Source: Amycolatopsis marina (lineage in GTDB: Bacteria; Actinomycetota; Actinomycetes; Mycobacteriales; Pseudonocardiaceae). From it: 64,000 bases of DNA. A program made the position numbers and the translations under genes. Positions 1-64,000 of the stretch are shown piece after piece (the first letter of the stretch is position 1; each line of letters begins with the position of its first letter). Location: assembly GCF_900111885.1 (NCBI RefSeq), contig NZ_FOKG01000001.1, positions 186,001 through 250,000 of the forward strand. The letters are read 5' to 3'. The notes beneath the pieces were generated by a model, which was not told where the DNA came from, ran no database searches, and worked only from the letters and a program-made list of their open reading frames with translations.

Positions 1-464
1 TCGTCGAGCACGAGCAGATCCGGATCGGTGACCAGCGCCATCGCCAGTTGCAGGCGCTGCTTCTGCCCACCGGAGAGTTTCGCGGCGCGCCGGTTCACGA
101 ACTCCGTCAGCCCCAGTTCCGCCAGCACCGGTCCCGCCGTGGACCGCGGACGCCCTCCGCGTACAGCAGCCCCTGCGACCAGTTCGCCCACCTTGAGCGT
201 GGCCGGGAAGCCGAGGGACTGCTGTACGACACCAAGGTGACGGCGGGTCGCGGCGTCGCGCGGGTTGCCGCCGGCCAGCAGGACCTGCCCCCGCTGCACC
301 CTAAGCAGGCCGATCGCCAGGTTCACCAGCGTCGTCTTGCCTGCTCCGTTGGGTCCCAGCAGTGCGACACACTCACCGGCCCCGACCTCGAGATCGACTC
401 CGTCCAGAGCGGGGGGACCACTGTAGGAGTGGTGGACCCCGCTCACCCCCAGCACGATTTGCAC
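1..464 (-). CDS. ABC transporter ATP-binding protein (3' end outside window)
   Basis: This is the nucleotide-binding subunit of an ABC transporter, acting on the inner face of the membrane to couple ATP hydrolysis to transport. The first ~154 residues are visible: Walker A LLGPNGAGKTT near residue 37, a Q-loop region GVVQQS, the signature KLSGGQKQ and the start of Walker B DPDLLVLD, where the window ends. The GTG start at 464 is chosen because GAGGAG lies 5-6 nt upstream. The NPRDAATRR segment and overall form resemble the ATPases of two-component drug or daunorubicin-type exporters, but no permease is visible, so the substrate is unknown. Confidence 0.9.
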   Translation of the reverse strand, partial: MQIVLGVSGVHHSYSGPPALDGVDLEVGAGECVALLGPNGAGKTTLVNLAIGLLRVQRGQVLLAGGNPRDAATRRHLGVVQQSLGFPATLKVGELVAGAAVRGGRPRSTAGPVLAELGLTEFVNRRAAKLSGGQKQRLQLAMALVTDPDLLVLD

Positions 465-759
465 GTCGAACTCCTCACCTTGTTGCCCTGCCAACAGTGG
501 TCGTCGGCAGCGCCACGAGGTAGTGCGGCGGAGTCACGAGGACGAGATGACGAATGTCAGTAGGCCTGGGGTTGCCCCGCCTTTTGCCCTCACCCCAACA
601 GGTGACCTCGAAAGTAGGGGCGCAAGCACCTGGACCAGGGAGTAGCCGAGGATCTCTCACATTTCAAGTCTCCCGATCGTGGCAGCCCGCGACCTAGCTT
701 TCCCGCATCGCCGTCCACCCCTGCTCGGCGAGATCACGACAGTCGGGAGAGATCAACTG

Positions 760-1683
760 ATGGCACGACCTCTCGTTCGTTCCCTGCTCGCCGCGATAGC
801 GGCCGCGGGCGCCTCGGTGACCCTGTCCGCCCCCGCGATGGCCGCGCCAGCGCCGGTCGCGCAACCGCACACCGTGGCCGAAGAGGCCGCGACGACGACG
901 GCCGAACAACATCGGATCGACGCGTACTGGACTGCCGAGCGCATGTCCTCCGCAGCGCCTGCCGAAATCAGGTTCGCCGGTGACAAGGCGCAGGCGGGTG
1001 GCAACGGAAAGGGGAACGGGAAGAACAAGAAGACCGAATCCGCCGTCCCGGCCACGCCCCAGCCGGAACTCGGCAAGGTGTTCTTCACCCTCGGCGGCAC
1101 CGACTACGTCTGCTCCGGCACGGCCACGGCGAGCGGCAACGCCGATGTGGTCACCACCGCGGGCCACTGCCTGAACGAGGGGCCGGGCGAGTTCGCCACC
1201 AACTTCGCCTTCGTTCCCGCTTACGACGAAGGTGCGGAACCCTATGGCACCTGGACCGCCAAGGAACTGTTCACCACCACCCAATGGTCACAGTCCGGCG
1301 ACTTCAACCACGATGTCGGCTTCGCCGTGATGAACGAGAACTCCAGCGGCCAGAGCCTCACCGATGTGGTCGGCTCCTACCCGATCGCGTTCAACCTGTC
1401 CCGCGGCCTGGACTACACCGCCTACGGCTACCCGGCCGCCTCACCGTTCGACGGGCAGACGCTGTGGTCCTGCTCCGGCACCGTGACGCAGGATCAGCGT
1501 GGCTCGACCGACCAGGGCCTCAAGTGCAGCATGACCGGCGGCTCGTCCGGCGGCGGCTGGATCACCGGCGGCAAACTCAACTCGGTGAACAGCTTCAAGT
1601 ACACAACCGACTCGTCGACGATGTACGGCCCGTACTTCGGCGATGTCGCCCGGTCCGTCTTCAACTCGGCGGCAGCGGCCTGA
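760..1683 (+). CDS. secreted trypsin-like serine peptidase
   Basis: This encodes a 307-residue exported serine protease. An N-terminal signal peptide (basic start, then a hydrophobic Ala/Leu stretch ending near APAMAAPA) is followed by a low-complexity Gly/Lys/Asn linker around residues 78-95 and a chymotrypsin-fold domain. The catalytic triad can be read as His136 in TTAGHC, Asp185 in HDVGF and Ser263 in GGSSGGGW; cysteine pairs near the His and Ser suggest disulfides. The ATG at 760 is preceded by GGGAGAG. An in-frame upstream start exists, but it would bury the signal peptide. The gene is followed by a hairpin shared with the convergent sigma factor gene. Substrate is unknown. Confidence 0.92.
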   Translation: MARPLVRSLLAAIAAAGASVTLSAPAMAAPAPVAQPHTVAEEAATTTAEQHRIDAYWTAERMSSAAPAEIRFAGDKAQAGGNGKGNGKNKKTESAVPATPQPELGKVFFTLGGTDYVCSGTATASGNADVVTTAGHCLNEGPGEFATNFAFVPAYDEGAEPYGTWTAKELFTTTQWSQSGDFNHDVGFAVMNENSSGQSLTDVVGSYPIAFNLSRGLDYTAYGYPAASPFDGQTLWSCSGTVTQDQRGSTDQGLKCSMTGGSSGGGWITGGKLNSVNSFKYTTDSSTMYGPYFGDVARSVFNSAAAA

Positions 1684-1733
1684 CCTGATCCAGCAAAGCG
1701 AATCACCGTCCTGATTCCGACAGTGCACGAAGG

Positions 1734-1777
1734 AAAGTCCTGGCGCGGCGCCCCTGCAAACGCCGCACCAGGACTTT
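1734..1777. terminator. bidirectional hairpin terminator
   Basis: Arms 1734-1750 and 1761-1777 pair over 17 bp with one mismatch around a 10-nt loop. The arms begin AAAGTCC and end GGACTTT, giving A/T ends on both strands. It lies between the stops of the convergent peptidase and sigma factor genes, so it can serve both. Confidence 0.8.
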
Positions 1778-1778
1778 C

Positions 1779-2339
1779 TCAGTCGCCGAGAACCCGGTCA
1801 CACCGAGCCCGGCGGGCCATCAGCTCGCGCACCCTGCGCCGCGCGCGGCTGGCAATACTTTCGGTCGCCCTCCTGGTCGTACCCAGTCGTCGGGCGATCT
1901 CGTCGTGGGATACCCCTCGCTCCAGATGTAGCAGGACAAAGCGTTCCCGCTCACTCAACCGGCCAAACCTGGCTATGAGCCAGCGTGCCTCCTCCCGGCA
2001 CAACACCGTTTCCTCCGGGTCCTCCAGTGCCCCGACCGACGGCAGCAGTACCCGAGGATGCACCGCCGCGGCCTGAAGCGCCACCCGGCGCCGAAGATCG
2101 TCGACGCAGAGCCTGCGGGTGACGGTCGAGAGAAAACGACTGAGCCGGTCCAGGTCGAGGTCGTCGTACCTGGCCGCGCGCAGGAAGGCTTCGTGGACGA
2201 TGTCCTCCGCGTCAGCCTCTACGCCGAACGTTGCCGCTGCCCGGACCAGAGCTGAGCGAAGACGAACGCATTCCTGCCAGAATTCTTCGGTCTCGTCCGA
2301 GCCGAGCGTATCCGCACTTCTACCACCCCTGGTCGTCAC
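1779..2339 (-). CDS. ECF-like RNA polymerase sigma-70 factor
   Basis: This is a 186-residue alternative sigma factor that would direct RNA polymerase to a small regulon. Region 2 is visible around EDIVHEAFLRAARY and RFLSTVTRRLCVDDLRRR, and region 4 around LSERERFVLLHLERG, followed by the helix-turn-helix EIARRLGTTRRATES. The GTG start at 2339 is preferred because GAAGGA lies 7 nt upstream; longer in-frame forms begin at 2408 or 2531 but lack a clear ribosome site. No anti-sigma gene is adjacent. The next gene on the opposite strand is a small secreted peptide, possibly a regulon member, which is inference only. Confidence 0.85.
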   Translation of the reverse strand: MTTRGGRSADTLGSDETEEFWQECVRLRSALVRAAATFGVEADAEDIVHEAFLRAARYDDLDLDRLSRFLSTVTRRLCVDDLRRRVALQAAAVHPRVLLPSVGALEDPEETVLCREEARWLIARFGRLSERERFVLLHLERGVSHDEIARRLGTTRRATESIASRARRRVRELMARRARCDRVLGD

Positions 2340-2603
2340 TGTTTTTCCTTCTCGCCCACCACAAACCGACCCGCGAAATTCGTGGATCTTGCGGAAGAGC
2401 GCGCTCATCAGGCGCCGTTGTTCGTGAACCAACCTTGGCATCGAGCCCGATAGGCACGTACCGCCGTTCGTGGGAAGTCGGCCGTTCACATTTCCCTCGC
2501 GGTGACTCTTGTCACTGCGGGTCAATAGCACTCCAAAACGTATTCATGAGTGGAGCTCCCCACAAGGAAGCAAATACCGCGCCCGTTTAGTTGAAGGATG
2601 AAC

Positions 2604-2964
2604 ATGCTTCGCAAACGAATTCTGATGTGCACACTCGCACTCGCCGCGTTCCTGACGACGGCTACCGCCCGTCAGTCGTGGCAGCAGGACCGGTAACCGA
2701 CAGCGCACTGCTGCCGACGATCGCAAAAGGAGAAGAACCTTACCCGGCACCGAAAGCGGCCTTGCTGGTCCGGGAACCCCGTGTCCTTATCTACGCGCCG
2801 GTAACTGCAACAGCAAGGGGCACCGGAAAGGACGGACCGTGGATTACCGGGAAACCTTTCCCCACACTTGCACCCTTCAGGTCGCGAAGGGTCCGATCTT
2901 CGGATTCCGACGATCATCACTACCCAGTAGTAAGAATAGGACTCATTTGCAGAAGTCTGAATGA
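2604..2964 (+). pseudogene. possible frameshifted small secreted peptide gene
   Basis: An ATG at 2604 with GAAGGA just upstream opens a 30-codon frame (MLRKRILMCTLALAAFLTTA...) that reads as a clean signal peptide and then stops at 2694-2696. The other two forward frames stay open much further: one reads VVAAGPVTDSALLP..., and the other has Cys-bearing PCPYLRAGNCNSKGHRKG and stops at 2962-2964, inside a strong terminator hairpin. The terminator position suggests that transcription runs to about 2960 and that the mature part is now out of frame with its signal peptide. It could instead be a genuine 30-residue peptide. The protein is not recognised. Confidence 0.35.
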
Positions 2965-2995
2965 CTTCCCGGCGCATACGCCGGGAAGTCATTCA
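2958..2995. terminator. bidirectional hairpin terminator
   Basis: A perfect 17-bp stem (2958-2974 with 2979-2995) closes a CATA loop; the left arm is TGAATGACTTCCCGGCG. It sits between the secreted-peptide remnant and the convergent gene ending at 3023, so it probably terminates both. Confidence 0.85.
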
Positions 2996-3022
2996 CTGAA
3001 GAACGGGAGGGACCGTGGCCGA

Positions 3023-3547
3023 TTAACCGTCGGCCGGCTGGTGCCTGAGCATCCGGGTCGGAACGATGAACCAGACCACCAGGAACAGCACTCCGACGAG
3101 CGGCCCGAGGACCACCATCGCGACAATGCCGAACACCACCTTGGCGATGAGTGCCACCGTCACCGTCACTGCGGCGGCGAGGCAGGCGAGTCCGGCGAGC
3201 ACCGAGCGGTTGCCCGCGCGCAGGATGTCCCACCGCCGACCACCCCGGAAAAGCACCCGGTGCCAGGCGGCGGGCGCGGTGAGCAGCGCGGTGGCCACCG
3301 AGGTGAGCAGTACGGCCGAGATGTGCAACGACTTCTCGAATCCGCTCGCGTCACGGAAGGTGCCGGTGAAGACGACGGAGAGCAGGAACCCGAAGAGAAT
3401 CTGCACGCCCGCCTGCGCGACGCGCAACTCACCGAGCAGCTCGTTGACGTTGCGAGCGAGCTTCTCGTTCTCCGACTCGGAATCCGCCTCGCTCAGTGTT
3501 ATCGCCTCACACCCGTTCCAGTGCCTGCTCCACCACGACAGTCCCAC
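3023..3547 (-). CDS. DUF6328-like four-helix membrane protein
   Basis: This encodes a 174-residue integral membrane protein of unknown function. A charged N-terminus (ESENEKLARNVNELLGELRVAQAG) is followed by four hydrophobic helices: QILFGFLLSVVF, ISAVLLTSVATALL, LAGLACLAAAVTVTVALI and a long VFGIVAMVVLGPLVGVLFLVV, matching the DUF6328 pattern. The only standard in-frame start is the ATG at 3547, which overlaps the end of the upstream EamA gene by 41 bp; a non-standard start nearer the conserved part is possible. The overlap indicates co-transcription and translational coupling with that transporter. Confidence 0.75.
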   Translation of the reverse strand: MGLSWWSRHWNGCEAITLSEADSESENEKLARNVNELLGELRVAQAGVQILFGFLLSVVFTGTFRDASGFEKSLHISAVLLTSVATALLTAPAAWHRVLFRGGRRWDILRAGNRSVLAGLACLAAAVTVTVALIAKVVFGIVAMVVLGPLVGVLFLVVWFIVPTRMLRHQPADG

Positions 3548-4436
3548 CCCGCGAGCGCTCGTGCCAGCCGAGGGCGGTCACCGCGCCGACGACGATCACG
3601 AGACCGATCCACTGCGTCGCGGACAGTGACGCTCCGAGAAAGGACACGCCGATCAGCGCGGCGGTGACGGGGAACGCCAACTCGGCCAGCGTCGCTCGCG
3701 CGGCCGGAGTGGCCCGCAGGCCCACGTAGTACAGGCTCAGTGCCAACAGCCCCGGTACCAGGGCCAGCAGAACGAGGCCGACGGCGTTGCCCCAGCCGGG
3801 GACGATCGAGTCATCCTGTGCCCACAACAGGGCTGCCGCTACCGGCAGACCGACGCTGAACCGCAGCACGGTGACGTCCAGCGCGGGCAACTGCTTCGAC
3901 ACCAACCGGCCCAGAACGGTGCCCGCCGCCCACAGGGCCGCCGCCCCGAGCGCGAGCAGCGCGGTCTGCGCCGCCGCCACCTCGACGTCGAACGGGTCGG
4001 CGAAGGCCAGTAGCCAGGCGCCCGCCACCGCGGGCACGGCGAAGACGACATAGCCGGGGCGCAACCGTTCACCGAGGATGAAGAACGCGGCGAGAACTGC
4101 GATCACCGGTTGCAGCTTCTGCAGGACGAGCGGCGTGACCGGATCGCCGGTCTGGAAGGCCATGGTGAACAGCGTGGTGGCGAGCGCGGAGGAACCCGCC
4201 CCGATCACCAGGACCGCGATCCACTCCCGCCTTCCGCAGGCGCGCAGTGCCCGCAGCGCGCGAGGCACGAAGGGCAGCAGCACCAGCACGATCAGCAGGT
4301 GCTCCCAGAACACCACGGTCGCGGCGGGCAACGCCTCGGCCATGGGCAGCCGCAGCAATCCGTCCGTGCCCCAGAGCGCCGCCGCCACGGCGACCAACCA
4401 GGTCCGATCAGCAGGTCTGCCCGCGGTCGTTGTCAC
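3507..4436 (-). CDS. EamA/DMT-family transporter
   Basis: A 309-residue inner-membrane protein with about ten hydrophobic segments arranged as two EamA repeats (residues ~13-145 and ~160-290). The drug/metabolite transporter family exports small metabolites or amino acids; the substrate cannot be read here. The hallmark layout is visible: a first repeat ending with PVIAVLAAFFILGERLRPGY and a second with PVTAALIGVSFLGASLS before the last helix. The GTG start at 4436 fits the family length. Its 3' end overlaps the DUF6328 gene, and the pair likely forms a small operon. Confidence 0.9.
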   Translation of the reverse strand: MTTTAGRPADRTWLVAVAAALWGTDGLLRLPMAEALPAATVVFWEHLLIVLVLLPFVPRALRALRACGRREWIAVLVIGAGSSALATTLFTMAFQTGDPVTPLVLQKLQPVIAVLAAFFILGERLRPGYVVFAVPAVAGAWLLAFADPFDVEVAAAQTALLALGAAALWAAGTVLGRLVSKQLPALDVTVLRFSVGLPVAAALLWAQDDSIVPGWGNAVGLVLLALVPGLLALSLYYVGLRATPAARATLAELAFPVTAALIGVSFLGASLSATQWIGLVIVVGAVTALGWHERSRGGTVVVEQALERV

Positions 4437-4561
4437 GTCGTCAGCCTACGAGGCTGCCGGACGCCGGTTCCGCGCCAGGCCCACATCGTGAAACGGGTTC
4501 ACCACTCGATCGTGTGAGAACACTGGCGCACGAGCCCGACGGCGAGATAACAGGTGGAGGC

Positions 4562-5134
4562 ATGCACCGCTCGATCGCCACAATCGCCGCCCTCGTTCTC
4601 GCCGTCCTTGTCACCGGGGCGGGCAACGCGGCCGCGGAACCGACAGTCTCACCGCGGCTGGCAACGGCGGGAGGGACGTTCGGCGGGTACGAGCCGGGCA
4701 AGGCCGCCAGCACGTACGACCCCGCACTGGTGCCGGAGGGCGCACGCGCCCACGTCTTCGCACTGTCCGCTCCGGGGCTGGGCACGAGCACTGCGCTGTC
4801 CGTCGGAGGCCTTGTGCCGAACCGCGAGTACGGCGCACACGCCCACACCAAGCCGTGCGGCCCGACCGGCAAGGACGCCGGTCCGCACTTCCAGCACGAA
4901 CAGGACCCGGTCAGCCCCTCGGTCGACCCGGCCTACGCCAACCCGGACAACGAGATCTGGCTCGACTTCACCACGGACCGGCTGGGCAACTCACTGGAGA
5001 TCTCGAAGGTGGCGTGGCCGTTGGGCGAGCGCCGCCCGGCCTCGGTGGTCATCCACGAGATGCACACCCACACCGCCCCCGGCGAGGCCGGAGACGCCGG
5101 TTCGAGGCTGGCCTGCGTCAACGTCGACTTCTAG
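4562..5134 (+). CDS. sodC: secreted Cu/Zn superoxide dismutase family protein
   Basis: A 190-residue exported protein of the Cu/Zn superoxide dismutase family, which converts superoxide to peroxide outside the membrane. A signal peptide (MHRSIATIAALVLAVLVTG...) ends near AAAEP. Metal ligands are recognisable: the HAH pair in EYGAHAHTKPCG, His residues in GPHFQHEQ, and the C-terminal copper His in VIHEMHTHTAPG, followed by GDAGSRLACVNV with the disulfide Cys. GGTGGAGG lies close before the ATG. Actinobacterial members are divergent and dismutase activity is not always shown, so the enzymatic call is family-based. Confidence 0.88.
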   Translation: MHRSIATIAALVLAVLVTGAGNAAAEPTVSPRLATAGGTFGGYEPGKAASTYDPALVPEGARAHVFALSAPGLGTSTALSVGGLVPNREYGAHAHTKPCGPTGKDAGPHFQHEQDPVSPSVDPAYANPDNEIWLDFTTDRLGNSLEISKVAWPLGERRPASVVIHEMHTHTAPGEAGDAGSRLACVNVDF

Positions 5135-5176
5135 CCGCGCCAGGCGAGTTCGATGTGGCGGTCGTCATCGGCGACA

Positions 5177-6331
5177 ATGGAGGACGTGACCGCCACCCTC
5201 TCGAAGCCCGCCCTGCGGATCGGCCCGTACGAGGTCGATCCGCCAGTCGTGCTCGCACCGATGGCCGGTATCACCAACGTGGCCTTCCGCAGGCTGTGCC
5301 AGGAGTACGGCGCCGGCCTGTACGTGTGCGAGATGATCACCGCCCGCGCCGTGGTCGAACGGCATCCCGGGACGATGCACATGATGACCTTCGGTGAGGG
5401 CGAGTACCCCCGCTCGATGCAGCTCTACGGCGTCGACCCGAAGACGATGAGCGAGGCAGTCAAGATCATCGTCGGCGAGGGGCTCGCCGACCACGTCGAC
5501 AGCAACTTCGGCTGCCCCGTCAGCAAGGTGACCCGCAAGGGTGGCGGCGCGGCGCTGCCGTTCAAGCGCCGCCTGTTCGCCGACATCGTGCGCGCGTCCG
5601 TACAGGCTGCCGAGGGCGCGGGCGTGCCGTTCACGGTCAAGTTCCGCGTGGGCATCGACGACCAGCACCACACCTATCTCGACGCGGGCCGGATCGCCGA
5701 GGCGGAAGGCGCCGCCGCGGTGTCGCTGCACGCCAGGACGGCGGCCCAGCGCTACTCCGGTGCGGCGGACTGGAGCCACATCGCCCGGCTCAAGGAAGCC
5801 GTGACCACCATTCCGGTTCTGGGCAACGGCGACATCTTCACCGCGAACGACGCGTTGCGGATGGTCAGCGAGACCGGCTGCGACGGTGTCGTCGTCGGTC
5901 GCGGCTGTCTGGGCAGGCCGTGGCTGTTCGGCGAACTGGAAGCCGCGTTCCAGGACAGGCCGGTCCCCGACGGCCCGCCGCTCGGCGAGGTAGCGCGGGT
6001 ACTGCGGCGGCACGCCGAGTTGCTCATCGAGCACGACGGCACCGACAAGGCCCTGCGCGACCTGCGCAAGCACATGGCCTGGTACTTCATGGGCTTCCCG
6101 CTCGGCTCGGAACTGCGGCGTGGCTTCGCGATGGTGTCGAGCCTGCAGGAGCTCGACGAGCTGATCGGCAGGCTGGAGACGGTCGGGTTGGACACGCCGT
6201 TCCCAGCTGAAGGGCAGGGCCCGCGGGGACGACAGGGCTCGCCCGGCAAGGTCACACTGCCGCACGGCTGGCTGGACGACCCGGACGACGACTGCGTCCC
6301 CGAGGCCGAGGACATGCACTCCGGCGGCTGA
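5177..6331 (+). CDS. dusB: tRNA-dihydrouridine synthase DusB family
   Basis: This flavoenzyme reduces uridine to dihydrouridine in tRNA using FMN and NADPH. The TIM barrel shows VLAPMAGITNVAFR near the N-terminus, the catalytic Cys in SNFGCPVSKVTRKGGG, KFRVGID, HARTAAQRYSG, GNGDI and the phosphate-binding VVVGRGCLGRPWLF. At about 384 residues it is a normal length for the family. The start is uncertain: the ATG at 5177 is used, but a GTG at 5186 has GGAGG only 2 nt upstream and is also plausible. It stands alone between the superoxide dismutase and a reductase gene. Confidence 0.93.
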   Translation: MEDVTATLSKPALRIGPYEVDPPVVLAPMAGITNVAFRRLCQEYGAGLYVCEMITARAVVERHPGTMHMMTFGEGEYPRSMQLYGVDPKTMSEAVKIIVGEGLADHVDSNFGCPVSKVTRKGGGAALPFKRRLFADIVRASVQAAEGAGVPFTVKFRVGIDDQHHTYLDAGRIAEAEGAAAVSLHARTAAQRYSGAADWSHIARLKEAVTTIPVLGNGDIFTANDALRMVSETGCDGVVVGRGCLGRPWLFGELEAAFQDRPVPDGPPLGEVARVLRRHAELLIEHDGTDKALRDLRKHMAWYFMGFPLGSELRRGFAMVSSLQELDELIGRLETVGLDTPFPAEGQGPRGRQGSPGKVTLPHGWLDDPDDDCVPEAEDMHSGG

Positions 6332-6458
6332 GCCAGTTCGGCCAGCCCTCCGCGAAATCAATTCCCTCCAGTTGTCGATTCCGTCCGTTCTCGTTCGCCG
6401 TGGTTGCTGAGGGCGTCACCACCGACGCCCGACGGCAGGTACGAGCGAGGGAAACGAC

Positions 6459-7085
6459 ATGCGCAAACTGACGGTGACCATCTTCGTGTCGCTGGACGGG
6501 GTCATGCAGGCACCGGGCGGGAGCGACGAGGACCGCGACGGCGGGTTCGAGCACGGTGGCTGGGCCGTTCCGCACTTCGACGGGCAACTGCTGCGACGGA
6601 TGGCCGAGACGGCAGCCAGGGCCGACGCACTCCTGCTCGGACGCAGGACCTACGAGATCTTCGCTGCCTCCTGGCCGCTCGCCGATGCGGACGACCCGAT
6701 CGGGGCCAAGTGGAACAGCGTCCGCAAGTACGTCGCGTCCCGGAGCCTGGAGACGGTGTCCTGGCAGAACTCGACGCTGCTCACCGGGGCCGTCGCCGAA
6801 GCGGTTGGCCGGCTGAAGCAGGGCGACGGTGGCGAGATCCAGGTTCACGGCAGCGGCGGGCTTGTCCAGACGCTGGTCGAGCACGACCTCGTCGACGAGT
6901 TCCAACTGCTGGTGTTCCCGGTACTCGTCGGATCCGGCAAGCGGCTGTTCGCCGAAGGGACAATTCCGGCCGGGTTGAAACTGGTCGAGATCAACAGTTC
7001 CGGCACCGGGGTCCTCATTTCCAGGTACACACGGGACGGCGACGTCGAATACGGTCACATGGGCCCGGAAACCGGGAACTGGTGA
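6459..7085 (+). CDS. dihydrofolate reductase family (RibD C-terminal domain) protein
   Basis: A 208-residue cytoplasmic protein with the RibD C-terminal/DHFR-like NADPH-binding fold: MRKLTVTIFVSLDGVMQAPGG at the start, LLLGRRTYEIF around residue 62, IQVHGSGGLVQTL around residue 128 and LFPVLVGSGKRLF-like sequence near residue 155. Members of this family are often found beside DGPF/YCII genes and ECF42-type sigma factors, as here. CGAGGGAAA precedes the ATG. The natural substrate of these stand-alone reductases is not established. It is probably co-transcribed with the next two genes. Confidence 0.88.
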   Translation: MRKLTVTIFVSLDGVMQAPGGSDEDRDGGFEHGGWAVPHFDGQLLRRMAETAARADALLLGRRTYEIFAASWPLADADDPIGAKWNSVRKYVASRSLETVSWQNSTLLTGAVAEAVGRLKQGDGGEIQVHGSGGLVQTLVEHDLVDEFQLLVFPVLVGSGKRLFAEGTIPAGLKLVEINSSGTGVLISRYTRDGDVEYGHMGPETGNW

Positions 7086-7114
7086 CGGGGCGACACGACC
7101 AGACAGGACAGACG

Positions 7115-7453
7115 ATGCCGCAGTACGCGATTCTCATCTACGAAAAGGAAACTCCCGGCGGAGTGGCCGATATCCCGCCGGAGGTCATGGAAGCCAACAT
7201 CAACGCCGGGGAGCAGATCGCGGCCATGGGCGTCCGGGTCGTGCACGAACACGGCATGCAGCCAAGTGCGACGGCGCGGACGCTGCACAAGGACGGCATG
7301 GTCACCGATGGCCCGTTCATCGAGAGCAAAGAGGTGATCGCCGGGTTCTTCGTCGTGGAGGCCGAGAACCTCGACGAGGCGGTAGCCGTCGGCAAACTGC
7401 TCCCGATCATGGACGGGGCCGTCGAGGTCCGGCCGCTGCTCGACTCCGCCTGA
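7115..7453 (+). CDS. YCII/DGPF domain protein
   Basis: A 112-residue YCII-related protein with the DGPF signature, seen as VTDGPFIESKEVIAGFFVVE at residues ~66-85. The fold is a dimeric alpha-beta barrel; no enzymatic role is established. It ends 4 nt before the start of the ECF42-type sigma factor, an arrangement so consistent across actinobacteria and proteobacteria that DGPF proteins are regarded as the functional partners or targets of ECF42 sigma factors. ACAGG and AGACAGGAC upstream of the ATG at 7115 provide a weak ribosome site. Confidence 0.92.
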   Translation: MPQYAILIYEKETPGGVADIPPEVMEANINAGEQIAAMGVRVVHEHGMQPSATARTLHKDGMVTDGPFIESKEVIAGFFVVEAENLDEAVAVGKLLPIMDGAVEVRPLLDSA

Positions 7454-7457
7454 CCGC

Positions 7458-8726
7458 GTGACCGGGGTCAGGCAGGCGCTCGCCGACGCGCACCGTCACG
7501 AATGGGCCACCGTGCTCGCCGCGACGGTGCGCGTCACCCGTGACATCGATCTGGCCGAGGAGTGCGTCCAGGACGCCTACGCCGCCGCGCTCGACTCCTG
7601 GTCCCGAGACGGTGTGCCTGCCCGGCCAGGAGCCTGGTTGACCACGGCTGCCCGGCACAACGCGTTGGACATCCTGCGCAGGGCCAGGACCCTGCGGTCG
7701 AAGCTGCACCTGCTGGTCGAGCCCGAGGCGTCCGGTGCGGCGTCCGGGGCAGGCCACGGGCAGGCCGACGACCGGTTACGGCTGGTCTTCCTCTGCTGCC
7801 ATCCCGCGCTGTCCCCCGAAGCGCAGGTCGCACTCACACTGCGGCTGGTCTGCGGGGTGCCGACGCCGGAGGTCGCGACGGCGTTCCTGGTATCCGAGTC
7901 GACCATGGCGGCCCGGCTGACCAGGGCGAAGAAGAAGATCGCGGCCGCTCGAATTCCCTTCCGCATACCGTCGCCGGACGCGCTGCCCGGCCGGTTGGAT
8001 GCCGCCTTGACCGCGATCCACCTGCTCTTCTCCACCGGCCACACCGCGCCCGCAGGCCCCACACTGACCCGCGACGATCTCGCCGAGCGGGCCCTGGACC
8101 TCGCGCGCATGCTGCGTGCGCTGATGCCGGACGAGCGCGAGGTCCGGGGGCTGCTCGCGCTGTTGCTGGCCAACCACGCCCGCCGGACCACCCGCGTCGG
8201 CGCGGACGGGCGGCTGCTGCCACTGGAGGAGCAGGACCGGTCGGCCTGGGACCAGCAGGTCGTCGCAGAGGCGCACGACCTCGTCCTCGGAGCACTTCGT
8301 GGCGGTCGTCCCGGTCGATTCGCCCTGCAGGCCGCCATCGCGGCACTGCACGCGAGCGCGCCGACGTACGCGGAGACGGACTGGGACCAGATCCTCGCGG
8401 TCTACGACGAGCTGCTGCGGGTCTGGCCGACGCCGGTGGTCGCACTCAACCGGGCCGTGGCTGTCGCGATGGTCCGCGGGCCGGCGGTCGCGTTGGCCGA
8501 GGTCGAGGAGTTGGAACAGGACCACCGGCTCGCCGGGTACCGCTACCTGCCGATGGTCAAGGCGGATCTCCTCCGCAGGCTGGGTCACGGGACAGCGGCC
8601 GCCGCGGCGTACGAAGAGGCGATCACGCTTACCGGCAACGAAGCCGAGCGGGCTTTCCTCGAAGGTCGTCTCGCCGAGGTGGCCCCGAACTCGCGGCACC
8701 ACGACGGACCCGCCCGGCGTGCATGA
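7458..8726 (+). CDS. ECF42-type RNA polymerase sigma factor with C-terminal TPR-like extension
   Basis: A 422-residue ECF sigma factor, much longer than the ~180 residues of ordinary ECFs. Residues 1-170 hold sigma region 2 (DLAEECVQDAYAAALDSW, ARHNALDILRR) and region 4 (LVCGVPTPEVATAFLVSESTMAARLTRAKKKI). The rest is the DUF6596/TPR-like extension typical of ECF42, with ALNRAVAVAMVRGP and RRLGHGTAAAAAYEEAI as repeat-like helices. Known ECF42 proteins lack an anti-sigma and may be controlled by this extension. It follows the DGPF gene by 4 nt (GTG start at 7458), so the two are translated from one message. Confidence 0.93.
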   Translation: MTGVRQALADAHRHEWATVLAATVRVTRDIDLAEECVQDAYAAALDSWSRDGVPARPGAWLTTAARHNALDILRRARTLRSKLHLLVEPEASGAASGAGHGQADDRLRLVFLCCHPALSPEAQVALTLRLVCGVPTPEVATAFLVSESTMAARLTRAKKKIAAARIPFRIPSPDALPGRLDAALTAIHLLFSTGHTAPAGPTLTRDDLAERALDLARMLRALMPDEREVRGLLALLLANHARRTTRVGADGRLLPLEEQDRSAWDQQVVAEAHDLVLGALRGGRPGRFALQAAIAALHASAPTYAETDWDQILAVYDELLRVWPTPVVALNRAVAVAMVRGPAVALAEVEELEQDHRLAGYRYLPMVKADLLRRLGHGTAAAAAYEEAITLTGNEAERAFLEGRLAEVAPNSRHHDGPARRA

Positions 8727-8789
8727 TCCGGCCCGCCCGTGGGCATCCCTGAGGACGAGGGACGTCCGTCATGGGAAAGGGGCCTGGTC

Positions 8790-9245
8790 ATGCCGTACCC
8801 GACCACGGCAGCGAGAGTGCCACGCTGGCTGGCCGTCGCGCTGCTGGCGCTGTCGGTCACCGTCGCCTGTGGGGACTCGGCCGGCCCGGACAAGAACGCC
8901 ACGGCCCAGGACGTCACCGAGAACGAGAACATCTTCCACGACGAGGAGTACATCGGGCAGCAGGTGACCGTCACCGCGACCGTCACCGACGTCATCGGGC
9001 CGAACTCGTTCGCGATCGGCGGCCAGGAGTACGGCGAGGACTCGCTGCTCGTGCTCACCGAACAGGGCACAGTGGACGTCCACAAGGGCGAGGTCGCCCA
9101 CGTCACCGGCACGGTCGAACGGTTCACCTTCGCCGACTACGCCGATCTGTACGGACTCGATGACGAGCGGGCGTACGAGGCATACCACGACAAGCAGATC
9201 CTGATTGCCGAGGACATCCACCTCAGCACCCCGGATGTCCCCTGA
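8790..9245 (+). CDS. putative lipoprotein, OB-fold-like
   Basis: A 151-residue predicted lipoprotein. A short hydrophobic signal (LAVALLALSVTVAC) ends at Cys27. The mature part contains NENIFHDEEYIGQQVTVTATV and DVIGPNSFAIGG followed by GEVAHVTGTVERF, a beta-rich pattern like bacterial OB-fold 'telomeric repeat-binding factor'-style or YdeI-like exported proteins. The ATG at 8790 has AAAGGGG upstream. Function is unknown. It stands just downstream of the ECF42-type sigma gene but has its own start region. Confidence 0.75.
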   Translation: MPYPTTAARVPRWLAVALLALSVTVACGDSAGPDKNATAQDVTENENIFHDEEYIGQQVTVTATVTDVIGPNSFAIGGQEYGEDSLLVLTEQGTVDVHKGEVAHVTGTVERFTFADYADLYGLDDERAYEAYHDKQILIAEDIHLSTPDVP

Positions 9246-9305
9246 AGCCTGTCGTAGGCCCGCCTCCGTAATTCGTCGGCGAATTTCCGCTGGCGCCCGG
9301 GGCAC

Positions 9306-9311
9306 TAGGCT
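9306..9311 (+). promoter_or_regulatory. -10 box of leaderless promoter
   Basis: TAGGCT ends 7 nt before the GTG at 9319, the spacing of actinobacterial leaderless transcripts. A small inverted repeat, AATTCG-4-CGAATT at 9270-9285, lies just upstream and overlaps the expected -35 area; it could be an operator. Confidence 0.55.
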
Positions 9312-9318
9312 CGGCGCG

Positions 9319-9768
9319 GTGCGGACGAGGGCCGGAATGGTGGCGAGTGGGATCGCGCTGCTGCTCGTCGGCTGCTCGCCCCTGTCGAGCACGGCGCCGA
9401 CCGCACGCCCCGAGACGGACACCGACCTGCTCAACCGCTACTTCGCTGCCTTCAACCAGGCAGCGGACCAGGGATCGGAAGCCCAGTTCGCCTTCCTCCG
9501 CACCACCCAGCATCCGGACTTCGCCGCGAGGCTCTGCGAACTCGACGGACTCACCGTGGACATCTATCCAGCCATGTCCTCGGTTCGACCTGATCCCGAT
9601 TGGGCACCCGACGGAGCGAGTTCGCCACGCGGCACCGTCTACGTTGTCGGCGTCTCGCTCACTGTCCGCCGAGACGGAACGCTCGTCGGCGAGCAAATCG
9701 GTTCCCAACGGGTGGCGATCCTGGACCGAAGGACGTACGGATTCGCCCCCTGTTTGAACCCTCGGTAG
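9319..9768 (+). CDS. putative lipoprotein, unknown function
   Basis: A 149-residue protein with a good lipobox (LLLVGC, Cys19) after a short hydrophobic stretch, then SPLSSTAPTARPET as a flexible linker. The mature part contains DLLNRYFAAFNQAADQGSEAQ and a beta-rich C-terminus VYVVGVSLTVRRDGTLVGEQIGS, suggesting an NTF2-like or DUF-type fold exposed outside the membrane. The GTG start is supported by the leaderless promoter geometry and by the position of the signal sequence. The family is not recognised. Confidence 0.72.
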   Translation: MRTRAGMVASGIALLLVGCSPLSSTAPTARPETDTDLLNRYFAAFNQAADQGSEAQFAFLRTTQHPDFAARLCELDGLTVDIYPAMSSVRPDPDWAPDGASSPRGTVYVVGVSLTVRRDGTLVGEQIGSQRVAILDRRTYGFAPCLNPR

Positions 9769-9877
9769 CCAATCGTTGACACCTCGTCCGGTTGAGCGAT
9801 CTTCACGTTCCACGCGTCCGGATAGCTCAAGGAACCGCTCCTTCTAGACGAAGGGGACTTGAGTGACGGAGGTAAAC

Positions 9878-10678
9878 GTGGTGTCACAGGACAGTGCCTC
9901 GCTCCGCGCGAGTGAAGCCGACTCCGCGGACCTGCTCGCCGTGCACGAATCGATCGCGGGAATGTTCGCGACCCAGGGCAACTGGCGCAGGGCGTACGAG
10001 CACCTGCGGTGTGCGTACGACCTGGCCCGCGCCGAGCCGCGAATACCGGACCAGTTCCGGCTCGAGGTGGAGCAGCTGCGCCGCGAGCGCGCGCAGGCGC
10101 GGCAGGAGAGCCTGACCGACGCCCTCACCGCCACCTACAACCGGCGCTATCTCGATGATCGGCTCACCGGTTTGCGTACCGAAGGCAGGGCGCCTGCGCT
10201 CGCTCTGGTCGACCTCGACCTTTTCAAGATCGTCAACGACACGTTCGGACATCGGGTGGGCGACCAGGTGCTGCAGCGGGTGGTAGCCCTGTTGCAGCAG
10301 AGCCTTCCGCCAACTGCGTTCTGCGCGCGCTACGGCGGCGAGGAATTCGTTCTGGTGCTGCCCGACACCAGCGCCGGAGCGGCGATCGCACTCGCCGAAC
10401 GGGCCCGCCTCCGCGTTGCCGAGCACGAATGGGAACAGTTGTGCTCGGGACTGACGGTGACAATCAGTATCGGCGTCGCACTGCAACCGGAAACGTTGCT
10501 CGACGCGGAGGACCAGCTGCTCGAAGCTGACTCCCTGCTCTATGCGGCAAAACGGGCAGGAAGGAATCTGGTGGCATACCGGCGGTACGGAACTATCCGT
10601 GTTGTTCGCACAGCCCGTAACGTCACTCTGCCAACAACACGATCTGAGGGCGCATATTCGTCACCCGAACGTGGTTGA
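9878..10678 (+). CDS. GGDEF-domain diguanylate cyclase
   Basis: A 266-residue soluble diguanylate cyclase, making cyclic di-GMP from two GTP. Residues ~10-70 form a helical, TPR-like region (HESIAGMFATQGNWRRAYEHLRCAYDLA) as found in actinobacterial cyclases, and residues ~88-245 the GGDEF domain: DALTATYNRRYLDDRL, VDLDLFKIVNDTFGHRVGDQVL and the intact active-site GGEEF at 153-157. No RxxD inhibitory site is seen in the expected place before it, so product feedback may be absent. GTG at 9878 has GGAGG 5 nt upstream. It may supply the ligand for the RsiG-type protein at 28.7 kb (inference). Confidence 0.93.
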   Translation: MVSQDSASLRASEADSADLLAVHESIAGMFATQGNWRRAYEHLRCAYDLARAEPRIPDQFRLEVEQLRRERAQARQESLTDALTATYNRRYLDDRLTGLRTEGRAPALALVDLDLFKIVNDTFGHRVGDQVLQRVVALLQQSLPPTAFCARYGGEEFVLVLPDTSAGAAIALAERARLRVAEHEWEQLCSGLTVTISIGVALQPETLLDAEDQLLEADSLLYAAKRAGRNLVAYRRYGTIRVVRTARNVTLPTTRSEGAYSSPERG

Positions 10679-10879
10679 ACTTCGCACAAGTCAACCCTGC
10701 GTAAAAAAGTCACGGGATGGTGTCGTCACGAACGGCCGGTATCCGTACGATAACGAATGCTGCGGTCCCGGCGATCATGCAGTGCAGAATGCGTGCGAAC
10801 CGGCCGGCCCCGCGCACGAATGTCCGAACGCAGTTTCGACATGCGTACAAGGCCGCCATGAGAAGTGGAGGGAGACTCG

Positions 10880-13213
10880 GTGCCAGACGACCACGGCGCT
10901 TCCGGTACCGGCCCTTCAGCCAGCAGTTTCGACGATTCCGGCGAGCCGAGCGGGCGCAGAGCGGCCAGACGCCGCCGTTCGATGGACACCTACGGCGGTA
11001 TCAGCGTCTCCGAGGTCGTCGCACGCAGCTCAGGTCAGCCCCGCCACGCGGCGCCTCCGCCCCAGACCCCACCCCCGCCGGCCGCCCGGGCCCCGCGCGC
11101 TTCCACACCCCCGGCACCGGCGCCTCCAGCGGCACCGCCTCCGCCTCCGCCCGACCCCGGGGCGGTACGCCCGCCACGGGCACCGAGGACGGCTCGAGAA
11201 AGCTTCCCCGCACCGCGCCGCGATTCGGTGTCGCCCAGCCGCCCTCCCGCCACCGAGGCGGGCAGGCCGGTGCCGCCCGCTGATCGCCGCCCGATTCAGT
11301 CGGGAACCACGGTGGGCCGACGGCAGCCGAGGACCACCAACCTGCCGACCACCGGTGACGGTGAGCCCACCAAGACGGCCCGGCCGGTCCGGAAGGCCCC
11401 GCCGGTACCGCCGCCCGCGCAGCAGCCAGCTCCACAGGCATCGCCGTCTGCCCCCGCCACGCAGGTAACGCCTCCGGTGCGGCCACGTCCGCCACGGCCC
11501 CGCACGGCTCCCTCGCAACCACTGCCGCTGCCCCCGTCCCAGCCACCGCGTGCGCCCCGGACAACCCAGGTACCGGCTGTCCAGAACGGCGCCGAAGCTC
11601 CGGTGCAGGGCGAACGACCAGGCCCACCGTCCCGGCCGCAACAGCCGCAGAGCCCCGCGGGGCCGGTGCAACCACGGCCCGCGCAGCCACAGCGACCGCC
11701 ACGACCCCGGCGCCCGCTCGGCAGGAGACCCGAGCCGACGGCCGAGGACCGGCTGACGATGACCGACCAGCTCGAGCCCGTCGGTGACGCGACGAAGGTC
11801 CGGCGCAAGATCGACGACTCGCTGGCGCGGTTCTCCGCGGCACATGACGAACTCGCCAAGGAAGAAGAGGAACGCAAGCGCCGCCGCGATCGGCTCACCT
11901 CCCGTCCCGTTCAGCTGCTTGAGCAGACCAGAACCAGACTCCAGCGTGTTGTGCTGCCCGTCCGCGCCGAGGACGAGGAGCAGGCGCAAGGGCAGGTGGA
12001 GCAACTCCCGGCCGCGGAGGACGAACAGCAGGCTGCCGGTGCGGGCGGCCGGAAGTCGGTCCGCACTCGCCTGCAGGAGAAGAAGCAGCGGCGTACCGAT
12101 CGCTCGATCCGCACCGGCCGGATCACCGCCGTGGTGATCGCCGTGCTCGTCTTCCTGGCCACCGGGGCCGCGTGGGGTACCAAGACCTGGTTCAACAACA
12201 AGTTCAACGAGATCGCCGCACTGGACGAGAACTCCGCGGACATCCGCAACGCGGCAGGACAGACCGGTGACGAGAACTTCCTGATCATCGGCTCCGACAC
12301 GCGGGCGGGCGCCGCGGCCGAGGAGCACGTCGGGGACACCGACGGGACGCCCGGTGCCAGGGCCGACACGGTGATGCTCGCCCACGTCCCGGCCGACAGG
12401 GCGCGGGCCGCCGTGGTGTCTTTTCCGCGTGACCTCGAGGTGGATCGGCCCGCCTGCCAGCGCTGGGATCCGGCCACCGGGACGTACGGCGAGGAGCTGG
12501 AGCCGGGCGAACGCGTCAAGCTCAACTCCGTGTACGCCCTCGGCGGCCCGAAGTGCGTCACCAAGCTCGTGCAGCAGATCTCCGGCATGCGGATGAACCA
12601 CTTCGTCGGCATCGATTTCAACGGCTTCAAGGGAATGGTCGACGCGGTGGGCGGGGTGACCGTCAACGTCGAGGAGCCGATCAACGACGAGGTCCTCGGC
12701 AAGGTCATCGCCGAGACGGGCAAGGTGACGATCAGCGGTGACCAGGCCCTGAACTACGTCCGGGCGCGGCACGTCATCGGCGATCCGACCTCGGACTACG
12801 GCCGGATCAACCGGCAGCAGGAATTCCTGCAGTCCCTGCTGGCCAAGACCATGTCCCGCGAGGTGCTGTTCGACCCCGGCAAGCTGACGGCGTTCGTCAA
12901 CGCGTTCGCGGCCTCCACGTTCGGCGAGAACCTCGGCATGGACGAGCTGCTGACTCTCGCGCAGTCGATGCAGGGCCTCGACCCCGGCAAGGTCAAGTTC
13001 GAGACCATCCCGACCGTTGGCGAGGCGAACGAGCGCGGCAACGAGGTGCTGCGCGAGGACATGTCGGACGAACTCTTCCGCGCACTGGTCGAGAACAAGC
13101 CGCTGCCCGGCGAGGAGGACGAGAAGCAGAAGTCGGCGGAGTCCGGCACCAGCTCGTCCGGCGATTCTGGGTCTTCCTCGGAGGTTTCCGAGGCCGCACT
13201 GCCCTCCCGCTGA
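10880..13213 (+). CDS. LytR-CpsA-Psr family cell wall ligase with long proline-rich cytoplasmic region
   Basis: A 777-residue LCP-family protein; these attach polymers such as arabinogalactan or teichoic acids to peptidoglycan from lipid-linked donors. Residues ~50-300 are extremely Pro/Arg/Ala-rich, followed by a charged coiled region (~310-410), one membrane helix (TAVVIAVLVFLATGAAWG, ~414-432) and an extracellular LCP domain from about 466. Domain landmarks are FLIIGSDTRAG, ADTVMLAHVP, VVSFPRDLEV, FVGIDFNGFKGMVDAVGGV and LNYVRARHV. Ordinary LCP proteins are 300-500 residues, so the cytoplasmic tail is unusual. GTG 10880 has GGAGG 8 nt upstream; a GTG at 10865 is the alternative. Confidence 0.93.
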   Translation: MPDDHGASGTGPSASSFDDSGEPSGRRAARRRRSMDTYGGISVSEVVARSSGQPRHAAPPPQTPPPPAARAPRASTPPAPAPPAAPPPPPPDPGAVRPPRAPRTARESFPAPRRDSVSPSRPPATEAGRPVPPADRRPIQSGTTVGRRQPRTTNLPTTGDGEPTKTARPVRKAPPVPPPAQQPAPQASPSAPATQVTPPVRPRPPRPRTAPSQPLPLPPSQPPRAPRTTQVPAVQNGAEAPVQGERPGPPSRPQQPQSPAGPVQPRPAQPQRPPRPRRPLGRRPEPTAEDRLTMTDQLEPVGDATKVRRKIDDSLARFSAAHDELAKEEEERKRRRDRLTSRPVQLLEQTRTRLQRVVLPVRAEDEEQAQGQVEQLPAAEDEQQAAGAGGRKSVRTRLQEKKQRRTDRSIRTGRITAVVIAVLVFLATGAAWGTKTWFNNKFNEIAALDENSADIRNAAGQTGDENFLIIGSDTRAGAAAEEHVGDTDGTPGARADTVMLAHVPADRARAAVVSFPRDLEVDRPACQRWDPATGTYGEELEPGERVKLNSVYALGGPKCVTKLVQQISGMRMNHFVGIDFNGFKGMVDAVGGVTVNVEEPINDEVLGKVIAETGKVTISGDQALNYVRARHVIGDPTSDYGRINRQQEFLQSLLAKTMSREVLFDPGKLTAFVNAFAASTFGENLGMDELLTLAQSMQGLDPGKVKFETIPTVGEANERGNEVLREDMSDELFRALVENKPLPGEEDEKQKSAESGTSSSGDSGSSSEVSEAALPSR

Positions 13214-13247
13214 CGTCGCGAGGATCGGCCGGGAAACGTCAGACCCG

Positions 13248-13265
13248 GTTCATGTCGCGTTCATC
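13248..13265. promoter_or_regulatory. candidate PHO box upstream of phoU
   Basis: GTTCATG at 13248 and GTTCATC at 13259 form a direct repeat with an 11-bp period, the layout of actinobacterial PhoP-binding PHO boxes (GTTCACC-N4-GTTCACC). A third GTTCATC occurs at 13286, out of phase. The site lies 44 bp before the phoU start. Binding by PhoP is inference. Confidence 0.55.
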
Positions 13266-13308
13266 CTGCGATGCGGCGACCGTCTGTTCATCACCGTAGG
13301 GTGTGAGC

Positions 13309-13974
13309 ATGCGCGAGGCTTACCACGTCGAACTCGAACAACTGGCCCAGCACCTGGCCGGCATGTCCGCCCAGGTTGCGGATGCCATGGAGCAGGCCAC
13401 AAAGGCTCTGCTGGACGCCGATCTGGCGCTTGCGGAGAAGGTGATCAGCAACGACGCGAAGGTGGACGACGCGCGCGCGGAATGCGAGGAGCAGGCATAC
13501 GCCCTCCTCGCACTGCAGGCGCCGGTCGCCACCGATCTGCGGACGGTGCTGGCCGCCATTCACGCGGCCGAGAGCCTGGAACGGATGGGCGATCTGGCCC
13601 TGCACGTCGCCAAGACCGCCCGTCGCAGGCACCCCGACCCGGTGCTGCCCGAGCAGGTCCGGACCTACTTCGCTCAAATGGGCGACGTCGCGGTGAAGCT
13701 GGCGAGGCAGACCCAGGAGGTCATCCAGACCAAGGACGTCGAGGCGGCCCGCAGCCTGGAGTCCGACGACGACCAGGTGGACGACCTGCACCGCCACCTG
13801 TTCACCGTGATCATGGACAAGGAATGGCCGCACGGAGTGGCCGCGGCCGTGGACGTCACCCTGCTGGGCCGGTTCTACGAGCGCTACGCCGACCACGCCG
13901 TCTCGGTGGCGAAGCGGATGGTGTTCGTCGTCACCGGAAAGATGCCGGGCTACGGACCGGACGAGGAACTCTGA
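13309..13974 (+). CDS. phoU: phosphate transport regulator PhoU
   Basis: A 221-residue cytoplasmic PhoU, which links PstSCAB activity to the phosphate two-component system and represses it when phosphate is plentiful. Two homologous three-helix bundles are visible, each with the metal-binding E/DxxxD-type motif: LHVAKTARRRHP preceded by HAAESLERMGDLA in the first and RFYERYADHAVSVAKRMV in the second. ATG 13309 is used; a GTG two codons earlier is possible. It is on the same strand as the pst genes but separated from them by a strong terminator, so it is a separate transcript. Confidence 0.96.
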   Translation: MREAYHVELEQLAQHLAGMSAQVADAMEQATKALLDADLALAEKVISNDAKVDDARAECEEQAYALLALQAPVATDLRTVLAAIHAAESLERMGDLALHVAKTARRRHPDPVLPEQVRTYFAQMGDVAVKLARQTQEVIQTKDVEAARSLESDDDQVDDLHRHLFTVIMDKEWPHGVAAAVDVTLLGRFYERYADHAVSVAKRMVFVVTGKMPGYGPDEEL

Positions 13975-14049
13975 GCCCCTCCGCGACTCCGATTCGGCAG
14001 ACCACACCCGATTCAGCCGCCCTGACGTGAGCGACCTCTCATCGACTAC

Positions 14050-14081
14050 GAACCGTCACGCGAAGCCTCGCGTGACGGTTC
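14050..14081 (+). terminator. rho-independent terminator of phoU
   Basis: A perfect 14-bp stem (GAACCGTCACGCGA with its complement) closes an AGCC loop and is followed by TTTCGGTTT. It lies about 75 bp after the phoU stop. Confidence 0.85.
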
Positions 14082-14184
14082 TTTCGGTTTACGCCCTGCT
14101 CAGGACGTCCATTTTTCGCCCGATGGCTAACCCTCGGTAACTTCGCTGTGATGTTGCCGTGACGACCGTTCTTTGCCGAGCGTC

Positions 14185-14202
14185 GTTCGCCTCCCGTTCA
14201 CC
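14185..14202 (+). promoter_or_regulatory. candidate PHO box upstream of pstS
   Basis: GTTCGCC at 14185 and GTTCACC at 14196 repeat with an 11-bp period, and the second unit matches the Streptomyces PhoP consensus GTTCACC exactly. The position 120 bp before pstS fits phosphate-starvation activation of pstSCAB. PhoP binding is inferred from the family pattern. Confidence 0.65.
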
Positions 14203-14322
14203 TTCTCTGCCCTGCGACGTCATGTCGCCCTCTTAGCGTCGCTGCCGCGAGGCAACATGCGATCGGCTGAACAGCCGGTCACAATGCCACGGAAATCCCG
14301 AACACTTCGAAAGAGGTCAACT

Positions 14323-15426
14323 GTGAAGCGTTCCACCCTGGGTCGCATTGTCGCGCTGCCCGCGGCAGCCGCCCTCACCATGGGGATCGCGGCCTGCGGC
14401 TCCGCCAACGAGTCGCCTTCGGGCAACGAGAACACGGATGGCGGATCGAGCCTGGCCGGCACCATCTCGGGTGCGGGCGCCAGCTCGCAGGACGCCGCGA
14501 TGCAGGCCTGGACCGCGGGCTTCATCGGGCAAAACCCCGATGTGACCGTCAACTACGACCCGATCGGCTCCGGCGGCGGTCGTGACCAGTTCGTCAGCGG
14601 TGGTTCCGACTTCGGCGGCACCGACGCCTACCTCGACGAGGAGGAGCTGGCAGCCGCCAACGAGCGCTGCGGCCAGTTGGTCGAGATTCCGACCTACGTC
14701 TCACCGATCGCCATCGTGTTCAAGCTGGATGGCGTGAACGAGCTCAACCTCAAGCCCGCCACGATCGCGAAGATCTTCAACCAGAAGATCAACAAGTGGA
14801 ACGACCCGGCCATCGCCGCGGACAACCCCGGCGTCGAGCTGCCGGACACGGCGATCACCCCGGTGAACCGTTCCGACGAGTCCGGCACCACCGAGAACTT
14901 CGTCGAGTACCTCAAGGCCACGGCCGAAGCCGACTGGCCGCACGAGGTCAGCGGTGACTGGCCGGTGCAGGGTGGCGAGGCCGCGCAGGGCACCTCGGGC
15001 GTCGTCCAGGCCGTCGCGGGCGGCAACGGCACGATCGGTTACACCGACGCGAGCCAGGCACGCGAGCTGAGCACGGTCAAGGTCGGGGTCGGCGACGAGT
15101 TCGTGGCCTACTCCCCTGAGGCGGCCGCGGCAGTGCTCGACGTTTCCGAGCGTGTCGAGGGCCGGGGCGACTACAGCTTCGCCTACGACCTCGCCAGGGA
15201 CACCACCGAGTCGGGCACCTACCCGATCGTGCTGGTCTCCTATGGCCTCGCGTGCAGCAACTACGAGGACGCGAACGAGGCCGAGCTGGTGAAGGCGTAC
15301 TTCTCCTACATCATCAGCCAGGAGGGGCAGCAGGCCTCCGCCGAGTCCGCCGGTTCCGCGCCGATCTCGGACACGCTGCGCCAGCAGATCAAGCCCGCCG
15401 TCGACGCCATCTCCGCGGGCAGCTGA
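14323..15426 (+). CDS. pstS: phosphate ABC transporter substrate-binding lipoprotein PstS
   Basis: A 367-residue phosphate-binding lipoprotein anchored outside the membrane, feeding phosphate to PstCA. The signal ends in the lipobox IAAC (Cys25). Phosphate-contacting sequence is clear: GAGASSQDAAMQAW, GSGGGRDQF, the SDFGGTDAYL segment, and NRSDESGTTENF for the anion-binding Ser/Asp/Arg residues; QGTSGVVQAV and GTIGYTDAS follow. AGAGG precedes the GTG at 14323. It is the first gene of pstSCAB, and its location after a PHO-like repeat suggests phosphate-dependent control. Confidence 0.97.
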   Translation: MKRSTLGRIVALPAAAALTMGIAACGSANESPSGNENTDGGSSLAGTISGAGASSQDAAMQAWTAGFIGQNPDVTVNYDPIGSGGGRDQFVSGGSDFGGTDAYLDEEELAAANERCGQLVEIPTYVSPIAIVFKLDGVNELNLKPATIAKIFNQKINKWNDPAIAADNPGVELPDTAITPVNRSDESGTTENFVEYLKATAEADWPHEVSGDWPVQGGEAAQGTSGVVQAVAGGNGTIGYTDASQARELSTVKVGVGDEFVAYSPEAAAAVLDVSERVEGRGDYSFAYDLARDTTESGTYPIVLVSYGLACSNYEDANEAELVKAYFSYIISQEGQQASAESAGSAPISDTLRQQIKPAVDAISAGS

Positions 15427-15533
15427 TCATCCAGAACACGCAGTACCCCCAGAGGTCCGGGCGGTCGCCACACCAGGCGACCACCCGGGCCGCTGGCCGT
15501 CCGGGCCCCACAACCTCAGAAAGGGACTGACCC

Positions 15534-16481
15534 GTGCCTCCCAGCACAGAGAGGAAACCCGTCCGCCGCAGGACGCGGCAGCGGCCGGGGGATCGCATCT
15601 TCGCCGGCGCGTCGACGGGGGCGGGAATCCTCATCCTCGTCGTGCTCGCCGGCGTTGCCGCGTTCCTGCTCGTCGAGGCATGGCCGGCCCTGGTCGCGTC
15701 GGACGAGCAGATACCCGGTGACGGCGGACTCGTAGTCTTCGTCTGGCCACTGCTCTTCGGCACCCTGATCTCGGCCACGTTCGCGCTGGTCGTCGCGGCC
15801 CCGCTCGCCGTCGCGATCGCTCTGTTCATCACCCACTACGCGCCGAGACGCGTGGCGCAGACCCTCGGTTACCTGATCGACCTGCTCGCCGCGGTGCCCA
15901 GCATCATCTACGGCCTCTGGGGCTTCACCGTCCTGGCACCGGCGACCGTCGGGCCGACGGGCTGGCTTTCGGAGAACCTCGGCTTCATCCCGCTGTTCCA
16001 GGGGCCGCCATCGGCCACCGGCCGGACCATGCTGGTGGCGGTGATCGTGCTCGCCGTGATGATCCTGCCGATCATCACCGCCGTGGTGCGTGAGGCGTTC
16101 CGGCAGACCCCGCGGTTGCACGAGGAGGCATCGCTGGCACTGGGCGCCACCCGCTGGGAGATGATCCGGATGGCGGTGCTGCCCTTCGGCCGCTCCAGCA
16201 TCGTGGGTGCGTCCATGCTGGGCCTCGGCCGCGCGCTGGGCGAGACCATGGCGGTGGCGATCGTGCTCTCGGTGTCCGGTGGCGTCAGCTTCAACCTGAT
16301 CGGGAGCAGCAACCCCTCCACGATCGCCGCGAACATCGCACTGGACTTCCCCGAATCCACCGGGATCGAGGTGAACGCGCTGATCGCCTCCGGTCTCGTC
16401 CTGTTCGCCATCACCCTGCTCGTGAACATGGCCGCCCGCGCGGTGATCAACCGGCGGCGCAACTTCTCCGGAGCCAACTGA
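15534..16481 (+). CDS. pstC: phosphate ABC transporter permease PstC
   Basis: A 315-residue inner-membrane permease forming the phosphate channel with PstA. About six membrane helices are visible, beginning with GAGILILVVLAGVAAFLLVE. The cytoplasmic coupling loop EEASLALGATRWEMIRMAVLP carries the EAA motif for docking to PstB, and the PSIIYGLWGF segment is typical of PstC. GTG 15534 follows AAAGGG by about 8 nt. It lies 107 bp after pstS and overlaps pstA by one base (TGATG), indicating translational coupling. Confidence 0.97.
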   Translation: MPPSTERKPVRRRTRQRPGDRIFAGASTGAGILILVVLAGVAAFLLVEAWPALVASDEQIPGDGGLVVFVWPLLFGTLISATFALVVAAPLAVAIALFITHYAPRRVAQTLGYLIDLLAAVPSIIYGLWGFTVLAPATVGPTGWLSENLGFIPLFQGPPSATGRTMLVAVIVLAVMILPIITAVVREAFRQTPRLHEEASLALGATRWEMIRMAVLPFGRSSIVGASMLGLGRALGETMAVAIVLSVSGGVSFNLIGSSNPSTIAANIALDFPESTGIEVNALIASGLVLFAITLLVNMAARAVINRRRNFSGAN

Positions 16482-17566
16482 TGAGCACCTCGACCACCTC
16501 TCGTGGTCCGGACCAGGATCTGGACACCCCCCTCGGCGGCACACCGCTCAGCCACGGCTCACTGCCCCGCAGGGCACCGCAACTGACCATAGTGGCGGCG
16601 CTGGTCGTCGGCATCGTGCTGTGGCAGACCGGGATGAGCGTCGGCCTTGCCGGCGTGCTCGCGGTCGTCGGTTACACCATCGCGATCTACGTCTGGTCGC
16701 GCATCGTCGAAGGCCGGCGCAAGGCCACCAACCGCCTGGTCACAGCGATCGTCTACGCGGCGTTCCTGCTCGCGCTGCTGCCGCTGGTCTCGGTCATCTT
16801 CACGGTGCTGTCCAAGGGCCTTCCCCGATTCGACGCCGAGTTTTTCAGCTTCTCGATGCGCGGTGTCGTCGGCGAGGGCGGTGGCGCCTACCACGCCATC
16901 ATGGGCACCTTGATCATCACCGCGCTCGCGACGGTCATCTCGGTGCCGGTCGGCATGCTGACCGCCATCTACCTGGTGGAGTACGGCAAGGGCAAGCTCG
17001 CGAAGTGGATCACGTTCTTCGTGGACGTGATGACCGGTATTCCGTCCATCGTGGCGGGTCTGTTCGCCTACGCCCTGTTCGCGCTGATCTTCGGTCCCGG
17101 TGTCCGGATGGGAATCATGGGTGCGGTCGCGCTGAGCGTGCTGATGATTCCGGTCGTGGTGCGCTCCACCGAGGAGATGCTCAAGCTCGTGCCCAACGAG
17201 CTGCGCGAAGCCTCGTACGCGCTGGCTGTGCCCAAGTGGCGCACCATCGTGAAGGTCGTGCTGCCGACAGCGCTGGCCGGGATCGCAACGGGTGTGACGC
17301 TGGCGATCGCCAGGGTCATCGGGGAGACCGCCCCACTGCTGATCACGGTCGGTATCACCTCGAGCGACAACTTCGACCCGTTCGACGGTCGTATGGCGAC
17401 ACTGTCGGTGTTCTCCTACTACGAGTACGTGAATCCCGGCGTCCCGCCCCAGCCCGCGCTCGACAGGGCATGGGCAGCCGCGCTCGTCCTTATCATTTTG
17501 GTGATGGCGCTCAACCTGATCGCACGACTGATCTCCCGACTGTTCGCACCGAAGACCCGCGGCTGA
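16481..17566 (+). CDS. pstA: phosphate ABC transporter permease PstA
   Basis: The second phosphate permease, 361 residues. Its N-terminus has an extra ~70-residue region with two helices (LTIVAALVVGIVLWQTGM and VGLAGVLAVVGYTIAIYVW) before the six-helix core, a form common in actinobacteria. The EAA coupling loop reads LREASYALAVPKWRTIVKVVLP, and GIPSIVAGLFAYALF matches the PstA family. It starts within the pstC stop codon, so it is coupled to pstC, and pstB follows after 27 bp. Confidence 0.96.
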   Translation: MSTSTTSRGPDQDLDTPLGGTPLSHGSLPRRAPQLTIVAALVVGIVLWQTGMSVGLAGVLAVVGYTIAIYVWSRIVEGRRKATNRLVTAIVYAAFLLALLPLVSVIFTVLSKGLPRFDAEFFSFSMRGVVGEGGGAYHAIMGTLIITALATVISVPVGMLTAIYLVEYGKGKLAKWITFFVDVMTGIPSIVAGLFAYALFALIFGPGVRMGIMGAVALSVLMIPVVVRSTEEMLKLVPNELREASYALAVPKWRTIVKVVLPTALAGIATGVTLAIARVIGETAPLLITVGITSSDNFDPFDGRMATLSVFSYYEYVNPGVPPQPALDRAWAAALVLIILVMALNLIARLISRLFAPKTRG

Positions 17567-17593
17567 CGCGGATCAACACCGATAGGAAGCACA

Positions 17594-18373
17594 GTGGCCA
17601 AGCGCATCGAGGTCAAGGACCTCGACATCTACTACGACACGTTCCTCGCCGTGCAGGGCGTTTCGATGACGATCCAGCCACGGTCGGTCACCGCGTTGAT
17701 CGGCCCCTCCGGGTGCGGCAAGTCGACGTTCCTGCGATCCATCAACCGCATGCACGAACTCGTCCCGAACGCCAGGGTCGAGGGCACGATCACGATGGAC
17801 GGTGAGGATCTCTACGGCCCGGGCATCGACCCGGTCGGCGTTCGCAGGCAGATCGGCATGGTCTTCCAGCGGCCGAACCCGTTCCCCACCATGTCGATCT
17901 ACGACAACGTCGCGGCGGGCCTCCGGCTGAACAGCACCCGGATGAAGAAGTCCGATCTGGACGATCTGGTCGAGAAGTCACTGCGGTCGGCGAACCTGTG
18001 GGGAGAGGTGAAGGACCGGCTGGCCAAGCCGGGCTCCGGTCTCTCCGGCGGGCAGCAACAGCGGCTGTGCATCGCGCGGGCGATCGCGGTCTCACCCGAG
18101 GTCCTGCTGATGGACGAGCCGTGCTCGGCGCTCGACCCGATCTCGACTCAGGCCATTGAGGACCTGATGACCGAGTTGAAGTCCGAGTACACGATCGTCA
18201 TCGTGACGCACAACATGCAGCAGGCCGCCAGGGTCAGCAACACGACCGGATTCTTCAACCTGCGCGGTGTCGGTCAGCCCGGCGAACTGGTGGAGATCGA
18301 CGAAACGACGAAGATCTTCTCCACGCCGAGCAACCAGGCGACGGAGGACTACATCTCCGGCCGCTTCGGCTGA
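17594..18373 (+). CDS. pstB: phosphate ABC transporter ATPase PstB
   Basis: A 259-residue ATPase that drives phosphate import. All motifs are present: Walker [11 protein letters not shown]-loop [17 protein letters not shown], signature [16 protein letters not shown], Walker [14 protein letters not shown] and the switch His in [13 protein letters not shown]. The family-specific [22 protein letters not shown] tail is intact. GTG 17594 has AGGAAG upstream. It is the last gene of pstSCAB; two CCCGGG-centred palindromes begin 6 bp after its stop and fill the gap to the convergent mshD. Confidence 0.98.
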
Positions 18374-18378
18374 TCTCC

Positions 18379-18400
18379 CGCACTTTCCCGGGAAAGTGCG
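18379..18400. repeat. palindrome of the CACTTTCCCGGGAAAGTG family, copy 1
   Basis: A perfect 22-bp palindrome whose 18-bp core is CACTTTCCCGGGAAAGTG (18381-18398), centre 18389.5. It begins 6 bp after the pstB stop. Copy 2 is centred exactly 43 bp further on. The small inverted repeat CGGGC-6-GCCCG lies between them. Confidence 0.9.
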
Positions 18401-18420
18401 CGGGCTCGCGTGCCCGCGTC

Positions 18421-18444
18421 TCGCACTTTCCCGGGAAAGTGCGA
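18421..18444. repeat. palindrome of the CACTTTCCCGGGAAAGTG family, copy 2
   Basis: A perfect 24-bp palindrome with the same 18-bp core (18424-18441), centre 18432.5. It ends one base before the stop codon of the convergent mshD gene. Together with copy 1 it makes up most of the 72-bp pstB-mshD gap, so it may act as a bidirectional terminator or a protein-binding site. Confidence 0.9.
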
Positions 18445-18445
18445 C

Positions 18446-19360
18446 CTACCGGGCGTACTGGACGTCGACCTCGTAGCGCGTGAAACCGAGTCCGGTGTAG
18501 ACGGACACGGCAGGGGCGTTGTCGCCCTCCACATACAGAATGATCTGCTCGAGTCCGCGGTCGGCGAGATGGCGCAGGCCGGCCAGCGTCAGCGCCTTGC
18601 CCAGTCCACCGCCCTGCGCGGCCGGGTCGACACCGACCACGTAGACCTCGCCGACCGGCTTTCCACCGAACCGTTCCGGGTTCGGCTCGTGCACCTTCGT
18701 CCAGTGAAAGCCGACGACGCCACCTGTCGCGTTCTCCGCGAGGAAGAACCCCGCCGGGTCGAACCAGCCCTCCCGCTCGGTCGCCCGCAGTTCGTCCGCG
18801 GTGAGACTGCCCTGTTCCGGATGCCAGTCGAAAGCACGGGCATTGACCGCGATCACGGCGTCCTCGTCCTGCCCCGGCCGGAACGTCCGGATGGAGACGC
18901 CCTCGCGAAGCGCAGGTTCGGGCCATTGCGCGTCCGCCACCTCGGCATGCATGACCAGCAGCTCACGAGCCCTGGTGAAGCCGGCCCGCTCGGCAAGCCG
19001 GGCGGCACCGGGGTGGTCGCCGTGCGACCAGACGCGTAACCGGTCCCGTTCCGCGCCTGCCTTGTCGACCAGCGCGTCGACCATGGCCGTCGCATAGCCG
19101 TTGCGACGGCGGTCCGGCCGCACGATCAGCTCCGCGACCTGCCTGCCGAAGGAGTCGCCGCCGGTGTCCAGGTGGGCGTATCCGACCAGTTCGCCTGCGA
19201 CGTCCGCGAGCAGGTGCGCCCCACCGGTCAGTTCCGGGGGCAACGCCGTGCCCTCCGGGAGCTCCGGCCTCCCGTCGACGTCCCGTGCCGCGAGCAGCAA
19301 CGCACGGATCCGCTCGACCGTCGCAGGGTCCGGGTCCTCGATCCACACCGCATTCAGCAT
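18446..19360 (-). CDS. mshD: mycothiol synthase MshD
   Basis: A 304-residue acetyltransferase that acetylates the cysteinyl amine of Cys-GlcN-Ins, the last step in mycothiol synthesis. Two tandem GNAT domains are visible: AELIVRPDRRRNGYATAMV (residues ~75-95) in the N-terminal one and VYVVGVDPAAQGGGLGKALT (~240-260) for acetyl-CoA binding in the active C-terminal one. The C-terminal LYVEGDNAPAVSVYTGLGF is a strong family match. ATG 19360 follows glnR by 40 bp on the same strand, and the glnR-mshD pairing is conserved in mycobacteria. Confidence 0.97.
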   Translation of the reverse strand: MLNAVWIEDPDPATVERIRALLLAARDVDGRPELPEGTALPPELTGGAHLLADVAGELVGYAHLDTGGDSFGRQVAELIVRPDRRRNGYATAMVDALVDKAGAERDRLRVWSHGDHPGAARLAERAGFTRARELLVMHAEVADAQWPEPALREGVSIRTFRPGQDEDAVIAVNARAFDWHPEQGSLTADELRATEREGWFDPAGFFLAENATGGVVGFHWTKVHEPNPERFGGKPVGEVYVVGVDPAAQGGGLGKALTLAGLRHLADRGLEQIILYVEGDNAPAVSVYTGLGFTRYEVDVQYAR

Positions 19361-19400
19361 GCGACCAACTTACCCAGCCGGGGTTGTGTCGCGACGGGGA

Positions 19401-20153
19401 TCAGGAGTTGGAGAACTGTCCCCGCTGGACCTGCTGGGGCATCATCGAAGCGGTCGGCGGCTTCGCGGCGGCCCCCTTCGCGGGGCGTTCGAACTTGTAG
19501 CCCACGTTGCGCACGGTGCCGATCATCTGCTCGTGCTCGGGGCCCAGCTTCGCCCGCAGGCGCCGCACATGGACGTCGACCGTGCGGGTGCCGCCGAAGA
19601 AGTCGTAGCCCCACACCTCCTGCAGCAGCTGCGCCCTGGTGAACACCCGCCCCGCGTGCTGGGCGAGGTACTTGAGCAGTTCGAATTCCTTGTAGGTCAG
19701 TTCGAGTGTGCGCTTGCGCAGTCGTGCGGTGTACGTGGCCTCGTCGATCACCAGGTCCCCCACGCGCAACTCGGCGTCGGCCTGGGAGACGGCGCCGTCG
19801 CGCGTGGTGGCGAGCCGCAGCCGGGCGTCGACCTCGGCCGGCCCCGCGGTGGGCAGAATGATGTCGTCGGTCCGCCATTCGGCGCTGACCGCGACCAAAC
19901 CACCCTCGCCGACGACCGCGATGACAGGCGTGGAAGCCTCGTCGTCACCAGCGCCCTTGAGCAGTCGGCAGAGGCTCTTCGCGGAGGCGAGATCGGTGCG
20001 CGCGTCCAGCAGGATCAGGTCACGGCCCCCCGCGTCGAGCAGTGCGGTGACCTCCGGAGCGCGCACGCGTACGGTGTGAGGCAGCAGATCGAGGGCAGGT
20101 AGGACAGTTGTCGCATCCTGTTCCGCCGTAAGCACCAGCAAGTCCAGGCTCAT
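19401..20153 (-). CDS. glnR: GlnR-type orphan response regulator (nitrogen control)
   Basis: An OmpR-fold transcription factor of about 250 residues, the likely global nitrogen regulator GlnR of actinobacteria. Residues 1-115 form an atypical receiver ([20 protein letters not shown], with Asp in LILLDART) for which no partner kinase is expected. Residues ~130-225 form the winged helix, with [47 protein letters not shown] and [14 protein letters not shown] 20153 is chosen because AAGG lies about 8 nt upstream; a GTG two codons earlier is possible. It is upstream of mshD and divergent from lmeA. Confidence 0.93.
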
Positions 20154-20318
20154 CGCCACACCGCCTTGTTTTGGATCGCCTCGGATTCGGCTTCGGGCCG
20201 GTGCTGAGTGAGAATAGCCGATGACAAGACCGGAGTCCCCAGCTTGACGACCGGATCACACCTGGTCGGGCAGGTTTGACAGGCGCGAAGACATGCAGAT
20301 GACAGATCGGAACCGATT

Positions 20319-21191
20319 GTGAGCAGCCCCGTCACACAGCAGAACCGGCGCGGCCCCGCCCGTCCCGTCAAGCGCAAGGGACGGCGCACCAAGAAGATCG
20401 TCATCGTCCTGCTCGTGCTGGCCGGACTGCTGGTCGGGGCCGATTTCGCGCTCGCGGCCGTGGCTGAGCACACGGTCTCGCAGAAGGCGCGCGAGCAACT
20501 CGGGCTGACCGAGGATCCTTCGGTCACCGTGCACGGCTTCCCGTTCACCACGCAGGCGCTGTCCGGTGACTACCGCCACATCTCGGTCTCGGCGACCGGC
20601 GTCCCGGTGCAGGACACCCTGCGCGACGTCGGAGTCGCCGCGGAGTTGCGAGACGTGGACGCCCCGCTCTCCGACCTGATGGCCGGGAACGTGGACAACA
20701 TCAAGATCAACGAGGTCGAGGGGCAGGTCCGGATCAAGGACAGCGACATCGCCAGGGTCGATCCGCTCGACAAGATCGAGAACCTGCGCATCGCACCGTC
20801 CACGGAGGACTACGTCCGGCACGGCGACGAGGGCGCCGTGGAGGAGGACGCCGCCAAGGAGGAGAAGGACGGCTCGTCGGCCGGTATCCGGTTGTCCGGC
20901 GAGGTGCAGATCGCCGGGGAACGGGTCGAGATCATCGCGTTCGCGATCATCGACCTCGACGGCAACACCGTGCGGATCAGCCCGGAGCGACTCGAGTTCG
21001 GGAATGGTCAGGACAGGACGGTTGTTCCCCCAGAGGTACAACAGACGCTGCTGCCGAGCTTCGAGGCGGACATCAGCACCGGTTCGTTGCCGTTCACGGT
21101 GACTCCCACCGACATCGAGGTGGAATCCGGTGCGATCGTGGTCAAGGGCACGGCCGAGAACGTGCGGTTCAGCGGGATGTCGGGCAACTGA
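20319..21191 (+). CDS. lmeA: LmeA-family DUF2993 envelope protein
   Basis: A 290-residue exported protein of the DUF2993 family. Its mycobacterial member LmeA binds phosphoinositides and helps lipomannan mannan elongation in the periplasm. A basic N-terminus (KRKGRRTKK) is followed by one hydrophobic helix (IVIVLLVLAGLLVGADFALA) that is a signal or anchor. The rest is a beta-rich, tubular lipid-binding-like fold with VTVHGFPFTTQALSGDYRHIS and NIKINEVEGQVRI as family landmarks. A charged insertion, EEDAAKEEKDGSS, sits near residue 190. GTG 20319 has no clear ribosome site. The position beside glnR matches mycobacterial order. Confidence 0.88.
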   Translation: MSSPVTQQNRRGPARPVKRKGRRTKKIVIVLLVLAGLLVGADFALAAVAEHTVSQKAREQLGLTEDPSVTVHGFPFTTQALSGDYRHISVSATGVPVQDTLRDVGVAAELRDVDAPLSDLMAGNVDNIKINEVEGQVRIKDSDIARVDPLDKIENLRIAPSTEDYVRHGDEGAVEEDAAKEEKDGSSAGIRLSGEVQIAGERVEIIAFAIIDLDGNTVRISPERLEFGNGQDRTVVPPEVQQTLLPSFEADISTGSLPFTVTPTDIEVESGAIVVKGTAENVRFSGMSGN

Positions 21192-21226
21192 CTGGGGCCG
21201 GACACGGGGAGAGGATCGAACGCCGA

Positions 21227-21667
21227 ATGACAGGGGTGTGGGTGCTGCTGGGCACGCTGGCCGCCGCGCTGGCCGCCGGCGCCATGCTCGCGGCGCGCAA
21301 CGGCCGTATCCGGACGGGGAAGCGGCCGGAGCGCGCACTGCCCGCGGCGGTCGCCGAGGCGATCGATCCCGCCGCTGGAGTCACCCTGGTGCAGATCTCC
21401 ACCACGTTCTGCGCGCCCTGCAGGCACACTCGCGCGGTGCTTTCCATCCTCGCCGAACGTACTGCCGGACTGCACCACGTGGACCTCGACGTGACCCAGC
21501 GGCCCGAGGTGGCCGAGGCGCTCGGGGTGCTGCGCACGCCCACCACGCTGGCATTCGACCCAGGCGGCAGCGAACTGCTGCGGATCGGCGGTGTGCCGAA
21601 GGCCGCGGCGCTGCTGGACGCACTGCGTCCGCATTTGCCCACCTCCCGCACTTTCCCGGGAAAGTGA
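21227..21667 (+). CDS. membrane-anchored thioredoxin-like protein
   Basis: A 146-residue thioredoxin-fold protein. One N-terminal membrane helix (VWVLLGTLAAALAAGAMLAA) is followed by the thioredoxin domain with active site FCAPC (Cys62, Cys65) and the cis-proline region LGVLRTPTTLAF. It likely reduces or transfers electrons to sulfur enzymes of the adjacent operon, as with mycobacterial ThiX. Oddly, its last codons (SRTFPGK and stop) lie inside a CACTTTCCCGGGAAAGTG palindrome, so the C-terminus may have been set by insertion of that element. It starts 35 bp after lmeA. Confidence 0.88.
   Translation: MTGVWVLLGTLAAALAAGAMLAARNGRIRTGKRPERALPAAVAEAIDPAAGVTLVQISTTFCAPCRHTRAVLSILAERTAGLHHVDLDVTQRPEVAEALGVLRTPTTLAFDPGGSELLRIGGVPKAAALLDALRPHLPTSRTFPGK
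21649..21666. repeat. palindrome of the CACTTTCCCGGGAAAGTG family, copy 3
   Basis: A perfect 18-bp palindrome, centre 21657.5, overlapping the last codons of the thioredoxin gene so that the TGA stop shares its final bases. Copy 4 is centred 43 bp downstream, the same spacing as between copies 1 and 2. Confidence 0.9.
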
Positions 21668-21691
21668 CGTACACCGCGCGTGCACGCACAT

Positions 21692-21709
21692 CACTTTCCC
21701 GGGAAAGTG
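21692..21709. repeat. palindrome of the CACTTTCCCGGGAAAGTG family, copy 4
   Basis: A perfect 18-bp core, centre 21700.5, in the non-coding gap after the thioredoxin gene. Copy 5 is centred 53 bp further. The flanks differ from those of copies 1, 2 and 5, so only the core is conserved. Confidence 0.9.
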
Positions 21710-21740
21710 CGCGGCTGGCGCAGGTCGTGGACCAGGGCAC

Positions 21741-21766
21741 CTCGCACTTTCCCGGGAAAGTGCGAG
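21741..21766. repeat. palindrome of the CACTTTCCCGGGAAAGTG family, copy 5
   Basis: The longest copy, a perfect 26-bp palindrome with core 21745-21762 and centre 21753.5. It ends about 90 bp before the -10 box of the cysteine leader peptide, so this group of three could act as terminator for the thioredoxin gene, as regulator of the sulfur operon, or both. Confidence 0.9.
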
Positions 21767-21829
21767 GTCAGCGCCCTGGGCGCGGCCCGGGGTCCCGGTA
21801 TCTGGGACTCGTCTCACAAGATGAGCACG

Positions 21830-21848
21830 CTTCCCACTCTGAGGGAAG
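21830..21848. promoter_or_regulatory. inverted repeat at -35 of the sulfur operon promoter
   Basis: CTTCCC-N7-GGGAAG overlaps the expected -35 area of the promoter whose -10 is at 21855. It may be an operator for a sulfur-responsive regulator; which protein binds is unknown. Confidence 0.35.
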
Positions 21849-21854
21849 TCTGGG

Positions 21855-21860
21855 TACCCT
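21855..21860 (+). promoter_or_regulatory. -10 box of leaderless sulfur-operon promoter
   Basis: TACCCT ends 7 nt before the GTG of the leader peptide at 21868, the typical geometry of a leaderless transcript, so the leader is probably translated from the first base of the mRNA. Confidence 0.65.
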
Positions 21861-21867
21861 GACCCTC

Positions 21868-21981
21868 GTGGACCGGCTGCCTATTCACTTGCTGACGCAG
21901 CGCCGCGCAGTGGACCTGTGCCGCGTGCGCAGCAGCCTGTGTCCACGCTCGCCGCGTTCGGGCGCGCGGTCCCTGCGCTGA
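21868..21981 (+). CDS. cysteine-containing leader peptide (attenuation uORF)
   Basis: A 37-codon ORF beginning GTG whose core, LLTQRRAVDLCRVRSSLC, matches the actinobacterial leader peptides (RRHVDLCR-type) found in front of sulfur-assimilation genes. Cysteine-containing leaderless uORFs at the corresponding place in mycobacteria attenuate the downstream operon when cysteine is sufficient. Two Cys codons are close together near the middle, and a TACCCT -10 box 7 nt upstream implies leaderless translation. It precedes DUF4395, sulfurtransferase and DUF1416 genes, so ribosome stalling at scarce Cys-tRNA would couple cysteine supply to them. Too short to be found by standard callers. Confidence 0.75.
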   Translation: MDRLPIHLLTQRRAVDLCRVRSSLCPRSPRSGARSLR

Positions 21982-22024
21982 GCAGGGTCTACCGCAGCCG
22001 ACCTTCGCACCACCTGTCGAGCCG

Positions 22025-22063
22025 GGCGCATGTGCGCCACCATCTGTCCAGCCCAGGAGCGCC
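22025..22063 (+). promoter_or_regulatory. candidate attenuator / RBS-sequestering hairpins
   Basis: GGCGC at 22025-22029 can pair either with GCGCC at 22034-22038 or with GCGCC at 22059-22063, which overlaps the AGGAG ribosome site of the DUF4395 gene. Mutually exclusive pairing downstream of a Cys leader peptide would suit translational attenuation. This rests on inspection only. Confidence 0.35.
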
Positions 22064-22065
22064 AG

Positions 22066-22503
22066 ATGTTCGCAGGACCCGCCGTTGATCCCCGCGGGCC
22101 GCGTTTCGCGGCCGCCGTCACCACTGTCGTGCTCGCCGTCGTACTGGTGACCGGCTGGTGGCCGCTACTCGCCGCGCAGACGGTGGTCTTCGCGATCGGG
22201 GCGTTCGTCGGACTGAAGCCCGCTCCGTACTCGGTGCTGTACCGGAGTCTGGTCGCCCCACGCCTCGGGCCGACCAGCGAACGGGAGGACGCGGCTCCAC
22301 TGCGCTTCGCCCAGACTGTGGGTTTCGTGTTCGCGCTCGTCGGGACGATCGGCTACGCCACTGATCTCATCACCCTCGGTGCCGTGGCCACGGCGTTCGC
22401 GCTGTTCGCCGCTTTCCTCAACGCGGCGTTCAACTTCTGCCTCGGCTGCGAGGTCTACCTGCTCGTCCGCCGGTTCACGCCCCGAACCGGCCAACCGTCC
22501 TAA
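22066..22503 (+). CDS. DUF4395 membrane protein
   Basis: A 145-residue integral membrane protein of the DUF4395 family with four hydrophobic helices: AAAVTTVVLAVVLVTGWWPL, LAAQTVVFAIGAFVGL, FAQTVGFVFALVGTIGYA and LGAVATAFALFAAFLNAAF. The C-terminal FCLGCEVYLLVRR keeps a conserved CxxC pair near the membrane, suggesting thiol or persulfide chemistry with the neighbouring thioredoxin and sulfurtransferase; the role is not proven. ATG 22066 has AGGAG 6 nt upstream. It is the first full gene after the leader peptide. Confidence 0.88.
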   Translation: MFAGPAVDPRGPRFAAAVTTVVLAVVLVTGWWPLLAAQTVVFAIGAFVGLKPAPYSVLYRSLVAPRLGPTSEREDAAPLRFAQTVGFVFALVGTIGYATDLITLGAVATAFALFAAFLNAAFNFCLGCEVYLLVRRFTPRTGQPS

Positions 22504-22546
22504 CTGGAATTGCTCGATAAACCGTAGAGAAAGAGAGTGCCGCTCC

Positions 22547-23395
22547 ATGAGCCGTGAAGACGTCCTGGTCACTACCCAGTGGGCCGAGGAGAACCTGGAC
22601 AGCCCCGGTGTGGTGTTCGCCGAGGTCGACGAGGACACCACCGCTTACGACGGCGGACACATCCGCGGTGCGGTGAAGATCGACTGGAAGAACGAGCTGC
22701 AGGACCCGGTGCGCCGGGACTTCGTCGACCGTGCCGGATTCGAGAAGCTGCTGTCCGAGAAGGGGATCTCGAACGACGACCTCGTGATCCTTTACGGCGG
22801 CAACAACAACTGGTTCGCCGCATACGCGTACTGGTACTTCAAGCTGTACGGCCACGACAAGGTCAAGCTGCTCGACGGCGGCAGGAAGAAGTGGGAACTC
22901 GACGGCCGTGAGCTGACCGCGGACGAGGTCAAGCGGGAGGCCACGAGCTACTCCGCTAAGGAGCCGGACACCTCGATCCGCGCCTTCCGGGACGAGGTCG
23001 TCGACGCCATCAACACGAAGAACCTCGTCGACGTGCGTTCCCCGGACGAGTTCACCGGGAAGCTGAACGCCCCGGCGCACCTGCCGCAGGAATCCGCGCA
23101 GCGTTCCGGCCACATCCCCAGCGCGGTGAACGTCCCCTGGGCGAAGACCGCCAACGAGGACGGCACCTTCAAGTCCGCAGAGGAGCTCGCCGAGCTCTAC
23201 AAGGAGGCAGGCCTCGACACGTCGAAGTCGACCATCGCGTACTGCCGTATCGGCGAGCGCTCGAGCCACACCTGGTTCGCCCTGCGCGAGCTGCTCGGGC
23301 TCGAGGACGTGAAGAACTACGACGGATCGTGGACCGAGTACGGCTCGCTGGTCGGCGTGCCGATCGAAACCGGAGCAGGGACAGGAGGCAAGTGA
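22547..23395 (+). CDS. sseA: thiosulfate sulfurtransferase (CysA/SseA-type)
   Basis: A 282-residue two-domain rhodanese that moves sulfane sulfur from thiosulfate to acceptors such as cyanide or thiols. The inactive N-terminal domain (GHIRGAVKIDWKNELQDP; LYGGNNNWFAAYAYWYF) precedes the active C-terminal domain with HIPSAVNVPWAK and the catalytic loop YCRIGERSS (Cys233). It is close to the mycobacterial CysA2/CysA3 proteins. ATG 22547 follows DUF4395 by 43 bp, and the DUF1416 gene follows with only 2 bp between them, so the two are coupled. Confidence 0.96.
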   Translation: MSREDVLVTTQWAEENLDSPGVVFAEVDEDTTAYDGGHIRGAVKIDWKNELQDPVRRDFVDRAGFEKLLSEKGISNDDLVILYGGNNNWFAAYAYWYFKLYGHDKVKLLDGGRKKWELDGRELTADEVKREATSYSAKEPDTSIRAFRDEVVDAINTKNLVDVRSPDEFTGKLNAPAHLPQESAQRSGHIPSAVNVPWAKTANEDGTFKSAEELAELYKEAGLDTSKSTIAYCRIGERSSHTWFALRELLGLEDVKNYDGSWTEYGSLVGVPIETGAGTGGK

Positions 23396-23397
23396 CG

Positions 23398-23700
23398 ATG
23401 AGCGACGGTTGCGGCGCCCCGGCGCAGACGGCCACGGCGGCCGATATCGACACGAACGGTCAGGTGGTGGTCGCGGGCAAAGTGCGCGGCGGAGACGGCC
23501 CGCTCGGCGGAGCTTACGTCCGGCTGCTCAACCACGGCGGCGACTTCGTCGGTGAGGTGCAGGCCTCACCGGAGGGCGACTTCCGCTTCTACGCGGCGCC
23601 AGGACAGTGGACGGTGCGCGCCCTGCACCGTTCCGGCAACGGCGAGGCGAACGTGACCGCCGAAGGCCCGGGCCTGCACCAGGTCTCCATCGCCGTCTGA
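23398..23700 (+). CDS. sseC: DUF1416 protein (SseC-type)
   Basis: A 100-residue protein of the DUF1416 family. It opens with MSDGCGAPAQ and folds as a single beta-sandwich-like domain with VVVAGKVRGGDGPLGGAYVRLL and FRFYAAPGQWTVRALH, as in mycobacterial SseC1/SseC2. It always accompanies the CysA-type sulfurtransferase and is thought to help sulfur trafficking, though its activity is not established. GGAGG lies 8-9 nt before ATG 23398. A 20-bp terminator hairpin follows its stop, ending the sulfur operon. Confidence 0.92.
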   Translation: MSDGCGAPAQTATAADIDTNGQVVVAGKVRGGDGPLGGAYVRLLNHGGDFVGEVQASPEGDFRFYAAPGQWTVRALHRSGNGEANVTAEGPGLHQVSIAV

Positions 23701-23715
23701 TCCAGCCTGATCAAA

Positions 23716-23758
23716 TCAAGGCCACCTCGCGTGCTCGGAGCACGCGAGGTGGCCTTGA
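23716..23758 (+). terminator. terminator of the sulfur operon
   Basis: A perfect 20-bp stem (23716-23735 with 23739-23758) closes a CGG loop 15 bp after the DUF1416 stop. The inner half is very GC-rich (GCCACCTCGCGTGCT). No long T run follows. Confidence 0.85.
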
Positions 23759-23845
23759 GGGTTATTCACGATCGGCCGGACGGGGTGACCCGGAGGGCTA
23801 CTCGCGGCTGGTCGATACAGGTGAGCTGTGCGCACCGGTGACGGT

Positions 23846-23867
23846 GTCGCGTGAATGTCGCGTGAAT
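23846..23867. repeat. perfect tandem 11-mer, operator-like
   Basis: GTCGCGTGAAT is repeated twice without a gap. An 11-bp period places both units on one helix face, as in PHO boxes; the reverse complement ATTCACGCGAC shares TTCAC with the PhoP consensus. The site lies about 75 bp before the small membrane protein gene. The sequence GGTTATTCAC at 23760 and GTGAATAAC at 23862 form an inverted pair around it. Confidence 0.55.
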
Positions 23868-23940
23868 AACGCCCAGCTGTCCATTGAGTTTCGTGTTGGG
23901 CGCCACTCCGGACAGGTGCGCACGGAGGCAAGGGACTATT

Positions 23941-24048
23941 GTGCTGGCCGTGGAGATTCTGTTTACGACCCTGCTGCTGCTCGCCATCCTCGGCGTGACC
24001 TGGTTCGGCGGTTACGTCGTCTACCGGCTGTACTCGGACCAGCGCTGA
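23941..24048 (+). CDS. small conserved single-pass membrane protein
   Basis: A 35-residue ORF (GTG start) consisting almost entirely of one membrane helix, EILFTTLLLLAILGVTWFGG, then a short polar tail YVVYRLYSDQR. AAGGGA lies 5 nt upstream and the stop is 2 nt before the nitrobindin-like gene, so the two are probably translated together. The composition, the ribosome site and the tight spacing support a real gene that length filters would miss. The function is unknown; a membrane tether or partner for the downstream haem protein is a guess. Confidence 0.65.
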   Translation: MLAVEILFTTLLLLAILGVTWFGGYVVYRLYSDQR

Positions 24049-24050
24049 GT

Positions 24051-24668
24051 ATGTCCACCAGCGGCGACGACGCGATCGCGGCAGCGGCGGCTCGCGCGGA
24101 GAGCACGCGTGAGCGCAACATCCCGCAGCTGGACGATCTGCCGATCCCTGGCGACACCGCAAACCTGCGTCAGGGCGAGAACCTCAACGACGCCTGTCTC
24201 GCACTGCTGCCGCTGGTCGGAGTGTGGCGCGGTGAGGGTGAGGTCAACTACCCGACGATCGACGGCCCAAGGCGCATCGCGCAGCAGCTGACGATCTCCC
24301 ACGACGGCAGGCCCTTCCTCCACCACGAGGCACGGTCCTGGCTGCTGGACGACGAGGGCAACGTCGTGCGGCCCGCGGCGCGGGAGACCGGCTGGTGGCG
24401 CCCGCAAGCCGATGACACGATCGAACTGCTGCTCACGCACTCCAGCGGCATCCTCGAACTCTTCTACGGCAAACCCCGCGGCCAGTCCTCCTGGGAGCTG
24501 GGCACGGACGCCGTGATCCGCACCTCCACCGCCAAGGAGGTCACCGGCGCGCAGCGGCTCTACGGCCTGGTGAACAACGGCGACCTCGGCTATGTCGAGG
24601 AGCGCGCGATGGTCGGCGAGCCGATGCAGCCGCACGTGTCGCTCTATCTGCGCCGCGTGGTGGGCTGA
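24051..24668 (+). CDS. nitrobindin-like haem-binding FABP-fold protein
   Basis: A 205-residue protein of the nitrobindin/THAP4 family, homologous to mycobacterial Rv0813c. It has the family signature GxWxGxG as GVWRGEGE (residues 57-64), a ten-strand beta-barrel pattern, and a C-terminal QPHVSLYLRRV whose His matches the proximal haem ligand of nitrobindins. Family members bind ferric haem and isomerise peroxynitrite to nitrate. The N-terminal ~40 residues are a polar extension. ATG 24051 overlaps nothing but follows the small membrane gene by 2 nt. Confidence 0.88.
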   Translation: MSTSGDDAIAAAAARAESTRERNIPQLDDLPIPGDTANLRQGENLNDACLALLPLVGVWRGEGEVNYPTIDGPRRIAQQLTISHDGRPFLHHEARSWLLDDEGNVVRPAARETGWWRPQADDTIELLLTHSSGILELFYGKPRGQSSWELGTDAVIRTSTAKEVTGAQRLYGLVNNGDLGYVEERAMVGEPMQPHVSLYLRRVVG

Positions 24669-24680
24669 GCCACTCAGCAC

Positions 24681-25292
24681 ATGCGGTGGCGGCGGTACGG
24701 CCCGGATGCGACTCTGCTCGACTGCGACTCGCTGGAGCAGATGAGCGCCGTACGTGCGGTGGTGTCCGCCGCGGGCCCGGAACACGTCACCGAACTGGTT
24801 CCCGGGGCCCGCAGCCTGTTGATCGCCAGCCGCGACGGCGAGCGCGGACTCGCCGCGATCCGCGCGCTCGTGGAGTCGGCGGATCTCGCCCACCCACCGA
24901 CGGTCGGTGGCCGGGAGGTCGTCCTCGACGTGCGCTACGACGGCGCGGACCTGGACCTGGTCGCCGAAACGGCAGGCATCGGCGTCGACGAGGTGGTCGA
25001 GTTGCACACCGGCGCGGAGTACCGGGTCGCCTTCACCGGTTTCGCACCGGGCTTCGGTTACCTCACGGGCCTCCCCGAGCCACTGCGCCAGGCAAGGCTG
25101 CGCACCCCCCGCACGAGTGTTCCCGCCGGATCGGTGGCGATAGCGGGTGAGTTCACCGGCGTCTACCCGCGGTCGTCGCCCGGTGGCTGGCGGCTTGTCG
25201 GCCATACCGAGGCCGTGCTGTTCGACCCACGTGCCGAACGGCCCGCCCTGCTCGCTCCCGGGGACACCGTGCGCTTCCGGAGCCTGCCGTGA
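24681..25292 (+). CDS. pxpB: 5-oxoprolinase subunit PxpB (KipI-like)
   Basis: A 203-residue subunit of the ATP-dependent 5-oxoprolinase PxpABC, which opens pyroglutamate to glutamate. The KipI-like domain shows EHVTELVPGARSLLI, EVVLDVRYDG, LHTGAEYRVAFTGFAPGFGYLTGLPEPL and PAGSVAIAGEFTGVYPRSSPGGW, the usual anchor motifs. It overlaps pxpC by 4 bp (GTGA). The third subunit PxpA (LamB/YcsF) is not in the window, so either it is elsewhere or this pair does something different. There is no clear ribosome site before ATG 24681. Confidence 0.92.
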   Translation: MRWRRYGPDATLLDCDSLEQMSAVRAVVSAAGPEHVTELVPGARSLLIASRDGERGLAAIRALVESADLAHPPTVGGREVVLDVRYDGADLDLVAETAGIGVDEVVELHTGAEYRVAFTGFAPGFGYLTGLPEPLRQARLRTPRTSVPAGSVAIAGEFTGVYPRSSPGGWRLVGHTEAVLFDPRAERPALLAPGDTVRFRSLP

Positions 25293-26149
25293 GGCGCGTG
25301 GAGATCCTCGATCCCGGCCCGAGCGCGCTGATCCAGGACCTGGGCAGGCCAGGGCACGCGCATCTGGGCGTACCGCCGTCCGGGGCGCTGGACCAGCCTG
25401 CCCTGCGGCTGGCGAACCGGCTGGTCGGCAACCCGGAGGGCGCGGCAGGGGTGGAAGCTCTCCTCGGCGGGCTCCGGCTGCGCGCGGACGTCTCCTGCAC
25501 GGTCGCGGTGACCGGCCCATCGGTGCCGGTGCTGATCGACGGCCGGGAGGTCGGCTCGCACGTGGCACTGCATCTGCGCCCGGCGCAAACGCTTGTGCTG
25601 GGCACGCCCGCGGCCGGTCTGCGCTGCTATCTGGCCGTGTCCGGCGGCATCGCCGCATCCGCCGAACTCGGCAGCCGGTCCACGGACGTGCTGTCCGGCA
25701 TCGGGCCCCCGCCACTGGAGGCGGGTGACCTGCTGGTTCTGGGCACGGACACCGGAGTACCGACCGGTGCGGACACGCTGGCGCCGCCGATCCCGAGGGC
25801 GGACCTGACGGTGCCCGTGCTGCTCGGTCCCCGCGACGACTGGTTCACCGGGCCAGCGGCAGCCCTCGCGACGACATGGACCGTCACCTCCGAATCCAAC
25901 CGCGTCGGCCTGCGACTCGACGGCACCGCACTGCGCCGGGCGCCCGAGCGGACGGACGCGGAACTGCCCAGCGAGGGCATCCTCACGGGCGCGATCCAGG
26001 TCCCGCCGAGCGGCCTGCCCGTGGTGTTTCTGGCCGATCACCCCACCACGGGCGGCTATCCAGTGGTCGCGGTGGCGCATCCGGACGCCCTGCCCGCCCT
26101 CGGACAGGCGCGGCCAGGAACCTCTGTGCGCTTCCGAACGTCATTCTGA
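25289..26149 (+). CDS. pxpC: 5-oxoprolinase subunit PxpC (KipA-like biotin-dependent carboxylase domain)
   Basis: The 286-residue partner of PxpB in 5-oxoproline hydrolysis. Landmarks are LDPGPSALIQDLGRPGHAHLGVPPSGALDQ-like sequence at the N-terminus (seen as ALIQDLGRPGHAHLG), FVGNPEGAAG-type NRLVGNPEGAAGVE, LRCYLAVSGGI, the TVTSESNRVGLRLDG segment and LPVVFLADHPTTGGYPV near the end. The GTG start lies inside the pxpB stop region (4-bp overlap), so translation is coupled. Confidence 0.93.
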   Translation: MRRVEILDPGPSALIQDLGRPGHAHLGVPPSGALDQPALRLANRLVGNPEGAAGVEALLGGLRLRADVSCTVAVTGPSVPVLIDGREVGSHVALHLRPAQTLVLGTPAAGLRCYLAVSGGIAASAELGSRSTDVLSGIGPPPLEAGDLLVLGTDTGVPTGADTLAPPIPRADLTVPVLLGPRDDWFTGPAAALATTWTVTSESNRVGLRLDGTALRRAPERTDAELPSEGILTGAIQVPPSGLPVVFLADHPTTGGYPVVAVAHPDALPALGQARPGTSVRFRTSF

Positions 26150-26151
26150 GT

Positions 26152-26565
26152 ATGGAAGAGGTCACGGTCAGCGGCGGAACGGGCGTCCTCGACGTCGTGG
26201 ACGGACTACCTCCGGCGAAGCGGCCCGAACTGGGGGCGAACCTGCGGATCGCGCTGGCCACCGGACAGATCCGCAAGCCGTTGCGCGACACGCTGAGGCC
26301 ACTGCTCGATCTGCTGACCGACGGCGAGTACGAACTCAGCGACGACACGTTCCTACCGCCGGGGAACTGGCCGTCCGTGGAGCACGCACGCGTCGAGTAC
26401 TACCGCTCGGCGATCCGGGCCGGCCACCGGCCGGCCGCTGTGCTGGTGGACCGCGCGGGCCATCCCGGGTACGTGCTGGACGGCCTGCACAAGGTCACCG
26501 CCTACCTCGCCGAGGACGTGACGCCGAGAGTGATCCGCATCCGCCGCATCCCGGCACCGGCCTGA
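26152..26565 (+). CDS. hypothetical protein, ParB/Srx-like motif
   Basis: A 137-residue protein of unknown function, starting 2 nt after pxpC and so probably in the same transcript. The C-terminal part, RAGHRPAAVLVDRAGHP followed by GYVLDGLHKVTAYL and PRVIRIRRI, resembles the ParB/sulfiredoxin nucleotide-binding pattern (variant of LDGHHR), which could mean nucleotide or phosphotransfer chemistry. The N-terminal ~70 residues are helical with LRIALATGQIRKPLRDTLRPLLDLL. The key His-His of ParB-type sites is only partly kept, so the assignment is weak. Confidence 0.7.
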   Translation: MEEVTVSGGTGVLDVVDGLPPAKRPELGANLRIALATGQIRKPLRDTLRPLLDLLTDGEYELSDDTFLPPGNWPSVEHARVEYYRSAIRAGHRPAAVLVDRAGHPGYVLDGLHKVTAYLAEDVTPRVIRIRRIPAPA

Positions 26566-26569
26566 CCGG

Positions 26570-27427
26570 TCAGGAGTACACGGACTCGTAGGCCTGCGCG
26601 ATCTCGGCGTGCACGGTGGTGGAGTCCTTCAGCGCCTCGCCGTCGAGGGTGTGCACCCGAGTCACCTTCCTCGCCGAGGAGGCGAGGAAGACGCCGTCGG
26701 CCGTGCGCAGGTCCTCGACCCGGAGTGGTTCGATCTTGGTGCTCCACCCCGCGCGCTCGGCTCCGCGGAACAACCCGGCCTGCGTCGTCCCCGGCAGGAT
26801 GCCGATGGTGGCGGGCGGCGTGTACAGCGTGCGGCCACGGGCGATCACGACCGTCGAGGTCGGCCCCTCCAGCACCGAGCCGTCGCCGGCGAGGAAAATG
26901 ACGTCCGAAGCCCCCCTGCGCGCGGCCTCGCGGCCCGCCGCCATGTTCACGGCGTAGGACAGGGACTTGGCACCCAGCAGCAGCCACGGCGCACGCTCGG
27001 CGAGCCCGGTGTCGACACCACGATCGAGGGTAATTGCCGCAACACCCTCGGTGCGGGCGCGGATCACCTTCTCATCGATCTCGAAACCGAGTGCGAATCC
27101 CGTTGGTGCCGCGGCGGGATCACCCTCGAGCCCCCGGGTGTAGACCAGCTTGAGCCCGAACTCCGCCGGCCCGCCACGCTCGACCCAGGTCTCGATCACC
27201 TTGTGCGACAAGCGTTCCCAGGTCGGACCATCGGGTTCGGGCAACTCGAGCATCGAGGCCGACCTGGCGAGCCGGTCCAGGTGCGGCCAGAGTTCCCTCG
27301 GCCTGCCGTCGACGACGAGGATCGTCTCGAAAATTCCGTCGCCACGCAGCAGACCGAGATCGTTGACCCGGATGTGGGCGGCGTCCGGGTCGGCCAGTGT
27401 TCCATCGGTGAAGGCGAGCACGCGCAT
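26570..27427 (-). CDS. pabC: class IV aminotransferase (aminodeoxychorismate lyase-like)
   Basis: A 285-residue PLP enzyme of fold type IV, homologous to Rv0812, which acts as 4-amino-4-deoxychorismate lyase in folate synthesis. It has the start VNDLGLLRGDGIFET typical of the family, the PLP lysine in LLGAKSLSYAVNMAAGREA (Lys154) and GSVLEGPTSTVVIARGRTLYTPP for phosphate and substrate binding. Branched-chain or D-amino acid aminotransferases share these motifs, so the substrate is not certain. ATG 27427 lies 7 nt after TAGTGT, suggesting a leaderless message. It is divergent from ygfZ. Confidence 0.85.
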   Translation of the reverse strand: MRVLAFTDGTLADPDAAHIRVNDLGLLRGDGIFETILVVDGRPRELWPHLDRLARSASMLELPEPDGPTWERLSHKVIETWVERGGPAEFGLKLVYTRGLEGDPAAAPTGFALGFEIDEKVIRARTEGVAAITLDRGVDTGLAERAPWLLLGAKSLSYAVNMAAGREAARRGASDVIFLAGDGSVLEGPTSTVVIARGRTLYTPPATIGILPGTTQAGLFRGAERAGWSTKIEPLRVEDLRTADGVFLASSARKVTRVHTLDGEALKDSTTVHAEIAQAYESVYS

Positions 27428-27434
27428 ACCCGTG

Positions 27435-27440
27435 ACACTA
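27435..27440 (-). promoter_or_regulatory. -10 box (TAGTGT) of the class IV aminotransferase gene
   Basis: On the minus strand TAGTGT ends 7 nt before the ATG at 27427, fitting leaderless expression. The opposing promoter of ygfZ lies in the same 72-bp gap. Confidence 0.5.
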
Positions 27441-27486
27441 CTCAGCCTTACGTGAATCGCGCCGGATGTGCCCAACCATCCTGGCC

Positions 27487-27492
27487 TACCAT
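27487..27492 (+). promoter_or_regulatory. -10 box (TACCAT) of ygfZ
   Basis: TACCAT ends 7 nt before the ATG at 27500, again leaderless geometry. The two divergent -10 boxes are only 46 bp apart, so their polymerases would compete for the same DNA. Confidence 0.55.
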
Positions 27493-27499
27493 CGAATAC

Positions 27500-28627
27500 A
27501 TGAGCTATCACTCGCCCCTGCTGGAGCTGCCCGGATCAATCGCGGCACCAGAAGGCCATCCCGATGAGGGCGTGCCGTGGCACTGGGGTGATCCGTTCGC
27601 CGAACAGCGCACCGCCGTGCGCTCAGCCGCCGTCGTGGACCGCTCGTACCGGGAGGTCCTCGCGGTGCGGGGAGAGGAGCGGCTGTCCTGGCTGCACCTG
27701 GTGATCTCCCAGCACGTCACCGGGCTCGCGGAGGACAGCGGCACCGAGGCCCTCGTGCTGGACAGCTACGGCCGGATCGAGTCGCATCTGGTCCTGGCAC
27801 ACGTCGGCGGTGCGGTCTACCTGGACACCATGCCGGGGGCGGAGATCACCAGCGCGCTGCCGAAGGGCGGCCCGCAGAGCCCGCTCGAGTACTTCGAGGC
27901 GATGAAGTTCTGGTCCAAGGTGGAGATCTCCGACGTCACGGACGAACTCGCCACTCTCACCCTGCTCGGCCCCGAGATCCCGGGCATCCTCACCGCACTG
28001 GACATCGAACTGGGCGAGGAGCCGTACAGCGTCACGGCGTTCCCCGGCGGTTTCGCCCGCCGCATGCCCTGGCCCGGCCGCAGCAGCGTGGACCTGCTCG
28101 TCCCGCGCGGCGAGGTGGTGCGCTGGTGGACGCGGATCACCGATGCGGGTGCACGACCGGTGGGCAGCTGGACGTTCGAAGCGTTGCGGGTCGAGTCCCT
28201 GCGCCCCCGTCTCGGCATGGACACCGACGAGCGAACGATCCCGCACGAGGTCAACTGGATCGGCTCGGCGGCGCACGTGGCCAAGGGCTGCTACCGGGGG
28301 CAGGAGACGGTGTCGAAGGTGCACAACGTCGGCAGGCCGCCCCGGCACCTGTTGCTGCTGCACCTGGACGGTTCCCCGGAGATCACCCCGGAGACGGGCG
28401 ACCCGGTGAAACTCGGTGATCGCACCGTGGGCCGTGTCGGCAGCGTGGTCCAGCACCACGAACTCGGCCCGATCGCACTGGCGCTGGTGAAACGCTCCGC
28501 CCCGGTGGACGCGGAGTTCCTCACCGGCACGGAGGACCGGGTCGTGCAGGCCGCGGTCGACCCCGACTCCGTTCCGGAGGAGGGCGAGGCGCCCGGCCGG
28601 GCCGCGGCCAAGTCCCTGCGGGGCTGA
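27500..28627 (+). CDS. ygfZ: YgfZ/GcvT-like folate-binding Fe-S protein
   Basis: A 375-residue tetrahydrofolate-dependent protein of the YgfZ family, which helps mature or repair certain Fe-S enzymes and affects tRNA modification. The GcvT-like fold includes VDRSYREVLAVRGEERLSWLH, a central LTLLGPEIPGIL, and the diagnostic KGCYRGQET (near residue 261) with its conserved Cys. The C-terminal part has GDRTVGRVGSVVQH. It is the homolog of mycobacterial Rv0811-region folate-binding protein genes, and lies between the ADC-lyase-like gene and rsiG-like gene. Confidence 0.93.
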   Translation: MSYHSPLLELPGSIAAPEGHPDEGVPWHWGDPFAEQRTAVRSAAVVDRSYREVLAVRGEERLSWLHLVISQHVTGLAEDSGTEALVLDSYGRIESHLVLAHVGGAVYLDTMPGAEITSALPKGGPQSPLEYFEAMKFWSKVEISDVTDELATLTLLGPEIPGILTALDIELGEEPYSVTAFPGGFARRMPWPGRSSVDLLVPRGEVVRWWTRITDAGARPVGSWTFEALRVESLRPRLGMDTDERTIPHEVNWIGSAAHVAKGCYRGQETVSKVHNVGRPPRHLLLLHLDGSPEITPETGDPVKLGDRTVGRVGSVVQHHELGPIALALVKRSAPVDAEFLTGTEDRVVQAAVDPDSVPEEGEAPGRAAAKSLRG

Positions 28628-28707
28628 CCGGACGGGGCGCGTTTCAGACAGCGGCTGAGGGTGGTTCAGACAACCAGCCCTGGCGCACCCAACCGATGTA
28701 GAGCAGG

Positions 28708-29283
28708 ATGGCGACCGTGATCGAAGTCCGGCCCGGTGGGCGTCGACGTATCGACCGCGTCCTCGACGCCGACTACGTGCGCGACCTCGGCGAGCTCGCG
28801 CTCACCACCCTGCGCGAACGCCGGAACGAGGCGGCGCAGGAGGAGACGGATCTGTCCTACCTGCGCAGACTGCTGCACGCCCGGATCGACATCGTCCTTG
28901 CCGAGCAGGCACGGCGCACCTCGGGCGGGCGCAGCGTGGTCGACCAGCTGGCCACGATCCTCGCCGACAACGCGCTCGGCCCGGCCAACGGTTCCGGCAG
29001 GCATCAGCCGTTGGAGCCCTCCCGTGCCGGTGACCACAGGAGGCAGGCCGAGGCACTGGTCGGGGACTCGGACCTGTCCGACGTCACCTCGTTGAGCGAT
29101 GACAAACTGCTCGGGACCCTGGCCGATTACCGCGAGCAGGAAGTATCGGTCTCGCAGCGGCGCCGCGAGGTGCAGTGCGTGGTGGACACCATCAACGCCG
29201 AGATCGCCGGCCGGTACGCGCAGGGCACGGCGTCGGTCGACGAGCTGATCAGCCGCGAACGCGGCTGGCCCGGAAAGGAATAG
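28708..29283 (+). CDS. rsiG: RsiG-family c-di-GMP-binding anti-sigma factor
   Basis: A 191-residue all-helical protein matching RsiG, the Streptomyces anti-sigma that binds sigma-WhiG when loaded with cyclic di-GMP. The signature E-x3-S-x2-R-x3-Q-x3-D occurs in full in a C-terminal helix (E145, S149, R152, Q156, D160) and with His for Gln in an N-terminal helix (E46, S50, R53, H57, D61), the expected two-helix ligand site. A low-complexity linker separates them. No WhiG-type sigma gene is in the window, so its target is unknown. ATG 28708 is used; GTG 28717 has AGGATGG upstream and is an alternative. Confidence 0.82.
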   Translation: MATVIEVRPGGRRRIDRVLDADYVRDLGELALTTLRERRNEAAQEETDLSYLRRLLHARIDIVLAEQARRTSGGRSVVDQLATILADNALGPANGSGRHQPLEPSRAGDHRRQAEALVGDSDLSDVTSLSDDKLLGTLADYREQEVSVSQRRREVQCVVDTINAEIAGRYAQGTASVDELISRERGWPGKE

Positions 29284-29357
29284 TTACAGCGTCGCCGAAC
29301 TTGCAACCAGGTAGTCCCACCATGCGCGCTTAGCCGAGAAGGAACAGTTACACCCCG

Positions 29358-30380
29358 TTGAACACCTCAAGTCTCACCGCAGCGGCCAATCCTGCCCTGG
29401 TCGAGGTTGTCCGCTCCGGTTTCGTGGAGAGCGTGCACCACGGTGCCCTCGTGATCACCAACCCCGACGGGTCGGTTCGCACCGCCGTCGGCGACGTCGA
29501 CATCCCGGTCTTTCCCCGGTCGTCGAACAAGCCGTTGCAGGCGCTCGGCATGCTCAGGGCCGGTCTGGAGATCGGCGACGCCGACCTGGCGCTGGCCTGC
29601 GCCTCGCACAACGGCGAACCCGGCCACATCGACCGGACACTGACGTTGCTCGCCGCGCACGGTCTCGACGAGCAGACGCTGCACTGTCCGCCGGACTATC
29701 CGCTGCACGAGGCGAGCAGGGTGGCCGCGATCCGCGACTGGCCCGGCAAGCGCAGGGCGGCGATGAACTGCTCCGGCAAGCACGCAGGCATGGTCGTCAC
29801 CTGCGCCCAGCGCGGGTGGCCGCTCGAGAACTACGAGGACGCGGGACACGAACTCCAGCAGGTCATCGCCGAAACGGTCGCCGAGCTCACCGGTGACCCG
29901 ATCGCCGCGACCGCGGTGGACGGCTGCGGCGCACCGCTGTTCGCCTTCTCCCTGACCGGCCTCGCCCGCGCGTTCGGCAGGCTCGTCACCGCAGGGGAAG
30001 GCCCCGAACGACGTGTCGCCGACGCCATGCGGGCGCACCCGTGGCTGGTGGCGGGTACGGGCCGCGAGGACACGTTGCTGATGCTCACCGTGGAAGGCCT
30101 GTTGGCCAAGGGCGGCGCGGAAGGAGTGCATGCGATCGCGCTGCCGGACGGCACGGCCATCGCCCTGAAGGTGGACGACGGAGCGCAGCGACCGCGCAAT
30201 CCCCTGCTGGTCGCGGCGCTCGACGCGCTCGGCGCGCTACCGGACAACCCGGCGGCCCGGTCCGTCCTCGACGGACTCGGCCGGGGCGACGGCGAGGTTC
30301 TCGGCGGTGGGCTACCGGTCGGCGAGCTGCGCCCGACCGATCAGTTGAGGCGTTCCCTCGAGGCGAGCTCGCTCCAGTAG
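29358..30380 (+). CDS. asparaginase II-family amidohydrolase
   Basis: A 340-residue protein of the L-asparaginase II (Rhizobium-type) family, which hydrolyses asparagine to aspartate and ammonia. Family landmarks are the VFPRSSNKPLQALGML segment, LACASHNGEPGHI, the RRAAMNCSGKHAGMV motif with catalytic Ser/Lys/Cys residues, and AVDGCGAPLFAFSLTGLA. The TTG start at 29358 is the best fit for the family N-terminus but lacks a strong ribosome site. Its 3' end overlaps the convergent gene by 40 bp, so their transcripts may interfere. Confidence 0.92.
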   Translation: MNTSSLTAAANPALVEVVRSGFVESVHHGALVITNPDGSVRTAVGDVDIPVFPRSSNKPLQALGMLRAGLEIGDADLALACASHNGEPGHIDRTLTLLAAHGLDEQTLHCPPDYPLHEASRVAAIRDWPGKRRAAMNCSGKHAGMVVTCAQRGWPLENYEDAGHELQQVIAETVAELTGDPIAATAVDGCGAPLFAFSLTGLARAFGRLVTAGEGPERRVADAMRAHPWLVAGTGREDTLLMLTVEGLLAKGGAEGVHAIALPDGTAIALKVDDGAQRPRNPLLVAALDALGALPDNPAARSVLDGLGRGDGEVLGGGLPVGELRPTDQLRRSLEASSLQ

Positions 30381-31246
30381 TCCCGCAGATCCTGGAACAA
30401 CTCGGCGAGTTCCTCGACGTCGCCGGTACGCAGCGAGTCGAGGATCCGGTGCACCTCCTCCGCGGAGGTGTCCGTGTCCAGGATGGGGTCGGAGATCAGC
30501 TGCACCAGGCCGCCGTAGTCCAACTCGACAGCGGAGTCGTCGTGGAAATGCTCCAGCCAGCGACCGGTCTCCGCGAGCACCCTGCCGGGGCCCGAGTCGC
30601 CGATGCTGTTCTCCACCAGCTTCCGCGCCTCGGAGACGCGCCTGCGTGCGTCCGCCATCGCCACCCGCCAGGACAGCTCCCGCTGCGGGTCGTGACGTCC
30701 TGAGCCCAACACCAGGCGCCGCTCATCCGGATCGACCAGGGCGAACCACGGCAGCGGAACGGTCCACGTGGTGGAAAGCACGTGCATGGCCGAACGGTGC
30801 AGGTCGCCAAGCGCGGCGCTGGTGCGTGCCCGGACCGACTCGACACTGACGCCGCCCGCGTTGAGCACGGAATCGCGCAGTGTCGGGTGCGCGTCGCCGA
30901 CGAAGCTGGCGAGCGCCGCGGCCGAACGGGCCCGTAGTTCGAGTGGGCAGACGAGCGGTCCTGGACCGACTGTCACATCCGGACTCGCCGGCACCTCGGC
31001 CGGATCCAGCACCAGCACGTCGGTGGTGGTACTCGGCGCGGCCCTGCCGTCGGCGAGTTCGGCAGGCAGGAGCCGGGCAGGAGCGGCGGTCTGTGACTTG
31101 AGCCACATGAGCTGCTCGCGTTCCCCGGCGGACGCCCTGGTCAGCTGGGCAGTCTCGACAGCCTTGACCAGCCGCGGGTCCGGCGGGTCGCCGAACGCTG
31201 AGAGTGGCTCGTACACCCGCAAGTACGCCACGAACGGTCGAAGCAC
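30341..31246 (-). CDS. conserved hypothetical protein
   Basis: A 301-residue protein of unknown function, probably cytoplasmic. It has an N-terminal VLRPFVAYLRVYEPLSAFG, a middle region with PLVCPLELRARSAAALASFV and SWRVAMADARRRVSEARKLVENSIGD, and a helical, acidic C-terminus LDYGGLVQLISDPILDTD and SLRTGDVEELAELFQDLR. The GTG at 31246 is chosen because it begins the conserved-looking part; a longer frame extends upstream to 31399. The place corresponds to Rv0811c in mycobacteria. No catalytic motif was recognised. Confidence 0.78.
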   Translation of the reverse strand: MLRPFVAYLRVYEPLSAFGDPPDPRLVKAVETAQLTRASAGEREQLMWLKSQTAAPARLLPAELADGRAAPSTTTDVLVLDPAEVPASPDVTVGPGPLVCPLELRARSAAALASFVGDAHPTLRDSVLNAGGVSVESVRARTSAALGDLHRSAMHVLSTTWTVPLPWFALVDPDERRLVLGSGRHDPQRELSWRVAMADARRRVSEARKLVENSIGDSGPGRVLAETGRWLEHFHDDSAVELDYGGLVQLISDPILDTDTSAEEVHRILDSLRTGDVEELAELFQDLRDYWSELASRERLN

Positions 31247-31500
31247 AGGAGAATCGTGGCACGTGCGCCGTGGATGGCAACCACCGGCTTGCCGCATCGC
31301 GTGCCGGACGAGCGGGCGCCCCGAGTGGCACTGTCCGCGACCGGAGGGCAACCCGTCGAGGGTGTCGGATCCCGCACACCGTGCCGCATCGCGTCCCACC
31401 CCCGGGACACGGTACGGTGGTCGGAGGAAATAGTTGTCGAGACGATGCGGGGCCGCCGATTTCCCCCGGCCGCCCCGCCCCTGTGCGAGGGGGTCGAGCC

Positions 31501-31686
31501 ATGGGGCGCGGCCGAGCTAAGGCCAAGCAGACGAAGGTGGCCCGGGAGCTCAAGTACAGCACTCCCACCACGGACTTCGATGCATTACAGCGAGAGCTGT
31601 CCGGTAGCTCCTCCGGTGACCAGCACGAGGACGAGCGGCGGGACGAAGACCCGTACGACGACGGATACGACGAGTACCGGCGTTGA
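31501..31686 (+). CDS. DUF3073 small acidic-tailed protein
   Basis: A 61-residue protein of the DUF3073 family, conserved in actinobacteria and matching Rv0810c by position. It has a basic N-terminus MGRGRAKAKQTKVARELKYSTPTTD, likely to bind nucleic acid or ribosomes, and an acidic tail DERRDEDPYDDGYDEYR. The ATG at 31501 follows GAGGGGG. Function is unknown. A terminator hairpin lies 14 bp after the stop. Confidence 0.92.
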   Translation: MGRGRAKAKQTKVARELKYSTPTTDFDALQRELSGSSSGDQHEDERRDEDPYDDGYDEYRR

Positions 31687-31699
31687 CGGACGCGGAACA

Positions 31700-31738
31700 C
31701 GAGGGTGGGCGCTGGGTGAACCCCAGACCCCACCCTCG
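31700..31738 (+). terminator. terminator of the DUF3073 gene
   Basis: CGAGGGTGGG (31700-31709) pairs with CCCACCCTCG (31729-31738), with an inner CTGGG/CCCAG helix, and TTTCGTG follows. Confidence 0.8.
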
Positions 31739-31896
31739 AGTTTCGTGTGTCTTCTGGCCATCTGTCCTCCGATGGTCAGGTGTGAGCGGACACGGTAAGG
31801 AGCCTGTTGGTGAAGGGAGCTTGTGGCGATGGTGCCCCCTGGAACGCGCGCGGCGTAGCCCACGAGCGGCGAGGTGGGGCGAATTACTCGCGATGG

Positions 31897-31906
31897 TGAG
31901 TACTCA
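31897..31906. promoter_or_regulatory. TGAGTACTCA operator-like palindrome
   Basis: A perfect 10-bp palindrome, with ACTCG 6 bp before it and TGAGT 4 bp after it, forms a pseudo-symmetric block 70 bp before the 3-hydroxyacyl-CoA dehydrogenase gene. Such blocks are common binding sites of TetR-type regulators of fatty-acid genes; the regulator is not in the window. Confidence 0.4.
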
Positions 31907-31972
31907 TGCGTGAGTCCGAGCCCCGCCGAGTCGATCGTGACGTGCGTTTGCCAGCGAACATTAAGGAGCGCA

Positions 31973-32833
31973 GTGCCTGATATTCAGCGGGTAGGTGTGG
32001 TCGGTGCGGGCCTGATGGGCTCGGGTATCGCCGAGGTGCACGCCAAGGCCGGGCTCGATGTGACGATCACCGAGGTCAACCAGCCTGCGCTCGACGCGGG
32101 GCGGGCGCGGATCGAGAAGTCCCTGCAACGCGGCGTGCGCAACGGCAAGCTGTCCGAGGCCGACGCCGAGGCAGCACTTGGCCGGTTGAGCTTCACCACC
32201 GATCTGGAGGCGTTCAGCGACCGGGACCTGGTGGTCGAGGCCGTGCTCGAACAGGAGCAGGCCAAGGTCGAGGTCTTCAGTTCGCTCGACAAGGTGGTCC
32301 GGCGCGAGGACGCGATCTTCGCCTCGAACACGTCCTCCATCCCGATCATGAAGCTGGGCATGGCCACGAGCCGGCCCGAGCAGGTGGTCGGCATTCACTT
32401 CTTCAACCCGGTTCCGGTTCTGCCGCTGGTGGAGCTGGTGCCATCCCTGCTCACCGGCGAGGAAACGATCCAGCGTGCCGACGCGCACGTCACCGGTGCG
32501 TTGAGCAAGACCGTGATCCGCTCGCAGGACCGCGCCGGGTTCATCGTGAACTCCCTGCTGGTGCCCTACCTGCTCTCGGCCATCCGGATGATCGAGAGCG
32601 GCTTCGCCTCGGCCGAGGACATCGACCGGGGTATGGAGCTCGGCACCGCGCACCCGATGGGTCCGCTGCGCCTTTCCGATCTGATCGGACTCGACACGAT
32701 CAAGGCGATCGCCGACTCCATGTACGCCGAGTTCAAGGAGCCGCTGTACTCGGCGCCGCCGCTGTTGCTGCGCATGGTCGACGCCGGCCTGCTCGGCAAG
32801 AAGACCGGTCGCGGGTTCTACAGCTACTCCTGA
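31973..32833 (+). CDS. 3-hydroxybutyryl-CoA dehydrogenase
   Basis: A 286-residue NAD(P)-dependent dehydrogenase interconverting acetoacetyl-CoA and 3-hydroxybutyryl-CoA. The Rossmann motif is VGVVGAGLMGSGIAEVHAKAG, the catalytic region FASNTSSIPI and GIHFFNPVPVLPLVELV carries the active His, and the C-terminal domain has DRAGFIVNSLLVPYL and a terminal KKTGRGFYSYS. AAGGAG lies 6 nt before GTG 31973. It would serve in fatty acid oxidation or in butanoate/PHB metabolism; similar mycobacterial genes are named fadB2. Confidence 0.95.
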   Translation: MPDIQRVGVVGAGLMGSGIAEVHAKAGLDVTITEVNQPALDAGRARIEKSLQRGVRNGKLSEADAEAALGRLSFTTDLEAFSDRDLVVEAVLEQEQAKVEVFSSLDKVVRREDAIFASNTSSIPIMKLGMATSRPEQVVGIHFFNPVPVLPLVELVPSLLTGEETIQRADAHVTGALSKTVIRSQDRAGFIVNSLLVPYLLSAIRMIESGFASAEDIDRGMELGTAHPMGPLRLSDLIGLDTIKAIADSMYAEFKEPLYSAPPLLLRMVDAGLLGKKTGRGFYSYS

Positions 32834-32855
32834 CCACACGACGAGGGGGACGCCC

Positions 32856-33383
32856 GTGCTGACCGGCGAGTTCGTGCGGTTGCGGGCCGTCGAACCGTCC
32901 GACGCCGAGTCGTTGCTGCGCTGGAACGACGATCCTGACGTGTCCCGGTGGATGATCAACGATTATCCGATGTCGCTCGCCCAGACGGTCAGGCGTTGCG
33001 AGGAGCGACCCCGGAACACCTACGGCGAGCTGACCCTGTGCATTGAGACGCTGGCCGAAGGGCGCGCGATCGGCATCGTCGGCCTGTCGGGTGCGGAACC
33101 GGAATCGGGCCGGGCCGAACTCGACATCTACATCGGCGAGCCAGACTTCAGGGGCGGCGGATACGGCACCGACGCCACGCGGGTGATCTGCCGGTACGGG
33201 TTCGACTCGATGCGGCTGCACAGGATCAGTCTGTGGGTCGTCGCGGAGAACATCGCCGCGCGGCGGGTGTACGAGAAGCTCGGCTTCGTCGAAGAGGGAC
33301 GGCAGCGGGAGAGCTTCCGCCGGGACGGGCGCTGGCACGACCACATCCTGATGGGCCTGCTCGAAGGCGAACTGGTCGAGTAA
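32856..33383 (+). CDS. GNAT-family N-acetyltransferase (RimJ/RimL-like)
   Basis: A 175-residue acetyltransferase with a single GNAT domain of the RimJ/RimL subgroup: GEFVRLRAVEPSDAESLLRWNDDPDVSRW at the N-terminus, AELDIYIGEPDFRGGGYGTDAT with the acetyl-CoA loop (residues ~87-108), and LHRISLWVVAENIAARRVYEKLGF. It could acetylate an N-terminal residue of a protein or a small molecule. GAGGGGG precedes GTG 32856. It starts 22 bp after the dehydrogenase, so both may be on one message. Confidence 0.92.
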   Translation: MLTGEFVRLRAVEPSDAESLLRWNDDPDVSRWMINDYPMSLAQTVRRCEERPRNTYGELTLCIETLAEGRAIGIVGLSGAEPESGRAELDIYIGEPDFRGGGYGTDATRVICRYGFDSMRLHRISLWVVAENIAARRVYEKLGFVEEGRQRESFRRDGRWHDHILMGLLEGELVE

Positions 33384-33429
33384 CACCTGGCCCCGGCGGG
33401 TAATCGCGACGGTGCCCTACGCTGCGCGC

Positions 33430-34338
33430 ATGCACGAAGAAGCGCCTCCTGCCCCGCTCCGGGTCGGCCTGATCGGCGGTGGCCCGTGGGCCTCGTCGGT
33501 GCACGCTCCCGGCCTCGCCGACCACCCCGGAACCACCCTCACGGCCATCTGGACCCGACGTCCCGAGGTGGCGAAGGAACTCGCCGAGGCGCACGGGGCC
33601 ATCGCGTGCGCCGATGTGGACGAGTTGTTCGACGCCGTGGACGCCGTGGCTTTCGCGGTGCCACCCGCGATCCAGGCGGAGCTGGGGGTTCGCGCGGCCG
33701 AGGCGGGTAAGCACCTGATCCTGGAGAAGCCGATCGCGGCCGACGTGGCCGGCGCCGAACGGCTCGCCGAGGCCGTCACCGACGCCGGTGTCGTCGCTCT
33801 CGTGGTGCTCACCCTGCGGTACGCGTTGCAGACACAGGAATGGCTGAGCGGGCTGGCCGAGGCCGGCGGCTGGTCCGGTGGCAGCGTGCGGTGGCTGTCC
33901 GGCGCGCTGCTCGGTGACACCTACGGCAGCTCGCCGTGGCGGCACGAGCAAGGTGCGCTGGCCGACATCGGACCACACGTCTTCGATCTGGTCGATGCCG
34001 CGCTCGGTCCGGTCACCCGGGTGCTGGGCGCGAACCGGAGTGAGAACGACCTGTGGCACGTGCTGCTCGAGCACACCGGCGGCGCGACCAGCACGGTCAG
34101 CATGTCGCTGCGGCTGCCGGTGCGGCCGTCGGTGGTCGAGTTCGCGGTGTACGGGGAGCACGGCTTCCGCTGCCTCGGCCGTAAGCCCGGTTCGGCGAGC
34201 GAGTCCTACACGGCACTGCTGGACGACTTCGCGGCGATGATCGCCAGCGGCACCAGCACCCACCCCTGCGACGTCCATCGTGGTCTGCACCTGCAGCGCA
34301 TCTTGGACCAGGCCCGTAGGGCAGCTGCCCGCGCGTGA
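33430..34338 (+). CDS. Gfo/Idh/MocA-family oxidoreductase
   Basis: A 302-residue NAD(P)-dependent oxidoreductase. The Rossmann nucleotide site is VGLIGGGPWASSVHAPGLADHP near residue 15, the conserved LEKPIAADV (EKP) motif follows near residue 97, and the C-terminal beta-sheet domain includes GALADIGPHVFDLVDAALG. Substrates in this family are usually sugars, inositol or glucose-fructose adducts; none can be assigned here. The ATG 33430 lies 6 nt after TACGCT, again leaderless-like. A 23-bp terminator separates it from the convergent tct operon. Confidence 0.9.
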   Translation: MHEEAPPAPLRVGLIGGGPWASSVHAPGLADHPGTTLTAIWTRRPEVAKELAEAHGAIACADVDELFDAVDAVAFAVPPAIQAELGVRAAEAGKHLILEKPIAADVAGAERLAEAVTDAGVVALVVLTLRYALQTQEWLSGLAEAGGWSGGSVRWLSGALLGDTYGSSPWRHEQGALADIGPHVFDLVDAALGPVTRVLGANRSENDLWHVLLEHTGGATSTVSMSLRLPVRPSVVEFAVYGEHGFRCLGRKPGSASESYTALLDDFAAMIASGTSTHPCDVHRGLHLQRILDQARRAAARA

Positions 34339-34390
34339 AGCCCACCGTGGCCACCGTGCGGACGTCCCGCACGGTGGCCACGGTGGGCTT
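34338..34390. terminator. bidirectional terminator
   Basis: A perfect 23-bp stem (34338-34360 with 34368-34390) closes a 7-nt loop, with TTTT on the right and AA on the left. It lies between the convergent oxidoreductase and tctA genes. Confidence 0.9.
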
Positions 34391-34407
34391 TTCCAGGGGT
34401 GGCTACC

Positions 34408-35916
34408 TCAGGCGTCGATGCGCTCGCGGTCCGGCGCCGCCTTGGGGAGGAACCTGCGGAGCAGGGGCCAGGCCAGGATCACCGCGATGATCGCGTAGAC
34501 CACCACCGCCATCGGCGAGTTGACCAGGCCGACCACGTCACCGTCGCTGATCTGCAACGCGCGCCGCATCTGCTGCTCGGCGGCCGGGCCGAGGATCACC
34601 CCGATGATCGCGGGCAGCACCGGAAGGCCGTACCGGCGCATCGCGAAGCCGAGCAGGCCGATGAGGAACAGCAGGAGCAGGTCGATCACCTCGCCACCGA
34701 CGGCGTACGCGCCGACGCTGGCGAAGAACAGGATCCCGGCGTACAGGTACGGCCGCGGAACCCGCAGCAGCTTCGCCCACAACGGCGCGAGCGGCAGGTT
34801 GATCACCAACAGCAGGGTCAGGCCGATGAACAGGCTGGCGATCAGCGCCCAGACAAGTCCTGCCTCCTGCTCGAACAACAGCGGCCCCGGCTGGATCCCG
34901 TACTGCTGGAACGCGGCCAGCATCACCGCCGCCACGGCGGTCGTCGGCAGGCCGAGCGTCAGCATCGTCACCAGCGTGCCCGCGGCGGACGCGCTGGCCG
35001 TGGACTCCGGGCCCGCGACACCCTCGATCGCTCCCTTGCCCCACTCGTCCTTGCGCCGGGACAGTCGCTTCTCGGTCACGTAGGACAGGAACGTCGGGAT
35101 CTCGGCGCCACCGGCGGGAATCGCGCCGAACGGGAAGCCGATCACCGGCCCCCGCAGCCATGGCCGCCAGGTGCGTCGCAGGTCGCCCCGCCCGAGCCAC
35201 GGCTGGCCGACCGGGATCGGCTTGTCCAGTTTGCGATTCATCCGCGACGCGACCCACAGCGACTCACCGACGGCGAACAACCCGACCGCAACGATCACCA
35301 CGTCGATGCCGTCGGCCAGGTGCAGCGATCCGAGCGTCAGCCGCGACTGCCCGGTCATCTCGTCGAGGCCGACCAAGCCGATCGTCAGACCGATCAGCAG
35401 TGCGGCGAAGCCGCGGATGCGCGACCGGCCCAGCACGGACGTGACGGCGATGAACGCCAGCACCATGATCGCGAAGTAGTCGGGCGAACCGATGTTCACG
35501 GCGAGTGATGCGACGGTCGGCGCGAGCAGCACGAGCGCGATGGTGCCGATCATTCCGCCGATGAAGTTGCCGATCGCGGCAGCGGCGAGCGCCTGCGAAC
35601 CCCGGCCGCGTTTGGCCATCGGATTGCCCTCGATCGCGGTCACCACCGACGCGCTCTCACCGGGAGTGTTGAGCAGGATCGACGTGGTGGAACCGCCGAA
35701 CATCCCGCCGTAGTAGATACCGGCGAACATGATGAAGGCCGCCGTCGGATCGAGTCCGTAGGTCACCGGAAGCAGCAGTGCAACGGCCATCGCCGGGCCG
35801 ATGCCCGGCAGCACGCCGATGGCGGTGCCGAGAATGACACCAATGGCGGCGAACATCAGGTTCTGCGGAGTCAGCGCGGTGCCGAACCCCTCGATCAACA
35901 GGGAGAACGAGTCCAT
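34408..35916 (-). CDS. tctA: tripartite tricarboxylate transporter permease TctA
   Basis: A 502-residue large permease of the TTT family, which moves citrate or other carboxylates using a periplasmic/extracellular binding protein. About 11-12 hydrophobic helices are present, with the family motifs [45 protein letters not shown]-like (seen as [20 protein letters not shown]) and [18 protein letters not shown]. It begins 2 bp after tctB, giving the minus-strand order tctC-tctB-tctA. Confidence 0.95.
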
Positions 35917-35918
35917 GT

Positions 35919-36494
35919 TCAGAGCACCTCCATCAGCGGCCCGCCGGGCAACGGAACCCCGAGCAACTCGTTGAACAGGAACCAGGTGATCACCGCGACG
36001 GCGGCGGAGATCAACGGATCACGGACCAGATTGCGGCTACCCAGGGCGTAGCAGGCGCCCCAGAACAGAATCGCCGAGGAAATCGGAAAACCCACGGTGC
36101 CGATCAGTGCCGCGTTGGCCAGAAACGCGGCGGAGAGCAGCAGCACCGTGCGCCAGTCGGTCGACGCCTCGAGGTCGACGTCCTCACCCCCCTCTGCCTC
36201 GCCACGCCCGCCACGAAACACGTTGCGCGCCAGCAGGACCGCGACGAGCACGAGCAGGGATCCGACGACCACCGGCACGCTCTTCGGCCCGACCGGCCCA
36301 CGCTGGGTGAAGTCGGTGGGCATACTCAGCGCGTCGGTCAGCACCAGCACACCGAGTGCCAGCAGCAGCACGCAGATGCCGAGTTCGGAATGCCCCCGCC
36401 ACCAAGAAGCCCGGCCGCCGTTCCCGGAGGTATTCACAGGCTTGTCCACAGTGTTCACAGATCCCGTGGAAGAACTGCCCAGCGACGAAGTCAT
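35919..36494 (-). CDS. tctB: tripartite tricarboxylate transporter small permease TctB
   Basis: A 191-residue small permease with four hydrophobic helices, beginning [15 protein letters not shown] and ending with a cluster around [16 protein letters not shown] and [14 protein letters not shown] glycine- and acid-rich loop ([18 protein letters not shown]) joins helices 2 and 3. It complements TctA in uptake. The ATG overlaps the tctC stop by 4 bp (ATGA), so translation is coupled. Confidence 0.88.
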
Positions 36495-37477
36495 GCGAGC
36501 CCCAACTCCTTCAGGACCGAGACAACCCGGTCGTTCTCCGATTTCAGGAAGGTGTCGAACTCCTCACCGGTCAGGAACGCATCGCCCCAGCCGTTGCGCC
36601 GCAGCGCCTCTTGCCACTGCTCGGTTCCGTGCATCCTGGTCAACATCGTCACGAGCTTGTTCCGGTCCTCGTCACTGATATCGGGCGGCGCGACGATGCC
36701 CCGCCAGTTGGTGAAGCCGACGTCCACTCCGGACTCCTGGAGCGTGGGAGCGTCGATGCCGGGCACGCGCTCCGGGCTCGTGACAGCGAGGGCACGCAGT
36801 TCGCCCGCGGCGATCTGGTCGCGGGTCTCGCCGATTCCGGAAACCCCGAATCCGACCTTTCCGCCGAGCACCGAGGCCATCAGCTCACCGCCGCCGTCGA
36901 ACTGGACGTAGTTCACCTGGCGCGGCTTGATACCGACGGCCTTCGCCATCAGCATCGGCGCGAGGTGGTCCGGCCCGCCCGGAGACGAACCACCACCGAC
37001 CGGCAGGGAAGCCGGGTCCTTCTTCCACGCCTCGACGAGCTGCCCGATGTTCTCGTAGGGCGAGTCCTTCGACACCACGACGATGTCGGACTCCTCCGTG
37101 AGCCGGGCGATCGGCGTCGTTTCCTGAAGCGACGAGGGTGACTGGTTGGTGTAGACGGAACCGACCACGCCGAGGCCCATCGACATGGCCAGTTTGCCGT
37201 TTCCGCGCTCACTGACCAGCCTGCCGAGGCCGACCGTGCCACCCGCACCCGGCAGGTTGAACACCTCGACATTGCTGTTGAACTCGGCGTCCTCAATGGT
37301 CTTCGCCGCCGTGCGTGCGGTGATGTCGTATCCGCCGCCCGGCGAGTTCGGCACCATGAACCGCAGGCCGCGGATCTGCGACCCGCTGTCGTCACCACCC
37401 GCGGAGACCAGCGGCGGGACCAGCAGCACCAGCAGGGCGGCGCCCAGCACCGCCAGCCAGGTTTTCGGGTTCCTCAT
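36491..37477 (-). CDS. tctC: tripartite tricarboxylate transporter binding protein TctC
   Basis: The 328-residue extracytoplasmic substrate-binding receptor of the transporter. A signal peptide with TWLAVLGAALLVLLVPPLVSAG is followed by the family motifs RFMVPNSPGGGYDITARTAAK and VEVFNLPGAGGTVGLGRL, which build the carboxylate-binding loop, and a C-terminal [18 protein letters not shown]. The start at ATG 37477 leaves GAGG about 10 nt upstream; a GTG 12 bp earlier is possible. It opens the tct operon, divergent from the sensor kinase gene. Confidence 0.92.
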   Translation of the reverse strand: MRNPKTWLAVLGAALLVLLVPPLVSAGGDDSGSQIRGLRFMVPNSPGGGYDITARTAAKTIEDAEFNSNVEVFNLPGAGGTVGLGRLVSERGNGKLAMSMGLGVVGSVYTNQSPSSLQETTPIARLTEESDIVVVSKDSPYENIGQLVEAWKKDPASLPVGGGSSPGGPDHLAPMLMAKAVGIKPRQVNYVQFDGGGELMASVLGGKVGFGVSGIGETRDQIAAGELRALAVTSPERVPGIDAPTLQESGVDVGFTNWRGIVAPPDISDEDRNKLVTMLTRMHGTEQWQEALRRNGWGDAFLTGEEFDTFLKSENDRVVSVLKELGLA

Positions 37478-37731
37478 ACGGGGTTGCACCTCGATGTGCT
37501 CGTGTTTCTGCCATGCTCGTGTTCACTGAAGCTGCCTGAACCTCTGTGAGACCGGCCTCAGTGTCCGGCTGGTCGGTCATGCTCCCCCGGCACGGGCCCG
37601 TTGTCTCGCTTGCGCGCCTTTCGGTACTTGTGTTCGTTGTGGTCACGTGGCGCACCGCCGTCGAAGTGTCATAGTTGGAGATCCGATCCGGGCGATCGGT
37701 CACGCGCAGGCAGGACACGAGGAGGTGTGGC

Positions 37732-39315
37732 GTGGGCGGCAAGGGTTCCCTCGCCCGCCAACTGCTGGGCTGGCAGTTGGCGATCGTCTTCGCGCTGCTG
37801 GCGTGTGTGGTCACCTTCTCGGTGATCCAGTCCGGCAAGAGCTTCACCGACACCGAGGGACGCAAGCTGCTCTCCGTCGCGGAGAACGTGGCGGCGACCC
37901 CAGGAGTGCGGATCAGCCTCGCTGATCCCGTGCGCCGGGACGCGTTACCGATCTTCGCCGAGAGCGCGCGCAGCCTCTCCGGAGCCGACTCGGTGATCAT
38001 CGCCTCGCCCGATCGGAAAGTGCTGACCTCCCCGGACCCGCGCCAGATCCGGGAGGCTCTGCCGCTGGGCGAGAGCACGGTCATCGAGGGGCGCGCCTGG
38101 GTCGGCGAGGTGGATGACTTCCTCGTGGCGCACGTTCCGGTGATCGACAAGAACGGCGAGTTCCTCGGGATCGTCGCCGCGGCCAAGGAGATGCCCGGAT
38201 TCTTCGCCGGCATCACGAACTCTCCCGGCAACGCCCTCGCCCTGCTGGCGATCGCGACCCTGATCGGCATCGCCGGTTCGGTCTTCATCACCTGGTGGGT
38301 CAAGCGGCAGACCCTCGGCCTCGAACCCCGCGAAATCACCGGGCTGGTGGAACACCGCGAAGCGCTGTTGCACGGCATCAGGGAAGGCGTGGTGGCACTC
38401 GACGAGCAGGACCGGATCACGCTGGTCAACGACAAGGCCCGGGAACTGCTGGCGCTGCCGCAGGAATGTGTCGGCATGCACGTCAACGAGCTCGAACTCA
38501 ACGAGCGACTGCGCGACGTCCTCACCGGAACGGCGAGCGGCACGGACCAGATCGTGCTGCGCGCGGGGCGGGTGCTGGTGATGAACCGGATGCCGGTCAC
38601 GCACGACGGTCGCGAGGTCGGCGCGGTGGCGACCCTGCGCGACCGCACCGAACTGGTGGCCCTGCGCGAGGAACTGGAGGCCAACTCCAGGGCCACGGAC
38701 ACGCTGCGCGCGCAGGCGCACGAGTTCACCAACCGGCTGCACACCATCGCGGGACTGATCGAACTGGGTGAGTACGACGAGGCCCGCAGCTACGTCGACC
38801 TGGTCAGTCGTGCGCACGACGAGTGGCACGACCAGGTCACCGCGCGGATCGGCGACGTCGCCGTGGCGGCACTGCTGATCGCGAAGGCGAGCCTCGCCGC
38901 GGAGCAGGGGATCGGGCTGCGGATCACCGACACCAGCGGTCTCGCTCCGGTGGACGAGCGGCTTTCCGGCGATCTGGTGACCGTGGTGGGCAATCTTGTG
39001 GACAACGCGCTCGACGCGCTGCACGGGACCGGCGGCGACTGGATCGAGGTGGAGATCCGGCAGGAGTCCGGGAGGGTGGCGGTCGTCGTCCGCGACTCCG
39101 GTCCGGGTGTCGCGCCGGACATCGCCACCGAGGTGTTCACCCACGGCTTCACCACGAAGGCCGCGGAGGACCGTGGGCAACGCGGACTCGGCCTGGCCAT
39201 CACCCGGCAGATCTGCCGGCGTCGCGGCGGTTCCGTTCAGGTGCACAACGCCGGTGGCGCGGTGTTCACCGCGGAACTTCCCCTGTCCGGGGACTCGGCG
39301 AAGGTGACGACATGA
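37732..39315 (+). CDS. CitA/DcuS-type sensor histidine kinase
   Basis: A 527-residue membrane sensor kinase of the carboxylate-sensing family. Helix 1 (LGWQLAIVFALLACVVTFSVI) and helix 2 (ALLALLAIATLIGIAGSVFITWW-type, ~167-190) enclose an extracellular PDC sensor of ~130 residues; a PAS domain follows, then the His-box QAHEFTNRLHTI (His330), which is typical of CitA/DcuS. The ATPase has NLVDNALDAL and RDSGPGVAP. GAGGAGG precedes GTG 37732. It overlaps its response regulator by 4 bp and is divergent from tctC, so it probably controls that transporter. Confidence 0.92.
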   Translation: MGGKGSLARQLLGWQLAIVFALLACVVTFSVIQSGKSFTDTEGRKLLSVAENVAATPGVRISLADPVRRDALPIFAESARSLSGADSVIIASPDRKVLTSPDPRQIREALPLGESTVIEGRAWVGEVDDFLVAHVPVIDKNGEFLGIVAAAKEMPGFFAGITNSPGNALALLAIATLIGIAGSVFITWWVKRQTLGLEPREITGLVEHREALLHGIREGVVALDEQDRITLVNDKARELLALPQECVGMHVNELELNERLRDVLTGTASGTDQIVLRAGRVLVMNRMPVTHDGREVGAVATLRDRTELVALREELEANSRATDTLRAQAHEFTNRLHTIAGLIELGEYDEARSYVDLVSRAHDEWHDQVTARIGDVAVAALLIAKASLAAEQGIGLRITDTSGLAPVDERLSGDLVTVVGNLVDNALDALHGTGGDWIEVEIRQESGRVAVVVRDSGPGVAPDIATEVFTHGFTTKAAEDRGQRGLGLAITRQICRRRGGSVQVHNAGGAVFTAELPLSGDSAKVTT

Positions 39316-39995
39316 TCAGGGTGCTGGTCGTGGACGACGACTTCATGGTCGCCAAGGTCCACAGTGGATACGTGGAGCGGACCCCCGGGTTCACCGTTGT
39401 AGGCGTCGCACACAGCGGCGCCGACGCGCTACGCGCCGTGACCGACCTCCGGCCCGACCTCGTCCTCCTGGATATCTATTTGCCCGATTTGGACGGGATT
39501 GCGGTGCTCCGAGAACTTCGTGCGGATCCGTCTACAGCGGACACGGACGTGGTCGTGATCACCGCGGCCAGGGATGTGGAGACGATCCGGAGCGCGATGC
39601 GCGGTGGCGCACTGCACTACCTGATCAAGCCGTTTCCCTACTCGGCCCTGCGCGACCAGCTCGAACACTTCGGTTCACTGCACGAGAAGCTGAACCGGCT
39701 CTCCGCGCAGACCGGAGCGGGCCAGCAGGACGTCGACGCCGTTTTCGGTGCCCGGCCGCGATCAGCGAGCACTCTCCCCAAAGGGCTGACCGAGCAGACC
39801 GCGAAACTTGTCCAGAAGGCACTACGCGAGCACCCAGCCGGCCTGTCGGCCACGGAATGCGCGCAGGTCACGGAGCTTTCCCGGCCCAGCGCCCGGCGCT
39901 ACCTCGAGCACTTCGCCACCAACGGACAGGCCGAGGTGCGGCTGCGTTACGGCGGAACCGGACGTCCGGAACGGCAGTACCACTGGCGAAGCTGA
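39312..39995 (+). CDS. CitB/DcuR-family response regulator
   Basis: A 227-residue response regulator. The receiver (residues 1-120) has VLVVDDD, the phosphoryl Asp54 in LVLLDIYLPDLDG, VVITAARD and the conserved Lys in YLIKPF. The C-terminal part (~155-225), with GLSATECAQVTELSRPSARRYLEHF, is the CitB-type helix-turn-helix. Its ATG lies in the kinase stop (ATGA). It most likely activates the divergent tctCBA genes in response to tricarboxylates. Confidence 0.93.
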   Translation: MIRVLVVDDDFMVAKVHSGYVERTPGFTVVGVAHSGADALRAVTDLRPDLVLLDIYLPDLDGIAVLRELRADPSTADTDVVVITAARDVETIRSAMRGGALHYLIKPFPYSALRDQLEHFGSLHEKLNRLSAQTGAGQQDVDAVFGARPRSASTLPKGLTEQTAKLVQKALREHPAGLSATECAQVTELSRPSARRYLEHFATNGQAEVRLRYGGTGRPERQYHWRS

Positions 39996-40053
39996 GCCTT
40001 CCCATGCTCTAGTGTAACAATTTGGCATACGTACAGTGTCCTATCAAAGGTCA

Positions 40054-40192
40054 GGTTATTCACCACCGCCGTGCGGCCATCCACGGGCCTCACCCGCAGT
40101 TGGCAGCCACGACCGCCCCTACTGCGGCACAAAAGCCTGCCGCAGCGGGGGCCCTCTCCGGGGCGGCCCCGTCTACCAACTTGTGAATAACC
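40054..40192. repeat. intergenic block flanked by inverted GGTTATTCAC / GTGAATAACC
   Basis: GGTTATTCAC at 40054-40063 and GTGAATAACC at 40183-40192 are an exact inverted pair. Inside lies a hairpin (CTGCGGCA 40122-40129 with TGCCGCAG 40138-40145, extended by CCCC/GGGG) that can serve as terminator of the response regulator gene. A similar inverted pair occurs near 23.76-23.87 kb. Confidence 0.5.
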
Positions 40193-40213
40193 CTCACACG
40201 GGAGTTGTCGGCT

Positions 40214-41461
40214 TTGCTCAGCTATCGATCCGTTCTCGACCGCGCCGGGATCACGTCCGCCCATGACGAGTACCGGCGACACCAGCGATTGGTGCGGATC
40301 GCGCTGACCGTCCTGGTGGTCTCGGTGACCGCCTACGCGATCGTGGGCAGCGGTTTCGTGGACCTGCACGTGTACCGCACCGGCGGCTACGCCTGGCTCA
40401 CCGGCATCGGCCTCTACACACCCGGGTTTCCGCAACTCGTACCCGGATCCCCGCTGCCGTTCATCTACCCCCCGCTGTCCGCGATCCTGTTCAGTCCGCT
40501 CTACCTGCTGCCGTGGCAGGCCGCCAAGTTCGTCCTGACCCTCGCCAGCGTGCTCGGACTGGTCGCGACGCTGGTCGTCACCGCGTATCGCGTGTACGGC
40601 AGGCGTTCGCTCGCACTGGTGCTCGGCCTTGGTGTCGCCGCTGCCGGGCTGCTGTTCGAGCCGGTCCGGCAGACCATCCACTTCGGGCAGATCAACCTGA
40701 TCCTGATGGGGCTGGTCGCGGTGGACTGCCTGCTGCCCCGCACGCGCTGGCCACGCGGGCTGCTGATCGGACTGGCCGCCGCCATCAAGCTGACCCCGGC
40801 GGTGTTCGTCCTGTTCTTCCTGGTCCGCCGTCAGTACCGAGCGGCAGCCGTCACCGTGGCGTCGTTCGCCGGCTTCAGCCTGGCCGGATTCGCCCTTGCC
40901 CCATGGCAGTCGCTGAAGTACTGGTTCGACTTTCTGCCGAGGACCGACACCACGGTCGGCGTCGCGTACGCGTTCAACCAGTCCTACCAGGCCATCCTGC
41001 ATCGCGTGCTGGGCGAAGGCCTCGCACGATCGGCGGTGTGGGCGTTGCTCGTCGCAGGCACCTTCGTGCTGGCCTGGGTCGCCGCACGACGAGCACGTGC
41101 GGCAGGCGACGACGTCGTCGCACTGCTGGCCATCGCCTGCTGGGCCGTGCTCGCTTCCCCCATCAGTTGGTCGCACCACTGGGTCTGGGCCGCTCCGGCC
41201 GCGGTGGTGCTGCTCAGGGCGGGACAACAGGCGGCTGTCCGCACGCGCGTGCTGCTGGCCCTGGTCGGCCTCGTCTTCGTCATCGGTCCGCACACGTTCA
41301 TGCCGCAGTTGCACGAGGTGGAACTGCACTGGATGTGGTGGCAGCACCTGTTGGGCTCCAGTTATGTGCTCGTCGGTCTCACCTCGCTGATCTGGCTGTC
41401 GCTGCGCAGGCCGGCCGTCGAGCGAGCGCCGGCGCCGGCGGCGGTGGCTAACCTGAGCTGA
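40214..41461 (+). CDS. GT87 polyprenyl-phosphate-mannose mannosyltransferase, copy 1
   Basis: A ~415-residue multi-pass membrane glycosyltransferase of the GT87/DUF2029 family. These use polyprenol-phosphate-mannose to add alpha-1,2-mannose to PIMs or lipoarabinomannan outside the membrane (PimE-like). The catalytic Asp is in GFVDLHVYRTGGYAWLTGIGLY, and FEPVRQTIHFGQINLILMG plus LPRTRWPRGLLIGLAAAIKLTP are family hallmarks. The start is inferred as TTG 40214, from alignment with the adjacent paralog whose N-terminus begins at the equivalent residue; TTG 40205 is the alternative. Confidence 0.9.
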   Translation: MLSYRSVLDRAGITSAHDEYRRHQRLVRIALTVLVVSVTAYAIVGSGFVDLHVYRTGGYAWLTGIGLYTPGFPQLVPGSPLPFIYPPLSAILFSPLYLLPWQAAKFVLTLASVLGLVATLVVTAYRVYGRRSLALVLGLGVAAAGLLFEPVRQTIHFGQINLILMGLVAVDCLLPRTRWPRGLLIGLAAAIKLTPAVFVLFFLVRRQYRAAAVTVASFAGFSLAGFALAPWQSLKYWFDFLPRTDTTVGVAYAFNQSYQAILHRVLGEGLARSAVWALLVAGTFVLAWVAARRARAAGDDVVALLAIACWAVLASPISWSHHWVWAAPAAVVLLRAGQQAAVRTRVLLALVGLVFVIGPHTFMPQLHEVELHWMWWQHLLGSSYVLVGLTSLIWLSLRRPAVERAPAPAAVANLS

Positions 41462-41536
41462 GCGTCGGCTGGCGACAGCCTCACCCTAGGATCGTCGGCA
41501 CATCGTGTGCGGCATCAACGAGCTGGGGGCCAGGGG

Positions 41537-42754
41537 TTGAGCAGCAAGGTACCCGTGTTGCAGCGGCATGGCGTCCGCGCCGCCGACGCCGCCGAGATGC
41601 GGCGGCACACCACCCATTCCAGGTGGCTGCTCGTCGTGCTCGGCATGACCGCCCTTGCGTTCATCCTGATCTGGCCCGGCTTCCTCGACCTGCACGTCTA
41701 CCGCGCAGGCGGTTACGCGTGGCTGCACGGCATCGGGCTCTACTCGGACCAGTTCCCGGGCCTGGTCCCCGGCATGCCCCTGCCGTTCACCTACCCGCCG
41801 TTCGCCGCGATCGTGTTCGCGCCGGTATGGCTGCTGCCGTGGCACGTGGCGAAAGTACTGATCACCACCATCAGTGTGCTCGGCCTGCTCGCGGCCACGC
41901 TCACGGTCAGCGGCCGGTTGTACGGGCGCCGGACCGTCTCCGTGGTCGTCGGCGTCGGGGCTGCCGCTGCCTGGGCGCTGTTCGAGCCCGCGAGGCAGAC
42001 CATCAGCTTCGGGCAGATCAACCTCATCCTGATGGGCCTGGTGGCACTGGACTGCCTGCTGCCCCGCACGCGCTGGCCACGAGGGCTGCTGATCGGCCTC
42101 GCCAGTGCGATCAAGCTGACGCCCGCTGTGTTCGTGCTGTACTTCCTGGCCCGTAAGCAGTACCGAGCGGCCGCGGTGAGCTTCGGCTCCTTTGTCGGGT
42201 TCGGCCTGTTCGCCTGGGCATTGGCACCCTCGGACACCGCGCGATACTGGTTCGACTCCCTGCTCGACCCCGAACGCATCGGCGGGCTGGCGTACGCGTT
42301 CAACCAGAACATTCGGGCCGTGCTGTACCGGCTGCTGCCGGAGGGCACCCTGCAGACCGGGCTGTGGATGGCACTCGTCGCGGTCGCACTGGTGCTCGCC
42401 TGGATGGCTGCCCGCCGCGCACTGGCGGCAGGCGACCAAGTCAACGCACTGCTGGCCATTGCCCTGTTCGGACTGCTGGCGTCACCGGTGAGCTGGTCAC
42501 ACCACTGGGTGTGGATCATTCCGGCCGCCATCGTGCTGGTCCGATGGGCACAACGCAGTGGCATCGGCGTGCGAATCGTGGCCGGGCTGGTCCTCGTGGT
42601 GTTCGCGATCGGTCCGCACAGCCACCTCCCGCAGACCCATGATCTGGAACTCCAGTGGACGTGGTGGCAGCACCTGCTCGGCTCCAGCTACGTCATCATC
42701 GGCGTCGTCGCCCTGCTCTTGTTGGCCCTTCGCCGACCGTCTGACCAGCACTGA
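41537..42754 (+). CDS. GT87 polyprenyl-phosphate-mannose mannosyltransferase, copy 2
   Basis: A 405-residue paralog of the preceding gene: FLDLHVYRAGGYAWLHGIG, FEPARQTISFGQINLILMG and LLPRTRWPRGLLIGLAS are nearly identical to copy 1, and both end with WWQHLLGSSYV. About ten membrane helices are present. It is a tandem duplication 75 bp downstream on the same strand, so the two are probably co-expressed yet may add different mannose residues. TTG 41537 is chosen by alignment; GTG 41555 with AAGG upstream is possible. Confidence 0.9.
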   Translation: MSSKVPVLQRHGVRAADAAEMRRHTTHSRWLLVVLGMTALAFILIWPGFLDLHVYRAGGYAWLHGIGLYSDQFPGLVPGMPLPFTYPPFAAIVFAPVWLLPWHVAKVLITTISVLGLLAATLTVSGRLYGRRTVSVVVGVGAAAAWALFEPARQTISFGQINLILMGLVALDCLLPRTRWPRGLLIGLASAIKLTPAVFVLYFLARKQYRAAAVSFGSFVGFGLFAWALAPSDTARYWFDSLLDPERIGGLAYAFNQNIRAVLYRLLPEGTLQTGLWMALVAVALVLAWMAARRALAAGDQVNALLAIALFGLLASPVSWSHHWVWIIPAAIVLVRWAQRSGIGVRIVAGLVLVVFAIGPHSHLPQTHDLELQWTWWQHLLGSSYVIIGVVALLLLALRRPSDQH

Positions 42755-42833
42755 TAGCTGACGCGGCTGGCGCCCTGCTTACCCGACAGTGGTAGCGCGG
42801 GTCGGCGGTGCCAAAATCGCGGATACCGCTTAC

Positions 42834-43418
42834 TCAGTCGCGCGTACTTGCCCTACGGGAGACCCCAAGCGCCCGGACGTCGATCGTGAGCGGCGCCGGT
42901 GTCGCCAGCACGACCTTCTCGGCACCCTCGGCATCCAGCTCGTACTCACCCTCCACGAGACGATATGTCGACAGACTCACCGGCGGTTCGACGTCGATCA
43001 ACCAGTAGCTGGGGATGCCGGCCTCGGCATACTCCGCGAACTTGACCACCCTGTCGGTGCGCGAGGAGCCCGGCGAAATCACCTCGACGGCGACCAGAAC
43101 GTCCTCGGCGCGAAGACGAGACGGACCGGTGTCGCCAATCGAACTGGGTATCACCAGCACGTCCGGAACGCGCACGGTGGCGACCTGCCCGCCTGCGATC
43201 ACCACATCCATGTCCATGACCGGCTCGAACTCCGGCGGGAGCTGGTCGTTCAGCTGGCCCCACAACCGTGCCGCGGCTCGCTGATGCCCGAATACGGGCT
43301 TCGGACTCACCTGCAGAACCCCCTCCACAAGCTCAATGTGCTGGGAGTTGTCCTCCGGCAGGGCAATCCAGTCGTCGAGCGACAAGCGCTCGCCCGACGT
43401 CCATGAGTCCAGGCTCAC
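42834..43418 (-). CDS. Uma2-family (DUF820) endonuclease-like protein
   Basis: A 194-residue protein with the PD-(D/E)XK-like Uma2 fold. Landmarks are MSLDEWIALPEDNSQHIELVEGVLQVSPKPVFGHQ-type sequence (seen as DDWIALPEDNSQHIELVEG and VSPKPVFGHQ), VRVPDVLVIP and the catalytic core LVAVEVISPGSSRTDRVVKFAEYAEAGIPSYWLID, where Asp and the ExK-like residues sit. GGAGG lies 8 nt before GTG 43418. These proteins are abundant in actinobacteria and of unknown role. Confidence 0.88.
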   Translation of the reverse strand: MSLDSWTSGERLSLDDWIALPEDNSQHIELVEGVLQVSPKPVFGHQRAAARLWGQLNDQLPPEFEPVMDMDVVIAGGQVATVRVPDVLVIPSSIGDTGPSRLRAEDVLVAVEVISPGSSRTDRVVKFAEYAEAGIPSYWLIDVEPPVSLSTYRLVEGEYELDAEGAEKVVLATPAPLTIDVRALGVSRRASTRD

Positions 43419-43565
43419 CGCGACCACCTCCTCTTCTCCCCAGTGACAACCAGTGTGGCACGAAGCACCGACAGGGACCTGCGTGTGCCGTCCACGCACA
43501 CGTGTTTGCCTGCCGTGTGCAGGTGTGTGCCGCCGATGCACGCGGCGACAGGCGTCCACGTCGAT

Positions 43566-44327
43566 TCACGGTTTACAGCTCAGGTCCGCGATCAGTTCAA
43601 GGGAATCGGTGGTGCCAAGAGCCTCGGCCAGAATGGTGCTGAGCGCCGTTCGGTAAGACGCGAGGTCGTCCTTCTCCTCCAGGTAGAGGGTCACGCCGTG
43701 GTTCTCCACGAACACGATGCTCGGTTCGCCGCTGAACTCCAGTAACAGGAAAGGACCGCGTAGACCCGGGTGCACTCCGGCCCGCAGCGGCACCACCCGG
43801 TGCAAGACACTCTCGTCGAGCACCGACAGATACTGAACGTCCTGACGGCGCAGGAGGCCTCTCCTCGCCATTCGGGAGCGCACCAGTCCGTTCAGTTCGG
43901 CGTCGGTCATGGTCGGGTTGATCCCGCGGATGACGGCCGTCGCATACTCGGCCGTCTGCAGCAGCCCCGGCACGAGCGCGAGTTCGTAGTTCTGAATGCG
44001 CGTCGCCCTCGCCTCGAAGTCGAGGAAAGCCCGCCAGTCCGGCAGCCCAGAACGCTGGCTCTGCCACCAGCCCTGTTCGTCGGATTTCCTTACCAGTTCC
44101 AGAATTGTGTTCCGTCGGCGTTCGGGGACGCGGTAGAGACCCAGCAGCGCGGCTACGTCTTCTGACTCCAATCCCCGGTGTCCGGTTTCCAGTCTGCTGA
44201 TCTTGCTGGGAGACATACCGAGGAGGTGTGCCACCTCGGCGCCAGTCATACCGGCTTGCTCGCGCAGCTTGCGCAGCTCGGTCGAGACCTGGCGGGAGCG
44301 CACGCTCGTGCTCTGGATCGGGGGCAT
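43566..44327 (-). CDS. XRE-family regulator with DUF5753 domain
   Basis: A 253-residue transcription factor. Residues ~10-65 form an XRE helix-turn-helix (LRKLREQAGMTGAEVAHLLGMSPSKISRLETG) and the rest the DUF5753 domain, with WWQSQRS, YELALVPGLLQTAEYATAVIRG and LDESVLHRVV. Such regulators pair with DUF397 proteins and often act in development or antibiotic control. It is divergent from the operon holding the AAC(2')-like acetyltransferase, 111 bp away, so it may repress it. No DUF397 gene is adjacent. Confidence 0.93.
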   Translation of the reverse strand: MPPIQSTSVRSRQVSTELRKLREQAGMTGAEVAHLLGMSPSKISRLETGHRGLESEDVAALLGLYRVPERRRNTILELVRKSDEQGWWQSQRSGLPDWRAFLDFEARATRIQNYELALVPGLLQTAEYATAVIRGINPTMTDAELNGLVRSRMARRGLLRRQDVQYLSVLDESVLHRVVPLRAGVHPGLRGPFLLLEFSGEPSIVFVENHGVTLYLEEKDDLASYRTALSTILAEALGTTDSLELIADLSCKP

Positions 44328-44438
44328 GGTCCAGTATTTCCCCGCGTGCAAGCCGCGCCGCAATGACACAAACGGAGTACTTGCTTGCACCTGTGGCAAC
44401 GTGCCAGCGTTCGGCCGATGGCCGAACGGGGAGGTTGA

Positions 44439-44735
44439 GTGCTCGAAAGAGAGAACGACGTCACTCGCGAGTTGTGTCTGCGCACACTCGCCCAGTATGT
44501 CCGGGAGGATGGTCCGCGCCTTTTCGCGATCTACGGCGTATACCACTCGCTACCACTGGAAACGGTCTGTGGCTGGGGATTGGAGTGGGACGCCGACCAT
44601 GGCGGAGCGGTCTTCTACGACCCCGACACCAGGCTCACGTGGCGTGCCGATTCGGCACAGAAAGTATTACAACGCTATCGGATGGTCGCTGATGCTCGCA
44701 TTGTCCTTGGGGCAAGGGGCAGGCTTGAGCCGTGA
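44439..44735 (+). CDS. hypothetical protein coupled to AAC(2')-like gene
   Basis: A 98-residue protein not resembling any family I recognise. It contains LCLRTLAQYVREDG, GVYHSLPLETVCGWGLEWDADHGGAV, a short beta-rich stretch FYDPDTRLTWRADS, and a helical end. GTG 44439 has GGGGAGG 4 nt upstream. Its stop overlaps the GTG of the acetyltransferase gene by 4 bp, a sign of coupled translation. It could be a specificity subunit or a leader ORF. It is divergent from the XRE regulator. Confidence 0.72.
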   Translation: MLERENDVTRELCLRTLAQYVREDGPRLFAIYGVYHSLPLETVCGWGLEWDADHGGAVFYDPDTRLTWRADSAQKVLQRYRMVADARIVLGARGRLEP

Positions 44736-45265
44736 CGCAAACACTTTCCACAGACGACCTGGACAAGCAGGCACTCGAAGAACTCCGCCTCCTACTGGAT
44801 CTCGCATTTCGCGGTGAATTCTCGGAGCACGACTGGGCGCATACTCTCGGCGGCTGGCACGCGATGGTGCGCCACGGGGACGAACTCGTGGCGCATGCGG
44901 CCGTCATTCCGCGCACCGTGCGAATCGGCATGCGTACGTTCCGCACCGGTTATGTGGAGGGCATGGCAACGCATCCGGCCCACCGTCGGCGAGGCCACGC
45001 GAACACACTGATGGAGGCCGTGAACGAACACATCCGCTCGACATACGACCTGGGCGCGTTGTCCGACGGCACGGAAATCGACGGATTCTACCAACGGCAC
45101 GGCTGGGTGACCTGGTTCGGCAGGTCCTCTGTGGACAGAAAGGACGGCTGGACCGCGACCCCGGAGGAGGACGGCAGCATTCTCGTGCTGCGGACCCCCG
45201 CTACCGCCAGGGTGGACCTGACCGCACCGATCGCCTGCGACTGGCGGCCCGGTGACGTCTGGTGA
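44732..45265 (+). CDS. aac(2'): aminoglycoside 2'-N-acetyltransferase AAC(2')-I family
   Basis: A 177-residue GNAT protein closely matching the mycobacterial AAC(2')-I enzymes that acetylate the 2'-amine of aminoglycosides. The family landmarks all occur in order: SEHDWAHTLGGWHAM, ELVAHAAVIPR, the acetyl-CoA part YVEGMATHPAHRRRGHAN, LGALSDGT, the FYQRHGWVTWFGRSS segment, and the C-terminal CDWRPGDVW. It overlaps the preceding ORF by 4 bp. In mycobacteria this enzyme is chromosomal and may also modify cell-wall sugars, so resistance is not certain. Confidence 0.88.
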   Translation: MTQTLSTDDLDKQALEELRLLLDLAFRGEFSEHDWAHTLGGWHAMVRHGDELVAHAAVIPRTVRIGMRTFRTGYVEGMATHPAHRRRGHANTLMEAVNEHIRSTYDLGALSDGTEIDGFYQRHGWVTWFGRSSVDRKDGWTATPEEDGSILVLRTPATARVDLTAPIACDWRPGDVW

Positions 45266-45274
45266 ACCTCACCG

Positions 45275-46867
45275 CTAACGGTCCACGTGGATGTCCATTC
45301 CCGGTCCCATCGGTAGATCCGCGAAGTAGAACACGCTCAGGATCACCGCCCAGACCGTCCAGAAAGGAACGACGAACGGGACCATCTTCGCGATCACCGT
45401 GCCGAGTCCGGCGCCCGGCTGGTAACGCCGGACGAAGGTGAGCAGCACGATCATGTAGGGGTTCAGCGGGGTCATCACCTGCGTCGCCGAGTCTCCTACG
45501 CGGAAGGCTGCCTGCGTGAACCCTGGCTCGAAACCCAGCAGCAGGAACATCGGCACGAACACGCTCGCCATCAGGGTCCACAGACTCGACCCCGAGATGA
45601 TGAACAGGTTCAGCAACGAGGCGAGAATCATGAAGCCCAGCAACGCCGCGTACCCGGTGAGTCCGATGTCCTGCAGGAAGTTCGCACCGGTCACGGCCAG
45701 CCAGGCACCGATGTTGGTCCAGGAGAACAGGGCGATGAACTGGCCGAGCATGAAGGCCAGCACGATGAACCCGGACAGGTCCTTGAGTGCCTTCCCCATC
45801 AGCACCGGCACGTCGGCGGCCTTGGTTATGGCGCCGACAGCGATGCCGTAGGCGAGTCCGGGCACGAAGAACGCCAGGAACACCAGGGTGGTCACCGAGT
45901 CGAGCAGGGGCGACTTCGGCAGAAAACCGCCGTCCTCGTTGCGCAGTGGCGAGCCCGGCGCCAGTACCAGCACGAGGATCGCGGCGACCAGACCCAGCAG
46001 GGTCAGCCCGGCCAGCCGGAGTGCGCGGCGCTCCCTCGGTTCCAGTTCGACCGAGAGCGCGGTGCCCTCCGGCTTGACCGGCCCGGTGAAGTCACCGCTG
46101 ACGTCATCGGGTACCTCGTCGCGCGGAAAGTTGTTGCGCTCCAACGAGGGCTCTACGACCTTCGCGATGATGAATCCCGCCATCAGGCTGAGCAGGATCG
46201 CGGCGACGACGTTGAAGAAGTAGTTGGAGACCGGCGTGACCGTCGTTCCGGGGTCGGGCAGGGTCGCGGCGACCGAGTTGCTGATTCCCGCGAACAACGC
46301 GTCGAGACTGGTCACCAGGACGGAGGTGGAGTAGCCCGCACCGGCGGCGGCGAATCCGCCGATCAATCCGGCGACCGGATGCCGCCCCGCGGCCTTGAAC
46401 ACCATGGCGGCCAGCGGCGGGATGATGATGAACGCGGAGTCGGCCATGATGCTGCCGGTGACGCCGATGAAGCCGAGCGCATAGGGCAGCAGCCAGCGCG
46501 GTGCTTTGCGGAACGCCAACCGGATCACCGCGGAGAGCATTCCCGTCCGCTCGGCCATCCCCACACCGAGCATGATCGTGACGACCGTCTGCAGCGGCGG
46601 GAACTCGATGAAGTTCTTCGCCAGGCCGGTGAACAGGAACCGCACGCCCTCGCCGCTGAACGCGCCCCGGATCGGTGTCGCCTCGTCCTCACCGGGAATC
46701 AGCACCGACACGTTGAACGCCGCCATCACCGTGGCGATCAGACCGACCAGCAAGGTCAGCAGTGCGAACAGGATGAACGGCTCGGGTAGCCGGTTGCCCG
46801 CGCGTTCGATCCGGTTGAGCACCCGGTCCAGCCGGGTCTGCTCGGGCTGCTGCATGGCCTTTGACAT
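45275..46867 (-). CDS. abgT: AbgT-family p-aminobenzoyl-glutamate transporter
   Basis: A 530-residue integral membrane transporter for p-aminobenzoyl-glutamate, a folate breakdown product, with about 11-12 helices. Family landmarks are NRLPEPFILFALLTLLVG, MADSAFIIIPPLAAMVFKAAGRHP and VGDSATQVMTPLNPYMIVLL. Some members act as drug (sulfonamide) exporters. ATG 46867 lies 7 nt after GGGGG; a GTG one codon earlier is possible. It follows the AbgB-like hydrolase gene by 52 bp, forming an uptake-and-cleavage pair. Confidence 0.94.
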   Translation of the reverse strand: MSKAMQQPEQTRLDRVLNRIERAGNRLPEPFILFALLTLLVGLIATVMAAFNVSVLIPGEDEATPIRGAFSGEGVRFLFTGLAKNFIEFPPLQTVVTIMLGVGMAERTGMLSAVIRLAFRKAPRWLLPYALGFIGVTGSIMADSAFIIIPPLAAMVFKAAGRHPVAGLIGGFAAAGAGYSTSVLVTSLDALFAGISNSVAATLPDPGTTVTPVSNYFFNVVAAILLSLMAGFIIAKVVEPSLERNNFPRDEVPDDVSGDFTGPVKPEGTALSVELEPRERRALRLAGLTLLGLVAAILVLVLAPGSPLRNEDGGFLPKSPLLDSVTTLVFLAFFVPGLAYGIAVGAITKAADVPVLMGKALKDLSGFIVLAFMLGQFIALFSWTNIGAWLAVTGANFLQDIGLTGYAALLGFMILASLLNLFIISGSSLWTLMASVFVPMFLLLGFEPGFTQAAFRVGDSATQVMTPLNPYMIVLLTFVRRYQPGAGLGTVIAKMVPFVVPFWTVWAVILSVFYFADLPMGPGMDIHVDR

Positions 46868-46919
46868 CACGCCACCCCCAGGTCGGTGCTGTGCTCCGGT
46901 ATCGAAGGTCCGGCTGCGC

Positions 46920-48248
46920 TCAGGTGAAGAACTCGGGCACGTCGAGCGGTCCGCCCGCGTCCTCGAACTCGCGGTGTGTCGCCGCGCGCAACTCGTTGTC
47001 AGCCAGGTAGTCGACCGCGGTCAGCGCCAGCCCGAGCGCTCCGTCCACAACGGCCCTGTCCCCGCTCGGCGAACCGGCCGCAGCGGCAAACTCCTTGGTG
47101 TGCAAGGCAACCGTGGGCTCGGAGACCGCGATCATCGGGTGGATGGCCGGCATGCGGTAGCTGAGGTTGCCGAGATCGGTGGAACCGGTGAGGAAGTCGG
47201 GCACTACCCCGGGCGGCAACGGCTTGCGCCCGCACGGTTCCTGATTGACGGCCCATCTTCCCGCCAGTGCATGGTTGAACCTGATCGGCAGGTACGGCGG
47301 CTGCGCGTCCCACGCGAGTTCGACGCCGCAACCGGTGACTTCGGCCGCACCCCGGGCGATGGCTGCAAGCCGGTCCGCGAGGTCCCGCAGGGTCTCCGGT
47401 CGCATGGAACGCAGGTAGAACAGCAGTGCGGCACGCTCGGGAACCACGTTCGGCCGTGCTCCGCCGTCGGTGAAGACGCCGTGCACCCGGTCGCCGGGCG
47501 GCAGGTGCTGACGCAGCGCGGCGACTCCCTGGTACGCCGTGACGGCCGCGTCCAGTGCGTTGCGGCCCATGAAGGGCTGTGCCGCCGCATGGGCGCCGAC
47601 GCCGTGAAAGATCATTTCGAGCTGGCGGCGACCGAGGAACGGATGCAGCGCGATGTCGTGGCTGAACGGGTGCAGCATGATTACGGCGTCGACGTCGTCG
47701 AAGACTCCCGCCCTGGCCAGGGTTTCCTTGCCGCCACCGCCCTCCTCGGCGGGAGTGCCGATCAGCGAGACACGGCCACCAGCGGCGGTGATGACGGAGG
47801 CCGCGCCGAGGAAGCCGCCGACCGCGGTGGTGCAGATGATGTTGTGCCCGCAGGCGTGCCCGATGCCGGGCAACGCGTCGTACTCGGCGAGCACCGCGAT
47901 GTGCGGGCCAGCTGTTCCCGCGCTCGCCCGCATCGCCGTGTCCAGGCCGCCGAGGCCGATCTCCGCATGGTGCCCGTGTCGCTCCAACAGGGCCGCGACC
48001 TCGCGAACCGACCGGTGTTCGGCGAAGCCGACCTCGGGGTTGGCATGCAGGTCCCGGCTGAGCGCGACCAGGTCGTCACCGTGCTCGCTCACTGCGGCGG
48101 TGACCTGCTCGCGTAGTGCGGCAGGCGCCCCGGCATGGTCCGAGCCGGGAGGCTCGGCCTTGGCAACGGCGTCGGCGGTCGCGGCGGTCAGGGACCGCAG
48201 ATAGCTGTCGTCGGGTGGTTCGGGAGCCGTATGGGTTGCACCTGTCAC
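46920..48248 (-). CDS. M20-family amidohydrolase (AbgB-like p-aminobenzoyl-glutamate hydrolase)
   Basis: A 442-residue M20 metallopeptidase-like amidohydrolase that likely cleaves p-aminobenzoyl-glutamate imported by AbgT. Landmarks are ALSRDLHANPEVGFAEH, LAEYDALPGIGHACGHNI with the metal His/Asp, TPAEEGGGGKE with the catalytic Glu, HPFSHDIA and the dimerisation region GVGAHAAAQPFMGRNALD. GTG 48248 is chosen: TAGTGT ends 7 nt before it, leaderless geometry. A GTG three codons earlier is the alternative. Related enzymes hydrolyse N-acyl or carbamoyl amino acids. Confidence 0.92.
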   Translation of the reverse strand: MTGATHTAPEPPDDSYLRSLTAATADAVAKAEPPGSDHAGAPAALREQVTAAVSEHGDDLVALSRDLHANPEVGFAEHRSVREVAALLERHGHHAEIGLGGLDTAMRASAGTAGPHIAVLAEYDALPGIGHACGHNIICTTAVGGFLGAASVITAAGGRVSLIGTPAEEGGGGKETLARAGVFDDVDAVIMLHPFSHDIALHPFLGRRQLEMIFHGVGAHAAAQPFMGRNALDAAVTAYQGVAALRQHLPPGDRVHGVFTDGGARPNVVPERAALLFYLRSMRPETLRDLADRLAAIARGAAEVTGCGVELAWDAQPPYLPIRFNHALAGRWAVNQEPCGRKPLPPGVVPDFLTGSTDLGNLSYRMPAIHPMIAVSEPTVALHTKEFAAAAGSPSGDRAVVDGALGLALTAVDYLADNELRAATHREFEDAGGPLDVPEFFT

Positions 48249-48305
48249 CCGCCGCACACTAACCCGACCGGCGGCGGTGATCCACAGATCTGTCCGCTAT
48301 GTGCG

Positions 48306-48734
48306 TTAGTCGTCGAAACGACCTCTGCGCCCCTTCTTCACATCGCTGCGCCGCTTCTTCGCCGCGATCCGCCGCTCCTTGGAGCCACGAGTCGGGCGGG
48401 TGGGCCTGCGGGGAGGCGGAGGTGGCGCCATTGCCTCCCGAAGGGTCGCGACCAGCCGCTCGCGCGCGGCCTCCCGGTTCGCGAGTTGCGCCCTGTGCTC
48501 GCTCGCGGCGATGGTCAGCACCCCGCCGGTGAGCCGCCCGCCGAGCCTGCGCAGCAGGCGCTCCCGCTGGTCGTCACGCAGCGACGGCGAGTTCGCCACG
48601 TCGAAGGAGAGCTCGACCCGGGAGTCCGTCGTGTTGACGCCCTGGCCCCCAGGACCCGACGAGCGGGAGAAGCGCTCGCTGAGCTCGCCGGCCGGGATCA
48701 CCAGCCGCGAGTTCACCCTGAGGTCGTCGGCCAT
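48306..48734 (-). CDS. arfB: alternative ribosome-rescue factor ArfB (YaeJ)
   Basis: A 142-residue peptidyl-tRNA hydrolase that frees stalled ribosomes. The release-factor-like domain holds RVNSRLVIPAGELSERFSRSSG with the catalytic GGQ at residues 29-31, and the C-terminus ends in the basic tail SKERRIAAKKRRSDVKKGRRGRF that enters the mRNA channel. ATG 48734 is used. A small hairpin (ACGCACA-4-TGTGCGT, 48769-48786) lies just upstream, after purM. Confidence 0.95.
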   Translation of the reverse strand: MADDLRVNSRLVIPAGELSERFSRSSGPGGQGVNTTDSRVELSFDVANSPSLRDDQRERLLRRLGGRLTGGVLTIAASEHRAQLANREAARERLVATLREAMAPPPPPRRPTRPTRGSKERRIAAKKRRSDVKKGRRGRFDD

Positions 48735-48802
48735 GGCGCCATTGTCCCCGATGTCGGCTGTGCGCAGAACGCACACACGTGTGCGTGAATGGCGAACTCG
48801 GG

Positions 48803-49873
48803 TCAGAAGCGGGGGTGGTCGCCGGAGAGGAGGGCGCGTTGGGCGTCGGGGTCGTCGGCGGGACCGACGTCGCCCAGGACCCATGCCGGGATGTGGCGGG
48901 CCGTGAGCACGGCGAGTGAGCGGTCGACGTCCTCGGGCGCGACGATCGCGACCATGCCGACGCCCATGTTGAACGTGCGCTCCATCTCGGCGCGGTCGAC
49001 CTTTCCGAGCTGCGCGATCAGCGCGAAGATCGAGGCCGGGGTCCAGGTGCCCCGCTCCAGACTCGCCCGCAGGCCACGCGGCATGACCCGCGCCAGGTTC
49101 GCCTCGAGTCCGCCACCGGTGATGTGCGCGAACGTCCGCACCTCGGCCTCCGCGACGAGCGCGAGGCAGTCGCGGGCGTAGATCTTGGTCGGTTCGAGCA
49201 GTTCCTCGCCCAGCGTCCTGCCGAGTTCCTCGACGTGCCCGCCCAGCGGCATCCTGGCGATGTCCAGCAGCACGTGCCTGGCGAGGGAGTAGCCGTTGGA
49301 GTGCAGCCCTGTCGAGCCCATCGCGATGGCCACGTCACCGGGGCGCACCCGGTCCGGGCCGAGCAGGCCCGACGCCTCGACAACACCGACACCAGTGGCG
49401 GAGATGTCGTAGTCACCCTCGCCCATCATCCCGGGGTGTTCGGCGGTCTCACCGCCGAGCAGGGCGCAGCCCGCCTGGACGCAGCCTTCGGCGATGCCCG
49501 AGACCAGCGCCTCGATCCGCGAGGGAACGACCTTGCCGACCGAGATGTAGTCCTGCAGGAACAGCGGTTCCGCCCCGGTGACCACGAGGTCGTCGACAAC
49601 CATCGCAACCAGGTCGATGCCGACGGTGTCGTGCTTGTCCAGCGCCTGAGCCACCGCGATCTTCGTACCGACACCGTCGGTGGACGACGCGAGCACGGGC
49701 TCGGTCCACCGGTCCAGCTTCAGGTTGAACAGGCCCGCGAACCCGCCGACACCACCCATCACCTCGGGGCGGGAAGCGCGCTCCGCATGCGGCTTGAGCA
49801 ACTCGACGGCTTCATCGCCCGCATCGATATCGACGCCTGCGGCTGCATAGGTAGCGCTCGTGGACTCGCTCAC
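48803..49873 (-). CDS. purM: phosphoribosylformylglycinamidine cyclo-ligase PurM
   Basis: A 356-residue enzyme closing the imidazole ring of AIR in purine synthesis, using ATP. Landmarks are TYAAAGVDIDAGDEAVELLK, LASSTDGVGTKIAVAQAL, GVGGFAGLF and the family core GGETAEHPGMMGEGDYDISATGVGVVE. The GTG start at 49873 fits the normal length. It follows purF by 31 bp on the same strand, a standard operon in actinobacteria. Confidence 0.97.
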   Translation of the reverse strand: MSESTSATYAAAGVDIDAGDEAVELLKPHAERASRPEVMGGVGGFAGLFNLKLDRWTEPVLASSTDGVGTKIAVAQALDKHDTVGIDLVAMVVDDLVVTGAEPLFLQDYISVGKVVPSRIEALVSGIAEGCVQAGCALLGGETAEHPGMMGEGDYDISATGVGVVEASGLLGPDRVRPGDVAIAMGSTGLHSNGYSLARHVLLDIARMPLGGHVEELGRTLGEELLEPTKIYARDCLALVAEAEVRTFAHITGGGLEANLARVMPRGLRASLERGTWTPASIFALIAQLGKVDRAEMERTFNMGVGMVAIVAPEDVDRSLAVLTARHIPAWVLGDVGPADDPDAQRALLSGDHPRF

Positions 49874-49904
49874 GAAGCGAACTCCGTCCTAAATTCTCGG
49901 ATGA

Positions 49905-51443
49905 TCAGGGACGCCGGACGGCGTCCTCGGCACCGTACCCGGCTGGGGACACGTGAAGAGCTGGGCCGGTCGAGCCCTCCGCACCGCCGATGCCCTCCAG
50001 CAGGTGCTTGCCGATGAGCGCGTCGTCCGGCAACGGAATCGGGTACTCGCCGTCGAAGCACGCCGCGCACAGCCGGGACCTCGGCTGTTCCGAGGCCGCG
50101 ACGAGGCTGTCCAGCGAAACGTAGCCGAGGGAGTCCGCACCGATCGACCGGCGGATGCCGTCGGCGTCCACTCCGTTCGCGACCAGTTCGGCCCGGGACG
50201 CGAAGTCGATGCCGTAGAAGCAGGGCCAGCGCACAGGGGGCGAGGCGATGCGGACATGCACCTCGAGCGCGCCGGACTCGCGCAACATCCGCACCAGCGC
50301 GCGCTGGGTGTTGCCGCGGACGATCGAGTCGTCCACCACGACGAGTCGCTTGCCTCGGATGACGTCACGCAGCGGGTTCAACTTGAGCCGGATGCCGAGC
50401 TGGCGGATGGTCTGCGAGGGCTGGATGAACGTCCGCCCGACATAGGCGTTCTTCACCAGACCCGACCCGTACGGGATGCCGGAGGCCTGCGCGTACCCGA
50501 TGGCGGCGGGAGTGCCGGACTCGGGCACCGGAATCACCAGATCCGCGTCGGCTGGATGCTCCGCGGCGAGCCTGCGGCCGATCTCGACCCTGGTCGCGTG
50601 CACGCCGCGGCCGGAAATGGTCGTGTCGGGCCTGGCCAGGTAGACGTACTCGAACACGCAGCCCTTCGGCTCCGGGTTGGCGAACCTGGAGGAACGCAGT
50701 CCCTCCGCGTCGATCGCCAGCAGCTCGCCCGGTTCGACCTCACGGACGAAGGACGCGCCGACGATGTCCAGGGCCGCGGTTTCACTCGCGACGACCCAGC
50801 CGCGTTCGAGCCTGCCGAGGACCAGCGGCCGGACGCCGTGCGGGTCACGCGCGGCATAGAGCGTGTTCTCGTCGGCGAAGGTGAGGCAGAACGCACCCTT
50901 GATCGTCGGCAGCAGTTCGAGCGCGGCCGCCTCGATTCCCTTGTCGGCCGCGGCGGCGGCGAGCAGGCCACAGACCAGGTCGGAGTCGGTCGTGGCGCCG
51001 TTCGTGTTGATCACGCCCAGCTCGCGGGCCCGCTCGTTCAGCTCGGCGGTGTTGACCAGGTTGCCGTTGTGCCCGAGTGAAAGCCCGCTACCGGTCGCGG
51101 TGGTGCGGAAGTTGGGCTGGGCGTTCTCCCAGGTACCGCCCCCCGTGGTCGAGTAGCGGCAGTGGCCGACGGCGATGTGGCCCTGCAGCGTGGAGAGGAT
51201 CTGTTCGTTGAAGACCTGGCTGACCAGGCCGAGATCCTTGAACACGACGATCTGGCGGCCGTCGGCCACGGAAATGCCCGCGGCCTCCTGCCCACGGTGC
51301 TGAAGTGCGTACAGGCCGTAGTAGGCCAGTTTCGCGACTTCCTCACCCGGAGCCCAGACGCCGAAGACGCCGCACTCCTCACGGGGTTCGGGGTCTGGCT
51401 GATCTGGCGCGGAAGATCCAGTGGCGGACTGGTCGGAAAGCAC
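49905..51443 (-). CDS. purF: amidophosphoribosyltransferase PurF
   Basis: A 512-residue enzyme that makes phosphoribosylamine, the first committed step of purine synthesis. A short propeptide precedes the nucleophile Cys24 in EECGVFGVWAPGEEV, followed by LYALQHRGQEAAGI. The PRPP loop VVDDSIVRGNTQRALVRMLRESGA is in the transferase half, and the C-terminal CAACFDGEYPIPLP is typical of the Fe-S (Bacillus) type. GGGAG lies before GTG 51443. It is the first gene of purF-purM and is likely feedback-inhibited by nucleotides. Confidence 0.97.
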   Translation of the reverse strand: MLSDQSATGSSAPDQPDPEPREECGVFGVWAPGEEVAKLAYYGLYALQHRGQEAAGISVADGRQIVVFKDLGLVSQVFNEQILSTLQGHIAVGHCRYSTTGGGTWENAQPNFRTTATGSGLSLGHNGNLVNTAELNERARELGVINTNGATTDSDLVCGLLAAAAADKGIEAAALELLPTIKGAFCLTFADENTLYAARDPHGVRPLVLGRLERGWVVASETAALDIVGASFVREVEPGELLAIDAEGLRSSRFANPEPKGCVFEYVYLARPDTTISGRGVHATRVEIGRRLAAEHPADADLVIPVPESGTPAAIGYAQASGIPYGSGLVKNAYVGRTFIQPSQTIRQLGIRLKLNPLRDVIRGKRLVVVDDSIVRGNTQRALVRMLRESGALEVHVRIASPPVRWPCFYGIDFASRAELVANGVDADGIRRSIGADSLGYVSLDSLVAASEQPRSRLCAACFDGEYPIPLPDDALIGKHLLEGIGGAEGSTGPALHVSPAGYGAEDAVRRP

Positions 51444-51558
51444 CGAGGAGCTCCCTGATGACGAGGGTTGCCTACGTATGGAGTGTAGACGCCCAAAGCC
51501 ACTGCACCGACCTTGCGCGCCGGTTCGAGACTGGCCTCACGTCGACAGGGCAGCAGGT

Positions 51559-51613
51559 GTCGCCTCTGGGATGTCCCCAATAATGTGGCATTGGGGACAT
51601 CCCCAGAGGCGAC
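51559..51613. terminator. long hairpin between purF and the upstream gene
   Basis: A ~23-bp stem (51559-51581 with 51590-51613) with one bulged base closes an 8-nt loop; each arm contains GATGTCCCCAAT or its complement. It ends 9 bp from the stop of the gene at 51623 and probably terminates it before the purF promoter. Confidence 0.8.
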
Positions 51614-51622
51614 TCATGGACG

Positions 51623-52009
51623 CTAGGCGGAAGCCATCAGCCATTTCGCGCGGCCCGCCTCGCCGGGAACCCAGCAACCACGGGTGTCCGCACTGCCCGG
51701 CGCGTACTCCTTGTCGCCGAGCGAGAGCAGTTCGTCGATCACCGAGCACATCTCGCCGGTGGACCGCCACAGCTGAGTGCGGGGTTCGAGAATGTCCGCC
51801 TCGTCGGCGGGCATCCGGATGGCGAGCACATCGTCCTCGGCCTCGAGCCGGACCACGTCGATGACCGTGCCGTGCGCCCGCACGCCGACCACGGCGAGAA
51901 CCTCGCCGTCGGCATCACGGGGATGCACGAATCGGTACCCGCGGTCGATCAGCCTGCGGAGCGTCTTCTCGGTCTCTACGGCCTGGACGGCATCACGAGA
52001 GGACGTCAT
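51623..52009 (-). CDS. hypothetical protein downstream of DUF397 gene
   Basis: A 128-residue protein of unknown function, sharing no motif I recognise. It has the sequence KTLRRLIDRGYRFVHPRD followed by GEVLAVVGVRAHGTVIDVVRLEAE, a possible alpha/beta fold, and RTQLWRSTGEMCSVIDELL near the end. Its ATG 52009 lies 16 bp before the end of the DUF397 gene, which it overlaps, so the two are co-transcribed. Its association with XRE-DUF397 pairs may be meaningful. Confidence 0.75.
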   Translation of the reverse strand: MTSSRDAVQAVETEKTLRRLIDRGYRFVHPRDADGEVLAVVGVRAHGTVIDVVRLEAEDDVLAIRMPADEADILEPRTQLWRSTGEMCSVIDELLSLGDKEYAPGSADTRGCWVPGEAGRAKWLMASA

Positions 52010-52229
52010 CGAACTCGCCGTCCTTGGCGCCCGCGAGGAACGCCGCGATCTCCTCACGCGTGTAGATGAGTGCCGGACCACCGGGGAAGCGCGAGTTGCG
52101 CATCGCGATTTCTCCGCCTGGCAGTGGTGCTACCTCGACACAGTTGCCGACCGCTCCGCTGTGCCTGCTCTTGCGCCAGCGCGCTTCCGACAGGAGTTCT
52201 GCCGAGATGCCGTTGCGTACCTGCTCCAT
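51993..52229 (-). CDS. DUF397 protein
   Basis: A 78-residue DUF397 protein, the small partner usually encoded beside XRE-DUF5753 regulators, which may act as an antitoxin-like or co-regulatory protein. Family landmarks are WRKSRHSGAVGNCVEVAPL and AMRNSRFPGGPALIYTREEIAAFLAGAKDGEFD. GGGAAGG lies 8 nt before ATG 52229. It sits 200 bp from the XRE gene at 52429 on the same strand, with an operator-like cluster between. Confidence 0.92.
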   Translation of the reverse strand: MEQVRNGISAELLSEARWRKSRHSGAVGNCVEVAPLPGGEIAMRNSRFPGGPALIYTREEIAAFLAGAKDGEFDDVLS

Positions 52230-52272
52230 GATCCCCAACCTTCCCGACTTCAAACTCGGGGGACGATGCATC

Positions 52273-52336
52273 TGCACGTGCATTCACTTGTGCACCGAAC
52301 GTAGCACGTGCCGGTGCGCGTGTGAATGCACGTGCA
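52273..52336. promoter_or_regulatory. inverted-repeat operator cluster before the DUF397 gene
   Basis: TGCACGTGCATTCAC (52273-52287) and GTGAATGCACGTGCA (52322-52336) are a perfect 15-bp inverted pair. Between them are GTGCAC and GCACGTGC, further copies of the same core. The block lies in the promoter of the DUF397 gene, 44 bp before its start, and is a likely binding site of the adjacent XRE regulator. Confidence 0.6.
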
Positions 52337-52428
52337 CAGGGAATTGAGCGAAAATTAGCCTGTCCGGGTGATGCCAGCCAGCGAGTTCGTGCTCTATTGT
52401 CCCCGCGCGAAAAACGGGAAAGTGCTGG

Positions 52429-53298
52429 TCAGAGCTCGGCGCGCAGCTTCATCAGCCACTGCCGCGTCCGCTCGGGTGTCTCGGCATCCACCGCGAGCCG
52501 GTCCAGCGCCCGGCTGTAGACCTCGATCTCGTCGAGTCGTTCGAGGTACAACGCACCGCTCAGGTACTCGATGTACGCCACGTTCGGCAGCTCCGGCTCG
52601 GCGAAGCGGAGCAGGGTGAACGCACCCTCTGCCGCGTAGCCACTGAGCTCGAGCGGAACCACCTGCAGCGAGATGTTCGGCAGCGACGTCAGTTCGAGCA
52701 GCTTCTCGACCTGCCTGAGCTGGACCGCACGCCCGCCGATCGGCCTGCGCAGCACGGACTCGTCGATGACCGCCCACAGCCGCGGCGCGTTCGGCCGCAT
52801 CAACACCTTCTGCCGACGCATCCGGAACGCGACCCGCTGCTCGACCTTGTCGCTGGCGTTCTCCGGCACGCCGTGGCTCGCCACCGCCCGCGCGTACTCC
52901 TCCGTCTGCATCAGACCCGGCACGAACTGCAGCTCGTAGGTCTGGATCCGCGACGCGGCCTCTTCGAGACCGACGTAGTTGTCCAGCCACTTCGGCATCA
53001 CGTCGCTATAGCTCTGCCACCAGCCGGGCTGGTTGGACTGCTTGACCATGTCGAGGAAGTTCGCGCGCTCGGCCGGGTCGGAGACGCCGTACATGGTCAG
53101 CAGATCGGCGACGTCGCGTTCCTTGAAACCGACCCGGCCCAGCTCGAGCCTGCTGATTTTGGATTCCGAGCTGCGGATCTGGTAACCGGCATCCGCACGG
53201 GACATGCCGACGGACTCACGCAGCCTGCGCAGGTGCGCCCCGAGGACCATCCGTCTCGCGGTGGGTCCACCACCGTGCTCGGCGCCACCCGTGGTCAT
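52429..53298 (-). CDS. XRE-family regulator with DUF5753 domain
   Basis: A 289-residue XRE regulator. The helix-turn-helix occupies residues ~15-70 (LRRLRESVGMSRADAGYQIRSSESKISRLELG), and the DUF5753 domain follows, with WWQSYSDVMPKWLDNYVGLE and YELQFVPGLMQTEEYARAV. AGGAGAGG lies 9 nt before ATG 53298. It is the upstream partner of the DUF397 gene and is divergent from the DUF574 methyltransferase, a recurrent trio in actinobacteria. A hairpin AGGTGGGG/CCCCACCT (53430-53463) lies in the divergent promoter gap. Confidence 0.93.
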   Translation of the reverse strand: MTTGGAEHGGGPTARRMVLGAHLRRLRESVGMSRADAGYQIRSSESKISRLELGRVGFKERDVADLLTMYGVSDPAERANFLDMVKQSNQPGWWQSYSDVMPKWLDNYVGLEEAASRIQTYELQFVPGLMQTEEYARAVASHGVPENASDKVEQRVAFRMRRQKVLMRPNAPRLWAVIDESVLRRPIGGRAVQLRQVEKLLELTSLPNISLQVVPLELSGYAAEGAFTLLRFAEPELPNVAYIEYLSGALYLERLDEIEVYSRALDRLAVDAETPERTRQWLMKLRAEL

Positions 53299-53540
53299 CG
53301 CCCGCGTCCTCTCCTGCCTACCCGTCCGTGCGTGCGTACGCGATCCACTCAACCGCCGCGATGCAGAACCTTACCCCTACCTCTACCGAAACGTGCCCAT
53401 TGATTACCGCCTGTGCGACTCGTTGGGCCAGGTGGGGACGGGATGGGAGAACAAGCCCCACCTCCGTTTACGCGCCGAGTCCGTACGCCTACCCTAGGTG
53501 CGGTCCGATTCGTGTTCGATATGTCACAGGTGAGGCCTCC

Positions 53541-54374
53541 ATGACCGGCGTCGTGCCCCGTTCCGATCCTCCCGCTCCCGTTGGCGTCGACCCCACAAGG
53601 GCAAGCATCGCCCGGGTGTACGACGCGTTCCTCAACGGCAAGGACAACTACGAGATCGACCGCGAGGTACTCCGCGGGGTGCAGGCGAAGGCGCCGGAAG
53701 CCCAGGACCTCGCCACCGAGAACCGTGGCTTCCTGATCCGTGCCAGCCGGTTCATCGCCCACCAGACCGGCGTCGCCCAGTACCTGGACTGCGGCAGCGG
53801 CCTGCCCACCGCGGAGAACACGCACCAGGTCGTGCAGCGGATCAACTCGGACTCGACCGTGGTCTACGTCGACAACGACCCGGTGGTGCTCGCGCACGGG
53901 CGGGCGCTGCTGGAGGAGAACGACCAGACGCACTTCTCCGCCGCGGACATCTTCAACCCACCCGAGGTACTCGAGGACGAGGTGGTTCGCAAGCACCTGG
54001 ACTTCTCCCAGCCGATCGCGCTGTTCCAGATGGGCACAATGCACCACTACACCGGCGGCGGCAACCCGGCCGACATCATGCAGAACTACATCGACGCGCT
54101 GCCCAAGGGCTCGTACGTCGGGATCAGTCACTTCCTCGATCCCGAGAACCAGTACAGCGCCGTCGCGCGCAAGATGGAGGACGTCTTCCTGCACAGCCCG
54201 ATGGGCAGTGGCACCTTCCGGACCAAGGCCGAGATCCTGGAGCTGTTCTGCGGGCTGGAGCTGGTCGACCCCGGCCTGGTCCTGTGCGCCGACTGGTGGC
54301 CGGACGGCCCGCAGCTCAAGCCGCTCAACCAGGTGCAGTTCTGCATCGCGGGCGGCATCGCCAAGAAGAACTGA
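53541..54374 (+). CDS. SAV2177/DUF574-family SAM-dependent methyltransferase
   Basis: A 277-residue protein of the DUF574 family, predicted to use S-adenosylmethionine. The signature VGVDPTRASIARVYDAFLNGKDNYEIDREV is near the N-terminus (seen as PTRASIARVYDAFLNGKDNY), the SAM site is the QYLDCGSGLPTAENTHQ motif followed by VVYVDNDPVVLAHGRALL, and ALFQMGTMHHY is a further hallmark. Substrates are unknown. GAGG lies 6 nt before ATG 53541. It is divergent from the XRE-DUF5753 gene. Confidence 0.93.
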   Translation: MTGVVPRSDPPAPVGVDPTRASIARVYDAFLNGKDNYEIDREVLRGVQAKAPEAQDLATENRGFLIRASRFIAHQTGVAQYLDCGSGLPTAENTHQVVQRINSDSTVVYVDNDPVVLAHGRALLEENDQTHFSAADIFNPPEVLEDEVVRKHLDFSQPIALFQMGTMHHYTGGGNPADIMQNYIDALPKGSYVGISHFLDPENQYSAVARKMEDVFLHSPMGSGTFRTKAEILELFCGLELVDPGLVLCADWWPDGPQLKPLNQVQFCIAGGIAKKN

Positions 54375-54382
54375 ACTCCAGC

Positions 54383-54763
54383 TCACAACCGCAGGATCGG
54401 CAACCAGCGGGTGAGGTCGGCGCGAGTTCCGGACGCGCTGACTTTGCCCTGCTCCACCGCATCCGTCCACTGCAGACGCCCGGTGGCGAGCTCCAGCCAG
54501 GTGCGCGCTTCGGTCTCCACGACGTTCGGCGGCGTGCCTCTGGTGTGCCGGGGCCCCTCGACGCACTGCACGGCCGCGAACGGGGGCACCCGAACCTCGA
54601 CGGTGCGCCCGGGTGCGTCGGCGGCCAGTGTGCGCAAGCTCAACCGGACGGCAGCGGCGACATCCGACCTCGGCGGCTCCGGCCCGTCTCCGCTCAACCA
54701 GGCGGAAACCCGCTGGACGGCGGCTCGTAACTGGACGGCATCAGGCGGACGCGAAGGGCTCAT
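54383..54763 (-). CDS. sterol carrier-like family protein
   Basis: A 126-residue protein of the actinobacterial sterol-carrier/MDMPI C-terminal-like family, equivalent to Rv0807 near purF. It has LRAAVQRVSAWLSGDGPEPPR-type sequence in the N-terminal helix (QLRAAVQRVSAWLSG), SDVAAAVRLSLRTLAADAPG, a beta-rich middle VEVRVPPFAAVQCVEG and ETEARTWLELATGRLQWTDAVEQGKVSASG, the SCP2-like end. It probably binds a lipid, but no ligand is known. It is convergent with the DUF574 gene, 8 bp away. Confidence 0.85.
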   Translation of the reverse strand: MSPSRPPDAVQLRAAVQRVSAWLSGDGPEPPRSDVAAAVRLSLRTLAADAPGRTVEVRVPPFAAVQCVEGPRHTRGTPPNVVETEARTWLELATGRLQWTDAVEQGKVSASGTRADLTRWLPILRL

Positions 54764-54838
54764 TCCCCAACACTAGGATGAGCGCAGGACACGACACCGC
54801 CGGACACATCCGGCGAAGCGACAGACGTGGGGACCGAT

Positions 54839-55447
54839 ATGGCGCAGCGGGACGAAGCGGACCGGCTGACTTCTAAGCCGACGACCCCGAAGAAGCCGAA
54901 GATCACCCGGGAGATGCGGGCGAACGCCAGAGCCAACCCGAACAGCTGGCTCTACGTGATCGACGAGGCCTTCGACCCGAACGGACGGGTTCCGTCCTGG
55001 GCGGTGGTCGGCGCCTACCCGGTGAACGCGGCGGGTGACATCGTCGAGGACTTCCATCCCAACGACCGGTACCGGCCGTCCCCGAAGGCGCTCGGTTTCC
55101 CCGAACCGAACAACGACCTCGAGCGCCTGCTGCAGCTCGTGCGGACCAATCACCGACCCGCGGAGGACCTGCCGAAGGTCATCCTCGACTCGACCTTGTT
55201 CGTGTACGCGATGTCTCCCGTGCAGCGCACGGTCATCGGCTTCCACAACACGGATGGGCGCGTGCTGGTTCCGGCCTACACGGCCAAATCACTGGTGCCG
55301 AAGGAGTGGCCGCACGCACGCGCGGTGCTCGGCCGCGACATGGTCGGCTTGCTCGCCGGCCACCCGGTCGCGATCAATCCACACGATCTGGTGACGGCCG
55401 TCGTACCGGCCGAGCATCTTGTCCAGGCGCTCGCCCGAGAGCGGTAG
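54839..55447 (+). CDS. type VII secretion-associated-like protein
   Basis: A 202-residue cytoplasmic protein resembling proteins annotated in actinobacteria as T7SS-associated. It has ARANPNSWLYVIDEAFDP and PSWAVVGAYPVNAAGDIVEDF, then RPSPKALGFPEPNNDLERLLQL, AEDLPKVILDSTLFVYA and VLVPAYTAKSLVPKEWP. No catalytic motif is evident. ATG 54839 gives the normal family N-terminus. There are no other secretion genes in the window, so the role is not supported by context. Confidence 0.7.
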   Translation: MAQRDEADRLTSKPTTPKKPKITREMRANARANPNSWLYVIDEAFDPNGRVPSWAVVGAYPVNAAGDIVEDFHPNDRYRPSPKALGFPEPNNDLERLLQLVRTNHRPAEDLPKVILDSTLFVYAMSPVQRTVIGFHNTDGRVLVPAYTAKSLVPKEWPHARAVLGRDMVGLLAGHPVAINPHDLVTAVVPAEHLVQALARER

Positions 55448-55459
55448 TCGCTGCTGACA

Positions 55460-55484
55460 AGCGAGAAGGACCCTCCTTTTCGCT
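55460..55484 (+). terminator. terminator after the T7SS-associated gene
   Basis: AGCGAGAAGGA (55460-55470) pairs with TCCTTTTCGCT (55474-55484) with one mismatch, loop CCC. It lies 13 bp after the stop. Confidence 0.65.
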
Positions 55485-55601
55485 CTGTCCTACCTGAACA
55501 CTTTTACCCTTTCGAGTGACTCTCAGCTCGCGAAGTACGTTCTATCGAGGCATCGTGATGCCGTGGAGGGACGTGCCACCAGAGCTGGTTGGGAGTCACC
55601 C

Positions 55602-56432
55602 ATGCACAACACGAATTCTGCGTCTCGCGGCGCAGGCATTGTGGTCACCGCGATCGCGGCGATCAGCGCCATGACCGTCACCGCGGCGCCCGCCCCCGCG
55701 GTGACCGCCGACTACACCGGCGCGGACGAACGTTCGGCCGGTTCGCAGATCGCCATTCACGAGGGTGTCCACGGTGCACCGGCCAGTGGCCGCTACGCCC
55801 CAGCAGGTCAGGTACTCGGTCACGACGTGAGCGGCTGGCAGGGCGACGTCGACTGGCCGGCGGCCGCGAAGGCCGGCGCGAAGTTCGTCTACGTCAAGGC
55901 CACCGAGGGCACCGGTTACCGCAGCCCCCGGTTCACTCAGCAGTACAACGGTTCCTACGCCGAAGGCCTGATCCGCGGGGCCTACCACTTCGCCAGGCCG
56001 GACGTGTCCGGCGGCGCGGCACAGGCGGACTACTTCGTCGACCATGGTGGCGGCTGGTCGGCCGACGGCAAGACCCTGCCCGGCGCACTCGACGTCGAGT
56101 ACAACCCGTACGGCGAAACCTGCTACGACAAGTCACCGGCGGAAATGACGTCCTGGATCCGGGCGTTTTCGGACAGATACCACGAACGCACCGGCCGCCA
56201 CCCTGCGATCTACACCAGTACGAGCTGGTGGAAGAAGTGCACCGGCAACAGCGACGCGTTCGGCTCCACCAGCCCGCTCTGGCTCGCGCGCTACGCACCG
56301 GAGATCGGCGCACTGCCCGCGGGATGGTCGAACCAGACGATCTGGCAATGGGCCGACGCGGGGAGCCTGCCCGGCGATCAGAACTACTTCAACGGCAGCT
56401 CAGAGCGACTGCAGAAGCTGGCCAGCGGGTAG
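55602..56432 (+). CDS. secreted GH25 lysozyme, copy 1
   Basis: A 276-residue exported muramidase of glycoside hydrolase family 25. A signal peptide with IVVTAIAAISAMTVTAAPAPA is followed by the catalytic TIM-like barrel from about residue 70: GHDVSGWQGDVDW with the first acidic residue, FVYVKATEGTGYRSPRF, the YHFARPD strand, and the second acidic pair in ALDVEYNPYG. It cleaves peptidoglycan beta-1,4 bonds. ATG 55602 leaves a normal signal; a longer frame starts at 55563. Confidence 0.95.
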   Translation: MHNTNSASRGAGIVVTAIAAISAMTVTAAPAPAVTADYTGADERSAGSQIAIHEGVHGAPASGRYAPAGQVLGHDVSGWQGDVDWPAAAKAGAKFVYVKATEGTGYRSPRFTQQYNGSYAEGLIRGAYHFARPDVSGGAAQADYFVDHGGGWSADGKTLPGALDVEYNPYGETCYDKSPAEMTSWIRAFSDRYHERTGRHPAIYTSTSWWKKCTGNSDAFGSTSPLWLARYAPEIGALPAGWSNQTIWQWADAGSLPGDQNYFNGSSERLQKLASG

Positions 56433-56610
56433 TTCGTCCGTCCTGTCCCTTCTCACTGTCTGTACGACGTTGCAACTGTAAATCACCCACTTGTTTCGAG
56501 TAATTCACGCAAACTCGTGACAAGCGACACAGTTTTCAGCAACAATCGATGCTCGGATGGCTACTCCCTGTGAGCCATTCGGACGCGAGGGCAACTCGGA
56601 AGGGATACAT

Positions 56611-57477
56611 ATGTCCACTGCACGAAGAGGCTGGCGGCGCGTGATCGGCACCGCCGTCGCAGCCTCGGCCAGTGTGCTCCTGCTTGGCGCACTGACCCCG
56701 GCAGCCGCGAACACCCAGGTCATCGAGGGCATGCCCGTCGATGAGTACGTCAAGAAGTACGACCATCCGCTCGGTTCCCAGATCGCCAGGGTCGAAGGCG
56801 ACCGGTCCACACCCGCCACCAGCGCCACGGCCGTCCACGGTGACGACGTGCGAGTGCAGGCCAGCGTCGCCGGTATCGACGTGAGTGGCTGGCAGAAGAA
56901 TGTCGACTGGCAGTACTGGTGGAACCAGGGCAAGCGGTTCGCCTACGTGAAGGCAACGGAGGGCACCGGCTACAAGAGTCCGTACTTCGCCCAGCAGTAC
57001 AACGGCTCCTACAACATCGGGATGATCCGCGGGTCGTACCACTTCGCACTGCCGGACAGGTCGAGTGGCGCAGTGCAGGCGAACTACTTCGTCAACAACG
57101 GCGGCGGCTGGTCGCGGGACGGCAAGACCCTGCCGGGGGCACTCGACATGGAGTACAACCCCTACGGCTCCACCTGTTACGGCAAGAGCAAGTCCGCCAT
57201 GGCCGCGTGGATCAGGGACTTCCACGACACCTACCACTCCCGCACCGGCCGTTGGCCGGTCATCTACACCTCCACGAGCTGGTGGAACCAGTGCGTCGGT
57301 ACCGCGCAGAGCTTCGGCGGAACCGTGCCGCTCTGGGTCGCGCGCTACAGCTCATCGGTGGGCACCCTGCCCAACGGGTGGAGCTTCTACACCTTCTGGC
57401 AGTACACCTCGAGCCCCATTGACCAGAACACGTTCAACGGGGCATACGACCGGCTGAAGGTGCTCGCCACCGGCTGA
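56611..57477 (+). CDS. secreted GH25 lysozyme, copy 2
   Basis: A 288-residue second GH25 muramidase, about 55-60% like copy 1 by eye. Its signal is VIGTAVAASASVLLLGALTPAAA, and the catalytic landmarks recur as GIDVSGWQKNVDW, FAYVKATEGTGYKSPYF, SYHFALPD and ALDMEYNPYG. A longer N-terminal spacer precedes the domain. GGAAGGG lies 6 nt before ATG 56611. The two form a tandem duplication; an imperfect 12-bp inverted repeat (56490-56524) lies between them. Confidence 0.95.
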   Translation: MSTARRGWRRVIGTAVAASASVLLLGALTPAAANTQVIEGMPVDEYVKKYDHPLGSQIARVEGDRSTPATSATAVHGDDVRVQASVAGIDVSGWQKNVDWQYWWNQGKRFAYVKATEGTGYKSPYFAQQYNGSYNIGMIRGSYHFALPDRSSGAVQANYFVNNGGGWSRDGKTLPGALDMEYNPYGSTCYGKSKSAMAAWIRDFHDTYHSRTGRWPVIYTSTSWWNQCVGTAQSFGGTVPLWVARYSSSVGTLPNGWSFYTFWQYTSSPIDQNTFNGAYDRLKVLATG

Positions 57478-57500
57478 ACACGGTTCAGAACAGTCCGTCA

Positions 57501-57536
57501 CGGCTCTCGTCCGATCCCCGGATCGGACGAGAGCCG
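57501..57536 (+). terminator. terminator after the second GH25 gene
   Basis: A perfect 17-bp stem (57501-57517 with 57520-57536) and a 2-nt CC turn follow the lysozyme stop by 23 bp, and TTC comes after. The left arm is CGGCTCTCGTCCGATCC. Confidence 0.85.
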
Positions 57537-57705
57537 CTTCACGCGGACCGAACAACGGCAGGCAGAATGCGTGCAGCCAAGAAGCAGGGGGAGGAACCGA
57601 AGCCTCCACGCCCGCGTCGCACCACAGACGCAACCAGCGCGGGCGCGTCTCGACGGCGAAGCGGGATCGAAGTGCTTCCGCGCAGGACCACTGGAGGAAC
57701 GGCTC

Positions 57706-58788
57706 ATGACCTACCCACCTCAGCCTGGCCAGCCGTACGGTCAGCAACCTGATCCCTACGGGCAGGGTGGCGGCTACCCGCAGTCCGGCGGCTTCCCGCA
57801 ACAGCCGGGCCAGCCGGGCGGGCAGTACGGTCAGCAGCCCGGTTACGGCCAGCAGCCCGGCGGGCAGTACGGCCAGCCCGGCTACGACCCGAACGCCGGA
57901 TACGGGCAGTACGCCGGATACCCCCAGGGCGGCCAGTACGGCCAGCCCGGCGGCTTCGGCGGACCGCCGCCCAAGAAGAGCAGGACCGGGCTGTGGATCG
58001 GTCTGTCGGCAGGCGCGGTGGCCGTCATCGCCTTCCTGGTGACCGGCCTGCTCGCACCGGGCTTCCTGCTCGGTGACGAGAACGCCGCCGGCGGCCCGAA
58101 GGAGACCGCGGAGGCCATCGCGACCGGACTGAACAACAAGGACCGTGCGGCGTTGAGCGCACTGGAGTGCGAAGCTGCCGACGAACCCGTCAGTAAGGCC
58201 ATTGAGAACGTCGACGATATCGACGGCGCCCGGTTGACCGGCGAGCCGAAGAAGGTCTCCGAGACCTCCTACACGGCCACCGTCGAGGTCGACCTGGAGG
58301 GGAAGCCGATCGGTTTCGAGGGCGGTCTCAACAAGGAGGGGGACAAGTGGTGCTGGCAGAGCATCAGCCTCTCCGCCGGGGACATCGACATGCCCAGTCC
58401 ACCCACCGGCGGCCCGACCGGTGTGAGCGAGGCTGAATCGAGCGAGGCCGACGCCCCGGCCCCTGGTGCGGGGACCGACGGCGACACGGGCACCGGTAGC
58501 GCCGCTGCCAAGGTGCTCATGGAGGAGTGGATCGGCAGGATCAACGGCGGGGACAAGGCCGGCTCGATGGAGCTGGTCTGCGAGGCGGAGAAGTCCCTCA
58601 CCGAACGGGACGTGGACACCCTCATCGACGGCGATGCCCAGCTGGAGCTCGGCAAGGTGGATGACGGCACCTACTACGTCTCGGCCGAACTCGGCGGGAC
58701 GCTGGAGGGGAAGCCGATGGAGGGCGAGGTCACGGCGGACAACTTCGACGAGACCGGCTTCTGCATCAGCCTCGTCTTCATCAACTGA
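57706..58788 (+). CDS. Pro/Gly/Gln-rich single-pass membrane protein with two NTF2-like repeats
   Basis: A 360-residue membrane protein of unknown function. Residues 1-85 are a cytoplasmic low-complexity region rich in GQYGQ/PGQP repeats, followed by [22 protein letters not shown] as one membrane helix. The outside part contains two related segments, ~125-225 ([19 protein letters not shown]... GDKWCWQ) and ~270-360 ([21 protein letters not shown]... GFCIS), joined by a Glu/Ala/Gly linker; each resembles a DUF4878/NTF2-like domain. GGAGG lies 8 nt before ATG 57706. Confidence 0.78.
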
Positions 58789-58800
58789 TCGACAACTGCC

Positions 58801-58849
58801 GTCAGGGCCCCTGGGACCGCGTTCAACACGCGGTCACGGGGGCCCTGAC
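58801..58849 (+). terminator. hairpin terminator
   Basis: GTCAGGGCCCC at the left pairs with its complement at the right end, with an inner GACCGCG/CGCGGTC helix. It lies 12 bp after the membrane protein stop and 71 bp before the convergent purL end. Confidence 0.8.
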
Positions 58850-58919
58850 CGCGCTGCACCACAGGCGCGGGTTCACCGGGGCGGGCAGGCAGCGGGGCCG
58901 GCTCGGTTCAGCCGCTCGC

Positions 58920-61229
58920 TCAGTCGAACAGGGCGGGAAGGGTGCCTTCCCAGGCTTCGCGCAGCTCGTCCAGCGGGAAGCTCGCCACGTCCTGGATGTC
59001 CAGCGCGCCGGAGTCCGGATCGACCACGCCGGTCCTGCGCCAGGGCAGGCCGCGCGCCGTGCAGAGTTCGGTGAACCGCAGCTCCTCGCTGCGCGGCACC
59101 GCGACCAGCACCCGGCCCGCGGACTCCGAGAACAGCTGCACGAAGGGGTCGGTGTCCGGATCGAGCACGATCCTGGCGCCGCACTGGCCGATCAGCACGG
59201 TCTCGACCAGCGTCTGGGCAAGGCCTCCGTCGGACAGGTCGTGCGCGGCCGAGATCAGCCCGTCCCGCGAGCCAGCCACCAGGACATCGGCCAGCAGCCG
59301 CTCCCTGGCCAGGTCCACCGCGGGCGGCTGCCCGCCGAGGTGGCCGTGCATGACCTCCGCCCACGCGGAACCGTCCAGCTCGTCGCGGGTGTCGCCGAGC
59401 AGGATCAGCGTCTCCCCTGCCTCGGCACCGATGCCCGTCGGAATGCGCCTGGTGACGTCGTCGAGCACACCGAGCACGCCGACCACCGGGGTCGGCAGGA
59501 TCGCCGTGTCCCCGGTCTGGTTGAAGAAACTGACGTTGCCGCCGGTGACCGGGATCCCGAGCTCCGCGCAGCCGTCGGCGAGTCCGTGCACCGCACGCTC
59601 GAACTGCCACATCACGCCAGGGTCGGTGGGCGCACCGAAGTTGAGGCAGTTGGTGACCGCGAGCGGCATCGCGCCGCTGGTGGCGACGTTGCGGTAGGAC
59701 TCGGCCAGCGCGAGCTGGGTGCCGCGGTACGGGTCGAGGAAGACGAAGCGGCTGTTGCAGTCGGTGGAGACGGCGACACCGCGACCTGTCGACTCGTCGA
59801 TCCTGATCACCCCGGAGTCGGCGGGCTGCGCCAGCACCGTGTTCCCTCGCACGTAGCGGTCGTACTGCTGGGTGACCCACTCCTTGGAAGCCAGGTTCGG
59901 CGAGGCGATCATCGTCAGCACGGTCTCGCGCAGTTGCTCCGGAGTGGACGGACGCGGCAGCGAACTCGCGGAGTCGGCCTGTAGTGCATCCTGCGTGGAC
60001 GGACGCTCGAACGGACGGTCGTACACCGGACCCTGGTGGGCGACGGTGCGCGGCGGCACGTCCACGACGGTCTCGCCGTGCCAGGTGATCACCAGGTTCT
60101 CACCGTCGGTCACCTCACCGATCTCCGTGGCGATGACGTCCCACTTGGCGCAGACAGCCATGAACGCGTCCACATCGGACGGCTGCACGACGGCGCACAT
60201 CCGCTCCTGCGACTCGCTGGAGAGGATCTCCGCGGGCGTCATGCCCTTCGCGCGCAACGGGACCTGGTCGAGGTCGATGTGCATTCCACCGTCACCGGCA
60301 GCTGCCAGCTCCGACGTCGCACAGGACAAACCCGCTCCCCCGAGGTCCTGGATGCCAACCACGATCTTCTTGGCGAACAGTTCGAGGCAGCACTCGATGA
60401 GGACCTTCTCGGTGAAGGGGTCACCCACCTGCACGCTCGGCAGCTTCTTGCGGCCACCGGCGGTCTCGTCACCGGAGAAGGTGTCACTGGCCAGCACCGA
60501 GACGCCGCCGATGCCGTCGAGGCCGGTGCGCGCGCCGAACAGGATGATCTTGTTGCCGGTGCCGGACGCGTGCGCGAGGTGCAGGTCCTCGACCCGCATC
60601 GCGCCGACGCACATGGCGTTCACCAGCGGGTTGCCCGCATAGGACTTGTCGAACACGACCTCGCCGCCGATGTTCGGCAGGCCGAGGCAGTTGCCGTAAC
60701 CGGCGACCCCGGCGACCACACCCGGCAGCACCCTGCGGGTGTCCGGGGCGTCGGCCGGTCCGAAGCGCAGCGGGTCGGCCACCGCGAGCGGGCGGGCACC
60801 CATCGCCAGGATGTCGCGGACGATTCCACCGACACCGGTGGCCGCGCCCTGGTAAGGCTCCACATACGACGGGTGGTTGTGGCTCTCCACCTTGAACGTG
60901 ACGGCCCAGCCGTCACCGACGTCGACGACACCCGCGTTCTCGCCGATCCCGGCGAGCATCTTCTCCTTCATGGCGGGCGTGGAGGTCTCACCGAAGTAGC
61001 CGAGGTGCTTCTTCGAAGACTTGTACGAGCAGTGCTCGCTCCACATCACCGAGTACATCGCCAGTTCGGCGTCGGTGGGCCTGCGACCGAGAATCTCGCG
61101 GATCCGGGCGTACTCGTCATCGGCCAGACCGAGTTCGAGGTAGGGCTGCGCGAGCTCGGGAGTCGCCACGGCATGTGCGGTGGTGTCGACGACGGTGCTG
61201 GTCAGAGTGTCCACGTCAGGATTCGCCAC
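58920..61229 (-). CDS. purL: phosphoribosylformylglycinamidine synthase PurL
   Basis: A 769-residue small-type PurL that converts FGAR to FGAM, needing separate PurQ and PurS subunits since it has no glutaminase domain. Landmarks are [81 protein letters not shown] and, in the second half, [19 protein letters not shown]. The GTG start at 61229 fits. PurQ/PurS are not in the window. A 50-bp tandem repeat occupies the region just upstream. Confidence 0.97.
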
Positions 61230-61238
61230 GGGTAAAGA

Positions 61239-61344
61239 GTAACTGCGGCGCGTCCAGCGCCTCCTTGGTGGGCGGTGGCGGGTGACGGGAGGGCGTAACT
61301 GCGGCGCGTTCAGCGCCTCGTTGGTGGGCGGTGGCGGGTGACGG
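61239..61344. repeat. 50-bp tandem direct repeat in the purL upstream region
   Basis: Two 50-bp copies (61239-61288 and 61295-61344), period 56 bp, differ at two positions. Each starts GTAACTGCGGCGCG and ends GGTGGCGGGTGACGG. They occupy the gap between the divergent purL and exporter genes, so they may be duplicated promoter or operator sites. Confidence 0.85.
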
Positions 61345-61395
61345 CGCCGGAAATTCGGTCGCTTTGCACACCTGGGGCTTCTAACGTCGTGCGAC

Positions 61396-63045
61396 GTGCC
61401 CTACTCGCCGTATCCGGCTCCCGCGCTGCGCCTGTCCGAGCGGCCGACGCCGGCGGGCTTCCTGCTGGCAGTCCTCCGGGCGCGCCCTTGGCTGGCCACG
61501 GCGTCGGGGGTGTTCGGTGCACTGTGGCTGGTTCCCGGCGCACTGCTGCCGCTGGTGGTCGGCAAGACCATCGACCTCGGCATCGCCGGTGGCGACACGG
61601 GTGCGCTGCTCCTGCTCGGCGGCCTCGTCCTGCTCATCGGACTCACGCAGGCCGTCTTCGGCGCGTGTCTGATCTTCACCGGCCACGGCATGTGGATGCA
61701 CGGGGCGTCCAGCGCTCGGCGCACGGTGACCGAGCACACCGCCCGCCTCGGTGCGACGCTGCGCGAGCGGGCGGGAACGGGCGACGTGATGGCCTTCTCC
61801 ACCTCCGACGTCCACCACTGCGGCAATGCCTTCGAAGTCGCGGGCAGGTTGATCGGCGCTGTGGTCGCCTTCGTGGTGGTGGGGATCGCGTTGCTCTCGT
61901 TCTCGCCACTGCTGGGCCTCGTCGCGCTGGTCGGAGTGCCTCTGGCCGTGCTGGGCATCGGGCCGCTGCTCGCACCGCTGCAACGGCGGAAGGAGGCCCA
62001 GCGCGAGGAACTGTCCGGCGTGAACGCGCTGGGCGCGGACATCGTGTCCGGGCTGCGCGTCCTGCGGGGCGTTGGCGGCGAGCGGCAGTTCCTTGGCCGG
62101 TTCCGGATGGCGAGCAGGCGAGTTCAGCACGCCGGTGTGGACGTTGCCCGCAGCGAGTCCTGGCTGTCCGGGGCCGAGGTGGTGCTGCCCGGCCTGGTCA
62201 CCGTGACGATCACCTGGCTTGGTGCCCGGCTCGCGGCCGAGGGCGTGATCAGCGCGGGCGAACTGGTGGCGTTCTACGGTGCGTCGGCGTTCCTGGTGAT
62301 CCCGGTGAGCACGGCCACCGAGGCGGCGGGGGCAGCGGCATCGGCGGTGGTTTCGGCGAAGAAGGCATGCAGCCTGCTGCGGCTGCGACCACGCCTGACC
62401 GATCCGGCGTCCCCGGTTCCGCTGCCGGAGGGTGCGCTGGAACTGCACGACACCGAGTCCGGCGTGACCGCGGTGGCGGGCAAGCTCACGGTGATCGACC
62501 TCGGCGCGCGGGCGGAAGCCGTCGCGGAGCGGTTGGCCAGGTTCCGTGATCCCGCGCCGGGACAGCGTGTGCTGGTCTCCGGTGTGCCCGCGGAGCAGGT
62601 CGCGCTGGGCGAGCTGCGGCGGCGGGTGGTGTACGCGCACAACCAGGACCTGTGGTTCTCGGGAATCCTGCGCGAGCAGGTCACCCCGTCGAGGGAGTCG
62701 GCCGTGGATGTCGAGACCGCCATAGCGGCGGCCGATGCGGGCGACATCGTGCAGGCGCTGCCCCTCGGCCTTGACGAACTGATCGGTGAGCGTGGGCGGG
62801 AGGTCTCCGGTGGTCAGCGGCAGCGGCTGAACCTCGCACGGGCGCTGGCGCTGAACCCCGACGTGCTGCTGCTCGACGAGCCCACCTCGGCGGTCGACGC
62901 GCATACCGAGGCCCGCATCACCGAACGGGTCGCCGAACTACGGAGGGGACAGACCACAGTGGTGTTCGCCCAGAGCCCGCTGTGGGCGGCGGTGGCCGAC
63001 GAGGTCGTCGGACCGGAACTGCCCGAGGTGACGTCGTGCAGCTGA
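61396..63045 (+). CDS. ABC exporter half-transporter with degenerate ATPase (no Walker A)
   Basis: A 549-residue fused membrane and ATPase protein of the ABC exporter type. Six membrane helices fill residues ~25-310. The ATPase domain keeps the signature [16 protein letters not shown] and Walker [16 protein letters not shown], but the Walker A position reads [20 protein letters not shown], with no GxxGxGKST, and the switch His is lost ([11 protein letters not shown]). One ATP site of a heterodimer can be inactive, so it likely works with the next protein, which it overlaps by 10 bp. TAACGT before GTG 61396 suggests a leaderless start. Confidence 0.88.
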
Positions 63046-64000
63046 AACTACCGCTGGCCACGGCCGCGCAGGCCCGGGCCTGGGCTCGCGGAACCCTGCG
63101 GGCCAATCGTTCGGCCTTCGTCGGGGTCATCGGGCTGTTCATGATCGCGACCGTCGCCGGCCTTGCCGGGCCGCAGATCCTCGGCGCGCTCGTGGACAAG
63201 GTGGTCAACGGCGGCGGCACGCTGAGCATCGACGTCCTGGCGCTGATGTTCGTGGGAATCCTGCTGGTCCAGGGCCTCTTGAAGCGTGCGGCGCGGCTTC
63301 GGGCCGGCGTTCTCGGCGAACGCGTGCTGGCCCAGACCCGCGAGGACTTCGTGGAGCATTCGCTCCGGCTGCCGCTGGGCACCGTCGAGGCGGCGGGAAC
63401 CGGTGATCTGCTGAGCCGCGCCACGAGCGACGTCGACCGGATCAGCTACGCGGCCCGCAACGCCGTGCCGGAGATCCTGATCGCGCTGATCACGGTGCTG
63501 CTGACGATCGTCGCGATGATCGTGACCTCGCCGCTGCTGGCACTCGGGCTGCTCGTCGCGGTCCCGGTGCTCGGGATTCCGACACGCTGGTACTGGCGGC
63601 GGATCCCGAAGGCCTCCGAGGACATGCTGGAGCGCTGGGCAGCACTGCAGTCGGACTTCCACGAGACCGCCGAGGGCGGTCGGACCGCCGAAGCGCTCGG
63701 GCTCATCGAACGGCGGATGAAGAACGGCGAACACCGCCTGCAGGACGCACTCGTCGGTGAGCGGGTGATGCGCAGGCTGCAGGTGCGGTGGGTGCCGTGG
63801 CTGGAACTCTCGCACGCGGTCCCGATCGCGGCGATCCTGCTGCTCGGGGCCTGGGCCTACAGCGACGGGCTGGTGCAGCTCGGCACGATCACCACGATGG
63901 TGCTCTACGCGCAGGCGCTGGCCGCGCCGATGGACGAGGTGCTCTGGTGGGTGGAGGACCTGCAGATCTCCGGCAGCGCGCTGCGCCGGGTGCTGGGTGT
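63036..64000 (+). CDS. ABC exporter half-transporter, partner subunit (3' end outside window)
   Basis: The first ~321 residues of the partner exporter. It starts with GTG 63036 inside the end of the preceding gene, giving a 10-bp overlap. The membrane part has VGVIGLFMIATVAGLAG, LALMFVGILLVQGLLKRA, GDLLSRATSDVDRISYAARN and LLLTIVAMIVTSPLLALG, a normal exporter TMD with the coupling helix pattern. The ATPase domain lies beyond the window. It is expected to carry the functional Walker A; this cannot be checked here. Confidence 0.9.
   Translation, partial: MQLKLPLATAAQARAWARGTLRANRSAFVGVIGLFMIATVAGLAGPQILGALVDKVVNGGGTLSIDVLALMFVGILLVQGLLKRAARLRAGVLGERVLAQTREDFVEHSLRLPLGTVEAAGTGDLLSRATSDVDRISYAARNAVPEILIALITVLLTIVAMIVTSPLLALGLLVAVPVLGIPTRWYWRRIPKASEDMLERWAALQSDFHETAEGGRTAEALGLIERRMKNGEHRLQDALVGERVMRRLQVRWVPWLELSHAVPIAAILLLGAWAYSDGLVQLGTITTMVLYAQALAAPMDEVLWWVEDLQISGSALRRVLG

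Follow-up and report, generated by a model that had tools for sequence, protein, structure and literature searches.

What is a perfect palindrome doing five times, in two tight clusters, within a few kilobases of an actinobacterial genome? The window considered here, a stretch of 64,000 nucleotides of Amycolatopsis marina, raises this question beside two sets of otherwise ordinary genes, and the candidate answers reach from sites on double-stranded DNA to RNA hairpins, self-spreading repeats and chromosome-partitioning sites.

The palindrome in the window and across the genome

A sequence-only reading of this DNA had described five identical 18-bp palindromes with centres 43, 43 and 53 bp apart; a pattern search returned the same five starts and the same start-to-start distances (Table 1), and no sixth copy with up to three mismatches lies in the window, for which 100 shuffles expect 0.03. 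That reading had also placed both clusters just after gene stops, which is right for copy 1, 7 bp past the stop of the gene that we take, from its context, to be pstB, and wrong for copy 3, through which the thioredoxin frame reads, its stop codon ending one base beyond the palindrome. Convergent genes enclose the first cluster, the neighbouring gene, presumably mshD, being on the minus strand. At the orthologous loci of a close relative, putatively A. palatopharyngis (G322), copy 1 has an orthologous counterpart on the pstB side and copies 2 and 5 have none; the absence of copy 5 would be consistent with either a repeat-to-repeat deletion there or a gain in the host.

Table 1. Palindrome copies, spacers and neighbouring genes, in window coordinates
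Feature	Position	Strand	Basis
pstB-like ABC ATPase gene	17594..18373	+	PF00005 match
Palindrome copy 1, perfect, core CACTTTCCCGGGAAAGTG	18381..18398	.	pattern search
25-bp spacer, an inverted repeat in its own right (cgcgggc...gcccgcg)	18399..18423	.	sequence
Palindrome copy 2, perfect, 43 bp from copy 1	18424..18441	.	pattern search
mshD-like double GNAT acetyltransferase gene, convergent with pstB	18446..19360	-	PF00583 match
Thioredoxin-domain gene, 3' end built from palindrome sequence (...RTFPGK stop)	21227..21667	+	PF00085 match
Palindrome copy 3, perfect, translated in frame to form the end of the thioredoxin-like gene	21649..21666	.	
25-bp spacer between copies 3 and 4; 19/25 bases identical in G322	21667..21691	.	
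Palindrome copy 4, perfect, 43 bp from copy 3	21692..21709	.	pattern search
35-bp spacer between copies 4 and 5	21710..21744	.	
Palindrome copy 5, perfect, 53 bp from copy 4	21745..21762	.	pattern search

A genome-wide count, as the earlier reading had proposed, found the 18-mer 289 times in the 7.02-Mb host genome (G000), against 0 for a reversed-pattern control—no mere handful at random spacing. Detailed analysis used 1.88 Mb (27% of the genome) with sites scored at up to three mismatches, and yielded 134 sites in 67 clusters; at least six of the 20 host stretches (four on contig C9, two on C10) had been picked for known sites, and C11 as the window's own contig, so density is not extrapolated. 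Stretches of G322 were likewise picked for their sites or for synteny. Within the 1.88 Mb, a census of 12-bp palindromes gave a single strongly over-represented word, with 105 copies against 14 for the runner-up. Conservation continues past the core, giving a unit of roughly CGCACTTTCCCGGGAAAGTGCG: across 268 flanks, the adjoining base is C in 89% of cases and the one after it G in 76%. The centre of the unit is CCGG in 102 of 108 intact-arm sites of the three-mismatch set (289 of 309 across the whole genome). This unit of some 22 bp is perfectly symmetric. Units come in groups of one to four, set 3, 4, 5 or 6 near-whole helical turns apart, and most of them flank genes on the 3' side, with convergent gaps favoured over all others.

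Other Amycolatopsis genomes carry the same arms around an ACGT centre, usually spaced by 33 or 39–43 bp and with different spacers, and a survey of 298 genomes of the order gave no match outside Amycolatopsis. One comparison of genomes set 28 that bear sites beside 52 that have none. A text search of one paper library found the 18-mer and the two 14-mer cores in none of its papers, and term searches there listed, by title, nothing relevant for such repeats.

Spacing, helical phase and a putative dimer

The near-whole-turn spacing first remarked in the window extends well beyond it. In the 1.88 Mb of the host, there are 66 spacings no longer than 70 bp, and 65 of them fall within 2 bp of a multiple of 10.5 bp, in classes of 33, 42–44, 52–53 and 62–64 bp; spacings of 27 and 89 bp are off phase. 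The same holds for 29 of 35 spacings in G322 (off phase: 26, 34, 38, 45, 47 and 55 bp) and for 70 of 75 pairs from ACGT-centred genomes, a hand tally among the pairs listed, of 242. Chance alone would place 42–43% of spacings so close to a whole number of turns, under a uniform null that flatters the significance. Further off-phase values are 35 and 39 bp in the hand tally, 36 bp at locus L230 of G337, and 81, 87 and 89 bp in G326 and G308; the two spacing modes of ACGT-centred genomes, 33 and about 41 bp, differ by 8 bp.

Our preferred reading, which we hold with moderate confidence, is that these palindromes are a genus-specific family resembling REPs and BIMEs whose members serve as phased DNA sites for a predicted dimeric protein. 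Each palindrome would be a double-stranded site for a putative homodimer, neighbouring dimers would share a face of the helix and act cooperatively, and their occupancy may mark or insulate the ends of genes, as a barrier to onward transcription or as a local topological anchor. The units multiply and disappear, probably through recombination between copies together with a putative copying process. To our knowledge, REP-like repeats have been given many suggested roles and few ties to DNA geometry; if the phased-site reading is true, a protein of the nucleoid or of gene ends is to be expected in this antibiotic-producing genus. The cooperative repressor site that the sequence-only reading had offered is harder to sustain, hundreds of sites after genes being unlike operators, and the analysis turned up no DNA-binding gene to go with them.

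A bolder form of the phased-site reading—a putative dimer on phased arrays across the chromosome, with the letters of the site swapped between lineages, the whole-turn rule kept, and spacing conserved above sequence—is worth entertaining, if on the doubtful side. Six orthologous spacings bear on the phased-site reading in general: four are equal, and the other two are off by 2 bp and by 12 bp, the latter roughly a full turn, against 10 of 32 equal and 12 of 32 within 2 bp among ordinary gaps, the palindrome side comprising just these six intervals. One genome, G267, has an unrelated GTCGAC-centred palindrome spaced by 33 and 42 bp, perhaps a further lineage replacement of the site sequence. 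A perfect site in hundreds of copies, spaced near whole turns and recurring with different spacers and centres in related species, also amounts to a natural experiment, able to separate DNA-face from RNA-hairpin effects.

Gene ends and an RNA-level alternative

By gene positions from our own simple codon-usage gene caller (84% coding) rather than annotation, convergent gaps of the 1.88 Mb hold 55 sites in 16.7 kb, co-directional gaps 50 in 77.9 kb, and divergent gaps 14 in 41.5 kb, so that sites are about tenfold denser in convergent than in divergent gaps. Co-directional and convergent gaps contain 55 clusters, and 36 of these have their nearest copy centred no more than 40 nt from a stop. 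Such a preference for the ground behind stop codons is what an RNA element would also show, the palindrome and its two-copy hairpin acting as a bidirectional terminator without a U-tract or as a REP-style stabiliser of mRNA 3' ends, and folding speaks for it too: neighbouring copies pair into very stable predicted hairpins (-44.7 to -56 kcal/mol), and the units of palindrome, spacer and palindrome in the window fold into a single long hairpin in all three stretches analysed, with z between -6.9 and -9.2. Moreover, a different inverted repeat, perfect over 8 bp, stands in 33 of 139 convergent gaps that lack the palindrome, where shuffled sequence gives 1.2.

We nevertheless think this explanation rather doubtful. 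Near-whole-turn spacing has no RNA role that we know of, and the loop is as invariant as the stem. Compensated changes are rare among changed pairs (2 of 51 in the host, 3 of 34 in G322), and the sites in divergent gaps, 15 of 134 in a count by the same simple gene calls, do not fit. A single slot, represented by loci L020, L133 and L151, reads CCGG in G278 and G300 and ACGT in G332, with flanks that are much alike; what would be the hairpin loop has changed symmetrically there, at this one locus. Intrinsic terminators share with the palindromes a hairpin past the stop codon and enrichment in convergent gaps; the palindromes differ in having stem and loop sequence both fixed, in their phased arrays, and in lacking a T-tract downstream of either window cluster (scan of 17600–22500), which bears out the earlier view that these are not simple terminators. 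An Rfam search of 17500–22500 drew matches to four families, three of microRNAs and one of lncRNAs, every score being under the gathering threshold.

Copying, relatives and known systems

Could the regular spacing be a by-product of copying? On this account the palindrome is a neutral or selfish repeat, spread by a putative transposase or by recombination, and its spacings simply go back to a small number of ancestral composite units. The earlier claim that flanks differ while the core is kept stands only in part: cores are better kept than spacers, but 41 of the 67 intervals in the 1.88 Mb fall in two spacer sequence families (31 and 10), and three loci far apart share one and the same 24-bp spacer. 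Likeness among copies therefore stems partly from copying rather than selection, since the two families recur at many loci, and the spacings are not independent; copying of the two families could explain those 41 intervals, and if each length class had one ancestor, just four lengths would be left to explain. Against this, the remaining 21 spacer groups share the same four length classes, bar two (27 and 89 bp), and near-identical lengths recur in other species with other spacers and another core. With one representative per spacer group (22 groups up to 70 bp), R is 0.876 at a best-fit period of 9.95, slightly below 10.5, a value reached in 0 of 20,000 uniform draws. Between orthologues, 15 of 270 core positions differ (5.6%), a figure that overstates conservation because sites decayed beyond three mismatches (one at C11:281837) are omitted, and 30 of 135 positions (22%) differ in spacers of near-equal length.

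Turnover among relatives also favours a neutral or selfish repeat. Copies have been both gained and lost between close relatives, and by eye a host site stands at the matching place in none of seven flank-aligned ACGT loci (L143, L151, L157, L225, L229, L231 and L234) and in one of four CCGG loci of other genomes (L021 of G278, as opposed to L017, L020 and L133). The idea that orthologous ACGT sites were converted to CCGG throughout the genome was rejected as a general rule on these counts. Also rejected was one conserved slot beside mshD, where intact arms occur in 4 of 30 loci, those of the host and G322 plus G308 and G342 at the mshD 5' end; 11 of the 30 are not plus-strand, so that the stretch examined there is not 3' of mshD (L166 and L159 are plus-strand). 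Comparisons of occupied with empty loci, few in number, gave no clean insertion with a target duplication, one showing imperfect 13-bp repeats around a 158-bp difference. The linked transposase whose search had been proposed did not appear either: of the Y1 class, the one searched, the REP transposase (PF01797) was found in 0 of 1 genome in a first search and in 0 of 15 in a wider one, with controls positive in 5 of 14. On balance we consider neutral or selfish copying unlikely. An origin in phages or plasmids was tried and rejected, with 0 matches in IMG/VR and BLAST matches that are short, none over 80% of the query.

BIMEs, which are mosaics of REPs and bind gyrase, IHF or Pol I, resemble the Amycolatopsis arrays as regular groups of palindromes at gene ends; the latter differ in their four quantised spacings and in a unit that, unlike the REPs of BIMEs, has no orientation because it is perfectly symmetric. 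The REP-like character proposed from the window agrees with what was found: over 100 extragenic copies of a short palindrome, most of them 3' of genes (by our own gene caller, in the 1.88 Mb). PMC3733652 portrays REPs with GTAG or CGTC tags in just these terms, as short palindromes in more than 100 copies, 3' of coding regions in convergent or co-directional gaps and often paired, and describes CGTC repeats as likewise without a dedicated transposase; a term search of its main text gives neither Actinobacteria nor Amycolatopsis. BIMEs and REPs serve as binding sites according to PMC2817692. The Amycolatopsis core departs from REPs in being perfectly symmetric and near-whole-turn spaced, without a Y1 transposase in the 15 genomes searched and without an end tag, GTAG lying within 10 nt in 18 of 268 flanks and CGTC in 8 of 268. 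The family would be one of REP/BIME-analogous extragenic palindromes without a REP transposase, confined to Amycolatopsis among the genomes surveyed.

It is very improbable that the sites belong to a CTP clamp of the ParB or Noc kind. Their inner 12-mers TTTCACGTGAAA and TTTCCCGGGAAA match parS (ACGT centre) and the Bacillus Noc site NBS (CCGG centre), and the ACGT-centred genomes G301 and G308 have additional weak ParB_N proteins. A ParB or Noc paralogue, attractive on the strength of the 12-mers, was rejected, there being no second ParB or Noc in the host: 15 genomes have one strong ParB apiece (PF02195, PF17762), the six extra ParB_N matches (at most 31.8 bits, five above cut-off) are confined to G297, G301, G308 and G205, with none in G000, G322, G326, G325, G342 and G346, and other HTH_ParB matches in the 15 genomes are all under cut-off. 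The clamp reading thus appears largely refuted by the absence of such a protein. Aligned by eye with a Caulobacter ParB, the host ParB has the canonical R173 and G201. Palindrome position 1 is C, not G or A; of the NBS letters, A at 1 and C at 6, position 6 agrees and position 1 differs, and ATTTCCCGGGAAAT has 0 occurrences in the 1.88 Mb. PMC7383237 deals with the change from parS to NBS at positions 1 and 6. Scattered sites and the identical inner 12 bp of the CCGG and ACGT versions are shared with Amycolatopsis; there, the outer bases are different, the sites stand in phased groups at gene 3' ends, and the host gave no Noc-like protein. Ordinary parS sites adjoin the host parB at C11:580619 and 580726.

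Abundance and gene context of the palindrome

Throughout the Amycolatopsis marina genome (7.02 Mb in 58 contigs), the 18-mer with arms CACTTTC and GAAAGTG around a CCGG centre occurs 289 times, and its reversed, non-complemented pattern not once. The five copies reported for the window, C11:186001-250000, by an earlier sequence-only reading all lie where that reading put them, with 0.03 expected by chance. The repeated unit is longer than the 18-mer, as C follows on either side in 89% of cases and then G in 76%. Across a detailed set of 1,876,111 bases of this genome, we counted 134 sites with up to three mismatches, 102 of them perfect and 32 imperfect. They make up 67 clusters, of which 19 hold one site, 30 two, 17 three, and one four.

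Gene positions from our own gene caller placed these 134 sites in convergent gaps (58), co-directional gaps (55), divergent gaps (15), inside genes (5), or at an edge (1), against random expectations of 2.3% convergent, 8.7% co-directional, 4.3% divergent, and 84% inside genes. In gaps of 20–400 bp, density per kb was 3.3, 0.64, and 0.34 for the convergent, co-directional, and divergent classes, respectively. Only 25 of 164 convergent gaps contain the element, which is therefore not needed for convergence; another perfect 8-bp inverted repeat is present in 33 of the 139 without it. Copies also form the final codons of two genes (see table), and the tail of the thioredoxin-like gene is, by eye, in the same frame in the Amycolatopsis genome G322. 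A second, rarer palindrome, GGAATTCGTCGACGAATTCC, lies mostly near gene 3′ ends; it is paired once, 44 bp apart, and twice sits 35–39 bp from the main palindrome.

Coordinates of palindromes and parS-like sites (C, contig; L, locus of a relative)
Feature	Position	Genome	Context
Main palindrome	window 21649-21667	A. marina	C-terminal codons (...RTFPGK stop) of thioredoxin-like gene
Main palindrome	C11:576984	A. marina	last codons of gene adjoining parB; similar tail, HFPGKVRD
GGAATTCGTCGACGAATTCC	C11:267503, 304054, 647611, 651814; C7:66865; C18:65552, 81511; others	A. marina	
CGCAATAYGTCGACRTATTGCG, three copies	L166:2475-2572	G267	after mshD; spacings 33 and 42 bp
Pair of canonical parS-like sites at 107-bp spacing	C11:580619 and 580726	A. 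marina	adjoining parAB, near dnaA

Spacing and conservation of neighbouring copies

Start-to-start spacings of up to 70 bp (n = 66) in A. marina fall at 27 (1), 33 (8), 42–44 (33), 52–53 (5), and 62–64 bp (19), with two longer neighbour spacings of 89 and 163 bp. All but one of the 66 deviate by no more than 2 bp from a multiple of 10.5, compared with an expected 43%. Clustering at 68% identity sorted the 67 spacers no longer than 100 bp into 23 groups, two of them large (31 members at 42–44 bp and 10 at 62–64 bp), and a strong period of 9.95 persists with one value per group (22 groups of up to 70 bp). The helical phasing proposed for the window copies therefore holds well outside the window, although the four length classes could partly be inherited lengths. 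In G322, 29 of 35 spacings also fit a multiple of 10.5 to within 2 bp; the six that do not are 26, 34, 38, 45, 47, and 55 bp.

A 113-kb contig of G322 matches C11 of A. marina at 87% identity across 103 kb. Orthologous cores (n = 15, nine loci) differ at 15 of 270 positions, and orthologous spacers of near-equal length (n = 5) at 30 of 135. Of six orthologous spacings, four match exactly and the remaining two are off by 2 and 12 bp. Among 32 gaps that lack the element, 10 have the same length in both genomes. One copy is missing in G322 at two loci, which recombination between copies would explain, and one of two copies at C11:281837 has decayed in A. marina. At two other loci, the G322 pair and its flanking sequence are absent from A. 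marina, and the A. marina site at C11:304090 sits where the G322 region differs. On G322 contig C44, the listed sites are mirror-symmetric along the contig, suggesting an inverted-duplication misassembly.

DNA site, RNA hairpin, or copied repeat

Of the 108 sites whose arms are intact, 102 have CCGG at the centre, and base-pair changes within the palindrome are rarely compensated. At one intergenic slot shared by three relatives (L020 of G278, L133 of G300, and L151 of G332), whose aligned-side flanks are closely alike, L020 and L133 carry CACTTTCCCGGGAAAGTG and L151 CACTTTCACGTGAAAGTG, with both outer centre bases changed symmetrically at this single locus; these would be loop bases in a hairpin. 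A. marina has no site there. Because the nearly fixed centre would be an unpaired RNA loop, and given the rare compensation, the symmetric centre change, and the near-whole-turn spacing, we favour double-stranded DNA sites for a putative symmetric dimer, with neighbouring dimers possibly placed on one helical face; this first-ranked reading we consider about evenly balanced between right and wrong. An RNA role, for instance as terminator or 3′ stabiliser, fits the location, and neighbouring window copies fold into hairpins of −45 to −56 kcal/mol, but the nearly invariant would-be loop and seldom compensated pairs make it unlikely, and no T-run follows either window cluster. Neutral copying of a repeat ranks third and is slightly less likely still.

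Distribution in Amycolatopsis and relation to known systems

CACTTTC-NNNN-GAAAGTG occurs in 28 of 80 Amycolatopsis genomes, with 309 copies in A. marina (one of the 80) and at most 182 in any other; G322 has 350 places within two mismatches of the CCGG form, and paired copies occur in A. palatopharyngis DSM 44832 and A. bullii. Two surveys gave no match outside Amycolatopsis: the CCGG form was found in three of 297 family genomes and a CG-centred form in two of 298 order genomes, all of this genus. Among the places listed, ACGT centres predominate in G301, G308, G310, and G326. Close pairs of this form occur in 13 of the 80 genomes (242 pairs), and the 75 tallied from the rows listed are spaced at 30–35 bp (55, with 50 at 33) or 39–43 bp (20), with none at 23–29, 36–38, or 44–53 bp; outside the tally are a spacing of 36 at L230 of G337 and, in G326 and G308, more distant neighbours 81, 87, and 89 bp apart that fall off phase. 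Spacers in the ACGT genomes, such as CGGCCCCCAGGTGCG or ATCCGGAG...CTCCGGAT, are by eye mostly unlike those of A. marina, and the word CCAGG is common to them and to some 15- and 45-bp A. marina spacers. G267, also an Amycolatopsis, has no intact CACTTTC palindrome arms, but carries an unrelated palindrome, CGCAATAYGTCGACRTATTGCG, whose three copies obey the same spacing rule at this one locus.

REP/BIME elements are the closest known kind, agreeing in abundance and position. However, the palindrome has neither the GTAG nor the CGTC tag of the REP superfamilies, and the Y1 transposase was absent from the 15 genomes searched; the element is thus REP-like but outside the described superfamilies. 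The inner 12 bp of its ACGT and CCGG versions are identical to those of parS and NBS, respectively, which suggested a Noc-like clamp. This was rejected: a search of 15 genomes gave one strong ParB per genome, and in A. marina the specificity residues of this protein are canonical and its parS sites ordinary. Six weak extra ParB_N matches occur in four of the 15, none in A. marina.

Our pstB motif was not found after mshD in 18 of 19 plus-strand mshD loci (within L159–L187), several of which carry pho-box-like repeats there instead. On A. marina contig C13, at about 106–160 kb, our gene caller gave a single 53,685-nt open frame that may encode a very large multimodular synthase.
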